Assembly: GCA_947642445.1 (NCBI GenBank)
Contig: CANRSF010000004.1
Span: 1 to 64,000 of the forward strand
Length of the DNA stretch: 64,000 nt
Reading direction: 5' to 3'
From: an uncultured Collinsella sp.
GTDB taxonomy: Bacteria > Actinomycetota > Coriobacteriia > Coriobacteriales > Coriobacteriaceae
The position numbers and the translations under genes are program-made. This document shows, piece by piece, positions 1 to 64,000 of the stretch (positions within the stretch are counted from its first letter, which is position 1; each line of letters begins with the position of its first letter). Under the pieces are notes generated by a model, which was given only the letters and a program-made list of their open reading frames with translations, had not been told where the DNA came from and ran no database searches.

Positions 1-215
1 CGACAAGGCGCCACACTGGTCTGCGGAGTGTTCTGAAAACCAAGCCCGGCCCCCGCCTGCGGTGACGTTGCTGCGAGCTGCCCACGATGGGGCCGTTGTT
101 GGTTGGGGCCGCTGGGCTGATGTGGGGGCACGTGGTTGTTGCGGGCCCTGGTCCCGGCGGCGGCCTCGGCGCTTTGCGCCTGCTGCCTGGGGTGACTTTG
201 GGCTTGGTGCGAATT

Positions 216-396
216 GAGGTCTAATACTTTCCCGAGAAGTGAAGGACCTTATTTGGACCCCCGAAGCATTGGCATATTTTGACCGCTATTTCCTGCGGTT
301 TTGCAGCGCGAATCCTGCGGTTTTGCGGTCTAAAGGTGTGGATGCTCCGGGACTTCGTTTTTACTCGTTCACTTCTCGGGAAAAGTATTAGAGCTC
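216..396. repeat. Foldback element L1: long inverted repeat (216-243 / 368-396) around a ~125-nt loop with two CCTGCGGTTTTGC copies
   Basis: ctaatactttcccgagaagtgaa vs ttcacttctcgggaaaagtattag; loop contains tttcctgcggttttgc and aatcctgcggttttgc. Confidence 0.8.
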
Positions 397-558
397 AGCT
401 GGCGGGGGTACCGCCCTGGCGTCGAAGCCCCGCGTCTTCTTCGCTTGATTGGGAAAAACAGCCTCGCTGAAGTAATTGCGAGCTCGCCCGGACGTATCTG
501 CGGGGGTTGTCTGCACAATTCGCGGTATTATGTTGCGGAGTTTTGAAAGGAGCCGCTG

Positions 559-1134
559 GTGGTCACGACGACGTTTGCTTCGCCTTTGGGCGAAATCCTG
601 CTTGCCGCTGATGGCCGCGGTCTGACGGGGCTTTGGTTTGAGGGGCAGGAGCACTTTGGCTCCACGCTTCTCCGTGAAGACTCCGAACATGTTGAAGGCG
701 TCGATGCGGTTTCCGGTACTGGTGGCATGTCGTCGGTGAGTCCGGCAAATGGTGCGGCCTCTTCGGTGCTTGAGCGTTCCTGGGCTTGGCTGAATGCTTA
801 TTTTGCAGGGCAGGAACCTCGGTTTACGCCGCCGTTGCATATGATCGGCACGGCGTTTCAGCGTGAGGTTTGGTTTGAGCTGCTTTCGATCCCGCGTGGC
901 GAGGTCGCTACGTATGGCGAGATCGCCCAGCGTGTTGCGGCTCGACATCGTGTGCCGGGAAATGAAGCGCCCGTTGTATCTCCTCGCGCGGTGGGGGCTG
1001 CGGTCGCTCGCAACCCTATTTCGATTATCGTGCCGTGCCATCGCGTGGTCGCGGCCGACGGATCGCTCAACGGATACGCCGGTGGACTGGATCGCAAGGA
1101 GTGGCTGCTGCGCCTCGAGGGTGCCTATCTATAA
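559..1134 (+). CDS. ogt: Methylated-DNA--[protein]-cysteine S-methyltransferase
   Basis: IIVPCHRVVAADGSLNGYAGGLDRKEWLLRLEGA: PCHRV active site; GTG start after AAAGGAG. Confidence 0.93.
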   Translation: MVTTTFASPLGEILLAADGRGLTGLWFEGQEHFGSTLLREDSEHVEGVDAVSGTGGMSSVSPANGAASSVLERSWAWLNAYFAGQEPRFTPPLHMIGTAFQREVWFELLSIPRGEVATYGEIAQRVAARHRVPGNEAPVVSPRAVGAAVARNPISIIVPCHRVVAADGSLNGYAGGLDRKEWLLRLEGAYL

Positions 1135-1276
1135 GCTGCAGGCGGCCGCAACGCCCATGCGGCAAGCGCGCTCGCTGTACGGGCGTTGTTTGCAGGGCGA
1201 GATGTGAAGCCGCCCGTTCCTTAAGTCCGACTAAGCTATAACCTTGCTTTTTTAAATATGCTCATCGACCTGCTAA

Positions 1277-1831
1277 GGCAGCACTAAGGCGAGTGCGGGT
1301 GCGCTATTATCGGCGCTCACGGAGCGCTTGGTGTTCTTGGCACGCATGGACGAGGGCTCGGCGGGCTTTACCATGGCGTCGATCGATCTTTCGGAGGCGG
1401 TGAACAAGGCGGCGGCGCCGTTTAAGTCGGTGGCGGTCTCAGGCGGTAAACGCCTGTCGACGTCGATTGCGACCGGCGTGCGGACCCATGCCGATGCCGC
1501 GGCGGTGGCACAGGTGGTTGAGTTGCTACTGGACAACGCCACGCGCTATGCGAGCGAGGGCAGCGTGATTGAGCTGAGCCTGTGCGCCGTTTCGCACGGC
1601 AAAGGCAAGGGCGCCGCCGAGCTTGTCGTATCGAACGCCGTGGACGAGCTGCCCGAGGGCGACCTGGACCGATTGTTCGATCGCTTCTATCGTGCGGATG
1701 CGTCGCGCAGCTCCAAGACGGGTGGCTCGGGCGTGGGCCTGTCCGTGGTGCGTGCCATCGCCGAGGCCCATGGAGGCGCCGCCACCGTATCCGGTCACGG
1801 CAACCAGATCACCTTCACCGTTTGCCTTTAA
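1277..1831 (+). pseudogene. Truncated sensor histidine kinase (HATPase_c domain only)
   Basis: LLLDNATRYA (N box) and GGSGVGLSVVRAIAEAHGG (G box) present; in-frame stop at 1274-1276 upstream; no sensor, TM segment or His box. Confidence 0.75.
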
Positions 1832-1876
1832 AACCTGCCAAAAAGGAACAGGTTTATTTTGGCAGGTTTTATCTGG
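1830..1876 (+). repeat. GGGACAGG-core hairpin repeat, copy R1, at the stop codon
   Basis: aaaacctgccaaaaaggaacaggtttattttggcaggttttatctgg; overlaps TAA at 1829-1831. Confidence 0.9.
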
Positions 1877-1979
1877 GGAAACGTCCGCAGGAGAGGGCAT
1901 GGGCGGTGTGAACATATGCATCTCTACCTGCTAAAATATAGGCATCGTTGTTCGGCTCCCGAAGGGAAAGGAGACGGTC

Positions 1980-2654
1980 ATGCAGTACGAGATCGGCGGA
2001 GGGGCTTTCCCGGTTGTTACGTGCAACCTTAGCGACGGCGAATCCATGATCACCGAAAGTGGTGCCATGGTCTGGATGACCCCCAACATGGAGATGTCCA
2101 CCTCGGGCGGTGGCATAGGCAAGATGTTCTCTAAGGCTTTTTCGGGTGAGGCGTTGTTCCAAAACATTTGGACCGCGCACGGCGATGGCATGATTGCGTT
2201 TGGCTCTTGTTTCCCCGGCCGCATCGTGCCAATCGAGATCGGTCCTGGCAAGAGCTGGATTTTGCAGAAGCGCTCGTTCCTTGCCGCGGAAAGTGGTGTT
2301 GAGTTGAGCATCCACTTTAACAAGAAGGCAAAGGCCGGCGTCTTTGGCGGCGAGGGCTTTATCATGCAAAAGCTCACGGGCTCGGGTATTGCCTTTGCCG
2401 AGATCGACGGCGACCTAGTTGAGTACGAGCTTGCTGCTGGTCAGCAAATGATTGTAGATACCGGCAACGTGGCCGGCTTTGAGGAGACGGTGAGCATCGA
2501 CGCGCAGATGGTCAAGGGCGTCAAAAACATCATGTTTGGCGGTGAAGGCGTGTTCAACACTGTGCTCACCGGTCCGGGCCGCATCTGGCTGCAGACAATG
2601 CCCATTTCCAATCTTGCAGCAGCAGTGGCCTCGATGACCAACAACAATAACTAG
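1980..2654 (+). CDS. AIM24 / TIGR00266 family protein
   Basis: MQYEIGGGAFPVVTCNLSDGESMITESGAMVWMT...; family-like Gly-rich repeats. Confidence 0.85.
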   Translation: MQYEIGGGAFPVVTCNLSDGESMITESGAMVWMTPNMEMSTSGGGIGKMFSKAFSGEALFQNIWTAHGDGMIAFGSCFPGRIVPIEIGPGKSWILQKRSFLAAESGVELSIHFNKKAKAGVFGGEGFIMQKLTGSGIAFAEIDGDLVEYELAAGQQMIVDTGNVAGFEETVSIDAQMVKGVKNIMFGGEGVFNTVLTGPGRIWLQTMPISNLAAAVASMTNNNN

Positions 2655-2666
2655 TCCGCATAGGAT

Positions 2667-2702
2667 AGCGCGCGGCGGGCTTACCCTGTCGCGCGCTTTT
2701 TT
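2667..2702 (+). terminator. Rho-independent terminator
   Basis: agcgcgcggcgggcttaccctgtcgcgcgctttttt. Confidence 0.85.
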
Positions 2703-2967
2703 GCTGGCAAACGCCTCGCTTATAGAGTGTGGCTGCGCTGCTACAGCGAGCGTCGTCATCTCGTCACCCTGATAGCTTGCGGCAAGCGTGGCAATGAGGA
2801 GTGAGAATTTGAGTGCTCAGTCCCAAGTCATAATGGCGGCCATGCCAACAAGCAAAAACGAGTTGCCGGTGTCACGGAAAGGCGGGCGTCGGTCGATTCC
2901 ACGTGAGACGGCTGTGCCGATCTGCACGGCCGCCCCTGCGCGTCCCGCGCTGCCCCCAAAGAGGTAC

Positions 2968-3013
2968 GTTTCCCCTTATAAAACCTGCCAAAATAAACCT
3001 GTCCCTTTTTGGT
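2968..3013 (-). repeat. GGGACAGG-core hairpin repeat, copy R2 (minus orientation)
   Basis: Reverse complement reads ccgaccaaaaagggacaggtttattttggcaggttttataaggggaaacg. Confidence 0.9.
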
Positions 3014-3066
3014 CGGTGCGAAATGGGTAATACTAAAGAGTTATCCGACCAGATGGGAATTAATCG

Positions 3067-3768
<702 letters not shown>

Positions 3769-3773
3769 CGCCC

Positions 3774-6539
3774 ATGGATCAGGACCGCCAAAACAGCCAA
3801 CGCCGCGACGCGCAGAACACGGAGCGCGAGCAGGATTTTACGACCTACCGCACTGCCCAAAGTTCAAACGACATGGTGCCGACGGTGTTTCGCCGCGGTG
3901 TCTACCGCACGATTCGCGGCAGCCTCAAACGCTTCTTGTCCATTGTCGTGATCACCGCGCTCGGCGTGAGCGTGATGTGTGGCCTTAAGGCGGGTTGCGA
4001 GGATCTGTGCGATTCGGTCGACGCTTACTTTGACCAGCAGAATGTTTATGACATCAACGTGCAGTCGACCTATGGTCTGACCGATGACGATATTGCCGCG
4101 ATCCAAGAGGTCGATGGCGTCGAGACGGCCGAGGGCATCTATACCGAGACCGCCTATACCGCCGTGGGTACGACGCGCGAGCGTGTCGTCGTACAGAGCC
4201 TCTCCAAAGAGAATATTGACCAACCGGTGCTAGTGCGCGGCGAGCTGCCCGAGACTTCGGGCGAAGTGGCAGTGACCTCACGTTTTTTGAAGGCTTCGGG
4301 CAAGAAAATCGGCGATACGGTGAGCTTTGCCGCCAACGATGCGAGCTCGTCGAACCAAAGCGCCAAGGACCAGTTTGCCGATGGGGACTACACCATTACG
4401 GCTGAGGTCCTCGATCCCACTGATGTGAGCTCCGACTCGACAGTCAACGCCTTCCGTGCCGCCTCGGCCGCGGACTACAAGTTCTACGTGAGTGAGGATG
4501 CCGCGACGTCGTCGTCCTATTCCGCGATCCACGTGATCGTCGAGGGAGCCAAGGACCTCAACTCCTATTCCGATGCCTATACGGCAAGGATTAACGAGGT
4601 CAAGGGCAATATCGAGAAGATTCGTGACGAGCGCGAAAAAGCGCGTGCCCAGGAACTGACGGCCGATACGCCGGCGAGCTTGGACGCGGCCGAGCGTCAA
4701 GCGAACATGGTCTTTGGGATTGAACAGGACAACATCAACCGTATGGCCGAGGGCAGCGAGGAGCGCGCCCAGGCTCAGGCCGATTTGGACCAGCGCCGCG
4801 CCGCCGCCGACCAGCAATTCGCCGATGCCCGCGCCGAGATTTCCGACCTTGGCGAATGCACCTGGTACATCCAGGACCGTGGCAACATCGCGAGCTACTC
4901 GAGCGTCGAGAGCGACAGCTCCTCGATCGAGGCCATCGCCACGGTCTTCCCGTTCATCTTCTTTATCGTCGCCGTGCTCATCAGCCTTACCACCGCCACG
5001 CGTATGGTCGAGGAGGAACGCACGCTCATCGGCCTGTATAAGGCGCTCGGTTATTCGCGCGGGCGCATTCTGTCCAAATACGTGGACTACTCGCTGTGGG
5101 CGTGCCTGATCGGCGGCGTGCTCGGCAATATCATCGGATTTGTGGGCCTGCCGCTGTTCCTGTTTACGGTGTTCGACGACATGTACTCGCTGCCCCAGAT
5201 GTTGCTTTCGTACGACATTGTGTCCTCAATCGTCTCGGTGGCACTGTTTGCCGTGGGCGTGGTGGGCGCCACAATTATCGCCTGCCGCCACGAGATGGCC
5301 GAGACCCCGGCCTCGCTCATGCGCCCCAAGGCTCCGCGCGCCGGCTCGCGCATCTTGCTTGAGCGTATCGGCTTTATCTGGCGCCGCATGGGCTTTTTGA
5401 ACAAGGTCGCTGCACGCAACCTATTCCGCTATAAAAAGCGCGCCTTTATGACCATCTTCGGAATTGCCGGCTGCACAGCGCTCGTGATCTGCGGTATGGG
5501 CATCCGTGACACGTCGGTGGCGCTTTCGCCCAAGCAGTACGGGCATATCACGCGCTATGACTTGCTGGCGGTCGCCAATCCCGACGATTTTTCGCAGACG
5601 TGCGCGGCGTTGGACGAGCGCAACGCGGCCAATGATTCCAACGTGACCGTGACCTCGACCCTGCCGATTATGACCGACAACGTCACCTTTACATTCGGCG
5701 GAAAGAGCGAGACCGTGCAGCTGATCGTGGTGCCCGATGACCGCACGAACGATCTGGACGACTATGTTCGCCTTGAGGATGAGTCCAAAGAGCCGCTGTC
5801 TTTGCGTGACGGAGACGTGTATCTGAGCAAGAGTTCACAGCTGGTACTGGGGATTCAGCCGGGCGATACGGCGCACGTCCAGGATTCGTCGCTCAATGTT
5901 GCCAAGGTCAAAGTCAGCGACATCTCGCTCAACTATCTAGGCAACACGCTTTACATGACGCAGAGCACCTATGAGCGCGCGTTCGGTCGAAGTGCACGCC
6001 TTAACGGCGTCTTTGTGCTGCTTAAGGGTTCGTCGGCTGACCAGATTGCGTTTACCAACCGTCTTAAGAGCGATGGTTGGATTACGCTGTCGAGCACCGC
6101 CGAGCATTGGGAAAACTATGAGGCAAACTTTACGATTATCAATTCGGTCGTGGTGCTTGTGACCTTTATGGCGGCGTGCCTGTCGTTTGTGGTGGTATTT
6201 ACGTTGTCTAACACCAACATCTCGGAGCGCGAACGCGAGCTGGCGACTATTAAGGTGCTGGGCTTCCGTCGTGGCGAGGTGCACCATTACGTCAACAAGG
6301 AGACGTTGATTCTTACGGCGATCGGAGCCGCGCTGGGCGTTCCGCTGGGCGGCTTGCTGGCCGAGAGTTTTACGTACATTTTGCAGATGCCGTCATTGTA
6401 CTTTGACGTTGAGGTCGAGCCGCTGAGCTACGTGCTGTCCGTTCTGCTGGCCTTTGCCTTTACGTTTATCGTCAACCTCGCTACCAATCGCACCCTCAAC
6501 AAGATCGACATGGTCGGCGCCCTCAAGAGCGCCGAGTAA
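3774..6539 (+). CDS. ABC transporter permease, FtsX/MacB type, with large extracytoplasmic region
   Basis: Two FtsX-like TM blocks; follows the ATPase gene; ATG at 3774 preferred over the listed 3717 start. Confidence 0.9.
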   Translation: MDQDRQNSQRRDAQNTEREQDFTTYRTAQSSNDMVPTVFRRGVYRTIRGSLKRFLSIVVITALGVSVMCGLKAGCEDLCDSVDAYFDQQNVYDINVQSTYGLTDDDIAAIQEVDGVETAEGIYTETAYTAVGTTRERVVVQSLSKENIDQPVLVRGELPETSGEVAVTSRFLKASGKKIGDTVSFAANDASSSNQSAKDQFADGDYTITAEVLDPTDVSSDSTVNAFRAASAADYKFYVSEDAATSSSYSAIHVIVEGAKDLNSYSDAYTARINEVKGNIEKIRDEREKARAQELTADTPASLDAAERQANMVFGIEQDNINRMAEGSEERAQAQADLDQRRAAADQQFADARAEISDLGECTWYIQDRGNIASYSSVESDSSSIEAIATVFPFIFFIVAVLISLTTATRMVEEERTLIGLYKALGYSRGRILSKYVDYSLWACLIGGVLGNIIGFVGLPLFLFTVFDDMYSLPQMLLSYDIVSSIVSVALFAVGVVGATIIACRHEMAETPASLMRPKAPRAGSRILLERIGFIWRRMGFLNKVAARNLFRYKKRAFMTIFGIAGCTALVICGMGIRDTSVALSPKQYGHITRYDLLAVANPDDFSQTCAALDERNAANDSNVTVTSTLPIMTDNVTFTFGGKSETVQLIVVPDDRTNDLDDYVRLEDESKEPLSLRDGDVYLSKSSQLVLGIQPGDTAHVQDSSLNVAKVKVSDISLNYLGNTLYMTQSTYERAFGRSARLNGVFVLLKGSSADQIAFTNRLKSDGWITLSSTAEHWENYEANFTIINSVVVLVTFMAACLSFVVVFTLSNTNISERERELATIKVLGFRRGEVHHYVNKETLILTAIGAALGVPLGGLLAESFTYILQMPSLYFDVEVEPLSYVLSVLLAFAFTFIVNLATNRTLNKIDMVGALKSAE

Positions 6540-6590
6540 CCTGCCAAAAAGGGACAGGTTTATTTTGGCAGGTTTTATCTGGGCAAACGC
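6537..6590 (+). repeat. GGGACAGG-core hairpin repeat, copy R3, at the stop codon
   Basis: TAAcctgccaaaaagggacaggtttattttggcaggttttatctgggcaaacg; TAA 6537-6539 is the permease stop. Confidence 0.92.
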
Positions 6591-6623
6591 CGGACAACCA
6601 TTAGGTGGCCCGGCGTTTGCCCC
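6581..6623 (+). terminator. Second, locus-specific hairpin after R3
   Basis: gggcaaacgccgg ... ccggcgtttgccc. Confidence 0.65.
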
Positions 6624-6733
6624 GTCAAACGGGCTTTCCATTTGCCTTTCATTCTATTTGGTTTTCGCTCGCAGGCGTGGATGAGAGGCTCTCTTTGGCC
6701 TTCGAGATTGGGCTTGTATGGGTCGTATGCCAC

Positions 6734-6882
6734 AAAATGGGCCTATCTACTACGTTTGCTACCACACCCTCGACCGTGACAAAGGTTATGAAATTAAAAC
6801 CGCAGGTAGAGGGCTTGCCAGCTTTCGGAAAAGGCGGGTATGGTCGGCCCTCTCGAGTTAAACGTAGTAAATAGGCCCTTTT
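6734..6882. repeat. Foldback element L2: 24-bp inverted repeat (6734-6757 / 6860-6882), ~102-nt loop
   Basis: aaaatgggcctatctactacgttt vs aaacgtagtaaataggccctttt; loop minus strand contains ctctacctgcggttttaatt. Confidence 0.8.
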
Positions 6883-6939
6883 CTTGGCGCGCGGTCAGCT
6901 CAATGCTAATCTCCGTGCCGGAACTGACCCAGTTGTTTG

Positions 6940-7010
6940 TAAGTTGCGGTGATATACGGACTGTTTGGCGCTTTGGAGCTTCAAAACAGTCCCTATCTCA
7001 CCGCAACTTA
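6940..7010. repeat. 27-bp imperfect inverted repeat with 17-nt loop
   Basis: taagttgcggtgatatacggactgttt / aaacagtccctatctcaccgcaactta. Confidence 0.85.
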
Positions 7011-7053
7011 GGAGAAGGGCGGGGGCGGTTGGGTGCTGGTGGGTCGGAGCGTG

Positions 7054-7974
7054 TTAGGCCTGTTTGCGGTGCTTCCATTGTTTGCGACACCAGCGCATGA
7101 GCGCCTTTATGACGGGAATCGTGATGAGGATGATCCATGCAGGATGGGGCTGTCCCAAACAGAGCCACATGTAGAGGAACCAAGCGATGGCGGCTGCCGG
7201 GTAGATGACCTCGATCAGCTTAGACAGGTGGCGCCGATCGATAAAGTCACCAATCGCGTAGTAGACGGGAACCAGAAAGACGAGGAAAAGCCCCATGCCC
7301 CATGTGCCGTAGACAATGCCGAGCACCAGATAGGCGAGAGTAACAAGTGCGGGGAAGGGGAATTTGTTCCATGCACGTCCGACCTTGGTGTGGAAATGCT
7401 TGCCATGATGGTCGAGCTTGTCGTGTGCTTCCTTCCAGCTGGAAAACGTTTCGCCGTCGATGGTGACGGTGCCGTCGTCATTGGTGCGTACGCTATGTCC
7501 ATCGTCCTCAAGCGTATCGATATGCACGCCGTCCGGCCCCACATGCACCTCTTCGCCCTTGCGCTCGTTGGTCACATGGATGCCGCTCCAACCAACATGG
7601 ACTTCCTCGCCCTTATTGGGATCAATGACGTGGATACCGCGCGCGAGGGAAATGTCGACAAGTGGTTTGTCGCCGCAATCGGCGTGCCCGGCAGGATCCT
7701 CAGCCTCGTCAGCCACATCCGCCGTCTCGGTGTCGGCGCTACCGTCCTCCAGGTCGTCGGCATCGTTGGCCGCCTCCCCATACAACAGCTCATCCAGCGA
7801 CACGCCATACAGCGCGGCGAGCGCAATAAGGTTATCGGTATCGGGCGAGGATTCGCTGCGCTCCCATTTACTGACAGCCTGACGACTTACGCCCAGCTGG
7901 GCGGCAAGCGCCTCCTGAGAAAGCCCGGCAGCTTTACGGCGATCGACGAGGCGCTGTGCCATCGCAAGATCCAT
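7054..7974 (-). CDS. XRE-family transcriptional regulator with C-terminal membrane segments
   Basis: MDLAMAQRLVDRRKAAGLSQEALAAQLGVSRQAVSKWERSESSPDTDNLIALAALYGVSLDELL HTH, then hydrophobic C terminus; CAT at 7972-7974. Confidence 0.88.
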   Translation of the reverse strand: MDLAMAQRLVDRRKAAGLSQEALAAQLGVSRQAVSKWERSESSPDTDNLIALAALYGVSLDELLYGEAANDADDLEDGSADTETADVADEAEDPAGHADCGDKPLVDISLARGIHVIDPNKGEEVHVGWSGIHVTNERKGEEVHVGPDGVHIDTLEDDGHSVRTNDDGTVTIDGETFSSWKEAHDKLDHHGKHFHTKVGRAWNKFPFPALVTLAYLVLGIVYGTWGMGLFLVFLVPVYYAIGDFIDRRHLSKLIEVIYPAAAIAWFLYMWLCLGQPHPAWIILITIPVIKALMRWCRKQWKHRKQA

Positions 7975-8190
7975 GGTGGTTCCTTTCGTTTGATGGTCGA
8001 ATCGAATGAGCCGAGTATGCCGAGAACAGCCGGTAGCGACCACCATTTCTAGTTAGAATCTGCCCCAACCCTACCGCAACTACCGGTAGCAACCCCTAGC
8101 GACCAGCCATTTTAGGACAAATGTCAGTGCTACTCTCAGCTAAGAGCCTGCAACATCCCAAAATCTCAGCCCACGCACTTGCAGCAAGAA

Positions 8191-8375
8191 GACGAATAGC
8201 CTCGGCCTCCCTAGTTACCGCAGGAGGCCCCAGGGCTTTCCTCCCAAATCTTTCCGCAGGACGGAAGGACCCCGCCGCGCGAAGCGCGCAGCGGGGTCCT
8301 GACATGTCCGAGGACGATTTGGGAGGAAAGCCCTAGGGCCTCCGATGAGAGCAGTTCCAGCCGAGGCTATTCGTC
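8191..8375. repeat. Nested foldback at the pfkA 3' end (three concentric stems)
   Basis: Outer 8191-8206/8360-8375 (gacgaatagcctcggc), middle 8223-8250/8316-8343 (27 of 28 paired), inner 8266-8300 hairpin. Confidence 0.9.
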
Positions 8376-9446
8376 GCCGAAGCTGATGCCCAGCGCTTTG
8401 GCCTCGCGCACCAGATCGCTCTGGGGGTCGACATATTTGAGCTTGCCGGCGACATCCTCGAGCGGCATATGGCACATCTTGCCGTCGCGCAGGGCAATCA
8501 TGTAGCCAAACTCGCCGCGCAGGCAGCCGAGCGCCGCCTCGACACCGCACTGGGTCGCAAAGATGCGGTCCTGGGCATCGGGCTGACCGCCGCGCTGCGT
8601 GTGGCCGGGGATGGCGACGCGGGTCTCGCGACCGGTCTTGGCCTCAATCTCCTTGGCGATGTCGTAGACAATCGACGGGCTCGTGCGCTCGGCGAGCTTC
8701 TTCTTGTACTCCTTCTTGGACAGTGCCGCGTCTTCCTTGGAGATGGCGCCCTCGGCGACGGCCACGATGGTAAAGCGGCTGCCGGTCTCCATGCGATGCT
8801 CGATGGTCTTGATGACGTTATCCATGTCGTAGGGGATCTCGGGAATCAAGATGACATCCGCGCCGCCCGCGACGCCGGCATACAGTGGGATCCAGCCAAC
8901 CTTGTGGCCCATGATTTCGATGACAAACACGCGACCGTGGCTCGAAGCGGTGGTGTGGATGTCGTCGATGCACTTGGTGGCGACGTCGATGGCGCTCGTA
9001 AAGCCAAACGTCAACTCGGTGCCCCAGGTGTCGTTGTCGATGGTCTTGGGCAGGGCGATAACGTTGAGGCCCTCTTCGCGCAGGCGGTTGGCGGTCTTGG
9101 TGGAGCCGTTGCCGCCCAGCATAAACAGGCAGTCGAGCTGCAACTTGTGATAGGTGTGGACCATCGCGGGCACCTTCTCGACGCCGTCGGCCTCGGGAGT
9201 ATCCAGGCGCTTGAACGGCGTACGGCTCGTGCCCAGGATGGTGCCGCCGCGGGTGAGGATGCCGCTAAAATCGGCGGGCGACATGACGCGGAACCTGCTG
9301 TAGATAAGGCCCTGGTAGCCGTCCTCAAAACCATAGATCTCGATAGGCTCTTCGCTATTGGTCATGAGCGTTTTGACAATGCCGCGCATGGTGGCGTTGA
9401 GCGCCTGGCAGTCGCCGCCACTGGTAAGAAGACCGATCCTGAGCAT
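8367..9446 (-). CDS. pfkA: 6-phosphofructokinase
   Basis: MLRIGLLTSGGDCQALNATMRGIV, LGGNGSTKTANRL, PKTIDNDTWGTELTFGF. Confidence 0.93.
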   Translation of the reverse strand: MLRIGLLTSGGDCQALNATMRGIVKTLMTNSEEPIEIYGFEDGYQGLIYSRFRVMSPADFSGILTRGGTILGTSRTPFKRLDTPEADGVEKVPAMVHTYHKLQLDCLFMLGGNGSTKTANRLREEGLNVIALPKTIDNDTWGTELTFGFTSAIDVATKCIDDIHTTASSHGRVFVIEIMGHKVGWIPLYAGVAGGADVILIPEIPYDMDNVIKTIEHRMETGSRFTIVAVAEGAISKEDAALSKKEYKKKLAERTSPSIVYDIAKEIEAKTGRETRVAIPGHTQRGGQPDAQDRIFATQCGVEAALGCLRGEFGYMIALRDGKMCHMPLEDVAGKLKYVDPQSDLVREAKALGISFGDE

Positions 9447-9484
9447 GATGAATCCTTCCGGGCAAGTTATAACATGCGCATAAG

Positions 9485-9516
9485 TTTACCCCCGCACACT
9501 GTTGATACGGGGGTAA
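9485..9516. terminator. Hairpin downstream of the 9586-10671 gene
   Basis: tttacccccgcacactgttgatacgggggtaaa; weak T-tract. Confidence 0.5.
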
Positions 9517-9585
9517 AACGTGTTAGCTCAAGCGTATAGAAATGTAAGCAACGTCAGGGAACGTAAGGCCGACGGGCCTGGCTCC

Positions 9586-10671
9586 TTACAGTGCGAAGGC
9601 ATCGACGTTGCCCCAGTGGCGGCGCAGCGTGATGGCGGCAGCGGGCTCGGTGTTGTCGAAGACGACCGACCACTGCGTGTTGCTGGTGATGTCTTCCGGA
9701 TTGGGCTCTTGCGCCGCAGCGCGCAGGGTCTTCCAAGCGACTGCCTCGTCTTGGGCACCGACATGGGCGTCGAGGACATCGGCGATTGCGATGACGCGTT
9801 CCTTGCCATGGCCCAGCTCGCCATTCTTTTGGTTGGGCAGCACTTCGTCGCCATAGCAGGCGTAGAAGTTCGTAACCTGGCGTACAGGAGTCGCTTTGAA
9901 AGCGCGGTCCGGATCGCGCGGATCCCACTCTACTACGCGCGCGTCACCGGCGGCGTCGTTGATAAAGAAGTGGTAATCGCGTCCGGCCATGGCGTGCATG
10001 TCGTAGGCGGAAAGCAGGTCGACGGCCTCTTGCGTGGTAGCCGCGCGGTCGAGCACCAGACGGATGGCGAGCGAGGTATTGATGACGGGGCGCTTTGTGT
10101 CCTGGTCACAGGGCTTGGAATCCAGGGTGAGCACGGCAATGGACACGCCGCATTCGTTGACACCGTCGAGCTGGGCAAACGGGCCCATCAACGCTGCGGC
10201 GCGTCCGGCGACGGAGTCAAGTGGAGTGTTGGCGCCCAGGTTATTGAGGGCCGCAAAGCCGATGGAGGCATAGCCGTCGCGCGGGTGATTGCGCGCCAGC
10301 AGCGCCGAGGTGTCGTCCTTAAAGTCGTAATTGCGACCGGTGCGCACGCGGCCTTCGGCATCTACGGCGACAAAAGCGCTGCAGGCAAACTGGGGCGCCT
10401 GGACATGTGCCGGCACGCCGGGGAGCACCTGCGCCACCACGGCATCGATGTAGGTCTGGTCGTCGCGCACGCCAGCGGCGATGATGCGATCAAGATCGTA
10501 GTCGTAGGCAATGTCGATTGCGTACAGGTCATAGCCATCCGCGTAGCCGGTCAAGCGTTTGAGCGACGCGGCGGACTTGATTTGCTTGTGATAAACGATA
10601 CCGGTGGCAGCGGCAAGGCCGACGGCGGCTCCCGCGACACCGCAGGCGATGGCAATGTTACGTGGCTTCAT
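9586..10671 (-). CDS. Linear amide C-N hydrolase (choloylglycine/penicillin acylase-like Ntn hydrolase) with N-terminal anchor
   Basis: ACSAFVAVDAEGRVRTGRNYDFKDD motif; hydrophobic N terminus. Confidence 0.78.
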   Translation of the reverse strand: MKPRNIAIACGVAGAAVGLAAATGIVYHKQIKSAASLKRLTGYADGYDLYAIDIAYDYDLDRIIAAGVRDDQTYIDAVVAQVLPGVPAHVQAPQFACSAFVAVDAEGRVRTGRNYDFKDDTSALLARNHPRDGYASIGFAALNNLGANTPLDSVAGRAAALMGPFAQLDGVNECGVSIAVLTLDSKPCDQDTKRPVINTSLAIRLVLDRAATTQEAVDLLSAYDMHAMAGRDYHFFINDAAGDARVVEWDPRDPDRAFKATPVRQVTNFYACYGDEVLPNQKNGELGHGKERVIAIADVLDAHVGAQDEAVAWKTLRAAAQEPNPEDITSNTQWSVVFDNTEPAAAITLRRHWGNVDAFAL

Positions 10672-10832
10672 GACGGCTCCTCTCGTCCTGTTAGCGCAAT
10701 TGTCGCAAAAGGAGCGCGGGCATGATGGCTCAACTTGGTGAGCGGCGCGGAATTAAGCACGGAATGAAGAGTGCGGCGCTGGCGTGGCGGGGTATGCTGG
10801 AGGGGACCATCAACCCAGCGAAAGGGGAGAGC

Positions 10833-12218
10833 ATGACGGATCAGGAAACGCCCGAGCGCGCGCATGTGACGGCCGATGATATCGAGGCCGCCAACGATCT
10901 TATCGACTTTATCGAGGCATGCCCCAGCATGTTCCATACGGCGGCGACCATTATGGCCGAGCTCGACGAGGCGGGCTTTACCTACCTGTCCGAGAATGCG
11001 GCGTGGGACATCGAGCCGGGCGGGCGTTATTACACGCAGCGCAACACCTCGAGCGTTGTTGCCTTTAAGGTGGGCGAGGACCTGGCCGCGACGTGGGGCG
11101 AGGACGGCGTTGCCGGTGACTATCATTTTCAACTCACGGCGTCGCACAGCGATTCTCCGACGTTTAAGGTCAAGGCCGTGCCCGAGCTCGACGGCGCGGG
11201 CGAGACGCTGCGCCTGAACACCGAGGCCTACGGCGGCATGATCGACTACACCTGGTTCGACCGCCCGTTGGCGCTTGCGGGCCGCGTGTTGGTGCGCGAG
11301 GGCGACCGTATTGAGAGCCGCCTGCTTGCCACCGAGCGCGAGGTCGCTATTATCCCGAGCCTTGCCATCCACATGAACCGCGGCGTTAACGAGGACTTTG
11401 CTCCCAACCGAGCCATTGATCTGTGCCCGCTCATCAGCGCCGGTGACCTTAAGCAGGGAGATTTTGACGCCCTGATCGCTGACGAACTGGACGTTGAGCC
11501 CGAGCAGATCCTGGGCCGCGATCTGTTCCTGGTCAATCGTCAGGATGCGCGCATTTGGGGCTGGGCCGACGAGCTCATCTCGACGCCCAAGCTCGACGAC
11601 CTGGCCTGCGCCTACACCTCACTGCAGGCATTTTTGGGTGCCGAGAACGCGCACGACGTTTCGGTCTTCTGCTGCTTTGATAATGAGGAGGTTGGCTCCG
11701 AGACCAAGCAGGGCGCCATGTCGACGTTCTTGGCCGACGCGCTGCGCCGCATCAACGGATCGTTGGGCTTTGACGACGAGTCGTACCACCGCGCACTTGC
11801 CGCCTCGATGCTTGTAAGCTGCGACAATGCACATGCCGTGCACCCCAACCATGCCGAGAAGTGCGATGCCCGCAATCAGGTGGTACTCAACGGCGGCATC
11901 GTCATCAAGGAGGCCGCCAACCAGCACTACTGCACCGACGCCTTTAGCCGCGCGGTGTTCCAGGCCATTTGCGATGACGCCGACGTGCCCACGCAGGCCT
12001 TTGCCAACAAGAGCGATATGGCCGGCGGTTCTACCCTGGGCAATCTGTCCAATATGCAGGCGAGCATGCATGCCGTGGACGTGGGCCTGCCGCAGCTTGC
12101 CATGCACTCGAGCTACGAGACCGGCGGCGTGCGCGACGTGATGTACGCTATCCGCGCCCTCACCGCCTTCTACGAGCGCAACCTAACCATCAACGGCGCC
12201 GAAAGTGTGGAGCTCTAA
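10833..12218 (+). CDS. M18 family aminopeptidase
   Basis: LTASHSDSPTFKVK, VFCCFDNEEVGSETKQGA, SCDNAHAVHPNHAEK; ATG 10833 after AAAGGGGAGAG. Confidence 0.93.
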   Translation: MTDQETPERAHVTADDIEAANDLIDFIEACPSMFHTAATIMAELDEAGFTYLSENAAWDIEPGGRYYTQRNTSSVVAFKVGEDLAATWGEDGVAGDYHFQLTASHSDSPTFKVKAVPELDGAGETLRLNTEAYGGMIDYTWFDRPLALAGRVLVREGDRIESRLLATEREVAIIPSLAIHMNRGVNEDFAPNRAIDLCPLISAGDLKQGDFDALIADELDVEPEQILGRDLFLVNRQDARIWGWADELISTPKLDDLACAYTSLQAFLGAENAHDVSVFCCFDNEEVGSETKQGAMSTFLADALRRINGSLGFDDESYHRALAASMLVSCDNAHAVHPNHAEKCDARNQVVLNGGIVIKEAANQHYCTDAFSRAVFQAICDDADVPTQAFANKSDMAGGSTLGNLSNMQASMHAVDVGLPQLAMHSSYETGGVRDVMYAIRALTAFYERNLTINGAESVEL

Positions 12219-12262
12219 AACCTGCCAAAAAGGGATGTTAATTTTGGCAGGTTTTATCTGGG
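12216..12262 (+). repeat. GGGACAGG-core hairpin repeat, copy R4 (core partly deleted), at the stop codon
   Basis: TAAaacctgccaaaaagggatgttaattttggcaggttttatctggg; TAA 12216-12218. Confidence 0.88.
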
Positions 12263-12302
12263 CGAATGCAAAGGGTGAAACCGAACTGGATTGGTGATGC
12301 GT

Positions 12303-12337
12303 AGCCGCCGAGGTGCAGTGTGCCTCGGCGGCTTTTT
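12303..12337 (+). terminator. Rho-independent terminator
   Basis: agccgccgaggtgcagtgtgcctcggcggcttttt. Confidence 0.9.
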
Positions 12338-12355
12338 GTGTACAGAGTACGGCTA

Positions 12356-12379
12356 ATGCTTATAAATGCTATACATGCT
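12356..12379. promoter_or_regulatory. Candidate TA autoregulatory operator (ATGCT iterons)
   Basis: ATGCTtataaATGCTatacATGCT, spacing 10 and 9 nt, upstream of the antitoxin. Confidence 0.4.
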
Positions 12380-12432
12380 TTACGTATCTACCATAGAGTT
12401 TTATGATAGTTTTGAAGTATTAAGGAGGGGTT

Positions 12433-12813
12433 ATGACCACAACAGCCGCTCAGATCAACGTACGTCTCGATGCCGATCTTAAAAGGAGTGGGGACGCCGC
12501 TCTCTCCAAGGCCGGTATGACGCCGAGCCAAGCGGTGCGAGCGCTCTGGCAGCTTGCAGCGTCGCTGGCCGATCGCCCCGGTGCGCTCGAGGATATCCTG
12601 CTGCCCAGTCGTGCCCGGGCGGAACAGCGCGAGCGCGAAAAGGCCGCCAAACGTAAGTTCGAGCTCATGGATCAGGGGTCGAAGCTGTTCGCTGCCGCTT
12701 GCTGTGAGTCGGGAATCGATATGGTCAAGGCTCAGCCATCGGACGACGAAGAGCTCAAACGGAATGCCTATGCGGATCGCTATGGCGAGGAGATGAGCTG
12801 GCTCTATGAGTGA
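12433..12813 (+). CDS. RelB/DinJ-type ribbon-helix-helix antitoxin
   Basis: MTTTAAQINVRLDADLKRSGDAALSKAGMTPSQAVRALWQLAA; overlaps the toxin start by 8 nt. Confidence 0.82.
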   Translation: MTTTAAQINVRLDADLKRSGDAALSKAGMTPSQAVRALWQLAASLADRPGALEDILLPSRARAEQREREKAAKRKFELMDQGSKLFAAACCESGIDMVKAQPSDDEELKRNAYADRYGEEMSWLYE

Positions 12814-13300
12814 GACTCCAAAGCGCATCTTGGTTGACACCAACGTGTGGCTCGATTACTTCATTCCCTCACGACGTGGTCGTTCGGTGGCGATTGAGTT
12901 TTTACGCGATGCATGCACGGCGCAGGTTGATTTGCTGTACGCGGCGACATCGTCCAAAGACCTGTTCTATTTGATTTCAAGCGAACATAAGGCATGGTAT
13001 CGGCGCGAGCATGGTTCGCTTTCCCAGTATGCCGCTACGGTAGCGACTTCGCTTGCATGGGATTGTCTTAGCGTGCTGTCGCAGCTTGCCACGCCAGTGC
13101 CCTGTGACCTGAGCGATATATGGATGGCGAGCAGGCAGCGTGAGCTCCATAGCGATTACGAAGACGATTTAATCATTGCGGCAGCGATACGCGCAAAGGC
13201 AGATCTCCTGGTCACCAACGATGTCAAGCTCTCTTCGCATGCGCCCGTCGCAGCAATGAACGTCGAAAACGCAAGAAACTATCTAACAACGCTTAAATAG
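12806..13300 (+). CDS. PIN-domain toxin
   Basis: RILVDTNVWLDYFIPSRRG ... HSDYEDDLIIAAAIRAKADLLVTNDVKL: conserved PIN acidic residues. Confidence 0.87.
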   Translation: MSETPKRILVDTNVWLDYFIPSRRGRSVAIEFLRDACTAQVDLLYAATSSKDLFYLISSEHKAWYRREHGSLSQYAATVATSLAWDCLSVLSQLATPVPCDLSDIWMASRQRELHSDYEDDLIIAAAIRAKADLLVTNDVKLSSHAPVAAMNVENARNYLTTLK

Positions 13301-13314
13301 CGCTAGACCCCTCT

Positions 13315-13492
13315 GGTCGAATAATGGTCAGCGAGAGTCCACAGGTAGGGCCGCGCCAGCAAAGCGCCGCAGGTTGAACAAAAGTCAGCGAGAGCCCGCC
13401 GTTTGAGCCAAGGTGCCGTGAAATGAAAAGGCGCTGACCTTCTGGTCGCGCCTTTGAAATTGAACGGCAGATTGGCCAAACGGCGGGCTCGC
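13315..13492. repeat. Composite: 26-nt direct repeat (13315, 13372) plus foldback 13388-13410 / 13473-13492 with inner hairpin 13426-13455
   Basis: GGTCGAATAATGGTCAGCGAGAGTCC / GGTTGAACAAAAGTCAGCGAGAGCCC; gcgagagcccgccgtttgagcca / tggccaaacggcgggctcgc. Confidence 0.75.
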
Positions 13493-13503
13493 AGCGTCGA
13501 GGG

Positions 13504-13531
13504 GTTCCGGCGTTTGGTAAAACGCCGGAAC
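13504..13531. terminator. Hairpin terminator downstream of the 13535-14470 gene
   Basis: gttccggcgtttggtaaaacgccggaac. Confidence 0.65.
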
Positions 13532-13534
13532 AAA

Positions 13535-14470
13535 TCAGTGTTCGATCCAGCAACGCAGGGTCTCGCCGGCTTGCAGGTGACGCAGATTCTCCGCGGCGAT
13601 GTCGACGACGTTGTTGAGCGTGGCGGCCAGGTGGAACCAGCCGGAGACGTGCGGCGTGATGAGCATGTTGGGCGCGTCCCACAGCGGGCTTGTCGCGGGC
13701 AGGGGCTCGGGGTCGGTGACGTCGACCGCGGCGCCGGCGAGATGGCCCGACTCCAGGGCGGCAACCAAGTCGTCGGCGACCACAAGGTCGCCGCGGCCGC
13801 CGTTGGCAAAGAAGGCGCCCGGCTTCATCGCGGCGAAGAACTCGGCATTCGCAAGACCGCGGGTCTCGGGCGTGCTGGGCAAAAAGGATGCGACGATGTC
13901 GGCCTCGGCCAGGCGCTCGGACAGGGCATCCATGCCGTCCATGTCCTCAAACACAATGGGATAGACGAGCGGATGGCGCTTGATGCCGCGGACGTGCGCG
14001 CCCATGCTGCGGCAGAGCGTGGCAAAGTGGCCGCCGATATCGCCCGCGCCCAGCACCAGCACGTTGGCATTTTTGAGCGAGGTGACCGGGCCCAAGTCCT
14101 CCCAGCGATGCTCGCGCTGCAGGTCCTGGTAGCCGGGCAGGCGCTTCATCATTGACAGCACCATGGCAAACATGTGCTCGCTTACGGCCTGACCGTAGGC
14201 GCCGATCGAGCAAGACAGCTTGGCGTCAGCCGGCACGGTGCCGGCGGCAAGGTAGTCGTCATAGCCGGCGGTCTGCAGTTGCAGCAGTTGAAGGTGCTCG
14301 CATGCGGGGAGCATGGCGGGGTCAACGTTGCCCAGAATCACATCGGCGTCAGCGACTTGCTCGTGCGTGACGGCGTCGGCGCTCGTGTAGATAAAATCTT
14401 CGCCCGGAGCGCTCGACTCGAGGATCGCGCGGTGACGATCGTTGACGGGCAACAAAACCAGGATGTTCAC
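13535..14470 (-). CDS. D-isomer-specific 2-hydroxyacid dehydrogenase
   Basis: NVLVLGAGDIGGHFATLCRSMG Rossmann motif; FFANGGRGDLVVADDLVAALESGHLAGAAVDVTDPEPLP. Confidence 0.92.
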   Translation of the reverse strand: MNILVLLPVNDRHRAILESSAPGEDFIYTSADAVTHEQVADADVILGNVDPAMLPACEHLQLLQLQTAGYDDYLAAGTVPADAKLSCSIGAYGQAVSEHMFAMVLSMMKRLPGYQDLQREHRWEDLGPVTSLKNANVLVLGAGDIGGHFATLCRSMGAHVRGIKRHPLVYPIVFEDMDGMDALSERLAEADIVASFLPSTPETRGLANAEFFAAMKPGAFFANGGRGDLVVADDLVAALESGHLAGAAVDVTDPEPLPATSPLWDAPNMLITPHVSGWFHLAATLNNVVDIAAENLRHLQAGETLRCWIEH

Positions 14471-14490
14471 AAGCAGTCCTCTCCGCTCGA

Positions 14491-14531
14491 CCTACCAAAA
14501 AGGGACAGGTTTATTTTGGCAGGTTTTATCA
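14491..14531 (+). repeat. GGGACAGG-core hairpin repeat, copy R5
   Basis: acctaccaaaaagggacaggtttattttggcaggttttatc. Confidence 0.9.
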
Positions 14532-14552
14532 GGCAAAACGTTCAAATAAAAC

Positions 14553-14596
14553 GCCGGGCGCTCATGGACGGTTATAAGTCCATGAGCGCCCGGCGT
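14553..14596. terminator. 18-bp perfect hairpin downstream of map
   Basis: cgccgggcgctcatggac ggttataa gtccatgagcgcccggcg. Confidence 0.7.
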
Positions 14597-14604
14597 CCGT
14601 GCGG

Positions 14605-15492
14605 CTACCAGCTCAGCAGCTCGTAACCGTCCTCGGTCACCACGAGCTGCACCTCGCATTGAGCCGAATCGCTACCGTCCTTGGTGCGCACGCACCAGCC
14701 ATCGCCCTTGCTAATCTTGATGTCGGGCGCTCCGGCATTGACCATGGGCTCGATGGTAAAGACCATGCCCGGAGCCATGATGGTGTCCACATCGGGCGCC
14801 TCGGTGGTAAAGCCTACAAACGGGTCCTCGTGGAACTCCTTGCCAATGCCGTGTCCGCCGTACTCGCGCACCACGCTAAAGCCGGCGTCCTCGACCGTCT
14901 TTTGCACGGCTTCGGCCATAACGGAGAGCGGCAACCATGGCTTGACGGCCGCCAGACCCGCCTCCACGCTGGCGCGGGTGACGTCGACCAGGCGCTGGCG
15001 CTCGGCCGAGACCTCGCCGATGCAGAACATGCGGCTCGAGTCGCTAAAGTAGCCGTCCAAGATCGTGGAGCAGTCCACGTTGATGATGTCGCCCTCGTGC
15101 AGCACGTCCGTATCGCAGGGGATGCCGTGACAGACCACGTCGTTGATCGAGGTGCACACGCTCTTGGGGTAGCCCTCATAGTTGAGGTCGGCCGGCGTGC
15201 CACCGTGCTCGATGGTGTAGTCGTAGATCATCTGGTCGATCTGGTTGGTGGTCATGCCCGCGGCGATATGCTCGCCCACGTAGTCAAGCACGCCCACGTT
15301 GATGACGGCCGAACGCCTAATGCCCTCGATATCGGCGGGCGTCTTGTAGAGCGTGCGGGGCAGAACCTCCCAGCCCTCTTCCCACAGGCGCTCGAGGCGC
15401 TCGTCGAAGGCGCTATGGCATTTCTTATATTTTTTGCCGCTGCCGCACCAGCAAGCATCGTTGCGGCCGGGTACGGGTCCGTTGTCAAACAT
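14605..15492 (-). CDS. map: Type I methionine aminopeptidase with N-terminal SEC-C motif
   Basis: RNDACWCGSGKKYKKCH (SEC-C); VCHGIPCDTDVLHEGDIINVD; EYGGHGIGKEFHEDP. Confidence 0.95.
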   Translation of the reverse strand: MFDNGPVPGRNDACWCGSGKKYKKCHSAFDERLERLWEEGWEVLPRTLYKTPADIEGIRRSAVINVGVLDYVGEHIAAGMTTNQIDQMIYDYTIEHGGTPADLNYEGYPKSVCTSINDVVCHGIPCDTDVLHEGDIINVDCSTILDGYFSDSSRMFCIGEVSAERQRLVDVTRASVEAGLAAVKPWLPLSVMAEAVQKTVEDAGFSVVREYGGHGIGKEFHEDPFVGFTTEAPDVDTIMAPGMVFTIEPMVNAGAPDIKISKGDGWCVRTKDGSDSAQCEVQLVVTEDGYELLSW

Positions 15493-15579
15493 GGCTAACT
15501 TCCTTTCATTCGCAGCTAGTATAGCCCACCCGCAGAGTCCCGTCCCAAAAAGACTGCCCTGGGCGGCCGTGCGGTTCCG

Positions 15580-16356
15580 CTAGTAACTCACCTGACAGGG
15601 GATGCCGAGGGCGCGCACGCGCGCGGCGATGGCGTCGAGCGCTTCGGGCGCTGCTTTGGCAAGGCCGGCAACCGGTGTCTCGCGCGCCACCGTGTAGATG
15701 GTCGCCTCCTGCGGGCGAATGCGCTCGAGCGCCGCGAGCCAAGGGCCGACGTACTCCTCGCCGGTGTTATCGAGAGACTTGCCCCGGTACTCACCGTTCA
15801 TAAACATCGTCTGGATAATGACGTGGCCGTTAAAGCTCGCGAACGTCTCGATCTGGTGCTCGACGTCGTAGGGGCCAACGGGCTGGTCGAGCAGTTGGAT
15901 AAATGCCGGATCGACCGTATCCAGCTTGAGGATGTTGTCGTCGACCATCATAAGCGCGTTGTGCACCTCGGGACGATCGGCGCGCGTGCCGTTGGAAAGC
16001 ACGGCAATCTTGGTGTTCGGTGCCAGCTGGTCGCGAAGCGCGACGGCGCCGGCGATGGCCTGCGGAAACTCCGGTGCGGCGGTGGGCTCGCCGTTGCCGG
16101 CAAACGTGATTACATCGGGCAGCTCGCCCTCGGCCGCCATCTCGTGCAATTTGGCCTCGAGTGCGTCGAGCACCGCGGCGGCCGTGTTATACGGCTCGTG
16201 GCAGGGGCGCTCGGAGTTGAGACCGTTCTCGCAGTAGATGCAGTCAAACGTACAGATCTTGCCCGATGCCGGCATCATGTTGACGCCGAGCGAAAGGCCC
16301 AGGCGGCGGCTGCGCACCGGTCCAAAGATGGGGCTGGCATTTAAAAACGTAGACAT
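15580..16356 (-). CDS. Radical SAM protein
   Basis: CTFDCIYCENG (CxxxCxxC), FAGNGEPTAAPEFPQ, ILKLDTVDPAF; AAGGAG 9 nt before the ATG at 16356. Confidence 0.9.
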   Translation of the reverse strand: MSTFLNASPIFGPVRSRRLGLSLGVNMMPASGKICTFDCIYCENGLNSERPCHEPYNTAAAVLDALEAKLHEMAAEGELPDVITFAGNGEPTAAPEFPQAIAGAVALRDQLAPNTKIAVLSNGTRADRPEVHNALMMVDDNILKLDTVDPAFIQLLDQPVGPYDVEHQIETFASFNGHVIIQTMFMNGEYRGKSLDNTGEEYVGPWLAALERIRPQEATIYTVARETPVAGLAKAAPEALDAIAARVRALGIPCQVSY

Positions 16357-16519
16357 AGACATATGCTCCTTGGGACAGTTGTGCCTAAGCATAGCATCGG
16401 CGCCAAAGTCTGGTTTGGGCTTGTGCTCTTAGGTTTCGTTTTTTCATTCTGCCCTCGATGCCCGCGTCATGAGAGGTTTCGGGTCGGGTACAGTTCGTGT
16501 GTTAACAAGGCACAAGACG

Positions 16520-17329
16520 ATGGAGCACAACATGGATTTTACGGTCGAGAATGCGGGCACCACGATTGCCTGTCGCGAGTATGCCGGATCGGGCGTTTCG
16601 TCGGATGCGCCTACCTTGATATGTGTGCACGGCGCCTGCGTCGATGGCACATTTTTTGAGGGCATCGCCCGCGAGCTCAGCCAAGTGTGCCGCGTAGTTG
16701 TCTACGACCGCCGTGGTTGCGGCGAGAGCGGCGATGCCGCGGACGGGCGCTACGACCTCGCCGCCCAGGCCGCCGACCTGCAGGCCGTTATCGAGCATGT
16801 CGGCGCCCCGGCAAATGTCCTCGCGCACAGCGCCGGTACGCTGGTGACCCTGGAGCTTCTCCGTACAAACCCGGCCATTGTCTCGCGTGCGATTCTGCAT
16901 GAACCCGCCGTGACAAACGAAGGCGCCGGCCTGGGCGCGGCTCCGGTTTTACTCGAGATGATTGCTGCGGGAAAGGTCTCGAGGGCATTAAGGGCCTTCC
17001 TGGGCGCCATCGGCGATTCGGACCCTGAGGCTCCCAAGCTAACCGAGGCAGAAGCCAAGCATGCCCTGCGCAACGGCCGCAGTTTCATGGCAAACGAATA
17101 CGAGACCACTATGACCTGCGTTCCCGATTGGAATCGCGCCCGCGCATCGAAAACGGTTGCCGCCGTGTTCCTAGGCGAGCTCTCGATTGACACGCCCCGC
17201 GAGGCGGGTACGAGGACAGCGGCTGAGCTTTTGGATTGTCCGCTCGCAGTAGTTCCCGGCGCGCACAACGGGCTGCGCGATCGCCCGACAGCGGCCGCCC
17301 AGGCTGTCCGCGGCATCCTGGGGCTCTAG
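16520..17329 (+). CDS. Alpha/beta hydrolase
   Basis: LICVHGACVDG, DRRGCGESGD, VLAHSAGT nucleophile elbow. Confidence 0.88.
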   Translation: MEHNMDFTVENAGTTIACREYAGSGVSSDAPTLICVHGACVDGTFFEGIARELSQVCRVVVYDRRGCGESGDAADGRYDLAAQAADLQAVIEHVGAPANVLAHSAGTLVTLELLRTNPAIVSRAILHEPAVTNEGAGLGAAPVLLEMIAAGKVSRALRAFLGAIGDSDPEAPKLTEAEAKHALRNGRSFMANEYETTMTCVPDWNRARASKTVAAVFLGELSIDTPREAGTRTAAELLDCPLAVVPGAHNGLRDRPTAAAQAVRGILGL

Positions 17330-17538
17330 CGGCCGCAATCATCAAACGGGCTTCTTTCGTAGGCGTTTCGGCTGCGTTAACAAGGGTGCTCAAAACCCAA
17401 CGTCTGCGGCTTCAGCCCTGCCATCTGCCAGCTCATAAAAAGAAACAGTATTCACGTGCGTACCTGCATCGACAAGGTGCTACCCTTGTAACATTTGGTA
17501 CCCACTGCTACCAAGCAAAACTACTGAAAGGGCCCCCT

Positions 17539-19419
17539 ATGCTCAATAATCACGAGGCCAATCTAACCGACGAGGAGGCTGCCGCCGAGGTCGCCCGTGT
17601 CGCGAAGACCTACCCCGTGGTCCGCTTGCTGTCGGCCGACCAGATTAAGGGCGATCCCAACTGCCTGCTCGCCGGCGATCGGTGTCCCTGTCTGCGCCAG
17701 TCAGGTCTGGAGGTCTTGGCAGGTTCCGATGAGGTGTCGGAACGGCTGCTCAACGACGGCGTTGAGTACCGCGCTCGCCTGCGCCCTCTGAAGGTCGAGG
17801 GCGAGCCTCATGTCCTGCTGATGGTGCGTCCGATTGATGAACAAGAGGCCGCAGAAGAGGACCTTGTCTACACCGACGTGCTGACGAGCGTGCGCAATCG
17901 CCGATATTACGAGGAAAAGCTTCGTAGCGCCCGTATGCAGGCCGGCGTGGCCATGATCGACCTTGATGATTTTAGGGCCTTCAACGATACGTATGGCCGC
18001 CATGCCGGCGACCTTGCGCTTGGTGCCGTGGCGACGGCCATACGCAGCGGTGTTCGTTCGACTGACGAGCTTGTGCGTTTTGGCTGCGATAAGTTTGTGG
18101 CCGTCATGCCCAATATTCCCTCTGATGACTTTGCCCGTCGCCTGCGTCAAGTATCCGATGCCGTTCATTCCACGATTATTCCGGGGCATGAGCGCGTTAG
18201 CTTGACGGCATGCGTTGGTGGCGTTCGCATTAATGGCGAAACGGTCGATGAGGGTGTTAGCCAGGCTGTCCAATTATTGAGCCGCGCTAAGGCAAAAGCC
18301 GGTACAGTCGTGACCGATGCCGAATCCATCGAGGCCTTCCAAAGCGAAAAGCCTACGGTGCTTATTGTCGATGACTCCGAGATGAACCGAGCCATTCTCA
18401 ACGAGATGCTCAAGGACGAGTATTGCATCCTCGAGGCCGATAACGGTCGCGCGGCGCTCGACATGGTCGACCGCTATGGCGATGAGTTGTCGCTCGTGCT
18501 GCTGGACATTGTCATGCCGGGCATGAACGGCTTTGAGGTGCTGGGCGATCTGTCGCGTCGATCGAATATTGACAATTTGCCCGTCATCATGATCTCGAGC
18601 GAAGATTCCGACGAAGTGGTGCTGCGTGCGTATGAGCTTGGTGCCTCGGACTATGTCAACCGCCCGTTTGACTCCCGTGTCGTGCGCCGCCGCGTAAGCA
18701 ACACCATCCGCCTGTATGCCAAGCAACGCCGTCTGACGAGCCTGCTGTCTCAGCAGTACAACGAGCGCGTCAAGAACAGCCGCATGCTCATCGACATCAT
18801 GGCCGGCGTCATGGAGCTCCGCAATGGCGAGAGCGGCAGGCACGTTACGAACATCGAGAAACTGACCGAGCTGCTGCTTGGCTGCCTGGTCCACCGTAGT
18901 GACAGCATCTCCCTCGACAACGAGGAGCGCTCTACGATTGCCCTGGCTTCGGCACTGCACGATATCGGCAAGATGTCGATTGACGATGCGATTCTCAACA
19001 AGCCCGGGCGCCTCACGTCCGAGGAGTTCGAGATTATGAAGACGCATACCACGATCGGCGCCGACATGCTGCATGAGCTGGGCCGCCATCACGCCGGCAA
19101 TGCGCTTATGGAATATGCGTACCAGATTGCGCGTTGGCACCACGAGCGCTGGGACGGCAAGGGTTATCCCGATGGCCTTAAGGGCGACGATATCCCCATC
19201 GCCGCACAGGTGGTTTCGGTGGCCGACGTATACGATGCGCTGACGAGCGTGCGCGTGTACAAGGATGCCATCCCGCACGAGGAGGCGATCCAGATGATCC
19301 TGGACGGTAAGTGCGGCACCTTTAACCCGCTGCTGCTCGACTGTCTGCTCGAGGTGCAAGACCGTATTGCCGAAACATTGGCGCGCCCTGCCGAGGTCGT
19401 TGCGCTTCCTACGATTTAG
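17539..19419 (+). CDS. GGDEF(degenerate)-REC-HD-GYP multidomain c-di-GMP protein
   Basis: RSTDELVRFGCDKF (I-site RxxD kept, GGDEF to GCDKF); REC LLDIVMPGMNG; HD-GYP ALHDIGKM, HHERWDGKGYPDGL. Confidence 0.92.
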   Translation: MLNNHEANLTDEEAAAEVARVAKTYPVVRLLSADQIKGDPNCLLAGDRCPCLRQSGLEVLAGSDEVSERLLNDGVEYRARLRPLKVEGEPHVLLMVRPIDEQEAAEEDLVYTDVLTSVRNRRYYEEKLRSARMQAGVAMIDLDDFRAFNDTYGRHAGDLALGAVATAIRSGVRSTDELVRFGCDKFVAVMPNIPSDDFARRLRQVSDAVHSTIIPGHERVSLTACVGGVRINGETVDEGVSQAVQLLSRAKAKAGTVVTDAESIEAFQSEKPTVLIVDDSEMNRAILNEMLKDEYCILEADNGRAALDMVDRYGDELSLVLLDIVMPGMNGFEVLGDLSRRSNIDNLPVIMISSEDSDEVVLRAYELGASDYVNRPFDSRVVRRRVSNTIRLYAKQRRLTSLLSQQYNERVKNSRMLIDIMAGVMELRNGESGRHVTNIEKLTELLLGCLVHRSDSISLDNEERSTIALASALHDIGKMSIDDAILNKPGRLTSEEFEIMKTHTTIGADMLHELGRHHAGNALMEYAYQIARWHHERWDGKGYPDGLKGDDIPIAAQVVSVADVYDALTSVRVYKDAIPHEEAIQMILDGKCGTFNPLLLDCLLEVQDRIAETLARPAEVVALPTI

Positions 19420-19442
19420 TTTGACCAAAGGAGTTTTAATCC

Positions 19443-19799
19443 ATGATTTCCATGCGTGAGGCGTATGAGAAGATCGGCGCCAATTATGATGACGCGTGCG
19501 CTCGGCTGATGGGCGAGGAGATGCTTGCCCGCTTTGCCCTCAAGTTTTTGGATGACGAGAGCATGGACAAGCTGGAGGCCGCCATGGCGGCAGGAGACGC
19601 CAAGGAAGCGTTTATGGCAGCTCACACGCTCAAGGGCGTGAGCCAGAACCTGGGATTCGATAACCTGTACGAGCCGGCGGTCGTGGTGACCGAGGCGCTG
19701 CGCGGCGCCGATGCCGTTGACGGCGCTCGCGCGGGAATGCATGCGTTGCAGCAGCAATATGCGGCTACGATGTCGGCCCTGCGCGAGGCGGCTGAATAA
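19443..19799 (+). CDS. HPt domain protein
   Basis: FMAAHTLKGVSQNLGFDNLYEPA: HPt phospho-His motif. Confidence 0.88.
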   Translation: MISMREAYEKIGANYDDACARLMGEEMLARFALKFLDDESMDKLEAAMAAGDAKEAFMAAHTLKGVSQNLGFDNLYEPAVVVTEALRGADAVDGARAGMHALQQQYAATMSALREAAE

Positions 19800-19823
19800 G
19801 GGCTTGCGAGCTTTGATGACTTT

Positions 19824-19887
19824 GAGAGTGGATAATCTCCCGTTTTAGGCCCGGTGTCGGCCTCAAAGTGGGAGATTATCCACTCTC
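19824..19887. repeat. 18-bp perfect inverted repeat with inner AGGCC/GGCCT stem
   Basis: gagagtggataatctccc ... gggagattatccactctc. Confidence 0.9.
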
Positions 19888-20002
19888 GTTCGGTAAGTGT
19901 CCAAAAATTCACTCTCGCGCACTGGCGGGGCTTTCCGCATGCAATCCATATCGTTGTTCGATAAACTATTCGGATAACGATAGATTCGATGAGGGTGAGT
20001 GT

Positions 20003-20563
20003 ATGTCCAACAGCGTTCAGCGTATGGCCAAGGCGGGCGAGACTGTAAGGAAGCTTGGCTTTTGCATGGCGGTCGTTTTTGCGGGAATGCTCGTCGCTTT
20101 TGCCGCGTTGGTTGTTTACGTGATCTGGTATGCGGTTGCAAACGTTGTTTCTGTCGATTCTTTCGGTGTCGTGACGCTTCTCGATGGCGGGAGCATCGTT
20201 ATCCCAAGCGGGCTGTGCCTGGCACTCGTCGTGAGTGTTTCGCTTGTCGTTTTGTGCGGAATCAGCCGTGACATTTCGCGGGGCGTATCGCCCTTTACCA
20301 GGGCGCATGTGCGGCTTATCCGTGTTCTCGCGCTTGCCTTTGCTGTTAACGCTGCGGTTTCGCTTGTTGGTGCCTATGGATCGGTCAATCTTACCATTGG
20401 TGGGCTGGAGCTTTGCGTCGTGCCCCATTCCTTCGTTATCGCGATTTGCCAGGGCGTTGCCTTTGACGCGGGGTCGCTTATCGGCGCGGCCGTCTGTTTG
20501 TTTGTCTCGGTGATCTGGAGCTATGCCTCGCTGCTCCAGGAGCAGTCTGACGAGCTTGTGTAG
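20003..20563 (+). CDS. DUF2975-like membrane protein
   Basis: Four TM segments; paired with a YozG-like HTH gene. Confidence 0.75.
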   Translation: MSNSVQRMAKAGETVRKLGFCMAVVFAGMLVAFAALVVYVIWYAVANVVSVDSFGVVTLLDGGSIVIPSGLCLALVVSVSLVVLCGISRDISRGVSPFTRAHVRLIRVLALAFAVNAAVSLVGAYGSVNLTIGGLELCVVPHSFVIAICQGVAFDAGSLIGAAVCLFVSVIWSYASLLQEQSDELV

Positions 20564-20571
20564 GAGGAAAC

Positions 20572-20901
20572 ATGAGCTATCTCATCATCGAGCTTGAGAC
20601 GCAGCTGCTTAAGACCGGAAAGACCAGCTCTGATCTGATTCGTGCCACGGGGCATACTCCGGCTAATATTTCTAAGCTAAGAAACGGAAAAATTAAAGCT
20701 ATTCGTCTTAAGACGCTTCTTGAAATCTGTGATGAGCTTGATTGTCAACCGGGAGATATTATTCAGCGCGTGAGCGAGAAAGAGCTCGAGGAACTTATTG
20801 TCGAGCGCGCGAAGAATGCCGTGAGGCAGATGCGGGATGGCAGAGGCAATGAGGCGTCGCTTCCGACATCGGTCTTCGCTGTCGATTTGAGTGACGAGTA
20901 G
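20572..20901 (+). CDS. XRE-family HTH regulator (YozG-like)
   Basis: SDLIRATGHTPANISKLRNGKIKAIRLKTLLEICDELDCQPGDII. Confidence 0.88.
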   Translation: MSYLIIELETQLLKTGKTSSDLIRATGHTPANISKLRNGKIKAIRLKTLLEICDELDCQPGDIIQRVSEKELEELIVERAKNAVRQMRDGRGNEASLPTSVFAVDLSDE

Positions 20902-20938
20902 CTTAAGGCGAACAACTAAAACGAAATATCAGCGTGAA

Positions 20939-20970
20939 GGGACCCGTGTCTAACACGGGTTCTTTCTTTT
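20939..20970 (+). terminator. Rho-independent terminator
   Basis: gggacccgtgtctaacacgggttctttctttt. Confidence 0.8.
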
Positions 20971-21045
20971 GGATTATCTTGACAAATACGAGTTATCGAA
21001 AGACAATAATAACCATGGAAAACGATAAAGGAAAGAAGGAGCGAT

Positions 21046-21807
21046 ATGAGCGGTTTTGCTATCAAGCAGAACGGGAGGCCAATGAACGCACCAGCGATAA
21101 AGCTATCAAAAGTTTCAAAACGCTACGGGAAACGGCACGTTTTGCATGACGTTTCCTTCGAGGTGGGTCAGTCTGAGCTTTGCGCCCTTGTTGGTGCAAA
21201 CGGGGCGGGTAAAAGCACGCTTATTAAAATAGTGCTGGGCCTCTGTGGGCCATCGTCGGGGAGTGTGGAGCTCTTTGGAGGCAAGTCGAAAAAAGAGCTG
21301 AGTCTGATGCGGACGCGTGTCGGCTATGTGCCAGATTCCAGCGGAGCATACCAATCCCTCAGTGCGGCTGAGAATCTTCGGATCCGATGTGCGGAATGGG
21401 GGCTCGATGAGAAACGTGAGGTTCCTCGCGTTTTGAGCCTTGTCGGGCTGGACGTCGATGAGAAAAAGAGCGTGGGCAGTTTTTCTCTGGGAATGAAACG
21501 GCGGCTGGATATAGCTACGGCTTTGTTGGGCGATACCGACGTACTAATTTTCGATGAGCCGGCAAATGGATTGGATCCGTTGGGCATCGAGAGTATATGG
21601 GCCCTTATCGGTCGATTGAATCAAGAACAGGGCAAAACCATGCTTATTTCTAGCCACGACTTGGATGAGCTGGCATCGGTTGCAACATGCTGCCTGTTTC
21701 TTCATGACGGCGAACTGCTGAAAAAGGAATCGATGGACATCATAAGGGATGAGGCGTCGTCCTTAAAAGAGTATTACAGGCGCTTGATGAAGGCGGTCTC
21801 GCTATGA
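21046..21807 (+). CDS. ABC transporter ATP-binding protein (BcrA-like)
   Basis: GANGAGKSTLIK, FSLGMKRRLDIA, VLIFDEPANGLDP. Confidence 0.93.
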   Translation: MSGFAIKQNGRPMNAPAIKLSKVSKRYGKRHVLHDVSFEVGQSELCALVGANGAGKSTLIKIVLGLCGPSSGSVELFGGKSKKELSLMRTRVGYVPDSSGAYQSLSAAENLRIRCAEWGLDEKREVPRVLSLVGLDVDEKKSVGSFSLGMKRRLDIATALLGDTDVLIFDEPANGLDPLGIESIWALIGRLNQEQGKTMLISSHDLDELASVATCCLFLHDGELLKKESMDIIRDEASSLKEYYRRLMKAVSL

Positions 21808-22628
21808 AGCGGGCGATCCATCCCATAAAGGCAGATATGATGCGTTTGTACAGGATGTTTCCGGCGAAGCTTGGTCTTGCGCTTATGCTGGCGTTCGGCC
21901 TTCTCTTCGGTGTCTTTCTAAAAAACGGAACAACGTTGCTCGCCTTTGGCAATAGCGTTTTTGGGGAGGATATTGGTTTCTTCTGGAATGTAATCGATCC
22001 TTCTGCACCCGATGAGTCCCTTGTGCGCAGTGCTTTTGCCGGCACCTCTCTGTTCGTTCCACTCATCGTTTGCCTGGCGATTTTACAGGAGCACGGCTAT
22101 GAAGAGGGATACCGAATTTCTTCAGCAAGAGGTCTTACCCGCTTTTATGGGGTTCTAGCTCATGCGCTTTCGTCTGCTTTAATAATTGGCGCAGCATATA
22201 GTGCGCTTTGCTTTCTTCTGTTTGCAATAGCCATAATACGTGGAGGGCATAGCTACGCGCATGGCATGCTGGCTGCATTTTTGCCTGCAATGATAGTCAA
22301 CACCGTATTGGTGATATCGGTTGCGCTGGAGACGGTGACCATCTATCGGATTACAGGCAGCGCTGTATTGAGCGGGGCTGCAATAATAATCGGATTTGTC
22401 ATGAGCTTGACGCTCTACGGAGCCTTCCTTCAGGCACCTATACCATCCTTGCGATGGATCTTCTTCCTTCCTGGGCCGTACCTTGGAGTCGGATGCGCCC
22501 TTGGGTATAGCGATATGGGGCAACTGGCGCTTCTGGGCTATGGCGTGGCAGCCAGCTGTTTATCGGTATTGATTTACGCTCTCGTGAGCTTTCGTGCTGG
22601 GGGTGTGCTCAATGGCTCGTCAGATTAA
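21804..22628 (+). CDS. ABC-2 type permease subunit
   Basis: Hydrophobic, 4-nt overlap with ATPase gene. Confidence 0.75.
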   Translation: MKRAIHPIKADMMRLYRMFPAKLGLALMLAFGLLFGVFLKNGTTLLAFGNSVFGEDIGFFWNVIDPSAPDESLVRSAFAGTSLFVPLIVCLAILQEHGYEEGYRISSARGLTRFYGVLAHALSSALIIGAAYSALCFLLFAIAIIRGGHSYAHGMLAAFLPAMIVNTVLVISVALETVTIYRITGSAVLSGAAIIIGFVMSLTLYGAFLQAPIPSLRWIFFLPGPYLGVGCALGYSDMGQLALLGYGVAASCLSVLIYALVSFRAGGVLNGSSD

Positions 22629-23430
22629 AAGATTCCTCCATTCAGAATTGAAGCACGTGAGTAAATGGACGTACGCCTTAATCCCGGTAATTTATGCGTG
22701 CATGGTGGTATTGCAGCTTAATTCTTTCCCGATGTGGTTCTGCAGCCTCCGTGAGAACAGTTTCTTGGGCTTCTTCCCAGACCCGACGCTTCGGCTATCG
22801 GCGGAGGATGTCCTTCTATTTGGTAATGCAGAGGTTTTTCGCGGTCTGCTGTTCAACGTAGCCCCGTTGGCTCATGCATTGTTCTTTCCGTTCATCGCGG
22901 CTTGTATTGTGCCGCGCTTTGTCAGTTCGGGCTTTGTCGAGGAACCGTGGGGGCTGTCGGAGGCTCGGGGAGGGAAGCGGGCGTGCGTTACCGTTGCGCG
23001 AGCGATGCTGTCTTCTTTCGCCCTATTGGGCGCGTTTATCCTGTCAAGTGTCGTTTTGTACTGTCTTAACTGCGCAATCGTTTTGGATGCTCAACAGTAT
23101 TTCAACCTGAATATGTTTTGCGATCGACTTCTTCTGGCGAGTGCCGTCTGCCTTGCATATGTGGTCTCTTGCGTGATCGTTGTTTCCTATTTTGGGTCCG
23201 GCTTCGGTCCTATTGGCATGCTGTTGCTTGTCAATGTCGTAACGCTCTACATACAGGTCGGAGCCAATTCCATGCTTCCGTTTCCGTCCTCGATGCTCAT
23301 GTGGATTTGCGGCGTGACCCCGTTGGGGGATGGTCAATGCACCTCGATTTTAATTGACTGCCTCATAAACGTAGCAAGCGTTTTTGCCATCTGCTTTACC
23401 GTCGACCGATTGCGGTCGAGATTTCTTTGA
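22612..23430 (+). CDS. ABC-2 type permease subunit
   Basis: Hydrophobic, overlaps preceding permease. Confidence 0.75.
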   Translation: MARQIKRFLHSELKHVSKWTYALIPVIYACMVVLQLNSFPMWFCSLRENSFLGFFPDPTLRLSAEDVLLFGNAEVFRGLLFNVAPLAHALFFPFIAACIVPRFVSSGFVEEPWGLSEARGGKRACVTVARAMLSSFALLGAFILSSVVLYCLNCAIVLDAQQYFNLNMFCDRLLLASAVCLAYVVSCVIVVSYFGSGFGPIGMLLLVNVVTLYIQVGANSMLPFPSSMLMWICGVTPLGDGQCTSILIDCLINVASVFAICFTVDRLRSRFL

Positions 23431-23470
23431 TTGTTTGTGAGGGATGAACATACCGAGCATATTAAATACA

Positions 23471-23506
23471 GGGGGGCGGGCACCGTAGTTGGTGTCCGCC
23501 CCCCCC
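23471..23506. terminator. Bidirectional terminator between convergent genes
   Basis: ggggggcgggcaccgtagttggtgtccgcccccccc. Confidence 0.8.
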
Positions 23507-23541
23507 TAGTATGTGAGGCTTTAGCCTGTGTGGTTCGTAAA

Positions 23542-24351
23542 CTAGCGGGCCTGCTTAACCTTTGCCGCCGCCTCGACAAACGACTTCCACAGGTTAAAGT
23601 CGGTCTCGAGCGTTTGCCAGGTGTACTCGGGGTGCCATTGCACGCCCAGGCAGAACGGCTGGCCCTCGACCTCGATGCACTCGGGCACGCCGTCGGTTGC
23701 CTTGGCGACCAAGCGCGTGCTCTTGCCCAGGCGGTCGACGCAGCAGTGATGTGCCGAGTTGGTCTGGATGAGCCTGTGCCCGCCAACCGCGCGCTCCAGC
23801 AGCGAGCCCGGCACGACCTCGACAGGATGCACAGGGTCGTTGAGCACGTGGGTATGGCGCCACTGCGTGCGACCCTCGCGCGCACCTAGGCTCGGCACGT
23901 CCATGCACAGGGTGCCGCCGGTGGCGACGTTGAGCAGCTGCGTGCCGCGGCAGGTGGTAAAGAGTGGCTTTTTGGCGCAGAGCACCTCGCTAACCAGCTT
24001 AAACTCAAAACGGTCGCGAATCTCGCAGCACAGTGTGGGGTCGTAGGGGCGCTCGTCGCCCCAGCGCTTGGGGTTGACGTCCGGGCCGCCGGGAATGGCG
24101 ATGCCGTCGGCGATGTCGACGTAATGACGGATAACCTCAATGTCCTCGGTGATGGACATCTGCAGCGGCAGGCCGCCGGCGGCAAGAATGGCATCGACAA
24201 AGACGCTCGCGATCTCCTCGTTGGGGGAGAGCATTTCGCTCAAAAAGGGCTTCGCTTCTTCCCAGCGCGGTGCCACCAGGATAAGCGGGCGGTCGGCGGG
24301 ATCGACGTCGACGTGCGGGGTAAAGGACGATGAAGTGCGGGTTCCAATCAT
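23542..24351 (-). CDS. Gamma-glutamyl-gamma-aminobutyrate hydrolase family (class I glutamine amidotransferase)
   Basis: GIAIPGGPDVNPKRWGDERPYDPTLC; TTCRGTQLLNVATGGTL; VQWHPEYT. Confidence 0.9.
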   Translation of the reverse strand: MIGTRTSSSFTPHVDVDPADRPLILVAPRWEEAKPFLSEMLSPNEEIASVFVDAILAAGGLPLQMSITEDIEVIRHYVDIADGIAIPGGPDVNPKRWGDERPYDPTLCCEIRDRFEFKLVSEVLCAKKPLFTTCRGTQLLNVATGGTLCMDVPSLGAREGRTQWRHTHVLNDPVHPVEVVPGSLLERAVGGHRLIQTNSAHHCCVDRLGKSTRLVAKATDGVPECIEVEGQPFCLGVQWHPEYTWQTLETDFNLWKSFVEAAAKVKQAR

Positions 24352-24438
24352 GGGCGTGGCTTTCGAATCCGGGTGGACATGGCGCAGGGGCGGCGCGGGG
24401 CAAACGCTGTTGATGAATTTGCCCGCGTGGCAATTGGG

Positions 24439-25203
24439 TTAGTGGCCCTTGATGGAGTTGAGGAAGTCCTGGGCGCGCTGGGTCTTGGGGTGGTCGAAGA
24501 ACTCGTCGGGCGTGCCGGTTTCCACGATTTGGCCGTCGGCCATAAACACGACGCGGTCGGCCACGCGGCGGGCGAAGTTCATCTCGTGCGTAATGACGAT
24601 CATCGTCATGCCCTGCTGCGCCAAGCGCACCATGACCTCGAGCACCTCATTGATCATCTCGGGGTCAAGGGCGCTCGTGGGCTCGTCGAAGAGCATGGCC
24701 TTGGGCTGCATGGCGAGCGAACGGGCGATGGCGACGCGCTGCTGCTGGCCGCCCGAGAGCTGTGCAGGCACCTTATCGGCCTGCTCGGCAACACCCACGC
24801 GGCCCAGCAGGTCCATGGCGCGCTCGCGGGCCTCGTCCTTGGAGACGCCCAGCACATCGACCGGTCCCAGCATGACGTTTTGCAGCACCGTCATATGTGC
24901 GAACAGGTTGAACTGCTGAAACACCATGCCCAGCTCGGCGCGCATGCGGGCAAGGTCCTTGCCTTCCTGCGGCAGGGGCTCGCCTTCGATGAGGATCTCG
25001 CCCGAGTCGATGGTTTCCAGGCGGTTGATGGTTCGGCACATGGTCGACTTGCCCGAGCCCGAGGGACCGATCACCACGACGACCTCGCCGCGATCGACCG
25101 AGAGGTTGATGTCGTTGAGGACGTGCAGATCGCCATAGTGCTTATCGACGTGCCTGAGCTCGATCAGCGGCCGGTTGTCGGTAGAAGAAGTGCTCTGTGC
25201 CAT
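24439..25203 (-). CDS. Polar amino acid ABC transporter ATP-binding protein (GlnQ-like)
   Basis: [35 protein letters not shown]. Confidence 0.95.
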
Positions 25204-25239
25204 GGTGCTCGGCTCCTTATGACTCGAAATGGTAAAGCG

Positions 25240-26073
25240 TTAGCGGATGATGGTCGCGCCGGTCTTGTGCGAAACGTAGACGGCGGCCTTGTTGATCGCG
25301 ACGTTGATGAGGATATAGATGACCGCGATCACCAGGTAGACCGACACGAGGGCATCGTAGTTGGTAATGAGCACGCGGGCATTTTGCATGAGGTCGGGGT
25401 AGCTCACCACGTAGGCGACGGTGGTGTCTTTGACGACGACCACAAGCTGCGAAATCAACGACGGAATGATAAAACGAATAGCTTGCGGCAGGACGATTTT
25501 AAAGGTGATTTTAGCTTTGGAGAGACCGAGTGCCTGGGCAGCCTCGACCTGGCCGCGCGGTACGGCGTTGACACCGGCACGGAAGATCTCGGCAAGTACG
25601 CCGGCTGCGGCGAGCGCAACGGGAAGCGTGAGCATCCAAAACGACGGCAGCGCGATCTTGTACTGGGGCAGCACCAAAAAGAAGAAGTAGATGAACAGCA
25701 GGCTCGGCACGCCGCGGAAGAAATCGGTGAGCACGCGGCAGACCAGCTGCAGCGGCTTAATGTCGCTGGTGCGACCGAGCATAAGGGCAAGGCCGAGCAC
25801 CAGCGCGATGGCGCCGGCGGTGAGTGCGACTTTAACGGTGCCCTCAAAGCCGGCAAGCAGAAACTTCCAGGTGGTGAGGTGCGTAAAGAAATACCAATAG
25901 TGAACCGAAAGCTGGCCGGTCACATAAAAGCGCTGCAACACGAGGGCAACGAGTGCGACGACGGCAACCAGCGAGATGGCGGTGCCGATGCGAATCTTGG
26001 CGCGCATCTTGGGGCCGGGAGCCTCGTAGAGCGCATCGCGCATGGTGAGCGCGGGGGAGGAGTGCTTGCTCAT
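25240..26073 (-). CDS. Amino acid ABC transporter permease
   Basis: AEIFRAGVNAVPRGQVEAAQALGLS EAA motif. Confidence 0.93.
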   Translation of the reverse strand: MSKHSSPALTMRDALYEAPGPKMRAKIRIGTAISLVAVVALVALVLQRFYVTGQLSVHYWYFFTHLTTWKFLLAGFEGTVKVALTAGAIALVLGLALMLGRTSDIKPLQLVCRVLTDFFRGVPSLLFIYFFFLVLPQYKIALPSFWMLTLPVALAAAGVLAEIFRAGVNAVPRGQVEAAQALGLSKAKITFKIVLPQAIRFIIPSLISQLVVVVKDTTVAYVVSYPDLMQNARVLITNYDALVSVYLVIAVIYILINVAINKAAVYVSHKTGATIIR

Positions 26074-26729
26074 CGGAGGATCCTCACCTTCTTATCGATG
26101 TAGTTGCCAATGTGGCTCACCACAAAGGCTGTGCCCAGGTAGCCGAGCGCTGAGATAAAGAACGCGGCGACGCCGCCGAGCGAGCGCGTGTTGATATAGC
26201 TCACCACGCCGGTGAGCTCCTGGGGCTTAAGCGGCACCTGACTGCCGAGCGCGGTGGTGAGCATGACGGCGATAAAGAGGTTGGTCATGGGCAGCACGCT
26301 CGAGCGCAGTGCCTGCGGAATCACGATCTTGGCGAGGATGCGGTTGAAGCTCATGCCCAGCGAGCGGGCGGCTTCCACCTGGCCGACGCCGACGGTGTTG
26401 ATGCCGCTCATAAAGTTTTCGGAGCCAAAGGCCGAGCCCAGCAACACCGTGGCGACGATAACGCAGGTGCGGTAGGGCAGGACGACCTTGAGCGGCGGCA
26501 ATGCGTAGACGACGATGATGAGCAACGCAATGCCGGGGATGTTACGAAACACCTGGACATACAGGTCGCCAAAGACGCGCAGCGGCTTGAGCGGCGACAC
26601 GCGCATCACGGTGACGGCGACGGCCAGCACCATGGCGATGGCAAACGACTCAAGCGTCATACCCCAGGTTGCTAGCAGCGCGTCGATATAGTTCTGGCCA
26701 TAGAGCGACCAGAGCTCGGAGAGACTCAT
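26070..26729 (-). CDS. Amino acid ABC transporter permease
   Basis: MSGINTVGVGQVEAARSLGMS motif; 4-nt overlap with the next permease. Confidence 0.93.
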   Translation of the reverse strand: MSLSELWSLYGQNYIDALLATWGMTLESFAIAMVLAVAVTVMRVSPLKPLRVFGDLYVQVFRNIPGIALLIIVVYALPPLKVVLPYRTCVIVATVLLGSAFGSENFMSGINTVGVGQVEAARSLGMSFNRILAKIVIPQALRSSVLPMTNLFIAVMLTTALGSQVPLKPQELTGVVSYINTRSLGGVAAFFISALGYLGTAFVVSHIGNYIDKKVRILR

Positions 26730-26753
26730 GCGGACCTCCCGCCGATAAGGAAA

Positions 26754-26779
26754 GGGGCTCCCGTGTGTACGGAAGCCCC
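26754..26779 (-). terminator. Intra-operon hairpin between binding protein and permease genes
   Basis: ggggctcccgtgtgtacggaagcccc; no strong T-tract. Confidence 0.55.
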
Positions 26780-26868
26780 GACAACTCAGTGAAGAAACAG
26801 TTTAGCGCAATAAAGCGCACCGTGCGTTTCCGTATGGTTTCGTTGCGGCCGTTATTCGGCTCTATGGC

Positions 26869-27861
26869 CTAGGCGCCGATCTCGGGCAGCTCGGGAACAT
26901 TGGTGTCGCCCGTGCGGTCGCCGATGCAGATCTGCCACAGCTCGGTCCAGGTGCCGTCGTCCTCAATCTTCTTAAGGAAGTCGTTAACGAAGGCGACGCC
27001 GTCGGAATCGAGCGGCAGGCCGATGCCATAGGGCTCCTTGCTGCCGAAGGGCTTGCCGGCGATCTTATACTTACCGGGCTCGCGGACCAGGGCGCTCTGC
27101 TGCATGTTGTTGTCGATGACGTAGGCGTCAACGCGGCCCTGCTGGAGTGCCTGGCGGGCCTCCTCGTCGGTCTTGAACTCCTGCTGGCTGGCCTTGGGAG
27201 CGAGCTCCTCCAGGATGGCAGGGCCGTTGGAGCCGGACTGGACGGCGACGTTCTTGTCGGCCAGGTCGTCGACGCTCTTGATGTCGTCGTTGTCGGCGAG
27301 CACCAGGATAGCCTGCTGGGTGTAGTAGTAGGGACCGGCAAAGGAGACGAGCTTCTTGCGCTCGTCAGTGATGGTGTAGGTGGCAAAGACAGCGTCGACT
27401 TGGCCGTTCTGCAGGACGGACTCACGCGTGTCCGAGGTCACCTGGGTGATCTCGACCTTGTTCTCGCCCAGAATGTAGTTGGACAGGAGCTGTGCGATAC
27501 CGGCGTCGAAGCCGCGGGTCTGACCGTCCTTCTCGTTGAGGAGGGAGAAGAGCGTGGAGGTCTGGACGCCACCGATCGTAAAGACGCCGGCATCCTTGAC
27601 GGCCGTAGCCCAGGTGCTGGCGGCGATGGCGTCGTCATCGGCCTTGGGGCCGTCGTTGACGAGCTTGTCGAATGCCTTGGCGTCGAGCGTGGCGGAAACC
27701 TCGGTATCCTCGGAGCTCTTGGAGGAACCGGCGGAACCCTTGTCGGCCTCGGTACTGGTGTCGGAGCAGCCGGCAAGACCAAGGCCGGCGACGGTTGCGA
27801 AGGTGGCGGCGACGAAGCCGCGGCGGTCGAGAACGACCTGCTGGGAGAGGTTCTTGCTCAT
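26869..27861 (-). CDS. Amino acid ABC transporter substrate-binding lipoprotein
   Basis: ATVAGLGLAGCSDTS lipobox; SBP_bac_3-like VDAVFATYTITDERKKLVSFAGPYYYTQQAI. Confidence 0.93.
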   Translation of the reverse strand: MSKNLSQQVVLDRRGFVAATFATVAGLGLAGCSDTSTEADKGSAGSSKSSEDTEVSATLDAKAFDKLVNDGPKADDDAIAASTWATAVKDAGVFTIGGVQTSTLFSLLNEKDGQTRGFDAGIAQLLSNYILGENKVEITQVTSDTRESVLQNGQVDAVFATYTITDERKKLVSFAGPYYYTQQAILVLADNDDIKSVDDLADKNVAVQSGSNGPAILEELAPKASQQEFKTDEEARQALQQGRVDAYVIDNNMQQSALVREPGKYKIAGKPFGSKEPYGIGLPLDSDGVAFVNDFLKKIEDDGTWTELWQICIGDRTGDTNVPELPEIGA

Positions 27862-27980
27862 GGTAGAACACCTTTCTCAATAAAATCCCTAGCGGTTGAG
27901 TAGAGTTATACCCTATCGCGCTCAAATGGGTCAACACGAAATAACTCAGAAACATACTTACCTTATGGGTTATTCTACCT

Positions 27981-28010
27981 ACCATAAAGGGACAGGCACC
28001 TTTGTGGTGG
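27981..28010 (+). repeat. GGGACAGG-core hairpin repeat, variant S1
   Basis: accataaagggacaggcacctttgtggtgg. Confidence 0.85.
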
Positions 28011-28045
28011 TTCTTGCAGATGTGGTGGCCTGTCTCGCTGCTTTG

Positions 28046-28261
28046 TCTCAATCTGTAACAGTTAGACGAGGAAATGGGTTCTACCTGTTACAGATCGAGA
28101 TTTTCTCTTCAGGGGGATTTGAATGTCTCGATCTGTAACATCTGGACGGCTAAAAGGTCTCAATCTGTTACAGATTGAGACAAAGGTCAGGGGCAAAGAC
28201 GGTTTGTCTAGATCTGTAACAGTTAGACGGGAATTCGGGCCCTAGATGTTACAGATTGAGA
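28046..28261. repeat. Six-copy array of a 15-nt motif (TCTCRATCTGTAACA) in alternating orientation, 40-41 nt period
   Basis: Motif starts 28046(+), 28086(-), 28126(+), 28166(-), 28207(+), 28247(-); spacers 25, 25, 25, 26, 25 nt. Confidence 0.95.
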
Positions 28262-28279
28262 TAATCGCGCCGCGAAAAT

Positions 28280-28318
28280 AAAAACCTCCGCAGGGATGCT
28301 TCCCTTGCGGGGGTTTTT
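28280..28318 (-). terminator. Terminator overlapping the dxs stop codon
   Basis: aaaaacctccgcagggatgcttcccttgcgggggttttt. Confidence 0.9.
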
Positions 28319-30098
28319 ACTCTTTGAGTAGCCTTACGGCCTCGGCGGCCATGTTCTCGACCGTCATGCCGTTCTGAGCGAGCAGTTCGTTGGGGTCGTA
28401 GCGGTCGGGGAAGCCCTTGGCGATGCCGAAGGTGCGCGTGCGCACGGGCGTGCAGGCCAGGTAACACGCCACACGCTCGCCCCAGCCGCCGTCCAAGACG
28501 CCGTCCTCGAGGGTGACGACAACGCGGTGCTCGGCGGCAAGGCTGTCGAGGAACTCGCGGTCGAGCTCGGTTGCAAAGCGCGGGTTGACGAGTGTGGCCT
28601 CGATACCGTACTCGGCGGCCAAGCGGTTTGTCACGCGCTCGCCCAGCTCAAAGAAATCGCCAAGCGCGAGCACGGCCACGTCGCGTCCCTGGCGTACCAC
28701 GTTGTAGCGAACGACGCTATAGTCGGTGTCTTCGGCGGGCGCAAGATCGGGGCGGCTTACCAAGCCAATGCCCGGCACGCGAATCGCCACGGGATGCTCG
28801 CGGTGGTCGAGCGACCAGCTCAGCATGGACAGGTATTCCTCCATGCAGGCAGGTGCAAGGTAGTGCATGTTGGGAAGTCCGCCCAGCATGGAAATATCGA
28901 AGAACGAGAGGTGCGTCTCGGACGTGGTGCCAAAGATCGACGCGCCAAACACCAAGATGGTTGCGGGGGCGTCGTTGAGGCACAGGTCGTGCCACAGTTC
29001 GTCGTAGGCGCGCTGCAAAAACGTGCCGTACACACCAAAGACTGGCTTGGCGCCCGAGCGCGCAAGCGCGGTGGCAAAGGTCACGGCGTGCTCCTCGGCA
29101 ATGCCCACGTCGACAAACTGCTTGCCTGCCGCGGCGCGAAGCTCGGGTGTAAAGCCCATGATGTAGGGCGTGGCCGCCGTGATGCCCACGACCTGCGGAT
29201 CGCGCTCGATGGCAGCGCTCAGGGCCTCGCCCGTAATATCGGCATAGGTGCGCGGCGCAGGCTCGCTCGGATGGCCCGGGCAGAGCTTGCGCCCAGTCGC
29301 CATGTCAAACGGACCCACATGATGCCAGCGCTCGGGGTCGCTCTGGGCCGGCTCAAAGCCCTTACCCTTGGCGGTGGAGACGTGCAGCACGATGGGATGA
29401 TCGATATCGCGCAATTCCTGCAGCGCGTCGACGAGGGCCAACACATCGTTACCGGCGTCCAGATAGCGGTAGTCGAGCCCCATCGCGCGGAAAACGTTGC
29501 GCTCACAGGTGCCGTTGCTGGCGCGTAGCTCGGCCAGATTGCGATACAGGCCACCGTGGTTTTCGGCGATGGACTGGTCGTTGTCATTGACGACGATGAT
29601 CAAGTTGCTGTCGAGCTCGGCGGCATTGTTAAAGCCCTCAAACGCTAGACCGCCCGAAAGCGAGCCGTCGCCAATGACGGTAATGACGTTGTAGATATCG
29701 CCTGCCAGGTCGCGCGCGTGCGCCAGGCCGCAGCCCAGGCTCACCGACGTGGAGGTATGGCCCATGGCGAACAGGTCGTGCTCGGACTCGTCGGGATTGG
29801 CAAAGCCAGAAGCCTCACCATAACGCTCCGGATCGATATAAGTGTACGCGCGCCCAGTCAGCGCCTTGTGGGCGTAGGTCTGGTGCGAAACGTCAAAGAC
29901 AATCTTGTCGATGGGGGAGTTGAACACGCGATGAAGCGCAACCGTAAGCTCAACGACGCCCAAGTTGGGGGCAACGTGTCCGCCGACGGCGGCGGAGCTT
30001 TCGAGGATGGCGTGGCGGATCTCGCCGCAGAGCAGTGGAAGCTCGGCGCGGTCGAGAGCCTTGACGTCCTCGGGCGTTGTCGTTTGCGTAAGCAGCAT
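28317..30098 (-). CDS. dxs: 1-deoxy-D-xylulose-5-phosphate synthase
   Basis: SVSLGCGLAHARDLAG, VIGDGSLSGGLAFEGFNNAAEL, DVGIAEEHAVTFATALARSGAKPVFGVYGTFLQRAYDEL. Confidence 0.95.
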   Translation of the reverse strand: MLLTQTTTPEDVKALDRAELPLLCGEIRHAILESSAAVGGHVAPNLGVVELTVALHRVFNSPIDKIVFDVSHQTYAHKALTGRAYTYIDPERYGEASGFANPDESEHDLFAMGHTSTSVSLGCGLAHARDLAGDIYNVITVIGDGSLSGGLAFEGFNNAAELDSNLIIVVNDNDQSIAENHGGLYRNLAELRASNGTCERNVFRAMGLDYRYLDAGNDVLALVDALQELRDIDHPIVLHVSTAKGKGFEPAQSDPERWHHVGPFDMATGRKLCPGHPSEPAPRTYADITGEALSAAIERDPQVVGITAATPYIMGFTPELRAAAGKQFVDVGIAEEHAVTFATALARSGAKPVFGVYGTFLQRAYDELWHDLCLNDAPATILVFGASIFGTTSETHLSFFDISMLGGLPNMHYLAPACMEEYLSMLSWSLDHREHPVAIRVPGIGLVSRPDLAPAEDTDYSVVRYNVVRQGRDVAVLALGDFFELGERVTNRLAAEYGIEATLVNPRFATELDREFLDSLAAEHRVVVTLEDGVLDGGWGERVACYLACTPVRTRTFGIAKGFPDRYDPNELLAQNGMTVENMAAEAVRLLKE

Positions 30099-30326
30099 CG
30101 TTGTGGGTTACTCCATGCGAATCGAGCGCCGGCGCTCCCTCGGCCGGCACAATTGCACAAAACAGTCTCGCACATTTTGGCGTTTGATATGTGACGGCGG
30201 CGCGGTAATTCGCCAACTGGTGGGGCAAAACGTTTTGTCCGATGCCATACTGATAAGTTCCATGATGATTTTATTCATTGCGTGCAGGCTGTGGCTTGCC
30301 GCCGAGCGCCGCCGGAAGGAGGCCGC

Positions 30327-30863
30327 ATGTCCGATACCGTTCGTGCCGAGAAAATCGCGTGCGAAGTAGACCATGCCGCCCGTCAACTGGCACAGGCGGG
30401 CCGTCTGGACCTGACGCGCGAGTTTATCCAGCATGGTGATGTGACGGTGTATGCGCATGTGACCTCGGTGGCGCGGGCAAGTCTGTCATTTGCCGAGCGC
30501 TTGGGCCGTGCTGGCATTTCGGTCGACCGCGCCTCGCTGCTGCGCGGGGCCCTGCTGCACGATTACTTTCTCTATGACTGGCACGACCCCGACCCAAGCC
30601 ATCGACTGCATGGCTTTCGTCACCCGTTTTTTGCCCTGGCGCGTGCGGAGGAAGATTTTGAGCTGACGTCGCGCGAGCGGAATATCATCGCGTGCCATAT
30701 GTTTCCGCTGGTGCCGGTGCCGCCGACGTGTCGTGAGGCTTGGATTGTATGCCTGGCAGATAAATGGTGCGCTCTGCGTGAGACGGTCGCCGGCCGTCTG
30801 CGGCGCAAGGACGAGGCGGACGATGACGTGAGCAGCGAATCGAACGAAAAGAGGAGAGGGTAG
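30327..30863 (+). CDS. HD-domain hydrolase
   Basis: ALLHDYFLYDWHD, RNIIACHMFP, LADKWCAL. Confidence 0.82.
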   Translation: MSDTVRAEKIACEVDHAARQLAQAGRLDLTREFIQHGDVTVYAHVTSVARASLSFAERLGRAGISVDRASLLRGALLHDYFLYDWHDPDPSHRLHGFRHPFFALARAEEDFELTSRERNIIACHMFPLVPVPPTCREAWIVCLADKWCALRETVAGRLRRKDEADDDVSSESNEKRRG

Positions 30864-30866
30864 ACG

Positions 30867-31886
30867 GTGGGAACCGCGATCGACATGGCATTTGACGGCG
30901 CGACGCTTGCCGCCTGTCCACTCTCGGCACTGGTGCTCTCGTTTGCCTTTTACGGGTTTTGCGGCTGGGCGTGGGAGTCGACGGTTTGCGCCATGCTCAA
31001 TCACGGACGATTTGCCAACAGTGGCTTTTTGCTGGGGCCGTGTTGCCCTATCTATGGTGTGGGCGGCATAGCCTGCTGGCTTTTGCTGCGCGGGATTCCG
31101 GATGCCTCGAGCCAGTTTGTTGCCGCGGCGCTCGTATGCAGCGTGATTGAGTACGGCGTAGGCGTTTTGTTGGAAAAAACAACAGGTGCGCGCTTTTGGG
31201 ATTACTCGCACCTGCCGTTTAACCTGCACGGACGCATCTGCCTGTACTGGGCCTGCGCGTTTGGCTTGGGCGCGTTGTGCATTTGCCGTTTAGTGGAGCC
31301 GGCATTGCTGGGGTTGCTTGGCCATCTGCCGGTGCTGATTGTGCGGTTGTCCGCCTTTATCGTCGCGGTCGCGATGATGGTTGACGCGGTGTGCTCGTTG
31401 GCGAGCTGGCGGCGTCTGTCCGATCAGCTGGAGCGCGTGCGCGCCGACCTTGCCGACCGCATCAACGAGTCGCTTGCCGATGCCTCGGACTCAATGCTCG
31501 AGCGCATTCCCGAATCGACGATTGACTCGGTGACACAGACGCACATCCGCAGCCGTGCCGTTAACGCGTGGCTGGCCGAGCTGGGTGACGCCGCGCTCGA
31601 TGCCCTGCGCGAGAAGGCTTCGATGCCGACGTTTGTCGCGGATGGTGCTCGCGGCCTGGCACTCGCTGCCCGCCGCGTGGCCGATGCCGCGCCGAGCATG
31701 CCGCGTCCGTCACTCAGTCGTCGCCTTGCCGGCAAGCGCATGAGCCGTCCGGTGCCGAGCGTGTCGCTCAGCCGTCGCGACCTGCGCTTCTTTAATGCCT
31801 TCCCGCGCTTGCGCATCAACCGCTACGAGGGCGTCATCCGAGCCACCGACCTTCGCGACCGAGCCCGCGAGCTGTTCCGGCGCTAG
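30867..31886 (+). CDS. Putative ABC transporter permease, CmpB family
   Basis: FYGFCGWAWESTVCAMLNHGRFANSGFLLGPCCPIYGVGG. Confidence 0.85.
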   Translation: MGTAIDMAFDGATLAACPLSALVLSFAFYGFCGWAWESTVCAMLNHGRFANSGFLLGPCCPIYGVGGIACWLLLRGIPDASSQFVAAALVCSVIEYGVGVLLEKTTGARFWDYSHLPFNLHGRICLYWACAFGLGALCICRLVEPALLGLLGHLPVLIVRLSAFIVAVAMMVDAVCSLASWRRLSDQLERVRADLADRINESLADASDSMLERIPESTIDSVTQTHIRSRAVNAWLAELGDAALDALREKASMPTFVADGARGLALAARRVADAAPSMPRPSLSRRLAGKRMSRPVPSVSLSRRDLRFFNAFPRLRINRYEGVIRATDLRDRARELFRR

Positions 31887-32077
31887 CTGGGACGGGCGCG
31901 CTCACGGCTCCCTTGCTTGCGTATTTCCCGTTCGTTTCGCGCCCGTTGCCGCGCCGTTTCCAAGATTGCGGCACCGTTGGAGATGGCACGATCTGGGTCG
32001 AGCCGGTCGAAGAAGTCATCCGCATCCGCACCGGCGAGCACGGCCCCGCCGCGGTGTAGGACAATCTTTCGCCTGAC

Positions 32078-32146
32078 GGGCGTGCCTCTCTTGGGGCACG
32101 CTCGTTCTCGTCTACAATATCGTGCAGACGAAGGAGAGGCACGCCC
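32078..32146 (+). promoter_or_regulatory. 13-bp perfect inverted repeat covering the RBS of the HAD gene, with competing upstream hairpin
   Basis: gggcgtgcctctc (32078-32090) / gagaggcacgccc (32134-32146, abuts ATG); alternative gcgtgcc...ggcacgc. Confidence 0.5.
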
Positions 32147-33004
32147 ATGATCAAGATGTTCGCGAGTGATTTAGACGGAACGCTGCTGAACGCACTGCAT
32201 GAGGCGGATGGGACCATCCGCCGTGCCATCCGCGAGCTGACCGAGGCTGGCCTGCATGTGGTTCCCGCGACCGGGCGCTCGACGTTGCCGATCGGCGAGC
32301 ATGGCTTTACGGGCCTGGCGCTTGACGCCTGCTGCTCCAATGGCTCCATCGTGCGCGACAGCCATGGCGAGGTGCTCAAAACCTGGACCATCGACCCACA
32401 GATCACTGAGGAGCTGCTCAAGGCGTTCCCGGACATTTGCTTTGATTGCTCCACGCCCGATGGCATGTTTTCGAGTGGATCGTTCGAGATGCATCAGGCG
32501 GGCTTTAAAAAGGACAGCCCCATCAAGCGCATCGTGATGCGCGGTATGCGTGCGCGTGGCGGGTACCACGAGGAACAGTATTTCGACCAGTCGATCGGCG
32601 ATATCTTGCGTCACGATGTATGCAAGATCAACTGCCGCGTGATCTCGCCCGAGTTGGAGCGCGACCTTAAGGCGTATCTTGCCGAGCGATCGGACCGCGT
32701 GGTCAACGCGCCGTTTGACCCGGTGATGTTCGAGATCACGGATGTGGCATGCAACAAGGGCGAGAGTGTGGCCTGGCTGGCGGGCTACTACGGCATTGCC
32801 GAGGACGAGGTTGCGGTTTATGGCGACGGCGGAAACGACATCGCCATGCTCAAGCGTTTCCGCCACAGCTACGCGACCAAAAACGCTAGCGATGCAGCTA
32901 AAGCCGCCGCGAGCGCGACCATCGGCAACTGCATGGTCCACGCCGTCCCCAAACACATGCTCGCCACCATGCATAAGCAGAGCTCCCGCACCATCATCGA
33001 ATAA
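32147..33004 (+). CDS. HAD-superfamily hydrolase, Cof type
   Basis: FASDLDGTLLNALHEADG, ATGRS, AVYGDGGNDIAMLKRF. Confidence 0.93.
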   Translation: MIKMFASDLDGTLLNALHEADGTIRRAIRELTEAGLHVVPATGRSTLPIGEHGFTGLALDACCSNGSIVRDSHGEVLKTWTIDPQITEELLKAFPDICFDCSTPDGMFSSGSFEMHQAGFKKDSPIKRIVMRGMRARGGYHEEQYFDQSIGDILRHDVCKINCRVISPELERDLKAYLAERSDRVVNAPFDPVMFEITDVACNKGESVAWLAGYYGIAEDEVAVYGDGGNDIAMLKRFRHSYATKNASDAAKAAASATIGNCMVHAVPKHMLATMHKQSSRTIIE

Positions 33005-33030
33005 GGGACAAAGGGACAGTCCCTTTGCCA
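33002..33030 (+). repeat. GGGACAGG-core hairpin repeat, variant S3, at the stop codon
   Basis: TAAgggacaaagggacagtccctttgcca; TAA 33002-33004 is the HAD stop. Confidence 0.75.
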
Positions 33031-33058
33031 CAATCTAAATATTGCCTTTACGTGTTGA

Positions 33059-33103
33059 TGCACACGGCGTGCAATAATACTCGCACTGTGCAATAGCGCA
33101 CAG
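33059..33103. promoter_or_regulatory. Two candidate TetR operators
   Basis: TGCACacggcGTGCA (33059-33073); CTGTGC-n6-GCACAG (33086-33103). Confidence 0.45.
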
Positions 33104-33124
33104 GCTGAGTAACAAGGAGGACGC

Positions 33125-33835
33125 TTGTCCCAGCTCGAGAAATGCGATCGCCGGTCCCTTCGCTCGCAGCGTGCCCTTCGCCAGGCACTTGCCAGCGAGC
33201 TTGCCGAAAGCGGCGACCTTTCGCGCATTAATGTCGCGTCGCTCACCGAGCGCGCCGGCCTTACGCGCCGCACGTTCTATTCGCACTACCGCGATATCCC
33301 CGACTTTATCAATCAAATCGAGGACGGCTTGCTGGCCGAGATCCGTGAGCGCATTGAGCTCATCACCGCAGCTCAGCTGCCTGATCTCTATCACAACATC
33401 GATGAGCTCGAGCCGGCGCCCGGTTCGGTTGAACTGCTGCGTTATCTTGCGGCCAACCGCGACTTAATCGGTGCGCTGCTGGGTCCGGGCGGCGACCAGG
33501 CCTTTATTAAAAGGATTATCGACACCGCGCGTGAAGCTGTGGTGCCGCGTGCGCAGACGGGCATTTTGGGCCTGGCGCTGGGCACGTTCTTTGACTACTA
33601 CGTCACCTACGTCGTGAGTGCCGAGGTCGGCATGATTCAGCGCTGGTTTGAGCGTGACCTTTCCGAATCGCCCGAGGCCATGGCGCGCATTATGACGGTG
33701 CTCGCTTTTGTGCGCCCCGGCGACCTGTATGGCCAACCCATCGATATCAACGTGCCGGAATACGGCATGAAGCTATTGAACTTGCAGCTCGAGGACGCGG
33801 CCGACACCGCTGCAACCGTCGAGTCCAACAACTAA
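33125..33835 (+). CDS. TetR/AcrR family regulator
   Basis: RSQRALRQALASELAESGDLSRINVASLTERAGLTRRTFYSHYRDIPDF. Confidence 0.9.
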   Translation: MSQLEKCDRRSLRSQRALRQALASELAESGDLSRINVASLTERAGLTRRTFYSHYRDIPDFINQIEDGLLAEIRERIELITAAQLPDLYHNIDELEPAPGSVELLRYLAANRDLIGALLGPGGDQAFIKRIIDTAREAVVPRAQTGILGLALGTFFDYYVTYVVSAEVGMIQRWFERDLSESPEAMARIMTVLAFVRPGDLYGQPIDINVPEYGMKLLNLQLEDAADTAATVESNN

Positions 33836-33847
33836 GAGGAGAGACAG

Positions 33848-36800
33848 ATGAGCAAACTCGTCGAGGGCATCAAGGATCGTATGGTCGCTGCCGCACGCGA
33901 GGCCGCGCCCGCCGTGGTGGACGCCGCGCAGAAGGCCGCGACCGCTGCTGCCGAGAAGGTTGCCGAGGCAGTTGCCGATGCCAAGAACGCGGCAGGGGAG
34001 ACGTCCGCAGCCGCCGAGCCCACGACCGCCGCTGAGCCCGTAGCCGCCACCGCCGCCCGGGCCCCCGAAGGCGCGATCTTCAACCCCGAGAACGCCCGCG
34101 GCAACCTGCACCTGGGCATCGACGTGGGCTCCACCACCGTCAAGCTCGCCGTGCTCAATGACGACAACCAAATTGTCTACGCCAAGTACCAGCGCCATCA
34201 CACCGATGTCCGTGCCTGCGCCCGCGACCTGTTCGAGGGTGCTGCGACCGTGCTGCCGACGGCCCAGATGACCTGCGCCATCACCGGCTCGGGCGGCCTG
34301 CTGCTGTCCCAGTGGCTCGACCTGGAGTTTGTCCAGGAGGTCATCGCCAGCAAGCGTGCCGTCGAGACCCTCATCCCGGCCACCGATGTCGCCATCGAGC
34401 TTGGTGGCGAAGACGCCAAGATCATCTACTTCGATAACGGCATCGAGCAGCGCATGAACGGCACCTGCGCCGGCGGCACGGGCGCGTTCATCGACCAGAT
34501 GGCAACCCTGCTGCACACCGACGCGAGCGGCCTCAACGAGCTCGCGGCCAACGCCACCACCATCTATCCCATCGCCAGCCGCTGCGGCGTTTTTGCCAAG
34601 ACCGACGTGCAGCCGCTACTCAACGAGGGTGCCCGCCCCGAGGACGTCGCCGCCTCCATCTTCCAAGCCGTCGTGACCCAGACCATCTCGGGCCTGGCGT
34701 GTGGCCGTCCCATCCGCGGCAACGTCGCCTTCCTGGGCGGCCCGTTGCAGTACCTCTCCGAGCTGCGTCATCGCTTCTACCTCACGCTCAACCTGGACGA
34801 GGAGCACCGTATCGTGCCCCAAAACGCCCACCTGTTTGTGGCGAGCGGTGCCGCCATGGCGCACGAGTCCAACAAGCTCAGCACGTTCCCGCAGCTCATC
34901 GAGGCCATCGATGCCCTGGGTGACACGCAGGGTGCCGAGGTTGAGCGCCTGGACCCGCTCTTTGCCAACGACGAGGACTTTGCCGAGTTCAAGAACCGCC
35001 ACGACCAGGAAGTCGTCCCCAAGGGCAAGCTCGAAGGCTACAGCGGCCGCGTGTTCATTGGCATCGACGCCGGTTCCACCACCATGAAGGCCGCACTCGT
35101 GGGCGAGGACGGCCAGCTGCTGCACACCTGGTACGGCAACAACAACGGCGACATCCTGGGCACGGCCAAGGTCATCATGGCCGATTTCTACAACCACATC
35201 CCCGCTGGCTGCACCATCGGTCACGTGACCACCACGGGCTACGGCGAGGCGCTGCTCATCGAGGCCCTCAAGGCCGACTCCGGCGAGATCGAGACCGTCG
35301 CGCACCTGCGCGGCGCCAAGGCATTCCTGCCCGGTGTCGAGTTTATCCTGGACATCGGCGGCCAGGACATGAAGTGCCTGCGCGTGAAGGACGGCGTCAT
35401 CGAGCACATCATGCTCAACGAGGCCTGCTCGTCGGGCTGCGGCAGCTTTATCGAGAGCTTCGCCGTGTCCATGAACATGGACGTGCGCGCGTTTGCCGAC
35501 GCCGCCATCCATGCCAAGGCTCCCGTCGACCTGGGTAGCCGCTGCACGGTCTTTATGAACTCGCGCGTCAAGCAGGCGCAAAAGGAAGGCGCCACAGTGG
35601 GCGACATCGCGGCCGGCCTGTCCTATTCCGTCATTAAGAATGCCCTGTTCAAGGTCATTAAGCTGCGCGACCCCAAGGAGATCGGCAGCCAGGTGATCGT
35701 CCAGGGCGGCACCTTTATGTCCGATGCCACGCTGCGCGCGTTTGAGCAGCTCACCGGCGTTCATGCCGTGCGTCCCGACATCGCCGGCTGCATGGGCGCC
35801 TACGGTGCGGCCCTGCTCGCCCGCGATCGCGCCGGCGCCGACGGCACCTCGACCATTCTTTCTGCCGAGGACATCGCGCACCTCACCGTGACGCAAAAGC
35901 ACGTCCGCTGCGGTCGCTGCTCCAACAACTGCCAGCTCACCGTCAACGACTTTGGCGGCGGCAGGCGCTTCATTACCGGCAACCGCTGCGAGAAGGGTGC
36001 CGGCCACAAAAAGCAGAAGACCGAGGCCCCCAACCTCTTCAAAAAGAAAAACGAGCTGCTCTTTAACCGCGAGGTGCTGAGCCCCGACGAGGCCCCGCGC
36101 GGCACCGTGGGTATCCCGCGTGCACTCAACATGTACGAGAACTACCCCTTCTGGCATGCGTTCTTTACGCGCTTGGGCTTTAGCGTGCAGCTGTCCGACC
36201 AGTCGAGCAAGAAGACCTACCAGGCGGGCATCGAGTCCATGCCGTCCGAGAGCGTGTGCTATCCGGCCAAGATGAGCCACGGCCACGTGATGAACCTTAT
36301 CGACCGTGACGTCGACTTTATCTGGATGCCGTGCGTGCGCTGGGAGCGCAAGGAGGATCCGACCGCCGGCAACTGTTACAACTGCCCCATCGTCATGAGC
36401 TACCCCACGGCGTTGGCGCTCAATATCGATGAGATTCGCGAGCAGAATATCGAGTTCCTGTACCCGTTTGTGCCCTATCATGACAAGACCGAGCTCAAGC
36501 GCCGTCTGTACCAGGTGCTCGCCGTCGACCGTGTGGCCGATGCGCAAGCCGGTCGCGGTCGCGTGCGTGGGCCCAAGATCACGCGTTCCGAGGTCGATGC
36601 CGCCGTCAACGCCGCCTTTGAGGCCGATGCGCGTTTCCACGAGGACATCCAGACCATGGGCGAGGAGGCTCTTAAGTGGGTCGAGGACCACGGCGGTCAC
36701 GGCATCGTGCTCGCCGGTCGTCCCTACCATAACGACCCCGAGATCAACCACGCCCTGCCCGAGCTTATCTCGAGCTTTGGCTTTGCGGTCTTTACCGAGG

Positions 36801-38635
36801 ATTCGCTCGCACATCTGGTGAAGCCCGAGCGCCCGATTCGCGTCGTCGACCAGTGGATGTACCACAGCCGCCTGTACGCCGTCGCCCGCTTTGTGACCAT
36901 GCGCAACGACCTGGACCTGATTCAGCTCAATTCCTTCGGCTGCGGTCTCGATGCTCTGACCACCGATCAGGTGCAGGAGATCCTGGAAGCCAGCGGCAAG
37001 ATCTACACCGTGCTCAAGATCGACGAGGTGTCCAACCTGGGCGCCGCGCGCATCCGCATCCGCTCACTCATGGCAGCGCTCAAGGACCAGGAGGCCGAGC
37101 GTCTGGCCGAGGCAACCGCCGCGGGCGAGGCTTATGAGCAGGGCGACGCCGCACCGGTGGCACCCTCCACGGATGCCCCCGCGTTCGCGAGCCGCAAGTA
37201 CACGTTCGAGGAGCAGCGCGAGAGTGCTTCGACCGCGTGGCCCAAGGTGCCCTTTACCGAGCAGATGCGCGACGAGGGCTACACCATCCTGTGCCCGCAG
37301 ATGGCGCCGATCCACTTTGACCTGGTCAAAGAAGTGTTCCGCGGTGCCGGCTACAACCTTGAGCTGCTGCCCTCGACCGATCACGATGCCGTCGAGGCGG
37401 GTCTGCGCTACGTGAACAATGACATCTGCTATCCGTCGATTCTGGTGACGGGCCAGATTATGGAAGCGATCGAGAGCGGTCGGTACGACCTGTCCAAGAC
37501 CGCCGTGGTCATCAGCCAGACCGGCGGCGGCTGCCGTGCCACCAACTACATCGCCCTCATTCGCAAGGCCCTGCGCGAGAGCGGTCACCCCGAGATCCCC
37601 GTGATCTCGCTTTCGGCCGTGGCGCTGGGCGAGGACAACCCCGGCTTCAAGCTGACGCCGGCGCTGCTTAAGCAGGCAGTCTACGCGGTGCTCTTTGGCG
37701 ACGTGATGATGCAGATGCTCTACCGCTGCCGCCCGTATGAGGCCACGCCCGGTGCCGCCAACGCGCTCTACGAGGAGTACATGGCGCGCGCTCGCAAGCT
37801 GGCACCCAAGTTCAACAGGCATAGCTACACCAAGCTGTGCCGCGAGGCCATCCGCGCGTTCGACACCATGCCGCTTGTGGGCGAGGGCACCAAGCCGCGC
37901 GTGGGCGTGGTCGGTGAGATCCTGGTCAAGTTCCACCCCACGGCCAACAACCACGTGGTCGACGTGATCGAGCGCGAGGGCTGCGAGGCCGTGGTGCCGG
38001 GTCTGCTCGACTTCTTCCTGTACTCCATGAGCAACGCCGAGCTGCAAAAGGACGAGCTGGGTAGCTCTGCAACGACGCGTGCGGGCATGCAGGCGCTCAT
38101 CAAGCTTGTGGACTGGATGCGCACGCCGGTGGAGGAGGTGCTCGAGAAGTCCCGCCGCTTCGAGGCACCCGAGCGCATCGGCACCATGGCCGACAAGGCC
38201 CGCACGGTGCTTTCGGTGTGCAACAACATGGGCGAGGGCTGGCTGCTCACGGCCGAGATGCTCGACCTGATCGATCATGGCGCGCCCAACATCATCTGCA
38301 CGCAGCCCTTCGCCTGCCTGCCCAACCACGTGGTGGGCAAGGCCGTGATCAAGGAGCTGCGCCGCCAGCATCCCGAGAGCAACATCGTCGCGGTGGACTA
38401 CGACCCCGGCGCGTCCGAGGTCAACCAGCTCAACCGCATTAAGCTCATGATCAGTGTGGCCAAGGAGAACATGCGCGCCGGTAAGGGCTTTAAGCTCGAG
38501 AAGGTGGCGCCGCTCGCGATGGACGAGGTCACCGGCCAGATGCGTGCTCATGACGGCTGTGTGAGCTGCGGGCCGGCCAGCGAGGAGGCCGTGGCATCGG
38601 TCGCCGAGCGCCTGGGACGCGGCATTAAGAAGTAA
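33848..38635 (+). CDS. Giant acyl-CoA dehydratase activase fusion (two BadF-type ASKHA ATPase domains, DUF2229 and HgdB-like regions)
   Basis: LHLGIDVGSTTVKLAVL and RVFIGIDAGSTTMKAALV; NGTCAGGTGAFID and NEACSSGCGSFIE; HVRCGRCSNNCQLTV; Ala-rich N terminus. Confidence 0.92.
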   Translation: MSKLVEGIKDRMVAAAREAAPAVVDAAQKAATAAAEKVAEAVADAKNAAGETSAAAEPTTAAEPVAATAARAPEGAIFNPENARGNLHLGIDVGSTTVKLAVLNDDNQIVYAKYQRHHTDVRACARDLFEGAATVLPTAQMTCAITGSGGLLLSQWLDLEFVQEVIASKRAVETLIPATDVAIELGGEDAKIIYFDNGIEQRMNGTCAGGTGAFIDQMATLLHTDASGLNELAANATTIYPIASRCGVFAKTDVQPLLNEGARPEDVAASIFQAVVTQTISGLACGRPIRGNVAFLGGPLQYLSELRHRFYLTLNLDEEHRIVPQNAHLFVASGAAMAHESNKLSTFPQLIEAIDALGDTQGAEVERLDPLFANDEDFAEFKNRHDQEVVPKGKLEGYSGRVFIGIDAGSTTMKAALVGEDGQLLHTWYGNNNGDILGTAKVIMADFYNHIPAGCTIGHVTTTGYGEALLIEALKADSGEIETVAHLRGAKAFLPGVEFILDIGGQDMKCLRVKDGVIEHIMLNEACSSGCGSFIESFAVSMNMDVRAFADAAIHAKAPVDLGSRCTVFMNSRVKQAQKEGATVGDIAAGLSYSVIKNALFKVIKLRDPKEIGSQVIVQGGTFMSDATLRAFEQLTGVHAVRPDIAGCMGAYGAALLARDRAGADGTSTILSAEDIAHLTVTQKHVRCGRCSNNCQLTVNDFGGGRRFITGNRCEKGAGHKKQKTEAPNLFKKKNELLFNREVLSPDEAPRGTVGIPRALNMYENYPFWHAFFTRLGFSVQLSDQSSKKTYQAGIESMPSESVCYPAKMSHGHVMNLIDRDVDFIWMPCVRWERKEDPTAGNCYNCPIVMSYPTALALNIDEIREQNIEFLYPFVPYHDKTELKRRLYQVLAVDRVADAQAGRGRVRGPKITRSEVDAAVNAAFEADARFHEDIQTMGEEALKWVEDHGGHGIVLAGRPYHNDPEINHALPELISSFGFAVFTEDSLAHLVKPERPIRVVDQWMYHSRLYAVARFVTMRNDLDLIQLNSFGCGLDALTTDQVQEILEASGKIYTVLKIDEVSNLGAARIRIRSLMAALKDQEAERLAEATAAGEAYEQGDAAPVAPSTDAPAFASRKYTFEEQRESASTAWPKVPFTEQMRDEGYTILCPQMAPIHFDLVKEVFRGAGYNLELLPSTDHDAVEAGLRYVNNDICYPSILVTGQIMEAIESGRYDLSKTAVVISQTGGGCRATNYIALIRKALRESGHPEIPVISLSAVALGEDNPGFKLTPALLKQAVYAVLFGDVMMQMLYRCRPYEATPGAANALYEEYMARARKLAPKFNRHSYTKLCREAIRAFDTMPLVGEGTKPRVGVVGEILVKFHPTANNHVVDVIEREGCEAVVPGLLDFFLYSMSNAELQKDELGSSATTRAGMQALIKLVDWMRTPVEEVLEKSRRFEAPERIGTMADKARTVLSVCNNMGEGWLLTAEMLDLIDHGAPNIICTQPFACLPNHVVGKAVIKELRRQHPESNIVAVDYDPGASEVNQLNRIKLMISVAKENMRAGKGFKLEKVAPLAMDEVTGQMRAHDGCVSCGPASEEAVASVAERLGRGIKK

Positions 38636-38663
38636 CTGGCCTGCTTTGTGCTGGATATGAGAC

Positions 38664-38699
38664 AAACGGGTGGTAGCGTATCGACTACCACCCGTTTTT
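38664..38699 (+). terminator. Rho-independent terminator
   Basis: aaacgggtggtagcgtatcgactaccacccgttttt. Confidence 0.9.
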
Positions 38700-38751
38700 G
38701 CTGGACATATGTTGCGTAAATGCCCCAACTATCACCCTTTGCGAACTTAGA

Positions 38752-38882
38752 TTTCGGAAGTATGCGGCAAAATCTGAATAGGCCGAGCACGCCGGATATG
38801 TCCAAGCTCTGTACCTGCGGTTTTATTGGCGAAAAACCAGGATGTGCTCATGAGTTCCGGAATTTGCCGCATACTTCCGAAA
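38752..38882. repeat. Foldback element L3: 20-bp perfect inverted repeat arms, ~91-nt loop
   Basis: tttcggaagtatgcggcaaa / tttgccgcatacttccgaaa; loop contains gtacctgcggttttattgg. Confidence 0.9.
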
Positions 38883-39050
38883 ACGACGTCTCGGTGGCAC
38901 CAGAAACTGCCCTCGGAACCCTGAGATAATGAACATATGTAGCCGTTTGCCGCGAAATACCGCCCGTTTATAGAAACCACCCCCAGCGCGCGTCATCCTT
39001 ACGTTTGAATTAATACACATCTATGGAATTACGTAAGAGAGGACCGTTCC

Positions 39051-40010
39051 ATGAGCTACAAGACCGTTTGCGTTGCCGGCGGCGGCGTGTTGGGAAGCCA
39101 GATTGCCTTTCAGGCTGCCTACTGCGGCTTTGATGTAACGATTTGGCTGCGCAGCGAGGGCAGCATCGGCCGCACCCAGCCCAAGATCGATCACGTGCGC
39201 AAGGAGTACATCGCGGCAATCGAGGGCATGGCGGACGGCACGGGCGAGTGGTGTGCCGGTATCGCCGATGGCACCCAGCCCTTCGACAAGGAAGCGGCGC
39301 TCGCCGCCGTCGAGCGTGCCTACTCCACACTCAAGCTGGAGCTCGATCTTGCCAAGGCCGTGGCCGACGCCGACCTGGTCATCGAGTCTATGGCCGAGGA
39401 CACCCAGGCAAAGATCGACTTCTACAAGAAGCTCGCCCCGGCTCTGCCGCAAAAGACCGTCATCGTGACCAACTCATCCACGCTGCTGCCGAGCACCTTT
39501 GCCAAGTACACCGGCCGTCCCGAGAAGTACCTGTCGCTGCACTTTGCCAACTCTATCTGGAAGAACAACATGACGGAGGTCATGGCACAGGACCAAACCG
39601 ACAAGCGCTACTTCGACGAGCTCGTCGACTTTGCCAACGACATCCGCATGATTGCCCTGCCCGTCAACAAGGAAAAGAACGGCTACCTGCTCAATTCCAT
39701 GTTGGTGCCGTGGCTGCTTTCGGGCCTTGACCTGTATGTCTCGGGTGTGAGTGACCCCAAGAGCGTCGACCTCGCGTGGACGCGCGGCACCGGCGCTCCC
39801 AAGGGCCCGTTCCGTGTATTCGACACGGTGGGTATCCAGACGGCCTACAACATCGTCATGCAGTATCAGAAGGTTCCGGGCCTGGTGAGCCCGCTGCTCA
39901 AGAAGATGATGATGCCCTACAACTTTAAGGCTATGGCGTCCGTCCTCAAGAAAATGCTCGACGAAGGCAAGCTGGGCGAAAGCTCGGGCGAGGGCTTCTT
40001 TACGTACTAA
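39051..40010 (+). CDS. 3-hydroxyacyl-CoA dehydrogenase
   Basis: VCVAGGGVLGSQIAFQAAYCGFDVTIW; ADLVIESMAEDTQAKIDFYKKL. Confidence 0.93.
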   Translation: MSYKTVCVAGGGVLGSQIAFQAAYCGFDVTIWLRSEGSIGRTQPKIDHVRKEYIAAIEGMADGTGEWCAGIADGTQPFDKEAALAAVERAYSTLKLELDLAKAVADADLVIESMAEDTQAKIDFYKKLAPALPQKTVIVTNSSTLLPSTFAKYTGRPEKYLSLHFANSIWKNNMTEVMAQDQTDKRYFDELVDFANDIRMIALPVNKEKNGYLLNSMLVPWLLSGLDLYVSGVSDPKSVDLAWTRGTGAPKGPFRVFDTVGIQTAYNIVMQYQKVPGLVSPLLKKMMMPYNFKAMASVLKKMLDEGKLGESSGEGFFTY

Positions 40011-40280
40011 AAATGATCTCTTGGGGGTGGAAGCGTTGGGGATCTACGGTAGTATGCGACAAAATCTGAATTGATCGGGCAAGAGCTGTAGCGCGCGTTG
40101 ACGTTTGACCAATGGAGCGCAAAAATACACCGTTCGCCGATACTCCTCTCGCGAGTGGTTGCCATATGGTTTGATGTTGGAAACATATGACTGCCGCCGG
40201 GCTGCGGGTGACGTTTGCTCTGATATCGGAGGTGCCAAGTATGTTTCACGCTCCGTTAAACAAGTATCGGGCTGGTTAAT

Positions 40281-40730
40281 ATGGGCCGCCGTACTATCTC
40301 GATAACCCTTGCAGTGGTTTGCCTAGCTGTGCTCCTGGGCGCTATGGGGCAGTTCGCTATAAGTCGAGAAACATCCTATATGCAGGAATGTGCTTCCGAA
40401 GGCTTCGCCATTGATGGCTACTATCGGGATGACAAAACGAGTCGGGAAACCCTGGCTTTTCTTGAGGAGGACAACTGTCGATGGCAGCTGGTTGACCAAG
40501 ACGGAATCTGCACAGACGGGCAGTTTAAGCGTACGGATGACCCCAACATTCTGATATTAAAGAATGAAAACGGCGAAATATTCGGTACGGTCCACGTGGC
40601 GCATATTTCGCGCCGACGCGATCAGGGCTTGCTCTACCTATTTAGAGATACCAAGGTGACCCGTTTTTATCTGGTGAGCACCGATCCGGCGTTTATGGTG
40701 GAGTCTGGCGATGTCGATGCGGACAGTTGA
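40281..40730 (+). CDS. Hypothetical membrane-anchored protein
   Basis: Single N-terminal TM/signal (ITLAVVCLAVLLGAMG) then soluble domain. Confidence 0.6.
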   Translation: MGRRTISITLAVVCLAVLLGAMGQFAISRETSYMQECASEGFAIDGYYRDDKTSRETLAFLEEDNCRWQLVDQDGICTDGQFKRTDDPNILILKNENGEIFGTVHVAHISRRRDQGLLYLFRDTKVTRFYLVSTDPAFMVESGDVDADS

Positions 40731-40855
40731 TTCACGGCAATAAAACGGCGAGCGGGGTGCGGGTGTGAACTGCACCACGCTATTTGCTCGCGTCCGTATC
40801 GCGTCTGCGCCTCGTCATAACTTGCGTCCGTGCGAGCGCTCATCCCGCGCCGGCA

Positions 40856-41995
40856 TCACTTCACATCGAACTCCACGCGATCGAGTTCGGGCACATTGAG
40901 GTCGATGAGCTTGCGGGCAACACGACGGTCGTGCGCCCCAAGTGTCTCGCTTGTCGTCACATGGGCGACAACCTCGCGCTCGACGAGGCCCTCCTCCCCG
41001 CCTTCGGTGGCCGAGGTTTCGACGGCGACGGTGTAATCCTTAAAGCCCGGCAGTACCGCGGCAAGCTCGCGCGTAGTTTCGGTGACGCCATAGCCGTCCT
41101 GCACGCCGGCCTGCGCCGAGCCAATAGACCCCGCGGTCATAACGATGCAGGGGATGGCAAAGATCACCGTGCCCACGATGATGCGGCGGCGCACCTTGTG
41201 TGACAGCTCATCGACCTCGGCGTTTTCCTCGGCGGTCACAATGCCGTCGCCGTTGAGGTCACGCTTGAGCGGTACACGTAGAAGAAGCAATACGGCTTCG
41301 GCCGCCAGCGCGATAAAGACAACGTTGATGCCAAATTCGTAGAGCGCCGAGAGAAACAGCGACCCGCTCGCGATGGCGATGCCGTAACCCGCCGCGCACA
41401 GGGGCGGCATGAGCGCGGTTGCCACGGCCACGCCCGCGATAAGCGTCGCGGGCTCCTGGTCGCGCGAGTTGCCCAGGCCTCCGGCAAAGCCACCCGCGAG
41501 CGCGACGGCAAGATCCCAGACGGTGGGTGTCGAGTTGTCGATGATAGCGGCCGTGGTGGTGCCGAGCGGTGAGAGCTTAAAGTACAGCGTGGACGTGATC
41601 AGGCAGAAGGTCATCTGCAACGCGAGACCGGCAATGGCCTCGACGGTAATCTCGCGGTCGAGCGTGGCGATGCCATATGCCATGGCAAGGACCGAGCCCA
41701 TGAGCGGGCAGATGAGCATGGCACCTACAATGGCGATATCCGAGTCGATATCGAGGCCGATGCTCGCGATCAACATGGCAATGATCAGGATGCATAAGTG
41801 CGAGCCAGTCAGGCGCGCCCCGTTTACAAAGCGCTTGCGAATCACGTGATAGGGCGCGCGTCCCTCGCGAATGTTGAACGCCTGCTTAAGGAAACGGGTG
41901 GCATTCTCCATGGCCTCGCTGTGTGCAGGGCGTATACCGTGACGACGATGATGACGCTCGCGCAGCCGCTTGATCTGTTGTTTGTCGAGTTCCAT
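40856..41995 (-). CDS. DUF389 / TIGR00341 family membrane protein
   Basis: LTGSHLCILIIAMLIASIGLDIDSDIAIVGAMLICPLMGSVLAMAYGIA. Confidence 0.9.
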   Translation of the reverse strand: MELDKQQIKRLRERHHRRHGIRPAHSEAMENATRFLKQAFNIREGRAPYHVIRKRFVNGARLTGSHLCILIIAMLIASIGLDIDSDIAIVGAMLICPLMGSVLAMAYGIATLDREITVEAIAGLALQMTFCLITSTLYFKLSPLGTTTAAIIDNSTPTVWDLAVALAGGFAGGLGNSRDQEPATLIAGVAVATALMPPLCAAGYGIAIASGSLFLSALYEFGINVVFIALAAEAVLLLLRVPLKRDLNGDGIVTAEENAEVDELSHKVRRRIIVGTVIFAIPCIVMTAGSIGSAQAGVQDGYGVTETTRELAAVLPGFKDYTVAVETSATEGGEEGLVEREVVAHVTTSETLGAHDRRVARKLIDLNVPELDRVEFDVK

Positions 41996-42147
41996 GCTTA
42001 CCTCGTTTAGCTTCTGAGCCGCTTCTTGCGTCTGTCGTCTTTACTCTACACCGCGTTAGGCGAGGTGTCAGACAAGGTTTGTTGACCTGGAAGTCAGGCC
42101 AATCGACATGGCTAAAACGCCGTGAGGATCATAAGAGTCAAATAGAC

Positions 42148-42185
42148 AAAAAAGCGCGGGGCCGGTTTGATTCCGACTCCGCGCT
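42148..42185 (-). terminator. Terminator of the OPT transporter gene
   Basis: Minus strand agcgcggagtcggaatcaaaccggccccgcgctttttt. Confidence 0.85.
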
Positions 42186-42210
42186 CTGCGCTGGTGCGTT
42201 GTTGTTCGGC

Positions 42211-43914
42211 CTACCCCAGCAGGCTCAAGCCCACGGAGACAAACGCCAGGATAACGCCGACGATGGACTCGCCGCCGAGCAGGCCGCTGGCGACAACCAG
42301 GCCCTGTTCCTGGAAGGCGACGTCCTTGGCAGCCCTCTCCTCGTCAGAAAGACCAGCGGTGGCGTCGCGGTGGGCGGACCACTTGTCGTAGGCGAGCTTG
42401 ACGCAGGAGCCCAGGAATGCCGTGAGTGACATGTAGAACGGCAGGTACACGCCCAGGCCGATCATCATGGCCGGAATGCCGAGCCAGTACATGACGATGC
42501 CGGCGATAAAGCCGCCAACGAACCACGGCACGCTCGGGATGCCCGAGACCATGGTGGCGACAACGCTTGCCTGCGCGGCAACAAAGCTCTTGTCGGGGCC
42601 AAAGGCGTCCGGGCCATAGGCGGTGACGAGCGCGACCATGACGGCTGCGGCGACCAGGGCGCCCACGATGCCGCCGATGGCCTGGCCGATCCACTGTGCA
42701 CGCGGGTTGGTGCCCAGCACGGCGCCGGCTTTAAAGTCGTTCATGACGTCGCCCGCAAGGCCGCACGCCACGGCCACGATGCCGGCGATAAAGAACAGTT
42801 TGACCTGAGCGATCTGTGCGAAGGCTGCCACGATGAGCATGACGATGAGGCCGAAGATCTCCATGGGGTCGATGCCCGTCTGGCCGCAGCTCTGCGCGCT
42901 CATGATGGTGGTGACAAAGGTGAACAGCGTGACGATGACGGCCGGAACGGGGCCAAGGTCAAGCACGATGGCGATGATCACGGCGATGGCGGCAGCGCCC
43001 AGGCCGATGATACCGGCGTCGAGCTTGAGGGAGCCCGAGATGAGCGACTGCTCGTCGGTGTCGGTGGAGCTGTCGGCGGCGAGGCCGCGGACGATACCGG
43101 CGACCTGCGGCAGGATGTCCTTGAGGACGACGGCGACGCCAAAGCCCATCATGAGGCCCATACCCAAGGACTTGACGATGCCCTGCGCGGTCACAACGTC
43201 GAACAGACCGGCAGCGGTGCCGCCCACAATGATGCCAAAGTTGCCTAGCAGGGCACCGGCAAACCAGAAGGCGACCGGGGCGAAGCCCACGAGGAAGCCG
43301 ACGGAGAGCAGCATGGGCGAGTTGTAGATGCCAAAGGTCACGCCGGGAATATTGAGCGTGCAGAGCATGCCGGGCACCACGCCCAGGGCGTCGCGCAGCA
43401 CGCTATAGATGCCGGCGATGGCCATGGAACCAAAGAGCTGCTTGCCGGTTTTGCCGCCAGCCTCGGTTGCGCGCAAGGTCTGAGCTGCGGCGTTGCCGGT
43501 GGGGAACTCAAGCGCGGCGTCCACGATAAAGTGACGGTGGATGAGCGCGGTGGCCAGCAGACCCAGGATAGTGCCGGCGAGTGCCACGATAAACATGTCG
43601 AGCCAGCTAATCTGGTCGGCATAGCCCAGCATCCAGGCGCCCGGGATGGTAAACGCCAGACCGCCGGCGACCATGGCGCCTGCGGACATGATGGTGTGGG
43701 TGACGTTTGCCTCGTTGAGGCTGGCGTTGCCCATGAGTTTGAGGAAGAACAGCGAGATGACGGCAGCAAAGACGATCGGCCAGGGGAGTGCGCCCATCTT
43801 GAGGGCGGTGTAGGCCGAGCTTGCCGTGATGATCACGCAGCCAAGGACGCCGATGACGACGCCGCGCAGCGTGAGTTGCCCGCGCATCGAGGCGCGGTTT
43901 GAGGGATTGCTCAT
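42211..43914 (-). CDS. OPT family oligopeptide/metal transporter
   Basis: Multi-TM; RGVVIGVLGCVIITASSAYTALKMGALPWPIVFAAVIS, GNAAAQTLRA. Confidence 0.85.
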   Translation of the reverse strand: MSNPSNRASMRGQLTLRGVVIGVLGCVIITASSAYTALKMGALPWPIVFAAVISLFFLKLMGNASLNEANVTHTIMSAGAMVAGGLAFTIPGAWMLGYADQISWLDMFIVALAGTILGLLATALIHRHFIVDAALEFPTGNAAAQTLRATEAGGKTGKQLFGSMAIAGIYSVLRDALGVVPGMLCTLNIPGVTFGIYNSPMLLSVGFLVGFAPVAFWFAGALLGNFGIIVGGTAAGLFDVVTAQGIVKSLGMGLMMGFGVAVVLKDILPQVAGIVRGLAADSSTDTDEQSLISGSLKLDAGIIGLGAAAIAVIIAIVLDLGPVPAVIVTLFTFVTTIMSAQSCGQTGIDPMEIFGLIVMLIVAAFAQIAQVKLFFIAGIVAVACGLAGDVMNDFKAGAVLGTNPRAQWIGQAIGGIVGALVAAAVMVALVTAYGPDAFGPDKSFVAAQASVVATMVSGIPSVPWFVGGFIAGIVMYWLGIPAMMIGLGVYLPFYMSLTAFLGSCVKLAYDKWSAHRDATAGLSDEERAAKDVAFQEQGLVVASGLLGGESIVGVILAFVSVGLSLLG

Positions 43915-44106
43915 ATAAAACTCCTTTGCGTATATCCGCTTCCCCCGGGAGCGCCGTTACGGATACGGCGCGGGAAGTCGGGTTACCAAGGGCCGCCGCG
44001 TGAGCTCGCAAACGACCGCGCACCAGTATAACCGCAAGGTAGTCATTTTGGGATGGCTGGTTTAGGTAGGCGATATACTGCTGGGCAGACGAAAGGAGCG
44101 CCGACG

Positions 44107-44958
44107 ATGCTTAATGGGTGTGCATATATATTGACGGTCGACGTGGGCAACACGTTCATTCGCTTTGGCCTGTTTGCCGAGGATTCAGCCGCGGCACAGG
44201 AGCGCCCGCTCGCGACGTGCGAGATCACCACGCCGTCGAGCATCACAGCAGACGAGGCGCGCATGCGTCTCGCTCAAGTCATGGCCGCGCTGGCGGCCGA
44301 TGCGGGCATGCCGGGCGCACTTGTGCCCACGGCTGCCGTGCTGAGCTGCGTGGTGCCGGCGCTCGAGCGCCCGTGGAAGACGGCGCTTTCCCGTACATGC
44401 ACGGGACGCGTGCTCACCGTGGGGCCGGGCCTCAAGACCGGCATGCCCGTCCACTACGACGACCCGGCCGAGATCGGCCCCGACCGCATCGCCGACGCTG
44501 TGGCGGCACGCGCCGTCTACGGCTCTCCCTGCATCGTGATCGACTTGGGTACCACGACCAATATCGAGGTCATCGACGCGCGCGGCACCTTTGTGGGCGG
44601 CGTCATCGCACCGGGTCTGGCGCTTGGCGCCCGCTCGCTTTCGGCTGCTGCGGCGCGTCTGCCGCAGGTCGAGCCCTCGGCACCCACGCACGTCATCGGC
44701 CGCAACACGCGCGAGGCCATGCGTTCGGGCGTGGTTCTGGGCGAGGTAGCCCGCATCGACGGCATGCTCGACATGGTGCTTGCCGAGATGCGCGCGACCA
44801 AGGCCGCGGGGGAGGGCGACGTGCCCATCGTCATTACCGGCGACGACGCCGAGGCGCTCGCGTCGCTGGTCGGTCACAGTCTGACGGTCGACGACACGCT
44901 GACGTTGCGAGGACTCGCCGAGCTCTACCGCATCAACCAAAAGCCCCGCCGCGTGTAA
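44107..44958 (+). CDS. coaX: Type III pantothenate kinase
   Basis: LTVDVGNTFIRFGLF, IGPDRIADAVAARAVYGSPCIVIDLGTTTNIEVID. Confidence 0.93.
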   Translation: MLNGCAYILTVDVGNTFIRFGLFAEDSAAAQERPLATCEITTPSSITADEARMRLAQVMAALAADAGMPGALVPTAAVLSCVVPALERPWKTALSRTCTGRVLTVGPGLKTGMPVHYDDPAEIGPDRIADAVAARAVYGSPCIVIDLGTTTNIEVIDARGTFVGGVIAPGLALGARSLSAAAARLPQVEPSAPTHVIGRNTREAMRSGVVLGEVARIDGMLDMVLAEMRATKAAGEGDVPIVITGDDAEALASLVGHSLTVDDTLTLRGLAELYRINQKPRRV

Positions 44959-45042
44959 AAGTGAGGGCGCCGGTGGGACAAACGCCTCCACCTTTCACCT
45001 GCTACAATGGGTCAAATTATTGCGATTACGGAGGTGTCTGCC

Positions 45043-45567
45043 ATGTCGGACGATCTTCATCAAACTTCGTCAGGCAAGCGCCTGGACGTCATTAGCTGGG
45101 ACGAGTTCTTTATGAGCGTGGCCATCGCCGCGCAGCGCCGCAGTAAGGACCCCAACACGCAGGTGGGCGCGTGCATCGCCAGCACCAACCACCGCATCCT
45201 TTCGGTGGGCTACAACGGTACGCCCTCGGCGCTCAACGACGACTTTTTCCCGTGGGGCACGAGCGACGACCCGTTGCAGGACAAGCACAACTATGTGGTG
45301 CATGCCGAGGCAAACGCCGTGCTCAACTACCGTGGCTCGCTCAAAGATCTTGAGGGTTCCACGGTCTACGTCACGCTGTTCCCGTGCCACGACTGCGCCA
45401 AGATTTTGGCGCAGGTGGGCGTGGGCGAGGTTGTCTACCTGGACAACAAGTACGCCGACACCGATGACGGCCGTATCAGCCGCCGCATTCTCGATTCCTG
45501 CGGCATCAGCTACCGCCAGGTTATCGTCGATGTCCACATCGGCACCGAGGGACAGGCTCAGCAGTAG
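45043..45567 (+). CDS. dCMP deaminase family protein
   Basis: VVHAEANAVLNY and FPCHDCAKIL zinc motifs; GYNGTPSALNDDF. Confidence 0.93.
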   Translation: MSDDLHQTSSGKRLDVISWDEFFMSVAIAAQRRSKDPNTQVGACIASTNHRILSVGYNGTPSALNDDFFPWGTSDDPLQDKHNYVVHAEANAVLNYRGSLKDLEGSTVYVTLFPCHDCAKILAQVGVGEVVYLDNKYADTDDGRISRRILDSCGISYRQVIVDVHIGTEGQAQQ

Positions 45568-45744
45568 CAGCAGCCTGTGTTAGCGTCGGGCGCCGGCAAA
45601 AGCAGCTAAAAGAGCCCCGTCCCAAATTGACTGCTCGTGAAAGTCATGTCCGCACGCATGGCTGGCGCCTAAGCGGGTACATGGCTGTAGTAACATAGCC
45701 CCTGTCCGCGGGCGTGCCCGCGTTATTGTGAGAAAGGAGCCCCT

Positions 45745-46023
45745 GTGGCTGTTAACGAAGAGCTGCTTAAGAAGGTTCTTGAGGAGATTCGCCCCAACCT
45801 GCAGGCTGACGGCGGCGATATGGAGTATGTGGGTGTTGATGACGAGGGCGTCGTCAAACTGGAGCTGCAGGGTGCCTGCGCCGGCTGCCCTATGAGCGCG
45901 CTGACCCTGTCCATGGGTATCGAGCGTATCCTCAAGGAGCATGTGCCCGGCGTTACCCGTGTCGAGCAGGTTAATGCCTCCGGCGAGACCGACGACCTGT
46001 ACGACGAGTACGCGCCGTTCTAA
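45745..46023 (+). CDS. NifU-like Fe-S scaffold (C-terminal domain only)
   Basis: IRPNLQADGGDMEYVGVDDEGVVKLELQGACAGCPMS, CxxC motif; GTG start. Confidence 0.92.
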   Translation: MAVNEELLKKVLEEIRPNLQADGGDMEYVGVDDEGVVKLELQGACAGCPMSALTLSMGIERILKEHVPGVTRVEQVNASGETDDLYDEYAPF

Positions 46024-46132
46024 GATGCGAAAGCTGCGGACGGCATACTCCGCATAGACGTTACGCCCAAATATGCGGCTGCGAGCGCAAGGCCCGCGGC
46101 CGCATTTGTATGTAGGGAGTAGGAGGGTCGAC

Positions 46133-46954
46133 ATGCTCAACGACTTCTACCATATGCTTGATCCCGTCGCGATTTCGGCGGGGCCCATCACGATTTACTG
46201 GTATGGTCTGGCCTATGTGGTCGGTGCCCTGCTCACGGCGGTCGTCATGTACCGCACGCAGCGTCGCTGGGGCTTTAGCATCACGATTGACGACCTGACG
46301 AGTGTCGTGGTCGGCGTGGTCTTTGGCCTCATTATCGGTGCGCGCCTGTTCTACGTCGTCTTTTACGGTGATGGCTACTACTGGGCGCACCCGCTCGAGA
46401 TCTTTGCCACCAACGAGGGCGGCATGAGCTTCCATGGCGGTTTGGTGGGCGGTATTATCGGCGGCATCATCGTGTGCCGCATGTATAAGCTCGACGCATG
46501 GACTTTGGCAGACCTTGCCGTCATCGGCGCGCCGCTGGCCCTGTGCCTGGGCCGTTGTGCCAACTTTGTCAACGGTGAGCTGTGGGGCAAGCCGACCGAT
46601 CTGCCCTGGGGTGTGGTCTTTGGCGGGACTGCGGGCGATATGCCGCGTCACCCCTCCCAGCTCTACGAGGCATTTCTTGAGGGCATTGTGCTTTTTTGCA
46701 TTCTGCAGGTGCTCAGCCGCAAAAAGCCGCTACTGCCTCAGGGTACGTTTATGGGCGTGTTCGTGATGGGATACGGCATCGTCCGCTTCCTCGTCGAGTT
46801 CGTGCGCGTGCCCGACGCCCAGCTTGGCTATCTGCTGGGCGGCGTCATCACGATGGGGCAGCTGCTGAGTCTTCCGCTCGTGATCGCCGGCCTGGCGCTC
46901 ATCATCTTCGCGCGACACCGCAACCGTCCCCAGCGCATCTACCTCGACGCCTAA
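46133..46954 (+). CDS. lgt: Prolipoprotein diacylglyceryl transferase
   Basis: SFHGGLVGGIIGGI, LGRCANFVNGELWGKPTDLPWGVVF, HPSQLYEAFLEG. Confidence 0.95.
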   Translation: MLNDFYHMLDPVAISAGPITIYWYGLAYVVGALLTAVVMYRTQRRWGFSITIDDLTSVVVGVVFGLIIGARLFYVVFYGDGYYWAHPLEIFATNEGGMSFHGGLVGGIIGGIIVCRMYKLDAWTLADLAVIGAPLALCLGRCANFVNGELWGKPTDLPWGVVFGGTAGDMPRHPSQLYEAFLEGIVLFCILQVLSRKKPLLPQGTFMGVFVMGYGIVRFLVEFVRVPDAQLGYLLGGVITMGQLLSLPLVIAGLALIIFARHRNRPQRIYLDA

Positions 46955-46993
46955 CCACCACAAAGGGGACACAGGCACCTTTGTGGTGGTTTT
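46952..46993 (+). repeat. GGGACAGG-core hairpin repeat, variant S2, at the stop codon
   Basis: TAAccaccacaaaggggacacaggcacctttgtggtggtttt; TAA 46952-46954 is the lgt stop. Confidence 0.9.
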
Positions 46994-47030
46994 GCTGAGT
47001 TTGATAGGTTTCTAGAAAGGCTTTCGGACT

Positions 47031-49214
47031 GTGAAGGATTCCGATCTCTCCACAACGGCTGCGCGCGACGCGGCCCGCATCGTCTGGTTTAAGCGCTACC
47101 CCGCCAAGCAGACGCTCATCGCATTTCTGCTCGCGCTGTTGGCGACCACGGCGTTTTCCATCGATCCCGCGCCGGTCTCGAGCAACGCAGTCTTGGCGAT
47201 TGACCCCAAAGCCTCGGGCATGCTGTACGTGTGCTACGAGGTGCTTCTCTCGTTTGCCGGCCATACCGACGCGGTCATGCTGCTTGCGCTTGCCTGCCTG
47301 CTCACGCTGCCGTTTCGCTACGTATTCTTTGGCCGCGGCGATGCTTGGCGTCCTTCGGTGATCCTTCCGTCGCTGTTCTTTGCCGTCTGCATGGTGTTTG
47401 GCCGCAGCTACGACCTCACCGATTCTGCCGAGATCGTACTCGGCGACAAGGCTCGCATCATCTGCGCCTGGATAGGCGGTGCGGGCTGGATGCTCTTGGC
47501 GGTCGTTGCCTTCTACCTGGCTTTTGAGTGTCTAGATTGGCTGAGCTCTCGGCGCATTCCGTTTTCCGAAGCGCACTTTGGCCGCGTATGGCGTGTGGCT
47601 CACGCCGTGCTCTCGGTCCATCCCTTTGCCGGGCCCTTCCTGGTGCTTATGGTCGCCTGGGCGCCCACGCTCATCGCTTCGCTGCCCGGCCTTTTTATGG
47701 GAGATACGGGTGCGCAGATTCGCCAGTGGTTCAACTACCCCAACGGCACGAGTGACTACCTGCGTCTGCTCAATCCCAATGTGTTGCTCAACGGACATCA
47801 CCCCGTGGTGCACACGGCTATCATCGGTTCGTGCGTCCAGCTGGGGCTTTCACTGTTCAACAGTGCCAACGCAGGTCTTGCCATCTACACCTGCGCTCAG
47901 TTCGTCATTACGGCCGCCTGCATGGCCTATTCCATCTCGTCGCTGCGCAAGCTGGGCGTGAGCTTGCCGATTCGCGGCGTGATCTTGCTGTTCTTTGTGT
48001 TTATGCCCATGTTCTCCAACTACGCGGCCCTGCTTACCAAAGATGTGCTGTTTGCCGACGCGTTTTTGGTGCTGTTGGTGCAGGCCGTGAAGCTCGTGGC
48101 ATGCGGCCTGCCCCGTCGCGATGCCAATGCCGAGCGTGCGGGCGAACAGAGGCCCGTGCTCTTTGCGCGCCATGACTGGCTGCTGCTCGCTCTGGGTGCC
48201 ATGGGTTCCACGTTTCTGCGCAACGGCGGTCTGGTCTTTCCGTTGGCGGTCTGCGTGATTGCGGCGGCGTTTTGCGCATGGGATGTACATGTCGCCCGTC
48301 GTGCGGCTAAGCAGACGGGCACCGCGGTCTCATGCGCCACGCCGCGCTTCCGCTGGGTTGGCGTCCTCGCGGTGCTCGCACTCTGCCTTGCCTCTAATAT
48401 GTACTTCACCAAGGTCTTTATGCCGGCGCACGACATTACGCCTGGTTCCAAGCGCGAAATCCTCTCGATTCCGTTCCAGCAGACGGCTCGTTTCGTCCAA
48501 AAGCACGACGGCCTCAACTCGGGCGTCAACCCTACGGTTAAGGAGGACGGCACCATCGTGGAGGCTCCTTGCGACGGCTTGGTGACCGACGAAGAGCGTG
48601 CCGTGATCGACCGTGTGCTCAAGTACGAGAATCTGGGCCGCCGCTACAACCCGGATAAGTCGGATGCCGTCAAAAATTGCTTTAACGAGTACGCCTCGCA
48701 GGAGGACATCAAGGCCTATTTTGAGGTATGGGCCCAGATGTTCAAAAAGGATCCCGAGTGCTATATCTCGGCGCTCATCAATAACTATTACGGCTACTTT
48801 TATCCGAGTGCCCGCGATGCGTGGGTCTACAGCACGGCGCGCAGTGCCGAGATTATGGCGCGCCCCGATAATCTCAAGTACTTCGACTTCCATCCGGTCG
48901 ATAGCAAGGTTGTGCGCTGGTGCGACCACCTGATTAACCTGTATCGCGTGGCAGTACAACGCATCCCGTTTATTTCGCTCACCATGAGCTCGGCCACCTA
49001 TGTGTGGATCATGATCGCCGTGGTGGTCTACCTGCTGCGTCGTCATTCATGGCGTGCGCTGGCGATCTGGGTGCCGCTGTTGGGCGTGCTCGCCGTGTGC
49101 CTGATTGGCCCGTGCAACGGCTCGACCTACATGCGCTACCTGTATCCGGCCATCGCCTGCATGCCCTTCGCCATCGGCGCCACCGTCACCCGCAGCGACT
49201 TCCTCTGGTCCTAA
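47031..49214 (+). CDS. Large polytopic membrane protein (DUF6020-like, possible glycosyltransferase)
   Basis: Multiple TM segments; FMGDTGAQIRQWFNYPNGTSDYLRLLNPNVLLNGHHPVVHTA loop. Confidence 0.72.
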   Translation: MKDSDLSTTAARDAARIVWFKRYPAKQTLIAFLLALLATTAFSIDPAPVSSNAVLAIDPKASGMLYVCYEVLLSFAGHTDAVMLLALACLLTLPFRYVFFGRGDAWRPSVILPSLFFAVCMVFGRSYDLTDSAEIVLGDKARIICAWIGGAGWMLLAVVAFYLAFECLDWLSSRRIPFSEAHFGRVWRVAHAVLSVHPFAGPFLVLMVAWAPTLIASLPGLFMGDTGAQIRQWFNYPNGTSDYLRLLNPNVLLNGHHPVVHTAIIGSCVQLGLSLFNSANAGLAIYTCAQFVITAACMAYSISSLRKLGVSLPIRGVILLFFVFMPMFSNYAALLTKDVLFADAFLVLLVQAVKLVACGLPRRDANAERAGEQRPVLFARHDWLLLALGAMGSTFLRNGGLVFPLAVCVIAAAFCAWDVHVARRAAKQTGTAVSCATPRFRWVGVLAVLALCLASNMYFTKVFMPAHDITPGSKREILSIPFQQTARFVQKHDGLNSGVNPTVKEDGTIVEAPCDGLVTDEERAVIDRVLKYENLGRRYNPDKSDAVKNCFNEYASQEDIKAYFEVWAQMFKKDPECYISALINNYYGYFYPSARDAWVYSTARSAEIMARPDNLKYFDFHPVDSKVVRWCDHLINLYRVAVQRIPFISLTMSSATYVWIMIAVVVYLLRRHSWRALAIWVPLLGVLAVCLIGPCNGSTYMRYLYPAIACMPFAIGATVTRSDFLWS

Positions 49215-49250
49215 CTTGGTGCATTGGGGTCAGGTTACTTTGCACCAAAG
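49212..49250 (+). repeat. GGGGTCAGG-core hairpin repeat, variant S4, at the stop codon
   Basis: TAActtggtgcattggggtcaggttactttgcaccaaag; TAA 49212-49214. Confidence 0.8.
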
Positions 49251-49379
49251 GGTGGCATCATCACGACGCCTTCATTTTGGGGTTTATCTCGCAGGCCAGT
49301 AGGTATATCATAACGACGTTTGTTTATATTGCCCGAGCATCTGCGCTGGGCTTTAGGTCGAAACCGATAGGAGACACGT

Positions 49380-50186
49380 ATGTCCGGACACTCTAAGTGG
49401 GCCACAACCAAGCATCGTAAGGGCGCGCAGGACGCCAAGCGTTCCGCCCTCTTCTCCAAGCTGAGCCGCAACATCACCGTTGCTGCCCGTCTCGGCGGCG
49501 ACCCGCTGCCCGAGAACAACGCCAGCCTCGCTGCTGCTGTTGCCAAGGCCAAGGCTCAGTCCATGCCTAAGGACAAGATCAAGTCCGCTATCGACAAGGC
49601 TTTTGGTTCGGGTGCCGATGCCGCCGTCTACGAGAACATCGTGTACGAGGGCTATGGTCCCGCCGGTGTCGCCGTCTACGTTGACTGCCTGACCGATAAT
49701 CGCAACCGCACTGCCGCCGATGTCCGTTCCGCCTTCTCCCACGCTGGTGGCAACCTGGGCACCTCCGGCTCCGTCGCCTTCCAGTTTGAGCGCAAGGGCC
49801 AGATCGTCGTCGCCAAGGAGATCCTGGACGAGAATGCCAAGAAGGAGACCATGATCGCCAACGGTGCTGCCGGTGACGAGGATGAGTTCATGATGGCCAT
49901 CGCCGAGGCCGGTGGCGAGGACTACGAGGACGCCGGCGAGGAGTGGATCGTCTGGACCGCTGCTAACGACGTCATGGCTGTTTCCAAGGCACTCGAGGAG
50001 CAGGGCGTCCAGGTCAAGGGTTCCGAGACCACCATGGTTCCGACCACCCCGACCGAGGTCTCCGGTACCGACGCCAAGAAGGTTCAGCGCCTCATCGACC
50101 GTCTCGAGGAGCTCGACGACGTCCAGGACGTCTACAGCACCATGGACATGACCGACGAGGTCATCGCTGCCCTCGAGGAGGAGTAG
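49380..50186 (+). CDS. yebC: YebC/PmpR family transcriptional regulator
   Basis: MSGHSKWATTKHRKGAQDAKRSALFSKLSRNITVAARLGG. Confidence 0.96.
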   Translation: MSGHSKWATTKHRKGAQDAKRSALFSKLSRNITVAARLGGDPLPENNASLAAAVAKAKAQSMPKDKIKSAIDKAFGSGADAAVYENIVYEGYGPAGVAVYVDCLTDNRNRTAADVRSAFSHAGGNLGTSGSVAFQFERKGQIVVAKEILDENAKKETMIANGAAGDEDEFMMAIAEAGGEDYEDAGEEWIVWTAANDVMAVSKALEEQGVQVKGSETTMVPTTPTEVSGTDAKKVQRLIDRLEELDDVQDVYSTMDMTDEVIAALEEE

Positions 50187-50351
50187 CGCCTGCACGGGTT
50201 AAGCCGTGCATATCTGGGCATAATGAAGCGAGCATGCAAGCCTCGTGGAATAGATGAGCCGGATCCGCGTGCGTATGGCACCGGACCCGGCTCTTTTATA
50301 ATGATGCGAATCGTTTTGCATTCTGTGGACCGAAACCTGAAGGGAGCGCGC

Positions 50352-50897
50352 GTGCGCGTACTCAAACGAGCCCTAGCGATCGTGTATCTTGCCGCCGCCA
50401 TCGTGGCGCTGGGTACGCTTGTCTGCCAGTTCTGGGGACCGTATACGTATCGCTTTATGCTGCTATTGCGTGACACCATGCCTCGCGTCGTCGTTACGGT
50501 GTGCGCCGCCATCGTGGCGCTTGGCGTGCTCATCGGTTTTTTCCGCTTGATGTTCGCGCGTCGCGAGCCGTCCTGCGTGCATCCGGCGGGGGAGCGCAAT
50601 ATCGAGGTCACGCTCGCAGCGCTTTCCTCGTGCGCCCGTGCCGCGGCGGAGTGCGATGATCGCGTGATGGTTGAGCATATCGAGGCGCGCGTTCAAGGCT
50701 CCGACGAGTCGCACGTTCGTTTTAAGGTCGAGGCCATCGCGCTCGATGATAGGGACGTTGCCGCTCTTGCCACCTCGATGCAGCAGCGTATCGAGGAGGC
50801 CTGCGACACCATGCTCGGTACGCCGGGCACGACTGCGCGCGTTCGCTTTTTGCCGTCCAAGACTACCGTCCAGACCGTGGAGGTTTCCGGTGAGTGA
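50352..50897 (+). CDS. Alkaline shock response membrane anchor-like protein (AmaP-like)
   Basis: Two TM segments then a short Asp23-like domain; adjacent to DUF2273 and Asp23 genes; GTG 50352 after AAGGGA. Confidence 0.75.
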   Translation: MRVLKRALAIVYLAAAIVALGTLVCQFWGPYTYRFMLLLRDTMPRVVVTVCAAIVALGVLIGFFRLMFARREPSCVHPAGERNIEVTLAALSSCARAAAECDDRVMVEHIEARVQGSDESHVRFKVEAIALDDRDVAALATSMQQRIEEACDTMLGTPGTTARVRFLPSKTTVQTVEVSGE

Positions 50898-51267
50898 TAC
50901 CAACCAAGACAAGACCGCCCGCACGCCGCGCCTGACGATCGATCAGAACGCTATGCCGGCAGGCGAGTCCGCCGACACCAAGCCCGAGGCCGGCGAGCAG
51001 CACGACAGCGCCGCCAACGACTTTGACGAGGCCATGGGTCTCATCAAAGGTACGGGCGCTGCTATCTGGAGCTACGCCGTGCGCCACCCCAACACTACGC
51101 TCGGCGCCGTGGCAGGCTTTATCCTCGCCGTGCTGGTACTTACGTTGGGCCTGTGGGACACGCTTGTCATCGCATTCTTTGTGCTGATCGGCGCCGTGAT
51201 CGGCCAGATTCGCGACGGCGAGAACGGCATCGTCAACTTCTTCGGCCGCCTGTTTAGCGGCCGCTAA
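50890..51267 (+). CDS. DUF2273 small membrane protein
   Basis: NTTLGAVAGFILAVLVLTLGLWDTLVIAFFVLIGAVIGQIRDGE; GTG 50890. Confidence 0.85.
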   Translation: MSDTNQDKTARTPRLTIDQNAMPAGESADTKPEAGEQHDSAANDFDEAMGLIKGTGAAIWSYAVRHPNTTLGAVAGFILAVLVLTLGLWDTLVIAFFVLIGAVIGQIRDGENGIVNFFGRLFSGR

Positions 51268-51311
51268 TACGTATTCGACTGTCGCATCCGCGGCAGGCAT
51301 AAGGAGGAACC

Positions 51312-51836
51312 ATGGCTTTTAACACGAAGGTCGATGTGGCCGATACCGAGCTCGAGGCGAATGAGGCCGTCGTCGATACCGGAGACGTGACGCTCGAGGA
51401 CGAGGCGCTCGTCGAGGCCGAGTCCGATGCGGACGAGGACAACGAGGAGATGGACGAGGAGGCGGACGAGTCCGAGGACTCGCTGACCTATTCCAACGGC
51501 GTGATCGAGAAGATCGTCGCCATGGCCACCCGCGAGGTGCCGCACGTTCTGGGCATGAAGGGCAACCTCATGCACTTTGTGCAGGAGCAGTTTGGTGCCG
51601 AGAACCTGACCAAGGGCGTGACGGTCGAGGTCACCGACGACAACCGCGTGGTCGTCAACATCTCGGTCATCATCGAGTACGGCGCCTATGCGCCTGCGAT
51701 CTTTGACGACGTTAAGGCGCGTGTCACCGAGCGTCTGGCCGCGATGACCGGCCTTGAGGTGGCGGGCGTCAACCTGCGCATCGAGGATGTCATCACCCCC
51801 GAGGAGTACGAGCACCGCACCAGCCAGCACGAGTAA
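51312..51836 (+). CDS. Asp23/Gls24 family envelope stress protein
   Basis: YSNGVIEKIVAMATREVPHVLGMKGN ... VEVTDDNRVVVNISVIIEYGAYAPAIFDDVKARVTERLAAMTGLEVAGVNLRIEDV. Confidence 0.93.
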   Translation: MAFNTKVDVADTELEANEAVVDTGDVTLEDEALVEAESDADEDNEEMDEEADESEDSLTYSNGVIEKIVAMATREVPHVLGMKGNLMHFVQEQFGAENLTKGVTVEVTDDNRVVVNISVIIEYGAYAPAIFDDVKARVTERLAAMTGLEVAGVNLRIEDVITPEEYEHRTSQHE

Positions 51837-51885
51837 CCTACCAAAAAGGGACAGGTTTGTTTTGGCAGGTTTTATCTGCGTAAAC
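51834..51885 (+). repeat. GGGACAGG-core hairpin repeat, copy R6, at the stop codon
   Basis: TAAcctaccaaaaagggacaggtttgttttggcaggttttatctgcgtaaac. Confidence 0.92.
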
Positions 51886-51888
51886 GTC

Positions 51889-51929
51889 AAACGGCCGGTC
51901 GCGCATGCAAAAGCGCGGCCGGCCGTTTT
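51889..51929 (+). terminator. Locus-specific hairpin after R6
   Basis: aaacggccggtcgcgcatgcaaaagcgcggccggccgtttt. Confidence 0.85.
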
Positions 51930-52043
51930 CTATATGCCCTCGATGCGGTCATACCGCTCGTCTAACTAAGGGTTGCAATCTTCGCGTTCCGCGTTACCCT
52001 AATGGGCGCATTGTTTCCAAATTGTTAACGAGGGGTTGCCGTA

Positions 52044-53066
52044 ATGGCCGACGAACACGAGACCGAAAGCAAGGCATGGGCGATTGAAGCCGCTGCGGCA
52101 GAGGCGGCGTCGCGTGCCGCCGAGGAGGTACATCGTCCTCCGGTGGTGCCGATGGAGCGCGTTGTCGGTCGCGAGGATATCGAACGTGGCGAGCGCGCCG
52201 GCCGCAAGCGCAGCCAGGAGCCAGGCTTTCCGCGCTTTTTTGCCGAGCTCAATCTGGGCCTGATTCTCACGGCGTTCGCCATCGTGGCCTTTAAAACCCC
52301 CAATCACTTTGCCTTCGGCGGCACCTCGGGCGTGTCGGTCATTCTTTCCACGCTGTTCCCGACCCTGCCCGTCGGCGTCTTTATGTGGATTATCAACGCG
52401 GTCCTGGTCGTTCTAGGCTTTATCTTTTTGGAGCGCAAGGCGATTCTGTGGAGCGTCTTCGCTTCGTTTGCGCTTTCGGCCTACGTCTCGCTGTTTGAGC
52501 TCTTCATTCCGACGGATGTTTCGATGACGGGTGATATGTGGCTCGACCTGTGCTTTGCCGTCATCTTGCCGGCGCTCGGCAGCGCTATTGTCTTTGATAT
52601 CGGCGCCTCGACGGGTGGCACGGACATTCTTGCCATGATCCTCAAACGCCGCACCACGCTCGAGATTGGCCGCGCGCTGCTGCTGGTCGATATCGGCATC
52701 GTAACCATCGCGGCTTTCCTGTATGGCCCGCGCGTTGGCCTGTACTGCGTGCTTGGCCTGTTTGCCAAGACGCTCGTGGTCGATAAGGCTATCGAGAGCA
52801 TTCACCTTCGTAAGGTCTGCACGATCATTTGCGCCGAACCGCGAAAAGTCGAGGAGTTTATTGTCAAGCATCTCAACCGCACGGCAACGATCAGCCGTGG
52901 CTACGGCGCCTTCTCGGGCAAGTGCGTCACGGTGATCATGAGCGTGCTGAGCCGTCGCGAGGCAGTGCAGCTGCGCCGCTATACCCGCGAGATTGACCCT
53001 GGCGCCTTCATCACCATCGTCGATAGCTCCGAGATCGTCGGCAAGGGTTTCCGCGGAACGAACTAA
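52044..53066 (+). CDS. YitT family membrane protein
   Basis: FGGTSGVSVILSTLFPTLPVGVFMWIINAVLVVLGF; ASTGGTDILAMIL. Confidence 0.92.
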   Translation: MADEHETESKAWAIEAAAAEAASRAAEEVHRPPVVPMERVVGREDIERGERAGRKRSQEPGFPRFFAELNLGLILTAFAIVAFKTPNHFAFGGTSGVSVILSTLFPTLPVGVFMWIINAVLVVLGFIFLERKAILWSVFASFALSAYVSLFELFIPTDVSMTGDMWLDLCFAVILPALGSAIVFDIGASTGGTDILAMILKRRTTLEIGRALLLVDIGIVTIAAFLYGPRVGLYCVLGLFAKTLVVDKAIESIHLRKVCTIICAEPRKVEEFIVKHLNRTATISRGYGAFSGKCVTVIMSVLSRREAVQLRRYTREIDPGAFITIVDSSEIVGKGFRGTN

Positions 53067-53216
53067 CGCGGTCGAGCTTATCAAACAATCGAATAGCGCC
53101 CTGCGCATTGCAAATGCGTCATGTTGGAGTATTTGTCCCCACATTGGGCGATAATGTTGCCAAAGACATCGTTTGCGATCCAGGTGATTCGCTCTAGATA
53201 CGAAGGGATGATTTCG

Positions 53217-54578
53217 ATGTTCTGTTCGCAGTGTGGCGCCCCCATGGGCGATAACGACAAGTTCTGTGGCGCGTGTGGCGCTCCTAATACCGGTGCTGCA
53301 ACCTCTGCTCCTCAGGGGCAGTCTCAGCCTCAGCAGTTTGTTCCTCAGCCTAACGTGAACGTGCCCAAGGGCTGTGTAGCTCAGGCGTTTGAAGACATGA
53401 CCAAGACGCCGGGCGTGCTGCAGCGCGTGTGCCAGATTGCCTTTTTGCCGGCGCTCATCTGTGTCGTGTCGGTGCTCGTGCTCTTCATTCCCGTTATCGG
53501 CGGTATCGCGGCTGCCTTCGGCTTTTTGGCTGCCTGTGTGGCAAGCGCGTGCGGTTCTGGCTTTGGCATCGAATGGGGTCGCGACCTGTCGCTCAAGGTC
53601 GATGACGGCATGGATCGTCCGTTGATGCGTTCCACGTCGTTTGGCCTTGGCGTCTTTTCGGGCGTTATTTCGAGCGTGCTCAAGGTTATCGCGGCTATTC
53701 CCGTTATTGGTGTAGCGCTTTCGCTGGTGGAGAGCGTGGTAATTGGTGCCGCGGGTGCGTACTCTTATTACGGCTCCTATGCGCTTGAGGCCGCTCTATT
53801 TGGCTCGCTGGGCCTGTTTGTTCTGGCTATGATTGCCACGGCGGTCCTGGGTGTCTTCTTTACTATGTTCGCCGACATCGCCGTGATGCACTTTGCGGTG
53901 ACCGGTCGCGTCGAGAGCGCGTTTTCGCTCGATAAGGTCTGGGCGGCCTTTAAGAACAATAAGACCAAGCTGTTCTGCGCATCGTTCCTTCCCGAGTTTT
54001 TGACGGGTCTGGTCGCCAACGTTATCACATGGATCCTGACGCTCGTCTTTGGCACCATTGCCTCTGTCGGTATGTATAGCTACTACTACCGTCCTACGGC
54101 TATTGAGGCGCTTGTTACCGGCGGTGGCATTACGCTCGTATTGTTCTTGGTGCTGACGGCGTTTGTCACGGTATTCCTTACGGTCTTTGGCAACATGCTC
54201 AAGCATCGTGCCGTTGGCTATTGGGTGGCGCGCTACGCAAGCGAGTGGGCCGACGAGGACAAGGACGACGTCCTGACCTTTGTGCTGCCGTTTGAGAAGA
54301 AGTCTGCTCCTTCGGGTTACAGCGCTCCGGATGCTTCGCCGGCACCTGCGCCCGAGCCCGAGCCCGCGCCCGAGTCTGCGCCTGAGCCTGCACCCGAGCC
54401 GGCGCCTGTGCCTGAGCCGGCACCCGCACCTGCGCCTGCAACGTCGCCCGCGCCGAGTTCTGCTCCCGAGCAGGAGTGCCCGCCTGTTGGCGAACCTGCT
54501 GAGCAGACTGCGCCGGCGTTGGGCGATAAGGGCGATCAGGCAGCGACCGATCAGCCCGAAGAAGACCAGGCCGAATAG
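53217..54578 (+). CDS. Zinc-ribbon membrane protein with Pro/Ala/Glu-rich C terminus
   Basis: MFCSQCGAPMGDNDKFCGACGAPN; several TM segments; PEPAPEPAP repeats. Confidence 0.82.
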   Translation: MFCSQCGAPMGDNDKFCGACGAPNTGAATSAPQGQSQPQQFVPQPNVNVPKGCVAQAFEDMTKTPGVLQRVCQIAFLPALICVVSVLVLFIPVIGGIAAAFGFLAACVASACGSGFGIEWGRDLSLKVDDGMDRPLMRSTSFGLGVFSGVISSVLKVIAAIPVIGVALSLVESVVIGAAGAYSYYGSYALEAALFGSLGLFVLAMIATAVLGVFFTMFADIAVMHFAVTGRVESAFSLDKVWAAFKNNKTKLFCASFLPEFLTGLVANVITWILTLVFGTIASVGMYSYYYRPTAIEALVTGGGITLVLFLVLTAFVTVFLTVFGNMLKHRAVGYWVARYASEWADEDKDDVLTFVLPFEKKSAPSGYSAPDASPAPAPEPEPAPESAPEPAPEPAPVPEPAPAPAPATSPAPSSAPEQECPPVGEPAEQTAPALGDKGDQAATDQPEEDQAE

Positions 54579-54747
54579 CTTGAGGGGGGCTGCGGTCCAG
54601 AGTGCCTAAGGCCATGGTCCGTTTTAGCCGATGCCGCCGGGTTGGTTGCCTTCATTTTGGTAATCGACCCGGCGTGATTGAAGGTATCCCGTTGGGATGC
54701 GGCATGTGAGACCAAAGACGCATGTCGTCTTATGGGAAGGAGGATCT

Positions 54748-55329
54748 ATGTTTTGCGAAAATTGCGGAGCACCCGTTTTGGATGATGCAAAGTTTTGTCC
54801 TGCTTGCGGCGAGCCCGTCAACGCTACGTCGGCTGCCGCGTCTGAGCCTCAGCCGGTACAGATTCAGCCCGCCCCGGCACCTCAGCCTGCGCCTCAGGGC
54901 GCACCCACACCGCCACCCATGCCCGGTGCGGTTGAGCTCGATCGTAACTTTGGCATGATACTGCTGCTCGCTATTGTCACGTGCGGCATCTACGGCATCT
55001 ATGCGTACTACAAAATATCTGAGGATGTCGCAACTATGTGCTCGGGCGACGGGGACGATATGCCCAACTACCTGATTGCAATCCTGCTGTCGTTCATTAC
55101 CTGCGGCATCTATGGCCTGTGGTGGACATACCGTTTCGGCAATCGCATCCAGGCCAACGGTCCTCGCTATGGTCTTACCATTGCCGAGAGCGGCACGACG
55201 CTTCTGTTGTGGCAGCTGATCGGCGCCTTGCTGTGCGGCATCGGACCGATTATTGGTTTCTATCTGATCGTCAAGAACGTCAACGCGATGGCGGCTGCCT
55301 ACACTGCGCAGGTTACGGCACGTGCGTAG
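54748..55329 (+). CDS. Zinc-ribbon plus DUF4234 membrane protein
   Basis: MFCENCGAPVLDDAKFCPACGEPV; LLLAIVTCGIYGIYAYYKISEDV, FITCGIYGLWWTYRFGNRI. Confidence 0.87.
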   Translation: MFCENCGAPVLDDAKFCPACGEPVNATSAAASEPQPVQIQPAPAPQPAPQGAPTPPPMPGAVELDRNFGMILLLAIVTCGIYGIYAYYKISEDVATMCSGDGDDMPNYLIAILLSFITCGIYGLWWTYRFGNRIQANGPRYGLTIAESGTTLLLWQLIGALLCGIGPIIGFYLIVKNVNAMAAAYTAQVTARA

Positions 55330-55816
55330 CAACTCGGATTCACAAGCACGGTCCAAGACAAGGGGCGCGGCGGGGCTATTCCGCCGCGCCCTTTTGTTCG
55401 CCGCTATCTTGGCGCTGTCGTGCCTTGTGCTGTATGTGACGGGCATCGGCTGCCCGTTTAGGGCGCTTACGGGCATTCCGTGCCCGGGCTGCGGCATGAC
55501 GCGCGCGTGGCTCGCGGCGTTTGGGCTCGATTGGCGTGCCGCGCTTGCGTATCATCCGCTGTTTTGGATGGTTCCCCCTATGTTTGCGCTGGCGTGCGCC
55601 AGGGACTATGTCACAACTTCGCGCACCCGAAAGACAATCGATGCGGCGCTGGTCGCAATATGCTTGCTGCTGGTTGCGGTGTGGGCAATCCGCCTGGTCA
55701 ACCCCGCAGACGCCGGCCTGCTTTTTGGGGGCCATGTTCCTGTGGGGGTTCCTGCCGATATCATTTATCTCGAGCAGCCACGCTGGCTCATCCTCCTTCG
55801 CTCTTACCTGTCGTGA
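55322..55816 (+). CDS. DUF2752 family protein
   Basis: GCPFRALTGIPCPGCGMTRAWLAAFGLDWRAALAYHPLFW; overlaps the previous gene. Confidence 0.9.
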   Translation: MRSNSDSQARSKTRGAAGLFRRALLFAAILALSCLVLYVTGIGCPFRALTGIPCPGCGMTRAWLAAFGLDWRAALAYHPLFWMVPPMFALACARDYVTTSRTRKTIDAALVAICLLLVAVWAIRLVNPADAGLLFGGHVPVGVPADIIYLEQPRWLILLRSYLS

Positions 55817-55850
55817 CGGAGGATACGTTGGAAAAGCGGTCGACACATAA

Positions 55851-55888
55851 GCGGGGGCGAACGTTGAGATAACGTTCGCCCCCGCTTT
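55851..55888. terminator. Bidirectional terminator
   Basis: gcgggggcgaacgttgagataacgttcgcccccgcttt. Confidence 0.88.
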
Positions 55889-55922
55889 GCTCTAGCCAGG
55901 TTGTTACGGGTGGGCGTGACGG

Positions 55923-57386
55923 CTACTCGTCGCGCTTCTCCTCGTGGCGAGCAGCGGCACGGGCATCGTGAATGCCCTTGATGGCGGCATGGCGGGCGGT
56001 GCGGGCGTCGTGCACGGCGTCGCGGGCCTCGGCGGCCGTTGCCTTGGCAGAGCGCAGCTTGGCCGCCAGGTCGGGATTGGTCTCGGCAACTGCGGCGATC
56101 GTGGGGCCGTCGAGCTCTTCTTGCGTGGGCTCGGCCAAAAAGTCGATGGCATACTGAGCGGCTACCATGGAGCCCTTGGCGAGTACGCTCTCGTCGATCT
56201 TGTAGAAGCAGGAGTGCTGGGCATAGGTGGCGCCAATCTGGGGGTTGCGCGTGCCAACAAAGGCGAGCACGCCCGGCACACGGCGCAGGTACTCCGAGAA
56301 GTCCTCGCCCGAAAGCGTGCCGCGGTAATGGCCCTCGCCCGCGGGGCCCAGGCACTTGAGCACAGCTTGGCGGCAGCGCTCGCTCGAGGCGGCATCGTTT
56401 TCGACCTTGTAGTTGGCGATGGTGTAGTCGGTGAGTTCGGCCTCGGCGCCCAGGGCCGCCGCAGTGTGCTCCACGATGCGGCGCATAAGCTCGGGCATCT
56501 CCTCATGCGTCTTGTCACCATAGGTGCGCACCGTGCCGGCGAGGTATGCCGTGCCGGCGATAACGTTGCGCGCGGTGCCGCCGTGCAGTTCGCCGACGGT
56601 GATGACGGCGGGTTCGTAGGGGCTAATCTCGCGCGAGACGATGGTCTGCAGGGCGTTGACGATTTCGGCGGCAACCATAACGGCGTCGTGGCCGCGCTGG
56701 GGCATGGCGCCATGGCACGAGGTGCCGCGGACGTCGATGCGGAACCAGTCGGTGTTTGCCATGCGCGGACCGGGCTCGCAGCTCACGGTGCCGGCATCGA
56801 CCTCGCTCCAGATGTGCGCGGCATAGGCACCGTCGACGCCATCGAGTACGCCCGTGCCGATCATGAGCTTGGCACCCTGGCCGTTTTCCTCGCTGGGCTG
56901 GAAAACGATGCGAATCTCGCCGTGGATGTCATCGGTCATGTGGCGCAGAATCTGCAACGTGCCGAGCATCATGGCGATATGGCAGTCGTGGCCGCAGGCG
57001 TGCATGCAGCCCTCGTTGACGCTGGCGAACTCCTCGCCGGTCTGCTCGGTGACGGGCAGGGCGTCGATGTCGGCGCGCAGCAGGATACGGCGGCGCGGCG
57101 TGCCGTCCTCGCGGTAGGCATCGGGCGCGGTGCCGCGGAGTGTCGCCACCAGGCCCGTCTTGAGTGGACGCTCGTAGGGGATATTCATGGCGTCGAGCTG
57201 GTTGGCGATGTCGGAAGTCGTGCGCTCCTCGGCAAGGCTCAGCTCCGGGTGCTTATGGAAGTGCCGGCGCTGCTTGATGATGTAGGGTTCAAACTCGGCG
57301 GCGATATCATGGATGGCCGCGGTGACGTCGTCTGCCGCGCGAACCTCGGTTGCCGCCATAATCTGCTGTGCCTTGGTCTTCGTCAT
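55923..57386 (-). CDS. M20 family amidohydrolase (aminoacylase/hippurate hydrolase-like)
   Basis: RRHFHKHPELSLAEERT, MHACGHDCHIAMMLG, VFQPSEENGQGAKLMI; start MTKTKAQQ at 57386. Confidence 0.93.
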   Translation of the reverse strand: MTKTKAQQIMAATEVRAADDVTAAIHDIAAEFEPYIIKQRRHFHKHPELSLAEERTTSDIANQLDAMNIPYERPLKTGLVATLRGTAPDAYREDGTPRRRILLRADIDALPVTEQTGEEFASVNEGCMHACGHDCHIAMMLGTLQILRHMTDDIHGEIRIVFQPSEENGQGAKLMIGTGVLDGVDGAYAAHIWSEVDAGTVSCEPGPRMANTDWFRIDVRGTSCHGAMPQRGHDAVMVAAEIVNALQTIVSREISPYEPAVITVGELHGGTARNVIAGTAYLAGTVRTYGDKTHEEMPELMRRIVEHTAAALGAEAELTDYTIANYKVENDAASSERCRQAVLKCLGPAGEGHYRGTLSGEDFSEYLRRVPGVLAFVGTRNPQIGATYAQHSCFYKIDESVLAKGSMVAAQYAIDFLAEPTQEELDGPTIAAVAETNPDLAAKLRSAKATAAEARDAVHDARTARHAAIKGIHDARAAARHEEKRDE

Positions 57387-57548
57387 GGTCGATTTGCTCC
57401 TTGCTGGCTCGATCGCAAAATCGTACAGGCTCTCTCCAGTATGCCACCTGCCGCTAGGGCTGGTAAAGTTGCCGTTTGCCGCTTGGGGTTTTGTTGCAAG
57501 GGCGGGGGAGTACACTCGGGGGTGTTGAATTACCTGCCAGAGACGGGG

Positions 57549-59192
57549 ATGCTCATGCAGCATATCGATCGGATTATCCGCTCCAAGAACGTTTTTACCG
57601 CCCAAGACGGTATCGATACCGCCCGCGAGCTGGCGATCGCCATCGCGGGTGATCGCATCGTCGCAGTCGGCGCGCCCGATGACGTGATTGACGCCGCACC
57701 TGCCGCCACGCCGGTGGTCGATTACGGCGAGCAGTTTGTCTGCCCCGGTTTCCACGATGCGCACCTGCATTTCTTCCATACTTCGGTTGGCTCCTCGCCG
57801 TACATGCTCATGGATATGGGCACGTCCGAGGCAGCATTGGTGCAGCATGCGCTCGAGTTTTCCAAAGGCTTGCCAGATGACGCCTGGGTCGTGACCCAGG
57901 GTTGGCGCGATTACCGCTGGGATCCGCCCGAGCACCCTACCAAGGCCTCCCTCGATGCGGCATTTCCCGATCGTCCCTGCGTTATGTACTCGGGCGACGG
58001 GCACACGCTGTGGCTCAACAGCCGCGCACTCGAGGCGCTCGGCGTTACGCGCGACAGCGAGCCTCCGGCGGGTGGCAGTTACGACAAAGACTCAAACGGT
58101 GAGCTTACGGGTATCGCTCACGAGGCTGCGGCCATGCAGCTGCTGCCGCGCTGCCTGGAGTGGCTGGGCGAGGACCGCATCGCGAGCGCATACGCCGACC
58201 AGATGAAGCGTATGGCCGAGCAAGGCATTACCTCAATCTGCGATATGTCGCTCATGCCCATGCCAGGCTGCGACTTTATTCGCGACGATGTTTACGACAA
58301 GCTGCAGGCCGCCGGCAAGCTGGGCATCCGCGCCCATCTGTTTCCCACGCTGCTGGATGACCAATCGCGCTTGGAAGAACTCCAGACCCGCTACGCGAAC
58401 AACGCGCTGCTCTCGGCGCCAGGCTTTAAACAGTTCTTCGACGGCGTGTCGAGCGAGCATACCGCATACCTCACTGATCCCTATACCAATCCACGCTTCC
58501 CGGGCGATCAGGGTCGCCTGACGGTTCCTGTCGAGCGCATGCGCAAGTTGGTTCTGGCGGCAGCCGAGCGCGGCCACACCGTGCGCATCCACGTTATCGG
58601 CGACGGCGCCATCCATGCTGCGCTCGATATCTTTGAGGAGGCGGCAGAGCTCTACGGCTTGCCCCAGCACGGCCACAATACGCTTGAGCACCTGGAGAAT
58701 CTGCTGCCTCAGGACATCGATCGTCTGCGCAAGCTCAACGTCATTGCCTCGAGCCAGCCTTGCCACATCACGCTCGACCCGGGTGGCCCGGAGCGCGACC
58801 TGGGCCTGGAACGCAGCCGCATCATGTGGCCGTTCGCAACTTATCAGCAGCGCGGTATCCGTCAAGCTTTCGGTACCGACAGCCCCATCACGGCCGTTAC
58901 CAGCATGAACGTGCTCTACACGGCTATCACGCGCCAAGATCCCCGCAGCCACTGGCCCGAGGGCGGCTGGCTGCCGAGCGAGCGTATCGACGCGGCAACG
59001 GCCCTGCGCAGCTACACGCTTGGCAGCGCGTACGCAGCGGGCGACGAGCAAAACCTCGGCAGCCTAGAGCCCGGCAAATACGCCGACCTGGTAGTCCTGG
59101 ACCAAAACCCGCTCACCATCGACCCCCAAGAGCTGCAAGCCACCAAGGTTCAGGCCACCTACCTGGCAGGCAACTTGATTTACGAGCGCTAA
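57549..59192 (+). CDS. Amidohydrolase family protein (YtcJ-like)
   Basis: VCPGFHDAHLHFFHTS, VRIHVIGDGAIHAALD, FGTDSPIT, YTLGSAYAAGDEQNLGSLEPGKYADLVVLDQNPL. Confidence 0.92.
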   Translation: MLMQHIDRIIRSKNVFTAQDGIDTARELAIAIAGDRIVAVGAPDDVIDAAPAATPVVDYGEQFVCPGFHDAHLHFFHTSVGSSPYMLMDMGTSEAALVQHALEFSKGLPDDAWVVTQGWRDYRWDPPEHPTKASLDAAFPDRPCVMYSGDGHTLWLNSRALEALGVTRDSEPPAGGSYDKDSNGELTGIAHEAAAMQLLPRCLEWLGEDRIASAYADQMKRMAEQGITSICDMSLMPMPGCDFIRDDVYDKLQAAGKLGIRAHLFPTLLDDQSRLEELQTRYANNALLSAPGFKQFFDGVSSEHTAYLTDPYTNPRFPGDQGRLTVPVERMRKLVLAAAERGHTVRIHVIGDGAIHAALDIFEEAAELYGLPQHGHNTLEHLENLLPQDIDRLRKLNVIASSQPCHITLDPGGPERDLGLERSRIMWPFATYQQRGIRQAFGTDSPITAVTSMNVLYTAITRQDPRSHWPEGGWLPSERIDAATALRSYTLGSAYAAGDEQNLGSLEPGKYADLVVLDQNPLTIDPQELQATKVQATYLAGNLIYER

Positions 59193-59210
59193 TATTCATG
59201 TCGTACCGTT

Positions 59211-59258
59211 AAACGCGGCTCGGGCAGCCTATTGTGGGATGGCACTCGAGCCGCGTTT
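59211..59258. terminator. Terminator downstream of the amidohydrolase
   Basis: aaacgcggctcg ... cgagccgcgttt. Confidence 0.8.
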
Positions 59259-59796
59259 GTTTGCCGATGGGGGTTCGTTAGGAGCGTCCCCTCTCTGCTG
59301 GATTTGGGCGCAGGGTGGAAGCGCTGCTGCTCCGCGCGCTCAATTGGGACATCAGCGATGCTTTCTCTTAGCGTTTTGCATACTTCCAGTTGCAGATTGC
59401 AAAAAAAGTTGAGATGTTCTTTTCGGTCCTGATGTACCCCCGCCTGGGCCGTGCAAAAAATGGAGTATTCAGCACCGTGAGCTCTGCCGGTGCCGCTGCA
59501 GTCGGGTGGCATTGCGGAGATCGACGTCATTTTGGGGTCCGGTGCGGTGCGAGGCACGCTTTTTTGTCCTGACGGGGTTTGCCCGTCGACCCAAATCGCC
59601 GGTCAAAGGCGTTCTTGGGACCAATATGGTGTGTCCGGCGCGTATGCAGCCGTCCTGGCCTGCTGAAAACTCCCAAAAATGCACGCTGCTCCCCAGGGGA
59701 CCCGTGCGAGCGGCGAAAACCATGCCCAAGTCGCTGTCCGCATCGTCATTTTGCTGCACTGACTTTTCTGAATACTGGGCCCGAGATTGGTCAACC

Positions 59797-61860
59797 CTAG
59801 GCTCCCGGAGCTGCGTTGGGGTCGGTTTCGTTGGCGGCCGCCTGCTTATGGGTGGCAAAGACCGAGCCTTCGTGGTCGAAGAGCTTACGATATTGCATGC
59901 GGTCCAGGCGATCGCGCGCATTAGCGGTCTTGGCGGGAACGTTCTTGGCCTCGGCTGTATACCAAACGCCGTGCGCATCCTGCGCCCCCACCACGTTTAT
60001 CGCCGGCATGTGCGCTCGGTTTTGCAAGCGTGCGCGTTGGTAGGCGGTGAGCGGGGCACCGATGGCATTGAGTGCGAGTGCACCGACGTTATTAATGCTT
60101 GTGTTGAGTTCCCCACTCGTTTGTGCGTTGCCGGCGACATCGTAGTTCGCCCAGACCACATAGCGTGTCTGCCAGATGCGCTCGGTATGGGTGGCATCGT
60201 CCTCATCGGTAAAGTAGAGGTCGTTGTAGCGGTCGGTGAAGAACGGCTGGTGGTCGCCGTACATCACCATGACGACGGGGCGGTCGAGATCACGCAGCTT
60301 TTCCAGGAAGGCGGCGAAGGCGGCATCGGACGCTTCCATGAGCGAGCAGTATTCATTGGTCCAGGTGATAACTTTGTCGGACACACCTTCGACGGCAAGG
60401 TGCAGTTGCTGGTCGGTGGGCACCAAGCCCGTGTCATAGGCGGAGTGGTTTTGCATCGTCACGTCGTGGATGAAGATCGGCTGGTCGCTCTGCTTTAGTA
60501 CCTCGAGGCACTTGTCGTAGGTGGCGGCGTCGGTGACCTTGCGGCAGAGCTCGGGTGCGCCGGCGAAGTCCTCGATCGAGAGGAACTCGTCGAATCCCAT
60601 GTCCGCGAAGACGTTCTCGCGATTCCAGTTGGTGGCGTGGTTGGGGTGCATGGCCACGGTGCGATAGCCGAGTCTCTTGAACTGACGGGCGAGGTTCTCG
60701 CTCGGGGCCAGGTTGTAGCTCATGAACGGGTAGACGCCAGCGCCCAGGAATGCCATGGAGTGTCCGGTTAAGAACTCGAACTCGCTGTTACAGGTGCCGG
60801 CACCGAAGGCGCTCATGTAGCTCACTCCCTGCAGAAGCGCGTTATCGATGGCTTTGAAGCGCTCGGGCCCCTTATAGCCACAGCCCAGTTCGTTAAAGAT
60901 TGAAAGGTCGGCGAAGGACTCGTTCATGATACAGATGACTGAGGGCTTGAGCTGGTCAAACTGTTCGACGGCAGCGGCACGGGAGGGGTCGGCGATGCCA
61001 TTCGTGCCCGCGTTCCAGCGCGCGGCAAGGCGCTTGATGATCGCCGAGGCCTCACCGCTCTTGTAGTGCTTGGGTTTAGGCGGCACCATTTTTTGCGCGC
61101 TCGAAATAAAGGTGGGGAGAAACCCCTGACTGTAATAGCTTTCGAGGGGCTTCCAGGTATGAAGCTTGATGCCCAAGGTGTCGTAATAGCTGATGAAGGC
61201 CTGCGCCCCCAGTGCGGCTCCGGCAACAAGTGCGGTACGACGGTCGACGGAGAGGGGGAGTTTGGATTTGGTTGCGACTGGATGCTCCCTCGGCGCTGTC
61301 GATGTCCCCTCGGTTGCCGGAGACGCCTTTGAGTCCTTCGATTTCAAGGACGCAGACATCGCATGGTCGATGGACTCGGGGGACGTTTCCGATGCGCGGC
61401 GCGGCGGTCGCCCACATGCATCACGCGGAATGAGGACGATAAGCGCGATTCCCAAGGCCGCGGCGGCAAGCCCCATGAAGCAGAAAGTGCTGAGCTCATA
61501 GGTGTAGCTGCCGGCGACCGTCGCAGCGGTCGAGAGGGCGAACAGGTCTCCGGGTTGGATGGGCATCGATTTGAACGTGATTACGAAGTACTCGGCGATA
61601 CCGATGCTGGCGAGCGCAACGATGCCAACGATTGCGGGGGTCTTACGGCGGTGCGGCAGATAGAACAACAGGCACAAGAAGCAGAAGATGAGCAAAAGCT
61701 CCAAAAGTGCCGGTCCGGCCTGCATCTTCCATAGTTCATGGTTGGAGGGCAGCTCGAGGGCGAGCATCGAGCATATCGATGCGCCGCCGATCGTTGCCAG
61801 CGTACGGGGGTAGGGATGGTCGGTCATCCAGCTTTTCAGATCCTTCATGCTCATCTTCAT
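59797..61860 (-). CDS. LTA synthase family phosphoglycerol transferase / sulfatase-fold membrane protein
   Basis: N-terminal TM segments; PSVICIMNESFADLSIF, FEFLTGHSMAFLGAGVYPF, MVMYGDHQPFF. Confidence 0.9.
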   Translation of the reverse strand: MKMSMKDLKSWMTDHPYPRTLATIGGASICSMLALELPSNHELWKMQAGPALLELLLIFCFLCLLFYLPHRRKTPAIVGIVALASIGIAEYFVITFKSMPIQPGDLFALSTAATVAGSYTYELSTFCFMGLAAAALGIALIVLIPRDACGRPPRRASETSPESIDHAMSASLKSKDSKASPATEGTSTAPREHPVATKSKLPLSVDRRTALVAGAALGAQAFISYYDTLGIKLHTWKPLESYYSQGFLPTFISSAQKMVPPKPKHYKSGEASAIIKRLAARWNAGTNGIADPSRAAAVEQFDQLKPSVICIMNESFADLSIFNELGCGYKGPERFKAIDNALLQGVSYMSAFGAGTCNSEFEFLTGHSMAFLGAGVYPFMSYNLAPSENLARQFKRLGYRTVAMHPNHATNWNRENVFADMGFDEFLSIEDFAGAPELCRKVTDAATYDKCLEVLKQSDQPIFIHDVTMQNHSAYDTGLVPTDQQLHLAVEGVSDKVITWTNEYCSLMEASDAAFAAFLEKLRDLDRPVVMVMYGDHQPFFTDRYNDLYFTDEDDATHTERIWQTRYVVWANYDVAGNAQTSGELNTSINNVGALALNAIGAPLTAYQRARLQNRAHMPAINVVGAQDAHGVWYTAEAKNVPAKTANARDRLDRMQYRKLFDHEGSVFATHKQAAANETDPNAAPGA

Positions 61861-61878
61861 CGTCTCTGTTCCTTACTC

Positions 61879-62114
61879 CTAGTTCAGCGTCTTCACGAGC
61901 TTCTCCAGGTTGTCGTTCATGATGGGTGGGTAATCCTCGCCGGCTTTAAGCTGTTTGTCAGTGAGCCCCTCGACGGGGTCGAGCTGGACGCATTGTCGTC
62001 AGAAGCGGCGAGAGCAAAGACCGCACTTAAAAGGGGCATATATGCCGCCGCCATGGGGCCACGGTGACGAATAGGACGCCGCTTGGGATGGCGACGGTAG
62101 ATTCGGTTGTCCAT
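61879..62114 (-). pseudogene. Decayed gene: intact RBS and N-terminal TM segment joined out of frame to a C-terminal tail
   Basis: MDNRIYRRHPKRRPIRHRGPMAAAYMPLLSAVFALAAS; other frame DPVEGLTDKQLKAGEDYPPIMNDNLEKLVKTLN* ending at 61879. Confidence 0.65.
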
Positions 62115-62212
62115 AGATTGCTCCTGAATTGAAAACGGCTGCGTCGGGGTGCCGACGGCCGAAGGCGATGCCGCTGTGGCACGCGGTAGCTATTTGATTC
62201 AATTGGGAGCCG

Positions 62213-62581
62213 TTAATCGTCCAGACGGACCCTGAGGGATAATAGGGTGACCGGGGCATATGAAGATCGCTCGGTGCCGATGACGGCTAGGGCGGAGATC
62301 AGCAAGAGGGTGATGAACGATGTCGCGCCCACGGGGACGGTGTCACCGCCACGGGCGATCGACAGATTGCCGGCGAGCTCGGCGCAGATGGTGCAGCCCG
62401 CGCCGGTGCAGTCATGATGCAACTCATGGGCGGTTGCGATGGGGGAGAGGATGGTTACCGCGAGAAGGGCGAAGACGAGAGCCAGGGCGAGCAGGCGAGT
62501 GCGAACGGGCGGCATGGAGTCGCGTGCATCGCGATTCGGTGCTATATCTCGCCATGCCGAGGTGCTCAGCTCATCAGTCAT
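62213..62581 (-). CDS. Small exported/membrane protein with HDCTGAGCTIC motif
   Basis: Signal/TM, HELHHDCTGAGCTICAEL, second TM segment. Confidence 0.7.
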   Translation of the reverse strand: MTDELSTSAWRDIAPNRDARDSMPPVRTRLLALALVFALLAVTILSPIATAHELHHDCTGAGCTICAELAGNLSIARGGDTVPVGATSFITLLLISALAVIGTERSSYAPVTLLSLRVRLDD

Positions 62582-62822
62582 CTGCCCTCCCTTCCTCTCA
62601 TCTGGGCATATTTCATCTGGAGGATTGTAGTCTTGAGAAGCTGATTCACAAAGTTGCCGCGCTAAAACTTCATGCTTTCCGGTCCGCCTTGGGGCTGCGC
62701 ATAAGTTATCCTCCGACATTCAGAAAATCTAAGTGCCAAAAAATAAGATTTTTTGACTCTGTGTTGTATAACCCGCCATTCGTGGGTACCATTCAACGCG
62801 TACGCAAACAAAAAGGGTTAAC

Positions 62823-62843
62823 CCGCGCGGCATGACCGCGCGG
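62823..62843 (+). promoter_or_regulatory. CCGCGCGG-CATGA-CCGCGCGG hairpin in the groS leader
   Basis: 8-bp perfect stem, 5-nt loop, 6 nt upstream of the AAGGAGG RBS. Confidence 0.5.
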
Positions 62844-62864
62844 CCCACAAAGGAGGAAACAAGC

Positions 62865-63158
62865 ATGTCGTCTTTGAAGCCGCTTGCAGATCGCGTCCTG
62901 GTCAAGCCCGACGAGGCCGAGCAGAAGACCGCCTCTGGTCTGTACATCGCCAGCAACGCTCAAGAGAAGCCGCAGCGCGGCACCATCGTTGCCGTGGGCG
63001 CCGGCAAGGTCAACGACAAGGGTGAGCGCATCCCCATGGACGTCAAGGTCGGCGACGTTGTCATCTACGGTAAGTTCGGTGGCAACGAGGTCAAGGTCGA
63101 CGGCGAGAAGTATCTGCTCATGCGCGCCGACGACATCTACGCAGTCGTCGAGGCCTAG
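62865..63158 (+). CDS. groS: Co-chaperonin GroES
   Basis: LKPLADRVLVKPDEAEQKTASGLYI, VGDVVIYGKFGGNEVKVDGEKYLLMRADDIYAVV. Confidence 0.97.
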   Translation: MSSLKPLADRVLVKPDEAEQKTASGLYIASNAQEKPQRGTIVAVGAGKVNDKGERIPMDVKVGDVVIYGKFGGNEVKVDGEKYLLMRADDIYAVVEA

Positions 63159-63176
63159 TCTCGTCAGAATCTCTGA

Positions 63177-64000
<824 letters not shown>

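Follow-up and report, generated by a model that had tools for sequence, protein, structure and literature searches.

Two groups of described bacterial repeats come closest to the elements reported here: the MITE-like palindromic repeats, such as ERIC/RU-1, Correia/NEMIS, YPAL/RU-2 and RUP (PMC2229807, PMC3049150), and the REP sequences and REPINs with their RAYT transposases (PMC3116915, PMC2817692). We analysed a window of 64,000 nucleotides from an uncultured Collinsella sp. (contig CANRSF010000004.1), in which one foldback, L2, is a copy of a dispersed intergenic DNA repeat family of Collinsella and related gut Coriobacteriales. The family, about 120–180 bp long, is apparently without earlier description; no published account was found in the literature searched, which is weak evidence of novelty. 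Like the MITE-like repeats named above, its members are some 100–200 bp long, intergenic and dispersed, have terminal inverted repeats, are AT-rich for their genome and form a long stem-loop. Unlike them, they have no target-site duplication, no source IS that could be found, many lineage-specific arm classes, a central motif found order-wide and a nearly indel-free length. With REPINs they share two inverted arms around a spacer and an arm sequence specific to the lineage. In integron attC sites, which are likewise imperfect hairpins, complementarity weighs more than stem sequence and conserved R boxes stand at the termini, whereas the termini of the present elements are variable.

A dispersed family with a common core

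The source genome (G000, 2.02 Mb in 47 contigs) was scanned by pattern and with a covariance model, R1. The initial annotation had described three foldbacks in the window, L1, L2 and L3, as having unrelated, locus-specific arms around loops that all contain CCTGCGGTTTT. Both the inverted arms and the motif are present in all three (Table 1). The arms, however, fall into classes common to unlinked copies, and rather than independent foldbacks with private arms, the three represent classes (D, B and E, respectively) of one dispersed family with a fixed geometry.

Table 1. Positions in the window of the three foldbacks and their parts.
Feature	Position	Strand	Remarks
L1, class D element	215–397	+	arms 228–246/365–383, outer 215–233/379–397
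L1, motif CCTGCGGTTTT, two copies	292–302, 314–324	+	22 bp apart
L2, whole class B element	6723–6894	-	R1 match, 151.7 bits, 2.8e-44
L2, outer arm, one side, GCCACAAAATGGGCCTATCTACTACGTTT	6729–6757	+	inverted repeat
L2, inner stem, side 1, CGACCGT	6771–6777	.	second helix in alignment A1, dyad shared with outer arms
L2, core motif CCTGCGGTTTT	6796–6806	-	exact match
L2, inner stem, side 2, ATGGTCG	6840–6846	.	helix 2 of alignment A1
L2, outer arm, other side, AAACGTAGTAAATAGGCCCTTTTCTTGGC	6860–6888	+	inverted repeat
L3, class E element	38746–38888	+	R1 match, 35.5 bits, 6.4e-9
L3, arms	about 38745–38774/38860–38889		inverted repeat
L3, motif	38814–38824	+	exact match

The check suggested with that annotation, testing CCTGCGGTTTT sites genome-wide for arms, was run on the source genome. 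Exact CCTGCGGTTTT occurs there at 36 sites, versus 2 for a reversed-pattern control, and 29 of the 36 sit within inverted arms scoring above shuffled flanks; most sites thus have arms, the opposite of what would have refuted the annotation. Tallied from the site table, these 29 sites make up 22 elements, some having the motif twice. The sequence CTACCTGCGGTTTT reaches up to 18 copies per Collinsella genome, its reversed control being zero across the genus; it is flanked by arms in Collinsella and in a few other Coriobacteriales, where the arm sequences differ, and no arms were found around it in unrelated bacteria. As elements were gathered via the exact motif, motif conservation is overstated. 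Four of the nine class A copies in the source genome, found by their arms alone, lack the exact 11-mer, so the loop motif is partly an effect of ascertainment.

Elements measure 121–176 bp, below the limit of about 200 bp set for MITEs, with terminal inverted arms of 17–30 bp or more. Their GC content of 0.486, compared with 0.602 for the window and 0.540 for intergenic DNA, makes them AT-rich relative to the genome, as expected of MITEs. Across the genus, homologues of L2, about 160 bp long, occupy many unlinked positions, and similarity ends near the limits given for L2 in Table 1.

Nested inverted repeats of fixed length

Each element is an intergenic imperfect palindrome made of nested inverted repeats sharing one dyad. 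The outer arms enclose a short inner stem (CGACCAT, CGAGCACA or GAGTAGAC, depending on the class), inside which a degenerate hairpin, AAAACCGCAGG-N7-CCTGCGGTTTT, forms the apex and holds the motif. The dyad is common to outer and inner stems, and the apical hairpin is off it by no more than two bases. In the class B copies with a double motif this hairpin is perfect; in all others its 5' side has decayed.

Length is held very closely. Among 13 class A copies from two genomes, 12 are 121 bp long and one 122; in class B/C, the distance between outer arms is exactly 154 nt (columns 14–167) in 38 of 40 copies, with interiors 57% identical outside the motif. At the L2 locus, where copies have diverged in place, gaps per mismatch amounted to 0.216 in the right flank versus 0.051 in the element.

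Five arm classes were distinguished in the source genome, and other classes occur in other genera. The arm is TAAGTGAGTAGACTTTT in class A, CCACGAAA..GGCCTATCTACTACGTTT in class B, AAAACTATGCCGGTTTACTACGATGAAT or ..TTACGGGGC in class C, TCTAATACTTTTCC..AAGTGAACGAG in class D, which includes L012, L014 and L034 as relatives of L1, and TTTCGGAAGTATGCGGCAAAATC in class E. A search for the class A arm with at most 2 mismatches gave 18 matches in G000 and 8 in a second genome, G061; all 26 formed inverted pairs (13), spaced by 104 bp or, in one pair, 105. No solo class A arm was found in either genome, the arm occurring only within elements. Insertion of the core into pre-existing palindromes was rejected, no uninterrupted class A palindrome having been found.

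Arms change in matched pairs

Covariation was measured on 40 class B/C elements (alignment A1), with figures that include the relatedness between copies: 87.1% of cells were paired, versus 76.6% after shuffling, and 193 cells were double-changed, versus 78.5 ± 9.7 after shuffling and 12–33 when partners were slid. In the outer helix, double changes affected 15 of the 21 pairs, and one-sided changes were rare. The matched-pair divergence of arms around a conserved core, noted in the initial annotation, is thus real.

Double-sided changes outnumbering one-sided ones could also arise if intramolecular template switching or gene conversion acted on palindromes and maintained the complementarity of arms that have little function, and L040, in which a class C1 left arm faces a class B right arm, is as expected of a copy in mid-conversion. 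We find this explanation very doubtful, as it accounts neither for identical arms in unlinked copies nor for the fixed loop length, and the arm mismatch of L2 has persisted through several species.

Among class A paralogs in different surroundings, identity was 93.6% in the arms, 54.5% in the interiors and 32% in the flanks, and between orthologs of different species the interiors changed about as fast as the flanks. One origin that had been proposed for the foldbacks, in which flanking sequence is copied into the arms, finds no support: unlinked class A copies have unrelated flanks, yet their arms are 94% identical. Structure alone needs complementarity, not identical letters, and the simplest reading would be that the arm sequence is recognised by a hypothetical trans-acting factor.

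Structure as RNA or as DNA

Mismatches, read in the sense of the motif, numbered 125 for G·T and 156 for A·C (p = 0.07, the counts not being independent). Because the two are balanced, there is no sign of one strand being kept as RNA. The selection for structure that had been suggested is therefore not borne out for RNA, for which a mismatch asymmetry is missing; matched arm sequence and spacing at the DNA level fit better.

Of 60 placed elements, 34 lie between co-oriented genes, 21 between convergent and 5 between divergent ones, to be compared with 27, 5 and 5 of the 37 window gaps; genes come from a simple hexamer model, which misread the gene beside L2, and orthologous copies are counted repeatedly. 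On one side or both, most elements are bordered by the 3' end of a gene. L2 is surrounded by a convergent pair, an FtsX-type permease and an HTH regulator, and L3 has a CoA-enzyme activase on one side and a 3-hydroxyacyl-CoA dehydrogenase on the other. It could be, then, that the elements act as structured RNA in 3' untranslated regions, where read-through transcripts would fold into a long hairpin, with effects on the stability of mRNA, on RNase III-like cleavage or, between convergent genes, on antisense interference. Besides the 3' ends and the share of convergent sites, the coaxial stems, the covariation and the interiors, whose folding is on both strands somewhat better than that of shuffles, are in line with such a role. 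We nevertheless consider it unlikely. On the motif strand, G·U is no commoner than A·C; elements have no match in Rfam even at a permissive threshold; the upstream gene of L3 ends in a separate hairpin-plus-T-run, L3 being located beyond it; no T-run follows class A or B arms; and a hairpin would not require the same arm sequence in unlinked copies.

Two further candidates were rejected: an intrinsic terminator, for want of that T-run, and a small ORF, one class B frame being often open, yet with no codon periodicity (no third-position excess of substitutions in classes A, B and C).

Mostly vertical inheritance

Copies are spread around the genome and held at orthologous positions across species, L2 occupying the same place in at least 10 other Collinsella genomes; at other sites, presence differs between close species. 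Inheritance is mostly vertical, with local gain and loss. The L3 site is filled in G000 and G005 and empty in G011, which retains CTTCCGAA, a sequence that could be an arm remnant, and L034 in G018 retains part of an arm. In general, sites of absence resemble deletions with arm remnants or are occupied by other repeats, and they favour deletion or replacement. No clean insertion junction was found among the orthologous sites compared. Around 31 independent elements, longer repeats that could be target-site duplications were no commoner than in re-paired flanks, and the 2-bp repeat class gave P = 0.02, uncorrected. Gain and loss also affect tandem units of about 250 bp.

Stable positions all round the genome, with arms and spacing constrained, might mean that the elements are non-mobile sites at which the chromosome is bound by a host protein of the nucleoid, of segregation or of repair, whose paralogs the arm classes would track. 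This is improbable, given that several species of the genus have few or no detectable copies and that presence varies between close species; moreover, replacing the arm class at many sites would be hard without re-seeding.

Several contigs have one of their ends within an element or very close to one (the start of C2 in G000, C30/C25 in G009, C8 in G063, C14/C28 in G018), which suggests that the elements break short-read assemblies.

Search for a mobiliser

None of the genes adjacent to elements resembles a mobiliser. The genome-wide transposase search covered the Y1 family (PF01797), and in likeness to REPIN systems, such transposases were present in all 11 Collinsella genomes searched, copy-rich and copy-poor alike. 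None of the 23 PF01797 loci in these genomes had the core motif or arms A–E within 1.5 kb, and their flanks, where checked, showed no clear palindromes. In G006 only, a RAYT was found about 2.3 kb from an element, a neighbour absent from the stretches checked in G061, G000, G018 and G013. A Y1/RAYT link was rejected, the genes occurring in copy-rich and copy-poor genomes with flanks devoid of arms and core.

Membership among REPINs fails because there is no linkage to Y1 transposase genes, which are not flanked by element arms. The elements further differ from REPINs in that single arms, inspected by eye, show no obvious internal REP-type small hairpin, class A arms are never solo, and copies share an internal motif and an inner stem. 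Membership among MITEs fails on the target-site duplication, and the search of the Y1 family yielded no source transposase.

Other repeats were seen in the window. A very highly conserved short repeat, AACCTGCCAAAA..GGGACAGGTT..TTTTGGCAGGTT, lies at 6538–6592, about 1829–1871 and 12216–12256; it has many copies per Collinsella genome and may be a RAYT-linked REP family, because it flanks a Y1 transposase gene in G018 (L292). Directly adjoining L2, at 6940–7010, is another foldback family (AAGTTGCGGTGATA...TATCACCGCAACTT), whose inner arm segments likewise diverge in matched pairs from one species to another. R1 does not match the inverted repeats at 8191–8375, which are nested around a single dyad, with an outer pair of 16 bp, an inner pair of 28 bp and a perfect palindrome at the centre. 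At 28041–28266, beside a 1-deoxy-D-xylulose-5-phosphate synthase gene, TCTCAATCTGTTACAGATTGAGACA recurs as a cluster of about five variants whose orientation alternates, which looks like a regulatory or repeat array.

Distribution

R1 matches were obtained in 100 of 399 genomes of Coriobacteriales. Most genomes of a copy-rich Collinsella clade had at least 7, with best E-values below 1e-44. Matches in other genera and families were weaker; those in distant families were inspected in part, and some, such as L494, look like chance. Other genera have the same architecture, with dominant arms common within a genome and different between genera (for instance GCGAAACGAGCGGTTTAT in G222, CGCGCCAATGTAAGGATGGAAT in G211 and ATGCGGTTATCCGACGTTTT in G227), loops mostly of 87–93 nt and the motif near position 41.

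A phage origin was rejected: among the motif sites listed for viral contigs, 120 in number, none had convincing arms, and a search of a phage collection gave no match. In a plasmid collection the only match was a Collinsella record, NZ_OY725717.1 (region 221000–237000), labelled plasmid 6 of Collinsella aerofaciens. It measures 0.9 Mb and is probably a piece of chromosome, because it carries rho and argS.

Discussion

Our preferred, tentative reading is that of a MITE-like DNA element whose matched arms would be recognised by sequence in trans, and which is now mostly inherited vertically. A hypothetical DNA-binding protein, transposase-like in the manner of proteins acting on MITE ends, would bind the two arms together, as an inverted pair matched in sequence and fixed in spacing, and the central motif beside the dyad may serve as a second determinant of recognition or folding. 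Shifts in the specificity of this protein would give rise to new arm classes. Mobility is inferred on this proposal; the copies seen today look like old ones, not like newly mobilised ones. Against a MITE-like element count the lack of a target-site duplication in 31 elements, of a clean insertion junction, of a mobiliser-like neighbour and of a consistent Y1 linkage, as well as arms that are well preserved in old copies, unlike those of dead MITEs. Because arms and spacing are so well kept in old copies, it suggests that copies are maintained, which leaves room for a host binding-site function.

A broader proposal, which we regard as unlikely, is that the elements are order-wide paired-arm chromosomal sites, with a fast-diverging DNA-binding partner that coevolves with the arms and a second, conserved factor reading the central motif. 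If true, this coevolution of paired arms and partner would amount to a system of recognition that differs from the interspersed repeats described in bacteria.

On the practical side, these palindromes coincide with contig breaks in assemblies. Collinsella and its relatives are common in the gut, and the family offers a natural experiment in coevolution: because arms diverge in matched pairs from lineage to lineage around a constant geometry and core, an arm-reading protein, should there be one, would be directly testable.

Follow-up and report, generated by a model that had tools for sequence, protein, structure and literature searches.

Nested foldbacks with conserved internal loops and locus-specific stems behind stop codons in Collinsella and other Coriobacteriales

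The pfkA gene in the 64,000-nucleotide stretch of DNA from an uncultured Collinsella sp. analysed here (the window) ends in a long foldback that is one copy of a dispersed family. The family, the orientation of its copies relative to the genes, their invariant loops, the covariation of their stems without a bias towards G.U pairs, and the inverted copies of coding-sequence ends next to them are all directly visible in the comparisons reported below. We propose that these elements form a Coriobacteriales family of gene-end foldbacks, with nested stems and conserved loops, that has a role at the transcript level and whose stems are rewritten by template switching, a reading that we consider rather probable. 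In this model an element would consist of two or three nested stems, namely P1, which in some copies covers the stop codon, a long P2 and an apical P3, separated by the conserved internal loops J1 and J2, and would lie in sense directly behind the stop codon.

Behind pfkA, which encodes an ATP-dependent 6-phosphofructokinase, an inverted-repeat search recovered exactly the three nested pairings that the first-pass annotation of this DNA had proposed, with 16/16 matched positions in the outer pair, 27/28 in the middle pair and 15/16 in the inner pair (8266-8281/8285-8300). No other pair of arms of 22 nt or more in the window is as well matched as the middle one, whose lone mismatch reads as U.G in the pfkA sense. 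Since the minus-strand gene ends in GAC GAA TAG, the outer right arm contains its last two codons and the stop codon, as had been claimed and as the open reading frame (ORF) bears out. Read in the sense of the gene, the order is stop codon within P1, J1, P2, core, P3, core, P2, J1 and P1 (Table 1). RNA folding, one of the checks suggested at the outset, gave a minimum free energy for 206 nt of -148 kcal/mol on the pfkA-sense strand and -141 kcal/mol on the opposite strand, far below dinucleotide shuffles (z = -13.8 and -15.4, respectively), and none of 200 shuffles was as stable. We could discard an assembly artefact because the same structure, with differences in sequence, is found in about 15 independently assembled genomes. 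Elsewhere in the window, at 38745-38889, two 30-nt arms with 87% complementarity lie 85 nt apart, and we recognised no core of the families described here in them.

Table 1. Parts of the foldback at the 3' end of pfkA, in window positions
Feature	Position	Strand	Basis
pfkA, gene bearing the element at its 3' end	8367..9446	-	ORF; NCBIfam PRK03202 / PFK_mixed
P1 5' arm: last codons of pfkA, stop codon and 7 nt	8360..8375	-	outer inverted repeat; like pairing at other loci
P1 3' arm: inverted copy of the pfkA end	8191..8206	-	inverted repeat; kept in type-A and type-B alleles, lost in G019
J1 outer internal loop, 5' side	8344..8359	-	unpaired in the fold; loosely conserved across loci
J1 outer internal loop, 3' side: TGCGGTAACTA..., recurring form TRCGTTTAC/TGCGNTAAC	8207..8222	-	compared across loci
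P2 5' arm, 28-nt locus-specific stem strand	8316..8343	-	inverted repeat; covariation
P2 3' arm, 28-nt locus-specific stem strand	8223..8250	-	inverted repeat; covariation
Core 5' part CGTCCTCGGACATG	8303..8316	-	invariant at 13 loci
Core 3' part CGTCCTGCGG	8254..8263	-	invariant at 13 loci
P3 apical GC-rich hairpin	8266..8300	-	inverted repeat; type swapped between loci in other species

About eight further sites in the same genome (2.02 Mb in 47 contigs) resemble the pfkA query. They follow one pattern, which we call family A: the invariant core CGTCCTCGGACATG ... CGTCCTGCGG surrounds a GC-rich apical hairpin and is itself enclosed by arms of about 25-38 nt that match almost perfectly and have a sequence of their own at every locus. 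The exact core pattern is present in 25 of 45 congeneric genomes and, among named genomes, in Collinsella only, mainly C. aerofaciens and C. bouchesdurhonensis, bar one acidobacterial match inside an endonuclease III-like gene that was put down to chance. This distribution suggests that the window comes from a Collinsella of the aerofaciens group. A phage origin was rejected because none of the viral contigs searched contained a match to the family. Across the C. aerofaciens clade we counted around 13 independent loci, and in 12 of them, using simple ORF calls, the core follows a stop codon in sense at a distance of 36-63 nt. The remaining locus has no upstream stop codon; in its three examples (L019, L020 and L063) and their orthologues the element sits ahead of the start of a divergent gene. 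The genes concerned belong mostly to central metabolism. Those confirmed by NCBIfam are pfkA, pta (phosphate acetyltransferase), ilvE (branched-chain aminotransferase), thrB (homoserine kinase), grcA3, a larD-type transporter and a lactaldehyde reductase-type alcohol dehydrogenase, while groEL, nifJ (pyruvate:ferredoxin oxidoreductase), ppc (PEP carboxylase), fba (fructose-bisphosphate aldolase) and an oligopeptide ABC ATPase were named by eye.

Sampling twenty 20-kb segments from a congener (400 kb, unbiased), and the same from distant Collinsella, extended the picture: the congener sample contained more long gene-end foldbacks, built around two other cores. Core C (CAGTCCTG...GTGCGGAACTC) occurs in 89 of 301 sampled Coriobacteriales genomes and in 26 of 107 genera, with as many as about 25 copies in one genome, and core D (TCAAACATTCTCG...TGCGAAACTGCG) in 32 of the 301. 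Exact matches in the genome that holds the window number 6 for A, 15 for C and 5 for D. Copies of C and D have the layout seen in A, with median stems of 34 and 32 bp, respectively. Searching the A, C and D regions with the covariance models of Rfam release 15 at the gathering score gave no match, and below that threshold there were microRNA-type chance matches or nothing. Besides, a pair of family D elements, facing one another across about 250 bp, lies between convergent genes (G000:C2:31777-32072, L328), and such facing pairs in several species have arm sequences in common, which hints at local exchange. Between two convergent ORFs of a distant Collinsella lies a palindrome whose 50-nt arms match perfectly around a 2-nt spacer (L249:13663-13764).

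The long stem is wholly different between loci, yet 95-98% of it is Watson-Crick paired. Hardly any 15-mer is common to the arms of different loci, which have a weak consensus. When one representative copy per A locus was aligned, the core columns were invariant and 33 of 50 pairs had changes on both sides; 96.3% of the cells were paired, a level reached by none of 500 shuffles, against 75.8% after shuffling and about 39-50% at slid registers. Among near-orthologues, compensated double changes number 260, where independence would predict 14.7 (the pairwise comparisons are non-independent, yet the gap is very wide). At pfkA itself, an A-T pair has turned into T-A and a G-C pair into C-G between closely related species, with A.A and C.C forms seen in others, and such compensated transversions occur between genomes that are about 96% identical in pfkA.

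The inverted copy of the gene end is not peculiar to pfkA. We compared the final 36 nt of each coding sequence with the 220 nt starting 40 nt after the stop codon and, with a complementarity score of at least 9, detected an inverted copy in 13 of 34 genes carrying an element (38%). Controls gave far lower shares: 4.4% in 225 other genes from the same genome, 5.1% in 236 genes from distant Collinsella, and 0% when the partners were shuffled. The best copies span 16-24 nt and are in varied states of decay, and P1 pairing is missing at around half of the loci. A coding sequence has little freedom to adapt, which makes the downstream arm the copy. The first-pass annotation had offered an inverted duplication of the gene end by template switching as one of two origins for the foldback. 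For the outer arm this is still the best reading, and one that sequence comparison supports well; the middle and inner parts, on the other hand, are a copy of a dispersed, sense-oriented family and not an accident local to pfkA. As a possible parallel we looked at a tRNA-Arg(CCT) gene behind which stand a hairpin and the T-arm region repeated in inverted orientation (L246:16881-17034 in G041; C11:23182-23421 in the genome of the window), which was set aside because the site is strain-variable and resembles an attachment site.

Comparison of the pfkA 3' region across strains, which had been suggested as a check, showed that some relatives lack the structure or have a different one. Closely related species have one outer arm in common, enclosing two unrelated interiors (types A and B). 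Genome G019, about 97% identical in pfkA, has no element, and its junction carries a short repeat, GAAAT; given this loss, the element is not essential at pfkA. More distant Collinsella (L091, L094 and L096) carry short T-tailed terminators there instead. Regarding the apical hairpins, four types each recur at three to five loci, and single loci show up to six types across species; the arms show no comparable exchange between loci. The positions of the elements are orthologous across species and diverge vertically. Other repeats were noted in the same genomes. A 27-nt inverted repeat, TAAGTTGCGGTGA..., lies at 6940-7010 of the window, and the same hairpin family is found behind pfkA in G019 and G041 (L069 and L073) and at two other sites of G041 (L231:17636 and L246:5968). 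Positions 28041-28266 of the window hold a cluster of alternating inverted repeats with the motif TCTCRATCTGTAACA, similar to arrays in G041 (L233:7914-8261 and L246:2754-2812).

We envisage that during replication the nascent strand may snap back on the hairpin, so that one arm would be copied from the other, which would keep the stems complementary mainly at the DNA level. Snap-back copying of this kind would explain perfect stems that are unlike at every locus, compensated changes that include transversions, and inverted copies of upstream coding sequence beyond the element. Selection must act besides copying, since copying alone fails to explain the conservation of J1 and J2 or why P2 ends at about 25-38 bp. 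The conserved loops and the fixed orientation suggest action on the transcript, where the element may serve as a structure at the mRNA 3' end that blocks 3'-5' decay, helps to set the end, or both. Judging by its position, its orientation and the lack of a U-tract, stabilising or setting the mRNA 3' end is probably the role of the element. To our knowledge, 3'-end formation in these gut bacteria has hardly been studied. More tentatively, the elements could be a new class of self-templating gene-end palindromes, in which a conserved hairpin nucleus provokes snap-back synthesis and each copy rewrites its flanks and the gene end into stems, the foldback being used as a standard mRNA 3' end across a gut-bacterial order; this is a possibility that we would not put forward as the probable one.

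One could argue that the stems are those of a purely RNA-level 3'-UTR motif, in which compensatory point mutations become fixed through selection for the fold of the transcript, with no part for template switching. The sense orientation at gene ends, the invariant internal loops combined with variable stems, and the U.G and G.U pairs conserved on the gene-sense strand of the apical hairpin in most copies all agree with such a motif, and those wobble pairs mean that RNA selection may act on the apical hairpin. Compensatory stems and conserved loops in a fixed gene orientation are indeed what is expected of a structured cis-acting RNA. A stem selected in gene-sense RNA should, however, tolerate G.U far more than A.C. 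The unique mismatch events in P2, pooled over A, C and D, are 40 GT, 54 AC and 43 of other kinds, and there is no excess of GT over AC in any of the three families (26/27 in A, 7/12 in C and 7/15 in D). Together with the compensated double changes, this makes the P2 pairing look maintained by copying at the DNA level and not by RNA selection alone. Compensated transversions with A.A or C.C forms at about 96% pfkA identity also speak against the purely RNA-level motif, and a 3'-UTR stem needs no inverted copies of coding sequence, so we regard it as unlikely.

A mobile palindrome of the MITE, REP or foldback type, inserting at gene ends or into terminator hairpins whose stems would then form the arms, might account for the dispersed copies, for presence and absence at pfkA with GAAAT repeats at the G019 junction, and for inner parts swapped between loci, or the whole interior at pfkA. 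That junction is equally well explained by a deletion between short repeats, though, and it is the one presence/absence site with such repeats. The orthologous positions and vertical divergence fit mobility poorly, as do the uniform orientation and the absence of U-tracts and of shared terminal inverted repeats; the P2 arms, moreover, covary and have a weak consensus, unlike unrelated terminator stems. The single Y1 transposase (Y1_Tnp) match in the genome has no core beside it, unlike the repeat-flanked transposase of a REP/RAYT system, and a link to it was rejected. We therefore judge a mobile palindrome to be decidedly unlikely, and the idea of a foldback element inserted once at the stop codon, raised in the first-pass annotation, is disfavoured because the arms are locus-specific and have no terminal sequence in common. 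The same annotation was right that the structure goes beyond a terminator, with its three nested stems. An ordinary intrinsic terminator grown long would suit the short T-tailed terminators of distant Collinsella at this place, but no T-run follows P1, P2 or any other stem at pfkA, at least four T in the 8 nt after P2 were seen in only 6 of 74 independent copies, and the conserved core is internal. A separate downstream terminator was also detected at 5 of 33 loci, with a weak terminator finder and ORF-based gene calls. This last explanation is very improbable.

Our favoured reading, a transcript-level foldback family rewritten by template switching, points to an element that follows central-metabolism genes in abundant bacteria of the human gut and has apparently gone undescribed so far, as no published description was found in the literature searched. 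Since genomes hold tens of copies each and close species are many, it offers a large natural data set to separate template switching from RNA selection as keepers of stems. The nearest catalogued repeats are the REP and stem-loop (SLS) families, defined by conserved sequence and short stems (PMC3733652, PMC2267715, PMC1590033). GTAG-/CGTC-tagged REPs are likewise intergenic palindromes, some of their dimers lie within longer palindromes, and CGTC also occurs in the present core (PMC3733652). Those with the CGTC tag have stems of 8-9 bp, loops of 4-5 nt and a CCA-like tail, whereas here P3 has about 20 bp and P2 25-38 bp, CGTC lies inside a longer foldback without a CCA tail, the conserved part is internal and the arms are locus-specific. 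ERIC, NEMIS, BOX and RUP are, like these elements, lineage-specific, dispersed, structured intergenic repeats and candidate mRNA stabilisers (PMC1590033, PMC2267715); such families were collected by similarity of the repeat sequence, while the stems that make up most of the present element share almost none. A survey of candidate structured RNAs in the human microbiome has 250 palindromic candidates and some Collinsella motifs, and its motif list might include part of this family as an uncharacterised candidate; the only Collinsella motif named in its text lies upstream of L7/L12 (PMC8040213). Finally, template switching has been proposed as a way of creating and repairing RNA hairpins (Monttinen and Loytynoja 2022, PMC8794818). 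The likeness lies in perfect stems produced by arm copying, multi-base compensatory changes and a retained loop, and comparison of our sequences reveals both compensated changes of several types and inverted flanking copies. That proposal was described for microRNA and rRNA stems, and includes neither a dispersed bacterial gene-end family nor inverted copies of coding sequence.

Follow-up and report, generated by a model that had tools for sequence, protein, structure and literature searches.

Hairpin repeats at stop codons in Collinsella: several families with a shared core, and one that has probably outlived its transposase

Introduction

Short repeated hairpins that begin exactly where genes end raise the question of how they came to be there and why they persist. 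We met this question in a draft Collinsella genome of 2.02 Mb, here called the host genome, within a stretch of 64,000 nt (the window; contig 4, positions 1-64000). The window is syntenic with C. aerofaciens NZ_OY725717.1. A first-pass annotation had recognised in it ten copies of what was taken to be a single superfamily with variable arms, seven of them at TAA stops. Target-site preference or donation of stop codons was offered as the reason, with any mobiliser acting in trans. REP/RAYT systems are usually discussed as repeats living together with their transposase. The analysis below leads us to conclude that the Collinsella repeats are very likely non-autonomous, REP-like elements of the TIRYT type, that the transposase of one family, R, has since been lost almost everywhere, and that same-strand copies of this family survive at stops.

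Methods

The host genome was reassembled from sequence stretches that cover 2.018 of 2.024 Mb. Genes (1719) were predicted with a hexamer model and repeats were scored with profile models. R and its transposase were followed through 45 Collinsella genomes, and the R4 and R6 sites were compared across 30. We left out the 6:75743 site, where the relatives' gene matches at only 83-88% and is possibly paralogous.

Results

All ten copies are present where the first-pass annotation had put them. They do have a core in common, GGG(G)[A/T]CAG, but the single superfamily dissolves into four sequence families (A, B or R, C and D) and one chimera. A fifth family, E (CACTCATTGGGGACAGACTTAAATGAGTG), has no copies in the window. 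The R hairpin is CCTGCCAAAAAGGGACAGGTTTATTTTGGCAGG and is followed by 17 nt of conserved tail, TTTTATCTGGGCAAACG; the hairpins of the other families are CCACCACAAAGGGGACAGGCACCTTTGTGGTGG (A), TTGGTGCA..GGGG[AT]CAGG..TGCACCAA (C) and ATGTGACAAAGGGACAGTCCCTTTGTCACAT (D). Copies are near-identical within each of the five families, and the profile models place 43 copies of A, 36 of R, 13 of C, 20 of D and 22 of E in the host genome. R has 29 genome sites at three or fewer mismatches, as against none for a reversed-pattern control, and GGGACAGG occurs 111 times as against 46 for its control. The only constant base preceding CCTGCC in R is an A, and no GTAG or GTGG tetranucleotide was found on R 5' of the hairpin foot. 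Within the window, Rfam gave zero matches at gathering score.

Seven of the ten copies, all on the forward strand, indeed start 0-2 nt after a same-strand TAA. Among those of family R, R1 (1834-1866) lies 2 nt past the TAA of gene 1331-1831, with a tail, TTTTATCTGGGGAAACG, that reaches about 1883; R3 (6540-6572) follows the TAA of an ABC transporter permease gene (3774-6539) at 0 nt; R4 (12221-12251), whose core carries a 'GGGATGTT' deletion, is 2 nt past that of an M18 aminopeptidase gene (10725-12218); and R6 (51837-51869), which has a native terminator 3' of its tail, is at 0 nt from that of an Asp23 gene (51312-51836). S2 (46955-46989, family A) and S3 (33005-33032, family D) follow the TAA of lgt (46133-46954) and of a HAD hydrolase gene (32147-33004), both at 0 nt, and S4 (49216-49248, family C, core GGGGTCAGG) is 1 nt past that of a DUF6020 gene (47031-49214). 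R2 (2984-3016, reverse strand), S1 (27978-28010, forward) and R5 (14491-14523, forward) adjoin no same-strand stop. R5 is antisense to its neighbour genes and 20 nt from the upstream one. S1 is the chimera, in which the left half of R is joined at GGGACAGG to the right half of family A.

Many of these positions are occupied in relatives as well: R1 in G003; R2 in C. aerofaciens, G003 and G010; R3 in G018, G003 and G002, with remnants in G013 and C. aerofaciens (a stub, TAACCTGCC) and in G010 (TAACCTGTCC); R5 in C. aerofaciens; and S2 in C. aerofaciens, G010 and G018. S3 in C. aerofaciens shares a base with its gene, the first A of the element being the last A of the TAA.

The window holds other repeats too. 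Doublets of TGTCTCGATCTGTAACA / TGTTACAGATCGAGACA at 28124-28140 and 28050-28300 are REPIN-like and have about 96 genome copies at three or fewer substitutions. An inverted pair of another family (GTTGCGGTGGAATAGGGACTGTTT; 6943-7007) has a REPIN-like layout and about 25 genome matches, and a hairpin family of the form GTTxCGCGGTTTGGTAAAACCGCGxAAC, at 13503-13530 and elsewhere, has about 15 clustered genome copies.

Across the host genome, comparison with random positions, a check proposed at first pass, bears out the placement at stops. Eighteen R copies follow a gene on the same strand, and 15 of them begin at 0-3 nt from its stop, where random placement in the same spacers predicts 0.47, and none of 20,000 random trials reached 15. 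The same distance holds for 8/14 codirectional copies of D (0.7 expected) and 2/5 of C. Family A is looser, with 3/32 at 3 nt or less and 20/32 at 20 nt or less (6.6 expected for the latter). The stop is TAA at all 15 stop-adjacent R copies, although TAA makes up 43% of stops genome-wide (P about 3e-6 by genome frequency). For C. aerofaciens, the syntenic record as annotated by NCBI gives matching stop spacings (R6 0, S4 1, S3 -1). In G061, 10 of 12 same-strand R copies lie at 0-3 nt, all behind TAA, and the sites are nearly all shared. In contrast, R copies in antisense or divergent orientation have scattered distances.

These hairpins are strong and T-rich on their 3' sides, as would be expected of ordinary intrinsic terminators with cores alike by chance. 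Family A copies may in fact act as terminators, since their tails are TTTT and a further terminator usually does not follow. As an account of the repeats as a whole, however, we regard this as highly improbable. For genes free of elements, the median distance from the stop to the start of an ordinary terminator is 32 nt, with 5% within 3 nt, and R is therefore much tighter to stops than terminators are; a separate terminator-like hairpin was seen after 8 of the 15 stop-adjacent R copies. Moreover, R, A, C, D and E are families of near-identical copies, and R and E flank transposases.

The search for an IS200-like gene found a likely mobiliser of R in other genomes. In G003, G018 and G066, a Y1 transposase gene lies between two inverted R hairpins, which agrees with mobilisation in trans from outside the window. 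Among the 45 Collinsella genomes, the gene is intact only in G003 and G066 and is broken in G018. In the G003 protein, a Y1_Tnp domain (PF01797, 30.3 bits) is accompanied by the motifs HIH and YIHLNP. At the corresponding locus of the host genome (G000:C1:165719-169234) the transposase is absent and a single gene is inverted between the hairpins. Here A hairpins lie 16-20 nt past three TAA stops, at which G018 has R at 0-1 nt. Family E flanks a different Y1 gene in G013, and the host genome retains a 205-nt remnant of the E transposase gene between two E hairpins (G000:C2:81535-81739). No transposase adjoining families A and C was found, and for D the one candidate is a Y1 gene in G025 with a D-like hairpin next to it. 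Many further Y1 genes in the order have GGG[A/T]C-core hairpins of their own (L114, L117, L118, L119, L152, L158-L162).

The only Y1 transposase gene in the host genome, C32 (G000:C32:2160-2486, L001), was considered as the mobiliser of R and rejected: neither R nor any other core hairpin lies beside it, and its product is 37% identical to the R transposase. The protein has a C-terminal HTH (HTH_23 was matched here, with no HTH match in the G003 R transposase) and scores 55 bits against NCBIfam REP_Tyr_transpos, for which the cut-off is 80. An orthologue of C32 persists at a single locus throughout the C. aerofaciens group, as if the gene had been retained for some purpose.

R occurs in 24 of the 45 genomes, at 26-46 copies each, and is absent from the other 21, its distribution being restricted to one clade. 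Copy number is not higher where the transposase is found (33 in G003, 32 in G066, 33 in G018) than in G011, which has 46 copies and no transposase. Homologous R sites in relatives are almost always filled. Given the loss of the transposase from the host genome, we interpret R there as a fossil population with conserved positions.

The proposed comparison of empty sites succeeded in part. R-free alleles with the same TAA were found, but nowhere, C. aerofaciens included, was a clean two-sided empty site for R seen, homologous places being nearly all filled. Across the aerofaciens group, the R4 and R6 sites have the same stop followed by R, intact or decayed. More distant Collinsella have no R at these sites, and their stops are TAA, TAG or TGA. 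At R4, the alleles without R (C. aerofaciens, G006) have the same TAA and different downstream DNA, and at the R-transposase locus the R-free alleles of three genes likewise retain the same TAA. At the R6 site of G018 (L206/L279), a TAG stop is followed by an older R into which another R copy has been inserted (GAGTAGCCTACCAAAAAGGTAACCTGCC...), and the inserted piece starts with TAA.

These alleles bear on the idea that elements donate a stop codon by truncating the gene. In its favour, the 15 stops are without exception TAA, R's constant first A is often the third base of that TAA, and three D copies provide the upstream gene with a complete TGA. Because R-free alleles keep the same TAA and outgroup proteins at R4 and R6 end within about three residues, we conclude that R did not truncate genes. 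Donation by truncation is thus improbable, and we reject it as a general rule. A weaker form of the first-pass proposal stands: R contributes at most the last A of the TAA, and D can give a complete TGA.

Could the transposase instead prefer stops or stop-proximal DNA, for example DNA that becomes single-stranded at the point where ribosomes finish translating the nascent transcript? The extreme precision of R, in the host genome and in G061, and the exclusive use of TAA would fit such a preference. So would the Y1 loci: of about 20 inspected, at least 8 have a core hairpin no more than 12 nt from the stop of the transposase gene itself. Counter to this, the left flanks of R copies that lie elsewhere than at stops have neither TAA nor any other target in common, only the constant A, so that a fixed target site is unsupported. 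The antisense copies are scattered, and since most R sites are inherited, independent placement events are few. We consider targeting of stops unlikely.

The families also exchange parts. The left flank of S1 is common to three genomes through CCTAC[CT]A[AT]AAAGGGACAGG. In G061 this flank leads into an intact R, whose right half is followed by that genome's own downstream DNA, whereas in the host genome and C. aerofaciens it leads into the right half of A and then different DNA. A second chimera with R on the left and A on the right is present in C. aerofaciens where the host genome has a pure A, and in G018 most of one R copy has given way to an A hairpin, with the TAA before it unchanged. 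The breakpoints lie at the shared core and therefore indicate that the repeat families recombine there.

No compensatory changes were found in the R stems, in which 87.5% of cells are paired as against 88.9% after shuffling. Several stop-adjacent copies, including R4 and R6, have broken stems or core deletions. Together, these observations argue against strong selection on an RNA hairpin. They count against the suggestion that R is retained at stops for a role in the mRNA, where its hairpin would stall terminating ribosomes or guard 3' ends. The confinement of same-strand copies to the vicinity of stops while antisense copies scatter, and the conservation of R positions across species, would be consistent with such a role, although conserved positions may only reflect shared descent. 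Furthermore, a spacing of 0-3 nt is within the range in which E. coli REPs, at less than 16 nt from the stop, reduce translation, according to PMC12306157, which cites earlier work. We consider an mRNA role possible but doubtful.

Discussion

In the reading that we prefer, that of REP-like elements with a largely vanished enzyme, each family would once have been mobilised in trans by an IS200-like Y1/HUH transposase of its own, encoded between two inverted hairpins. The repeats may have moved as single-stranded DNA hairpins handled by the Y1 enzyme, and A, C and D would also once have had transposases of their own. R would have expanded in an ancestor common to the C. aerofaciens group. The R transposase was then lost almost everywhere, including from the host genome, leaving about 30 copies at fixed positions. 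Same-strand copies would survive between the stop and the native terminator, the first A often doubling as the last A of the TAA. Both insertion and selection against damage to coding sequence or terminator probably contributed to this placement.

Insertion and purifying selection alone do not explain why R sits at 0-3 nt within a stop-terminator gap of about 30 nt. Targeting, selection for an effect on the mRNA and selective survival in the gap are all candidate causes of the exact placement. More speculatively, the R transposase or a single-stranded intermediate could have been directed to the ends of translated genes, coupled to the exit of the ribosome from the mRNA. This seems quite unlikely to us. 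If true, it would explain why same-strand copies lie at 0-3 nt, always behind TAA, with antisense copies scattered.

With about 30 copies per genome, R is a REP-like population that persists at fixed positions although its transposase is gone from at least 21 of the 24 species. Comparing Collinsella strains that have an intact R transposase with strains that lack one makes the question of what places REPs at gene ends directly testable. The same comparison would allow a test of whether selection or only time accounts for the persistence of orphan REPs. In addition, the core-joined chimeras show how REP-like repeats rearrange gene ends. As far as the literature consulted shows, the exact abutment on stops, the coexistence of several Collinsella families, the persistence of orphans and the exchange joined at the core are new here; in that literature we found no description of them for TIRYTs, no publication on Collinsella REPs, and none linking GGGACAG to such repeats.

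Among known systems, E. coli REPs near termination codons resemble R in having a hairpin close to the stop of the upstream gene, as PMC12306157 describes. They differ in distance (up to 15-20 nt, compared to 0-3 nt for R), and in R there is no compensatory maintenance of stems. The GTAG REP/RAYT systems (REPtrons, REPINs) likewise consist of short intergenic hairpins downstream of genes, with a transposase between inverted copies. Their ends often supply TAG stops and the REPs are found no further than 20 bp from gene ends (PMC3733652), and REPs can directly follow the stop codon of a rayt gene (PMC2817692). Unlike these, R lacks the GTAG/GTGG head and compensatory stem changes, has its core inside the hairpin, and has copies that outlast the transposase.

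The closest counterparts are the TIRYTs, Y1 transposases with terminal inverted repeats that share GGGGWSAS (Di Nocera et al. 2013, PMC3733652). Most TIRYTs belong to TnpA_Y1 subclass 2.1, with HTH extensions (PMC6006769), and the TIRYT repeats of the former paper are probably subclass 2.1 of the latter. As in TIRYTs or TIRtrons, a Y1/HUH transposase is flanked by inverted repeats (R in G003, G018 and G066; E in G013), it has a Y1 domain and HUH and Y---NP motifs (HIH and YIHLNP in the G003 protein), and moderately abundant repeat families occur in the same genomes. An HTH-like C-terminal extension is seen in related proteins such as C32 and gave no match in the G003 R transposase. The GGGGWSAS motif recurs as GGGGACAG in A and as GGGGTCAG or GGGGACAG in C; R and D have AGGGACAG, which departs from it by one base. 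Collinsella differs in its several coexisting families, exact stop abutment, near-extinct R transposase and core exchange. Nevertheless, judged by core motif and gene arrangement, the place of the Collinsella repeats is with the TIRYT repeats.
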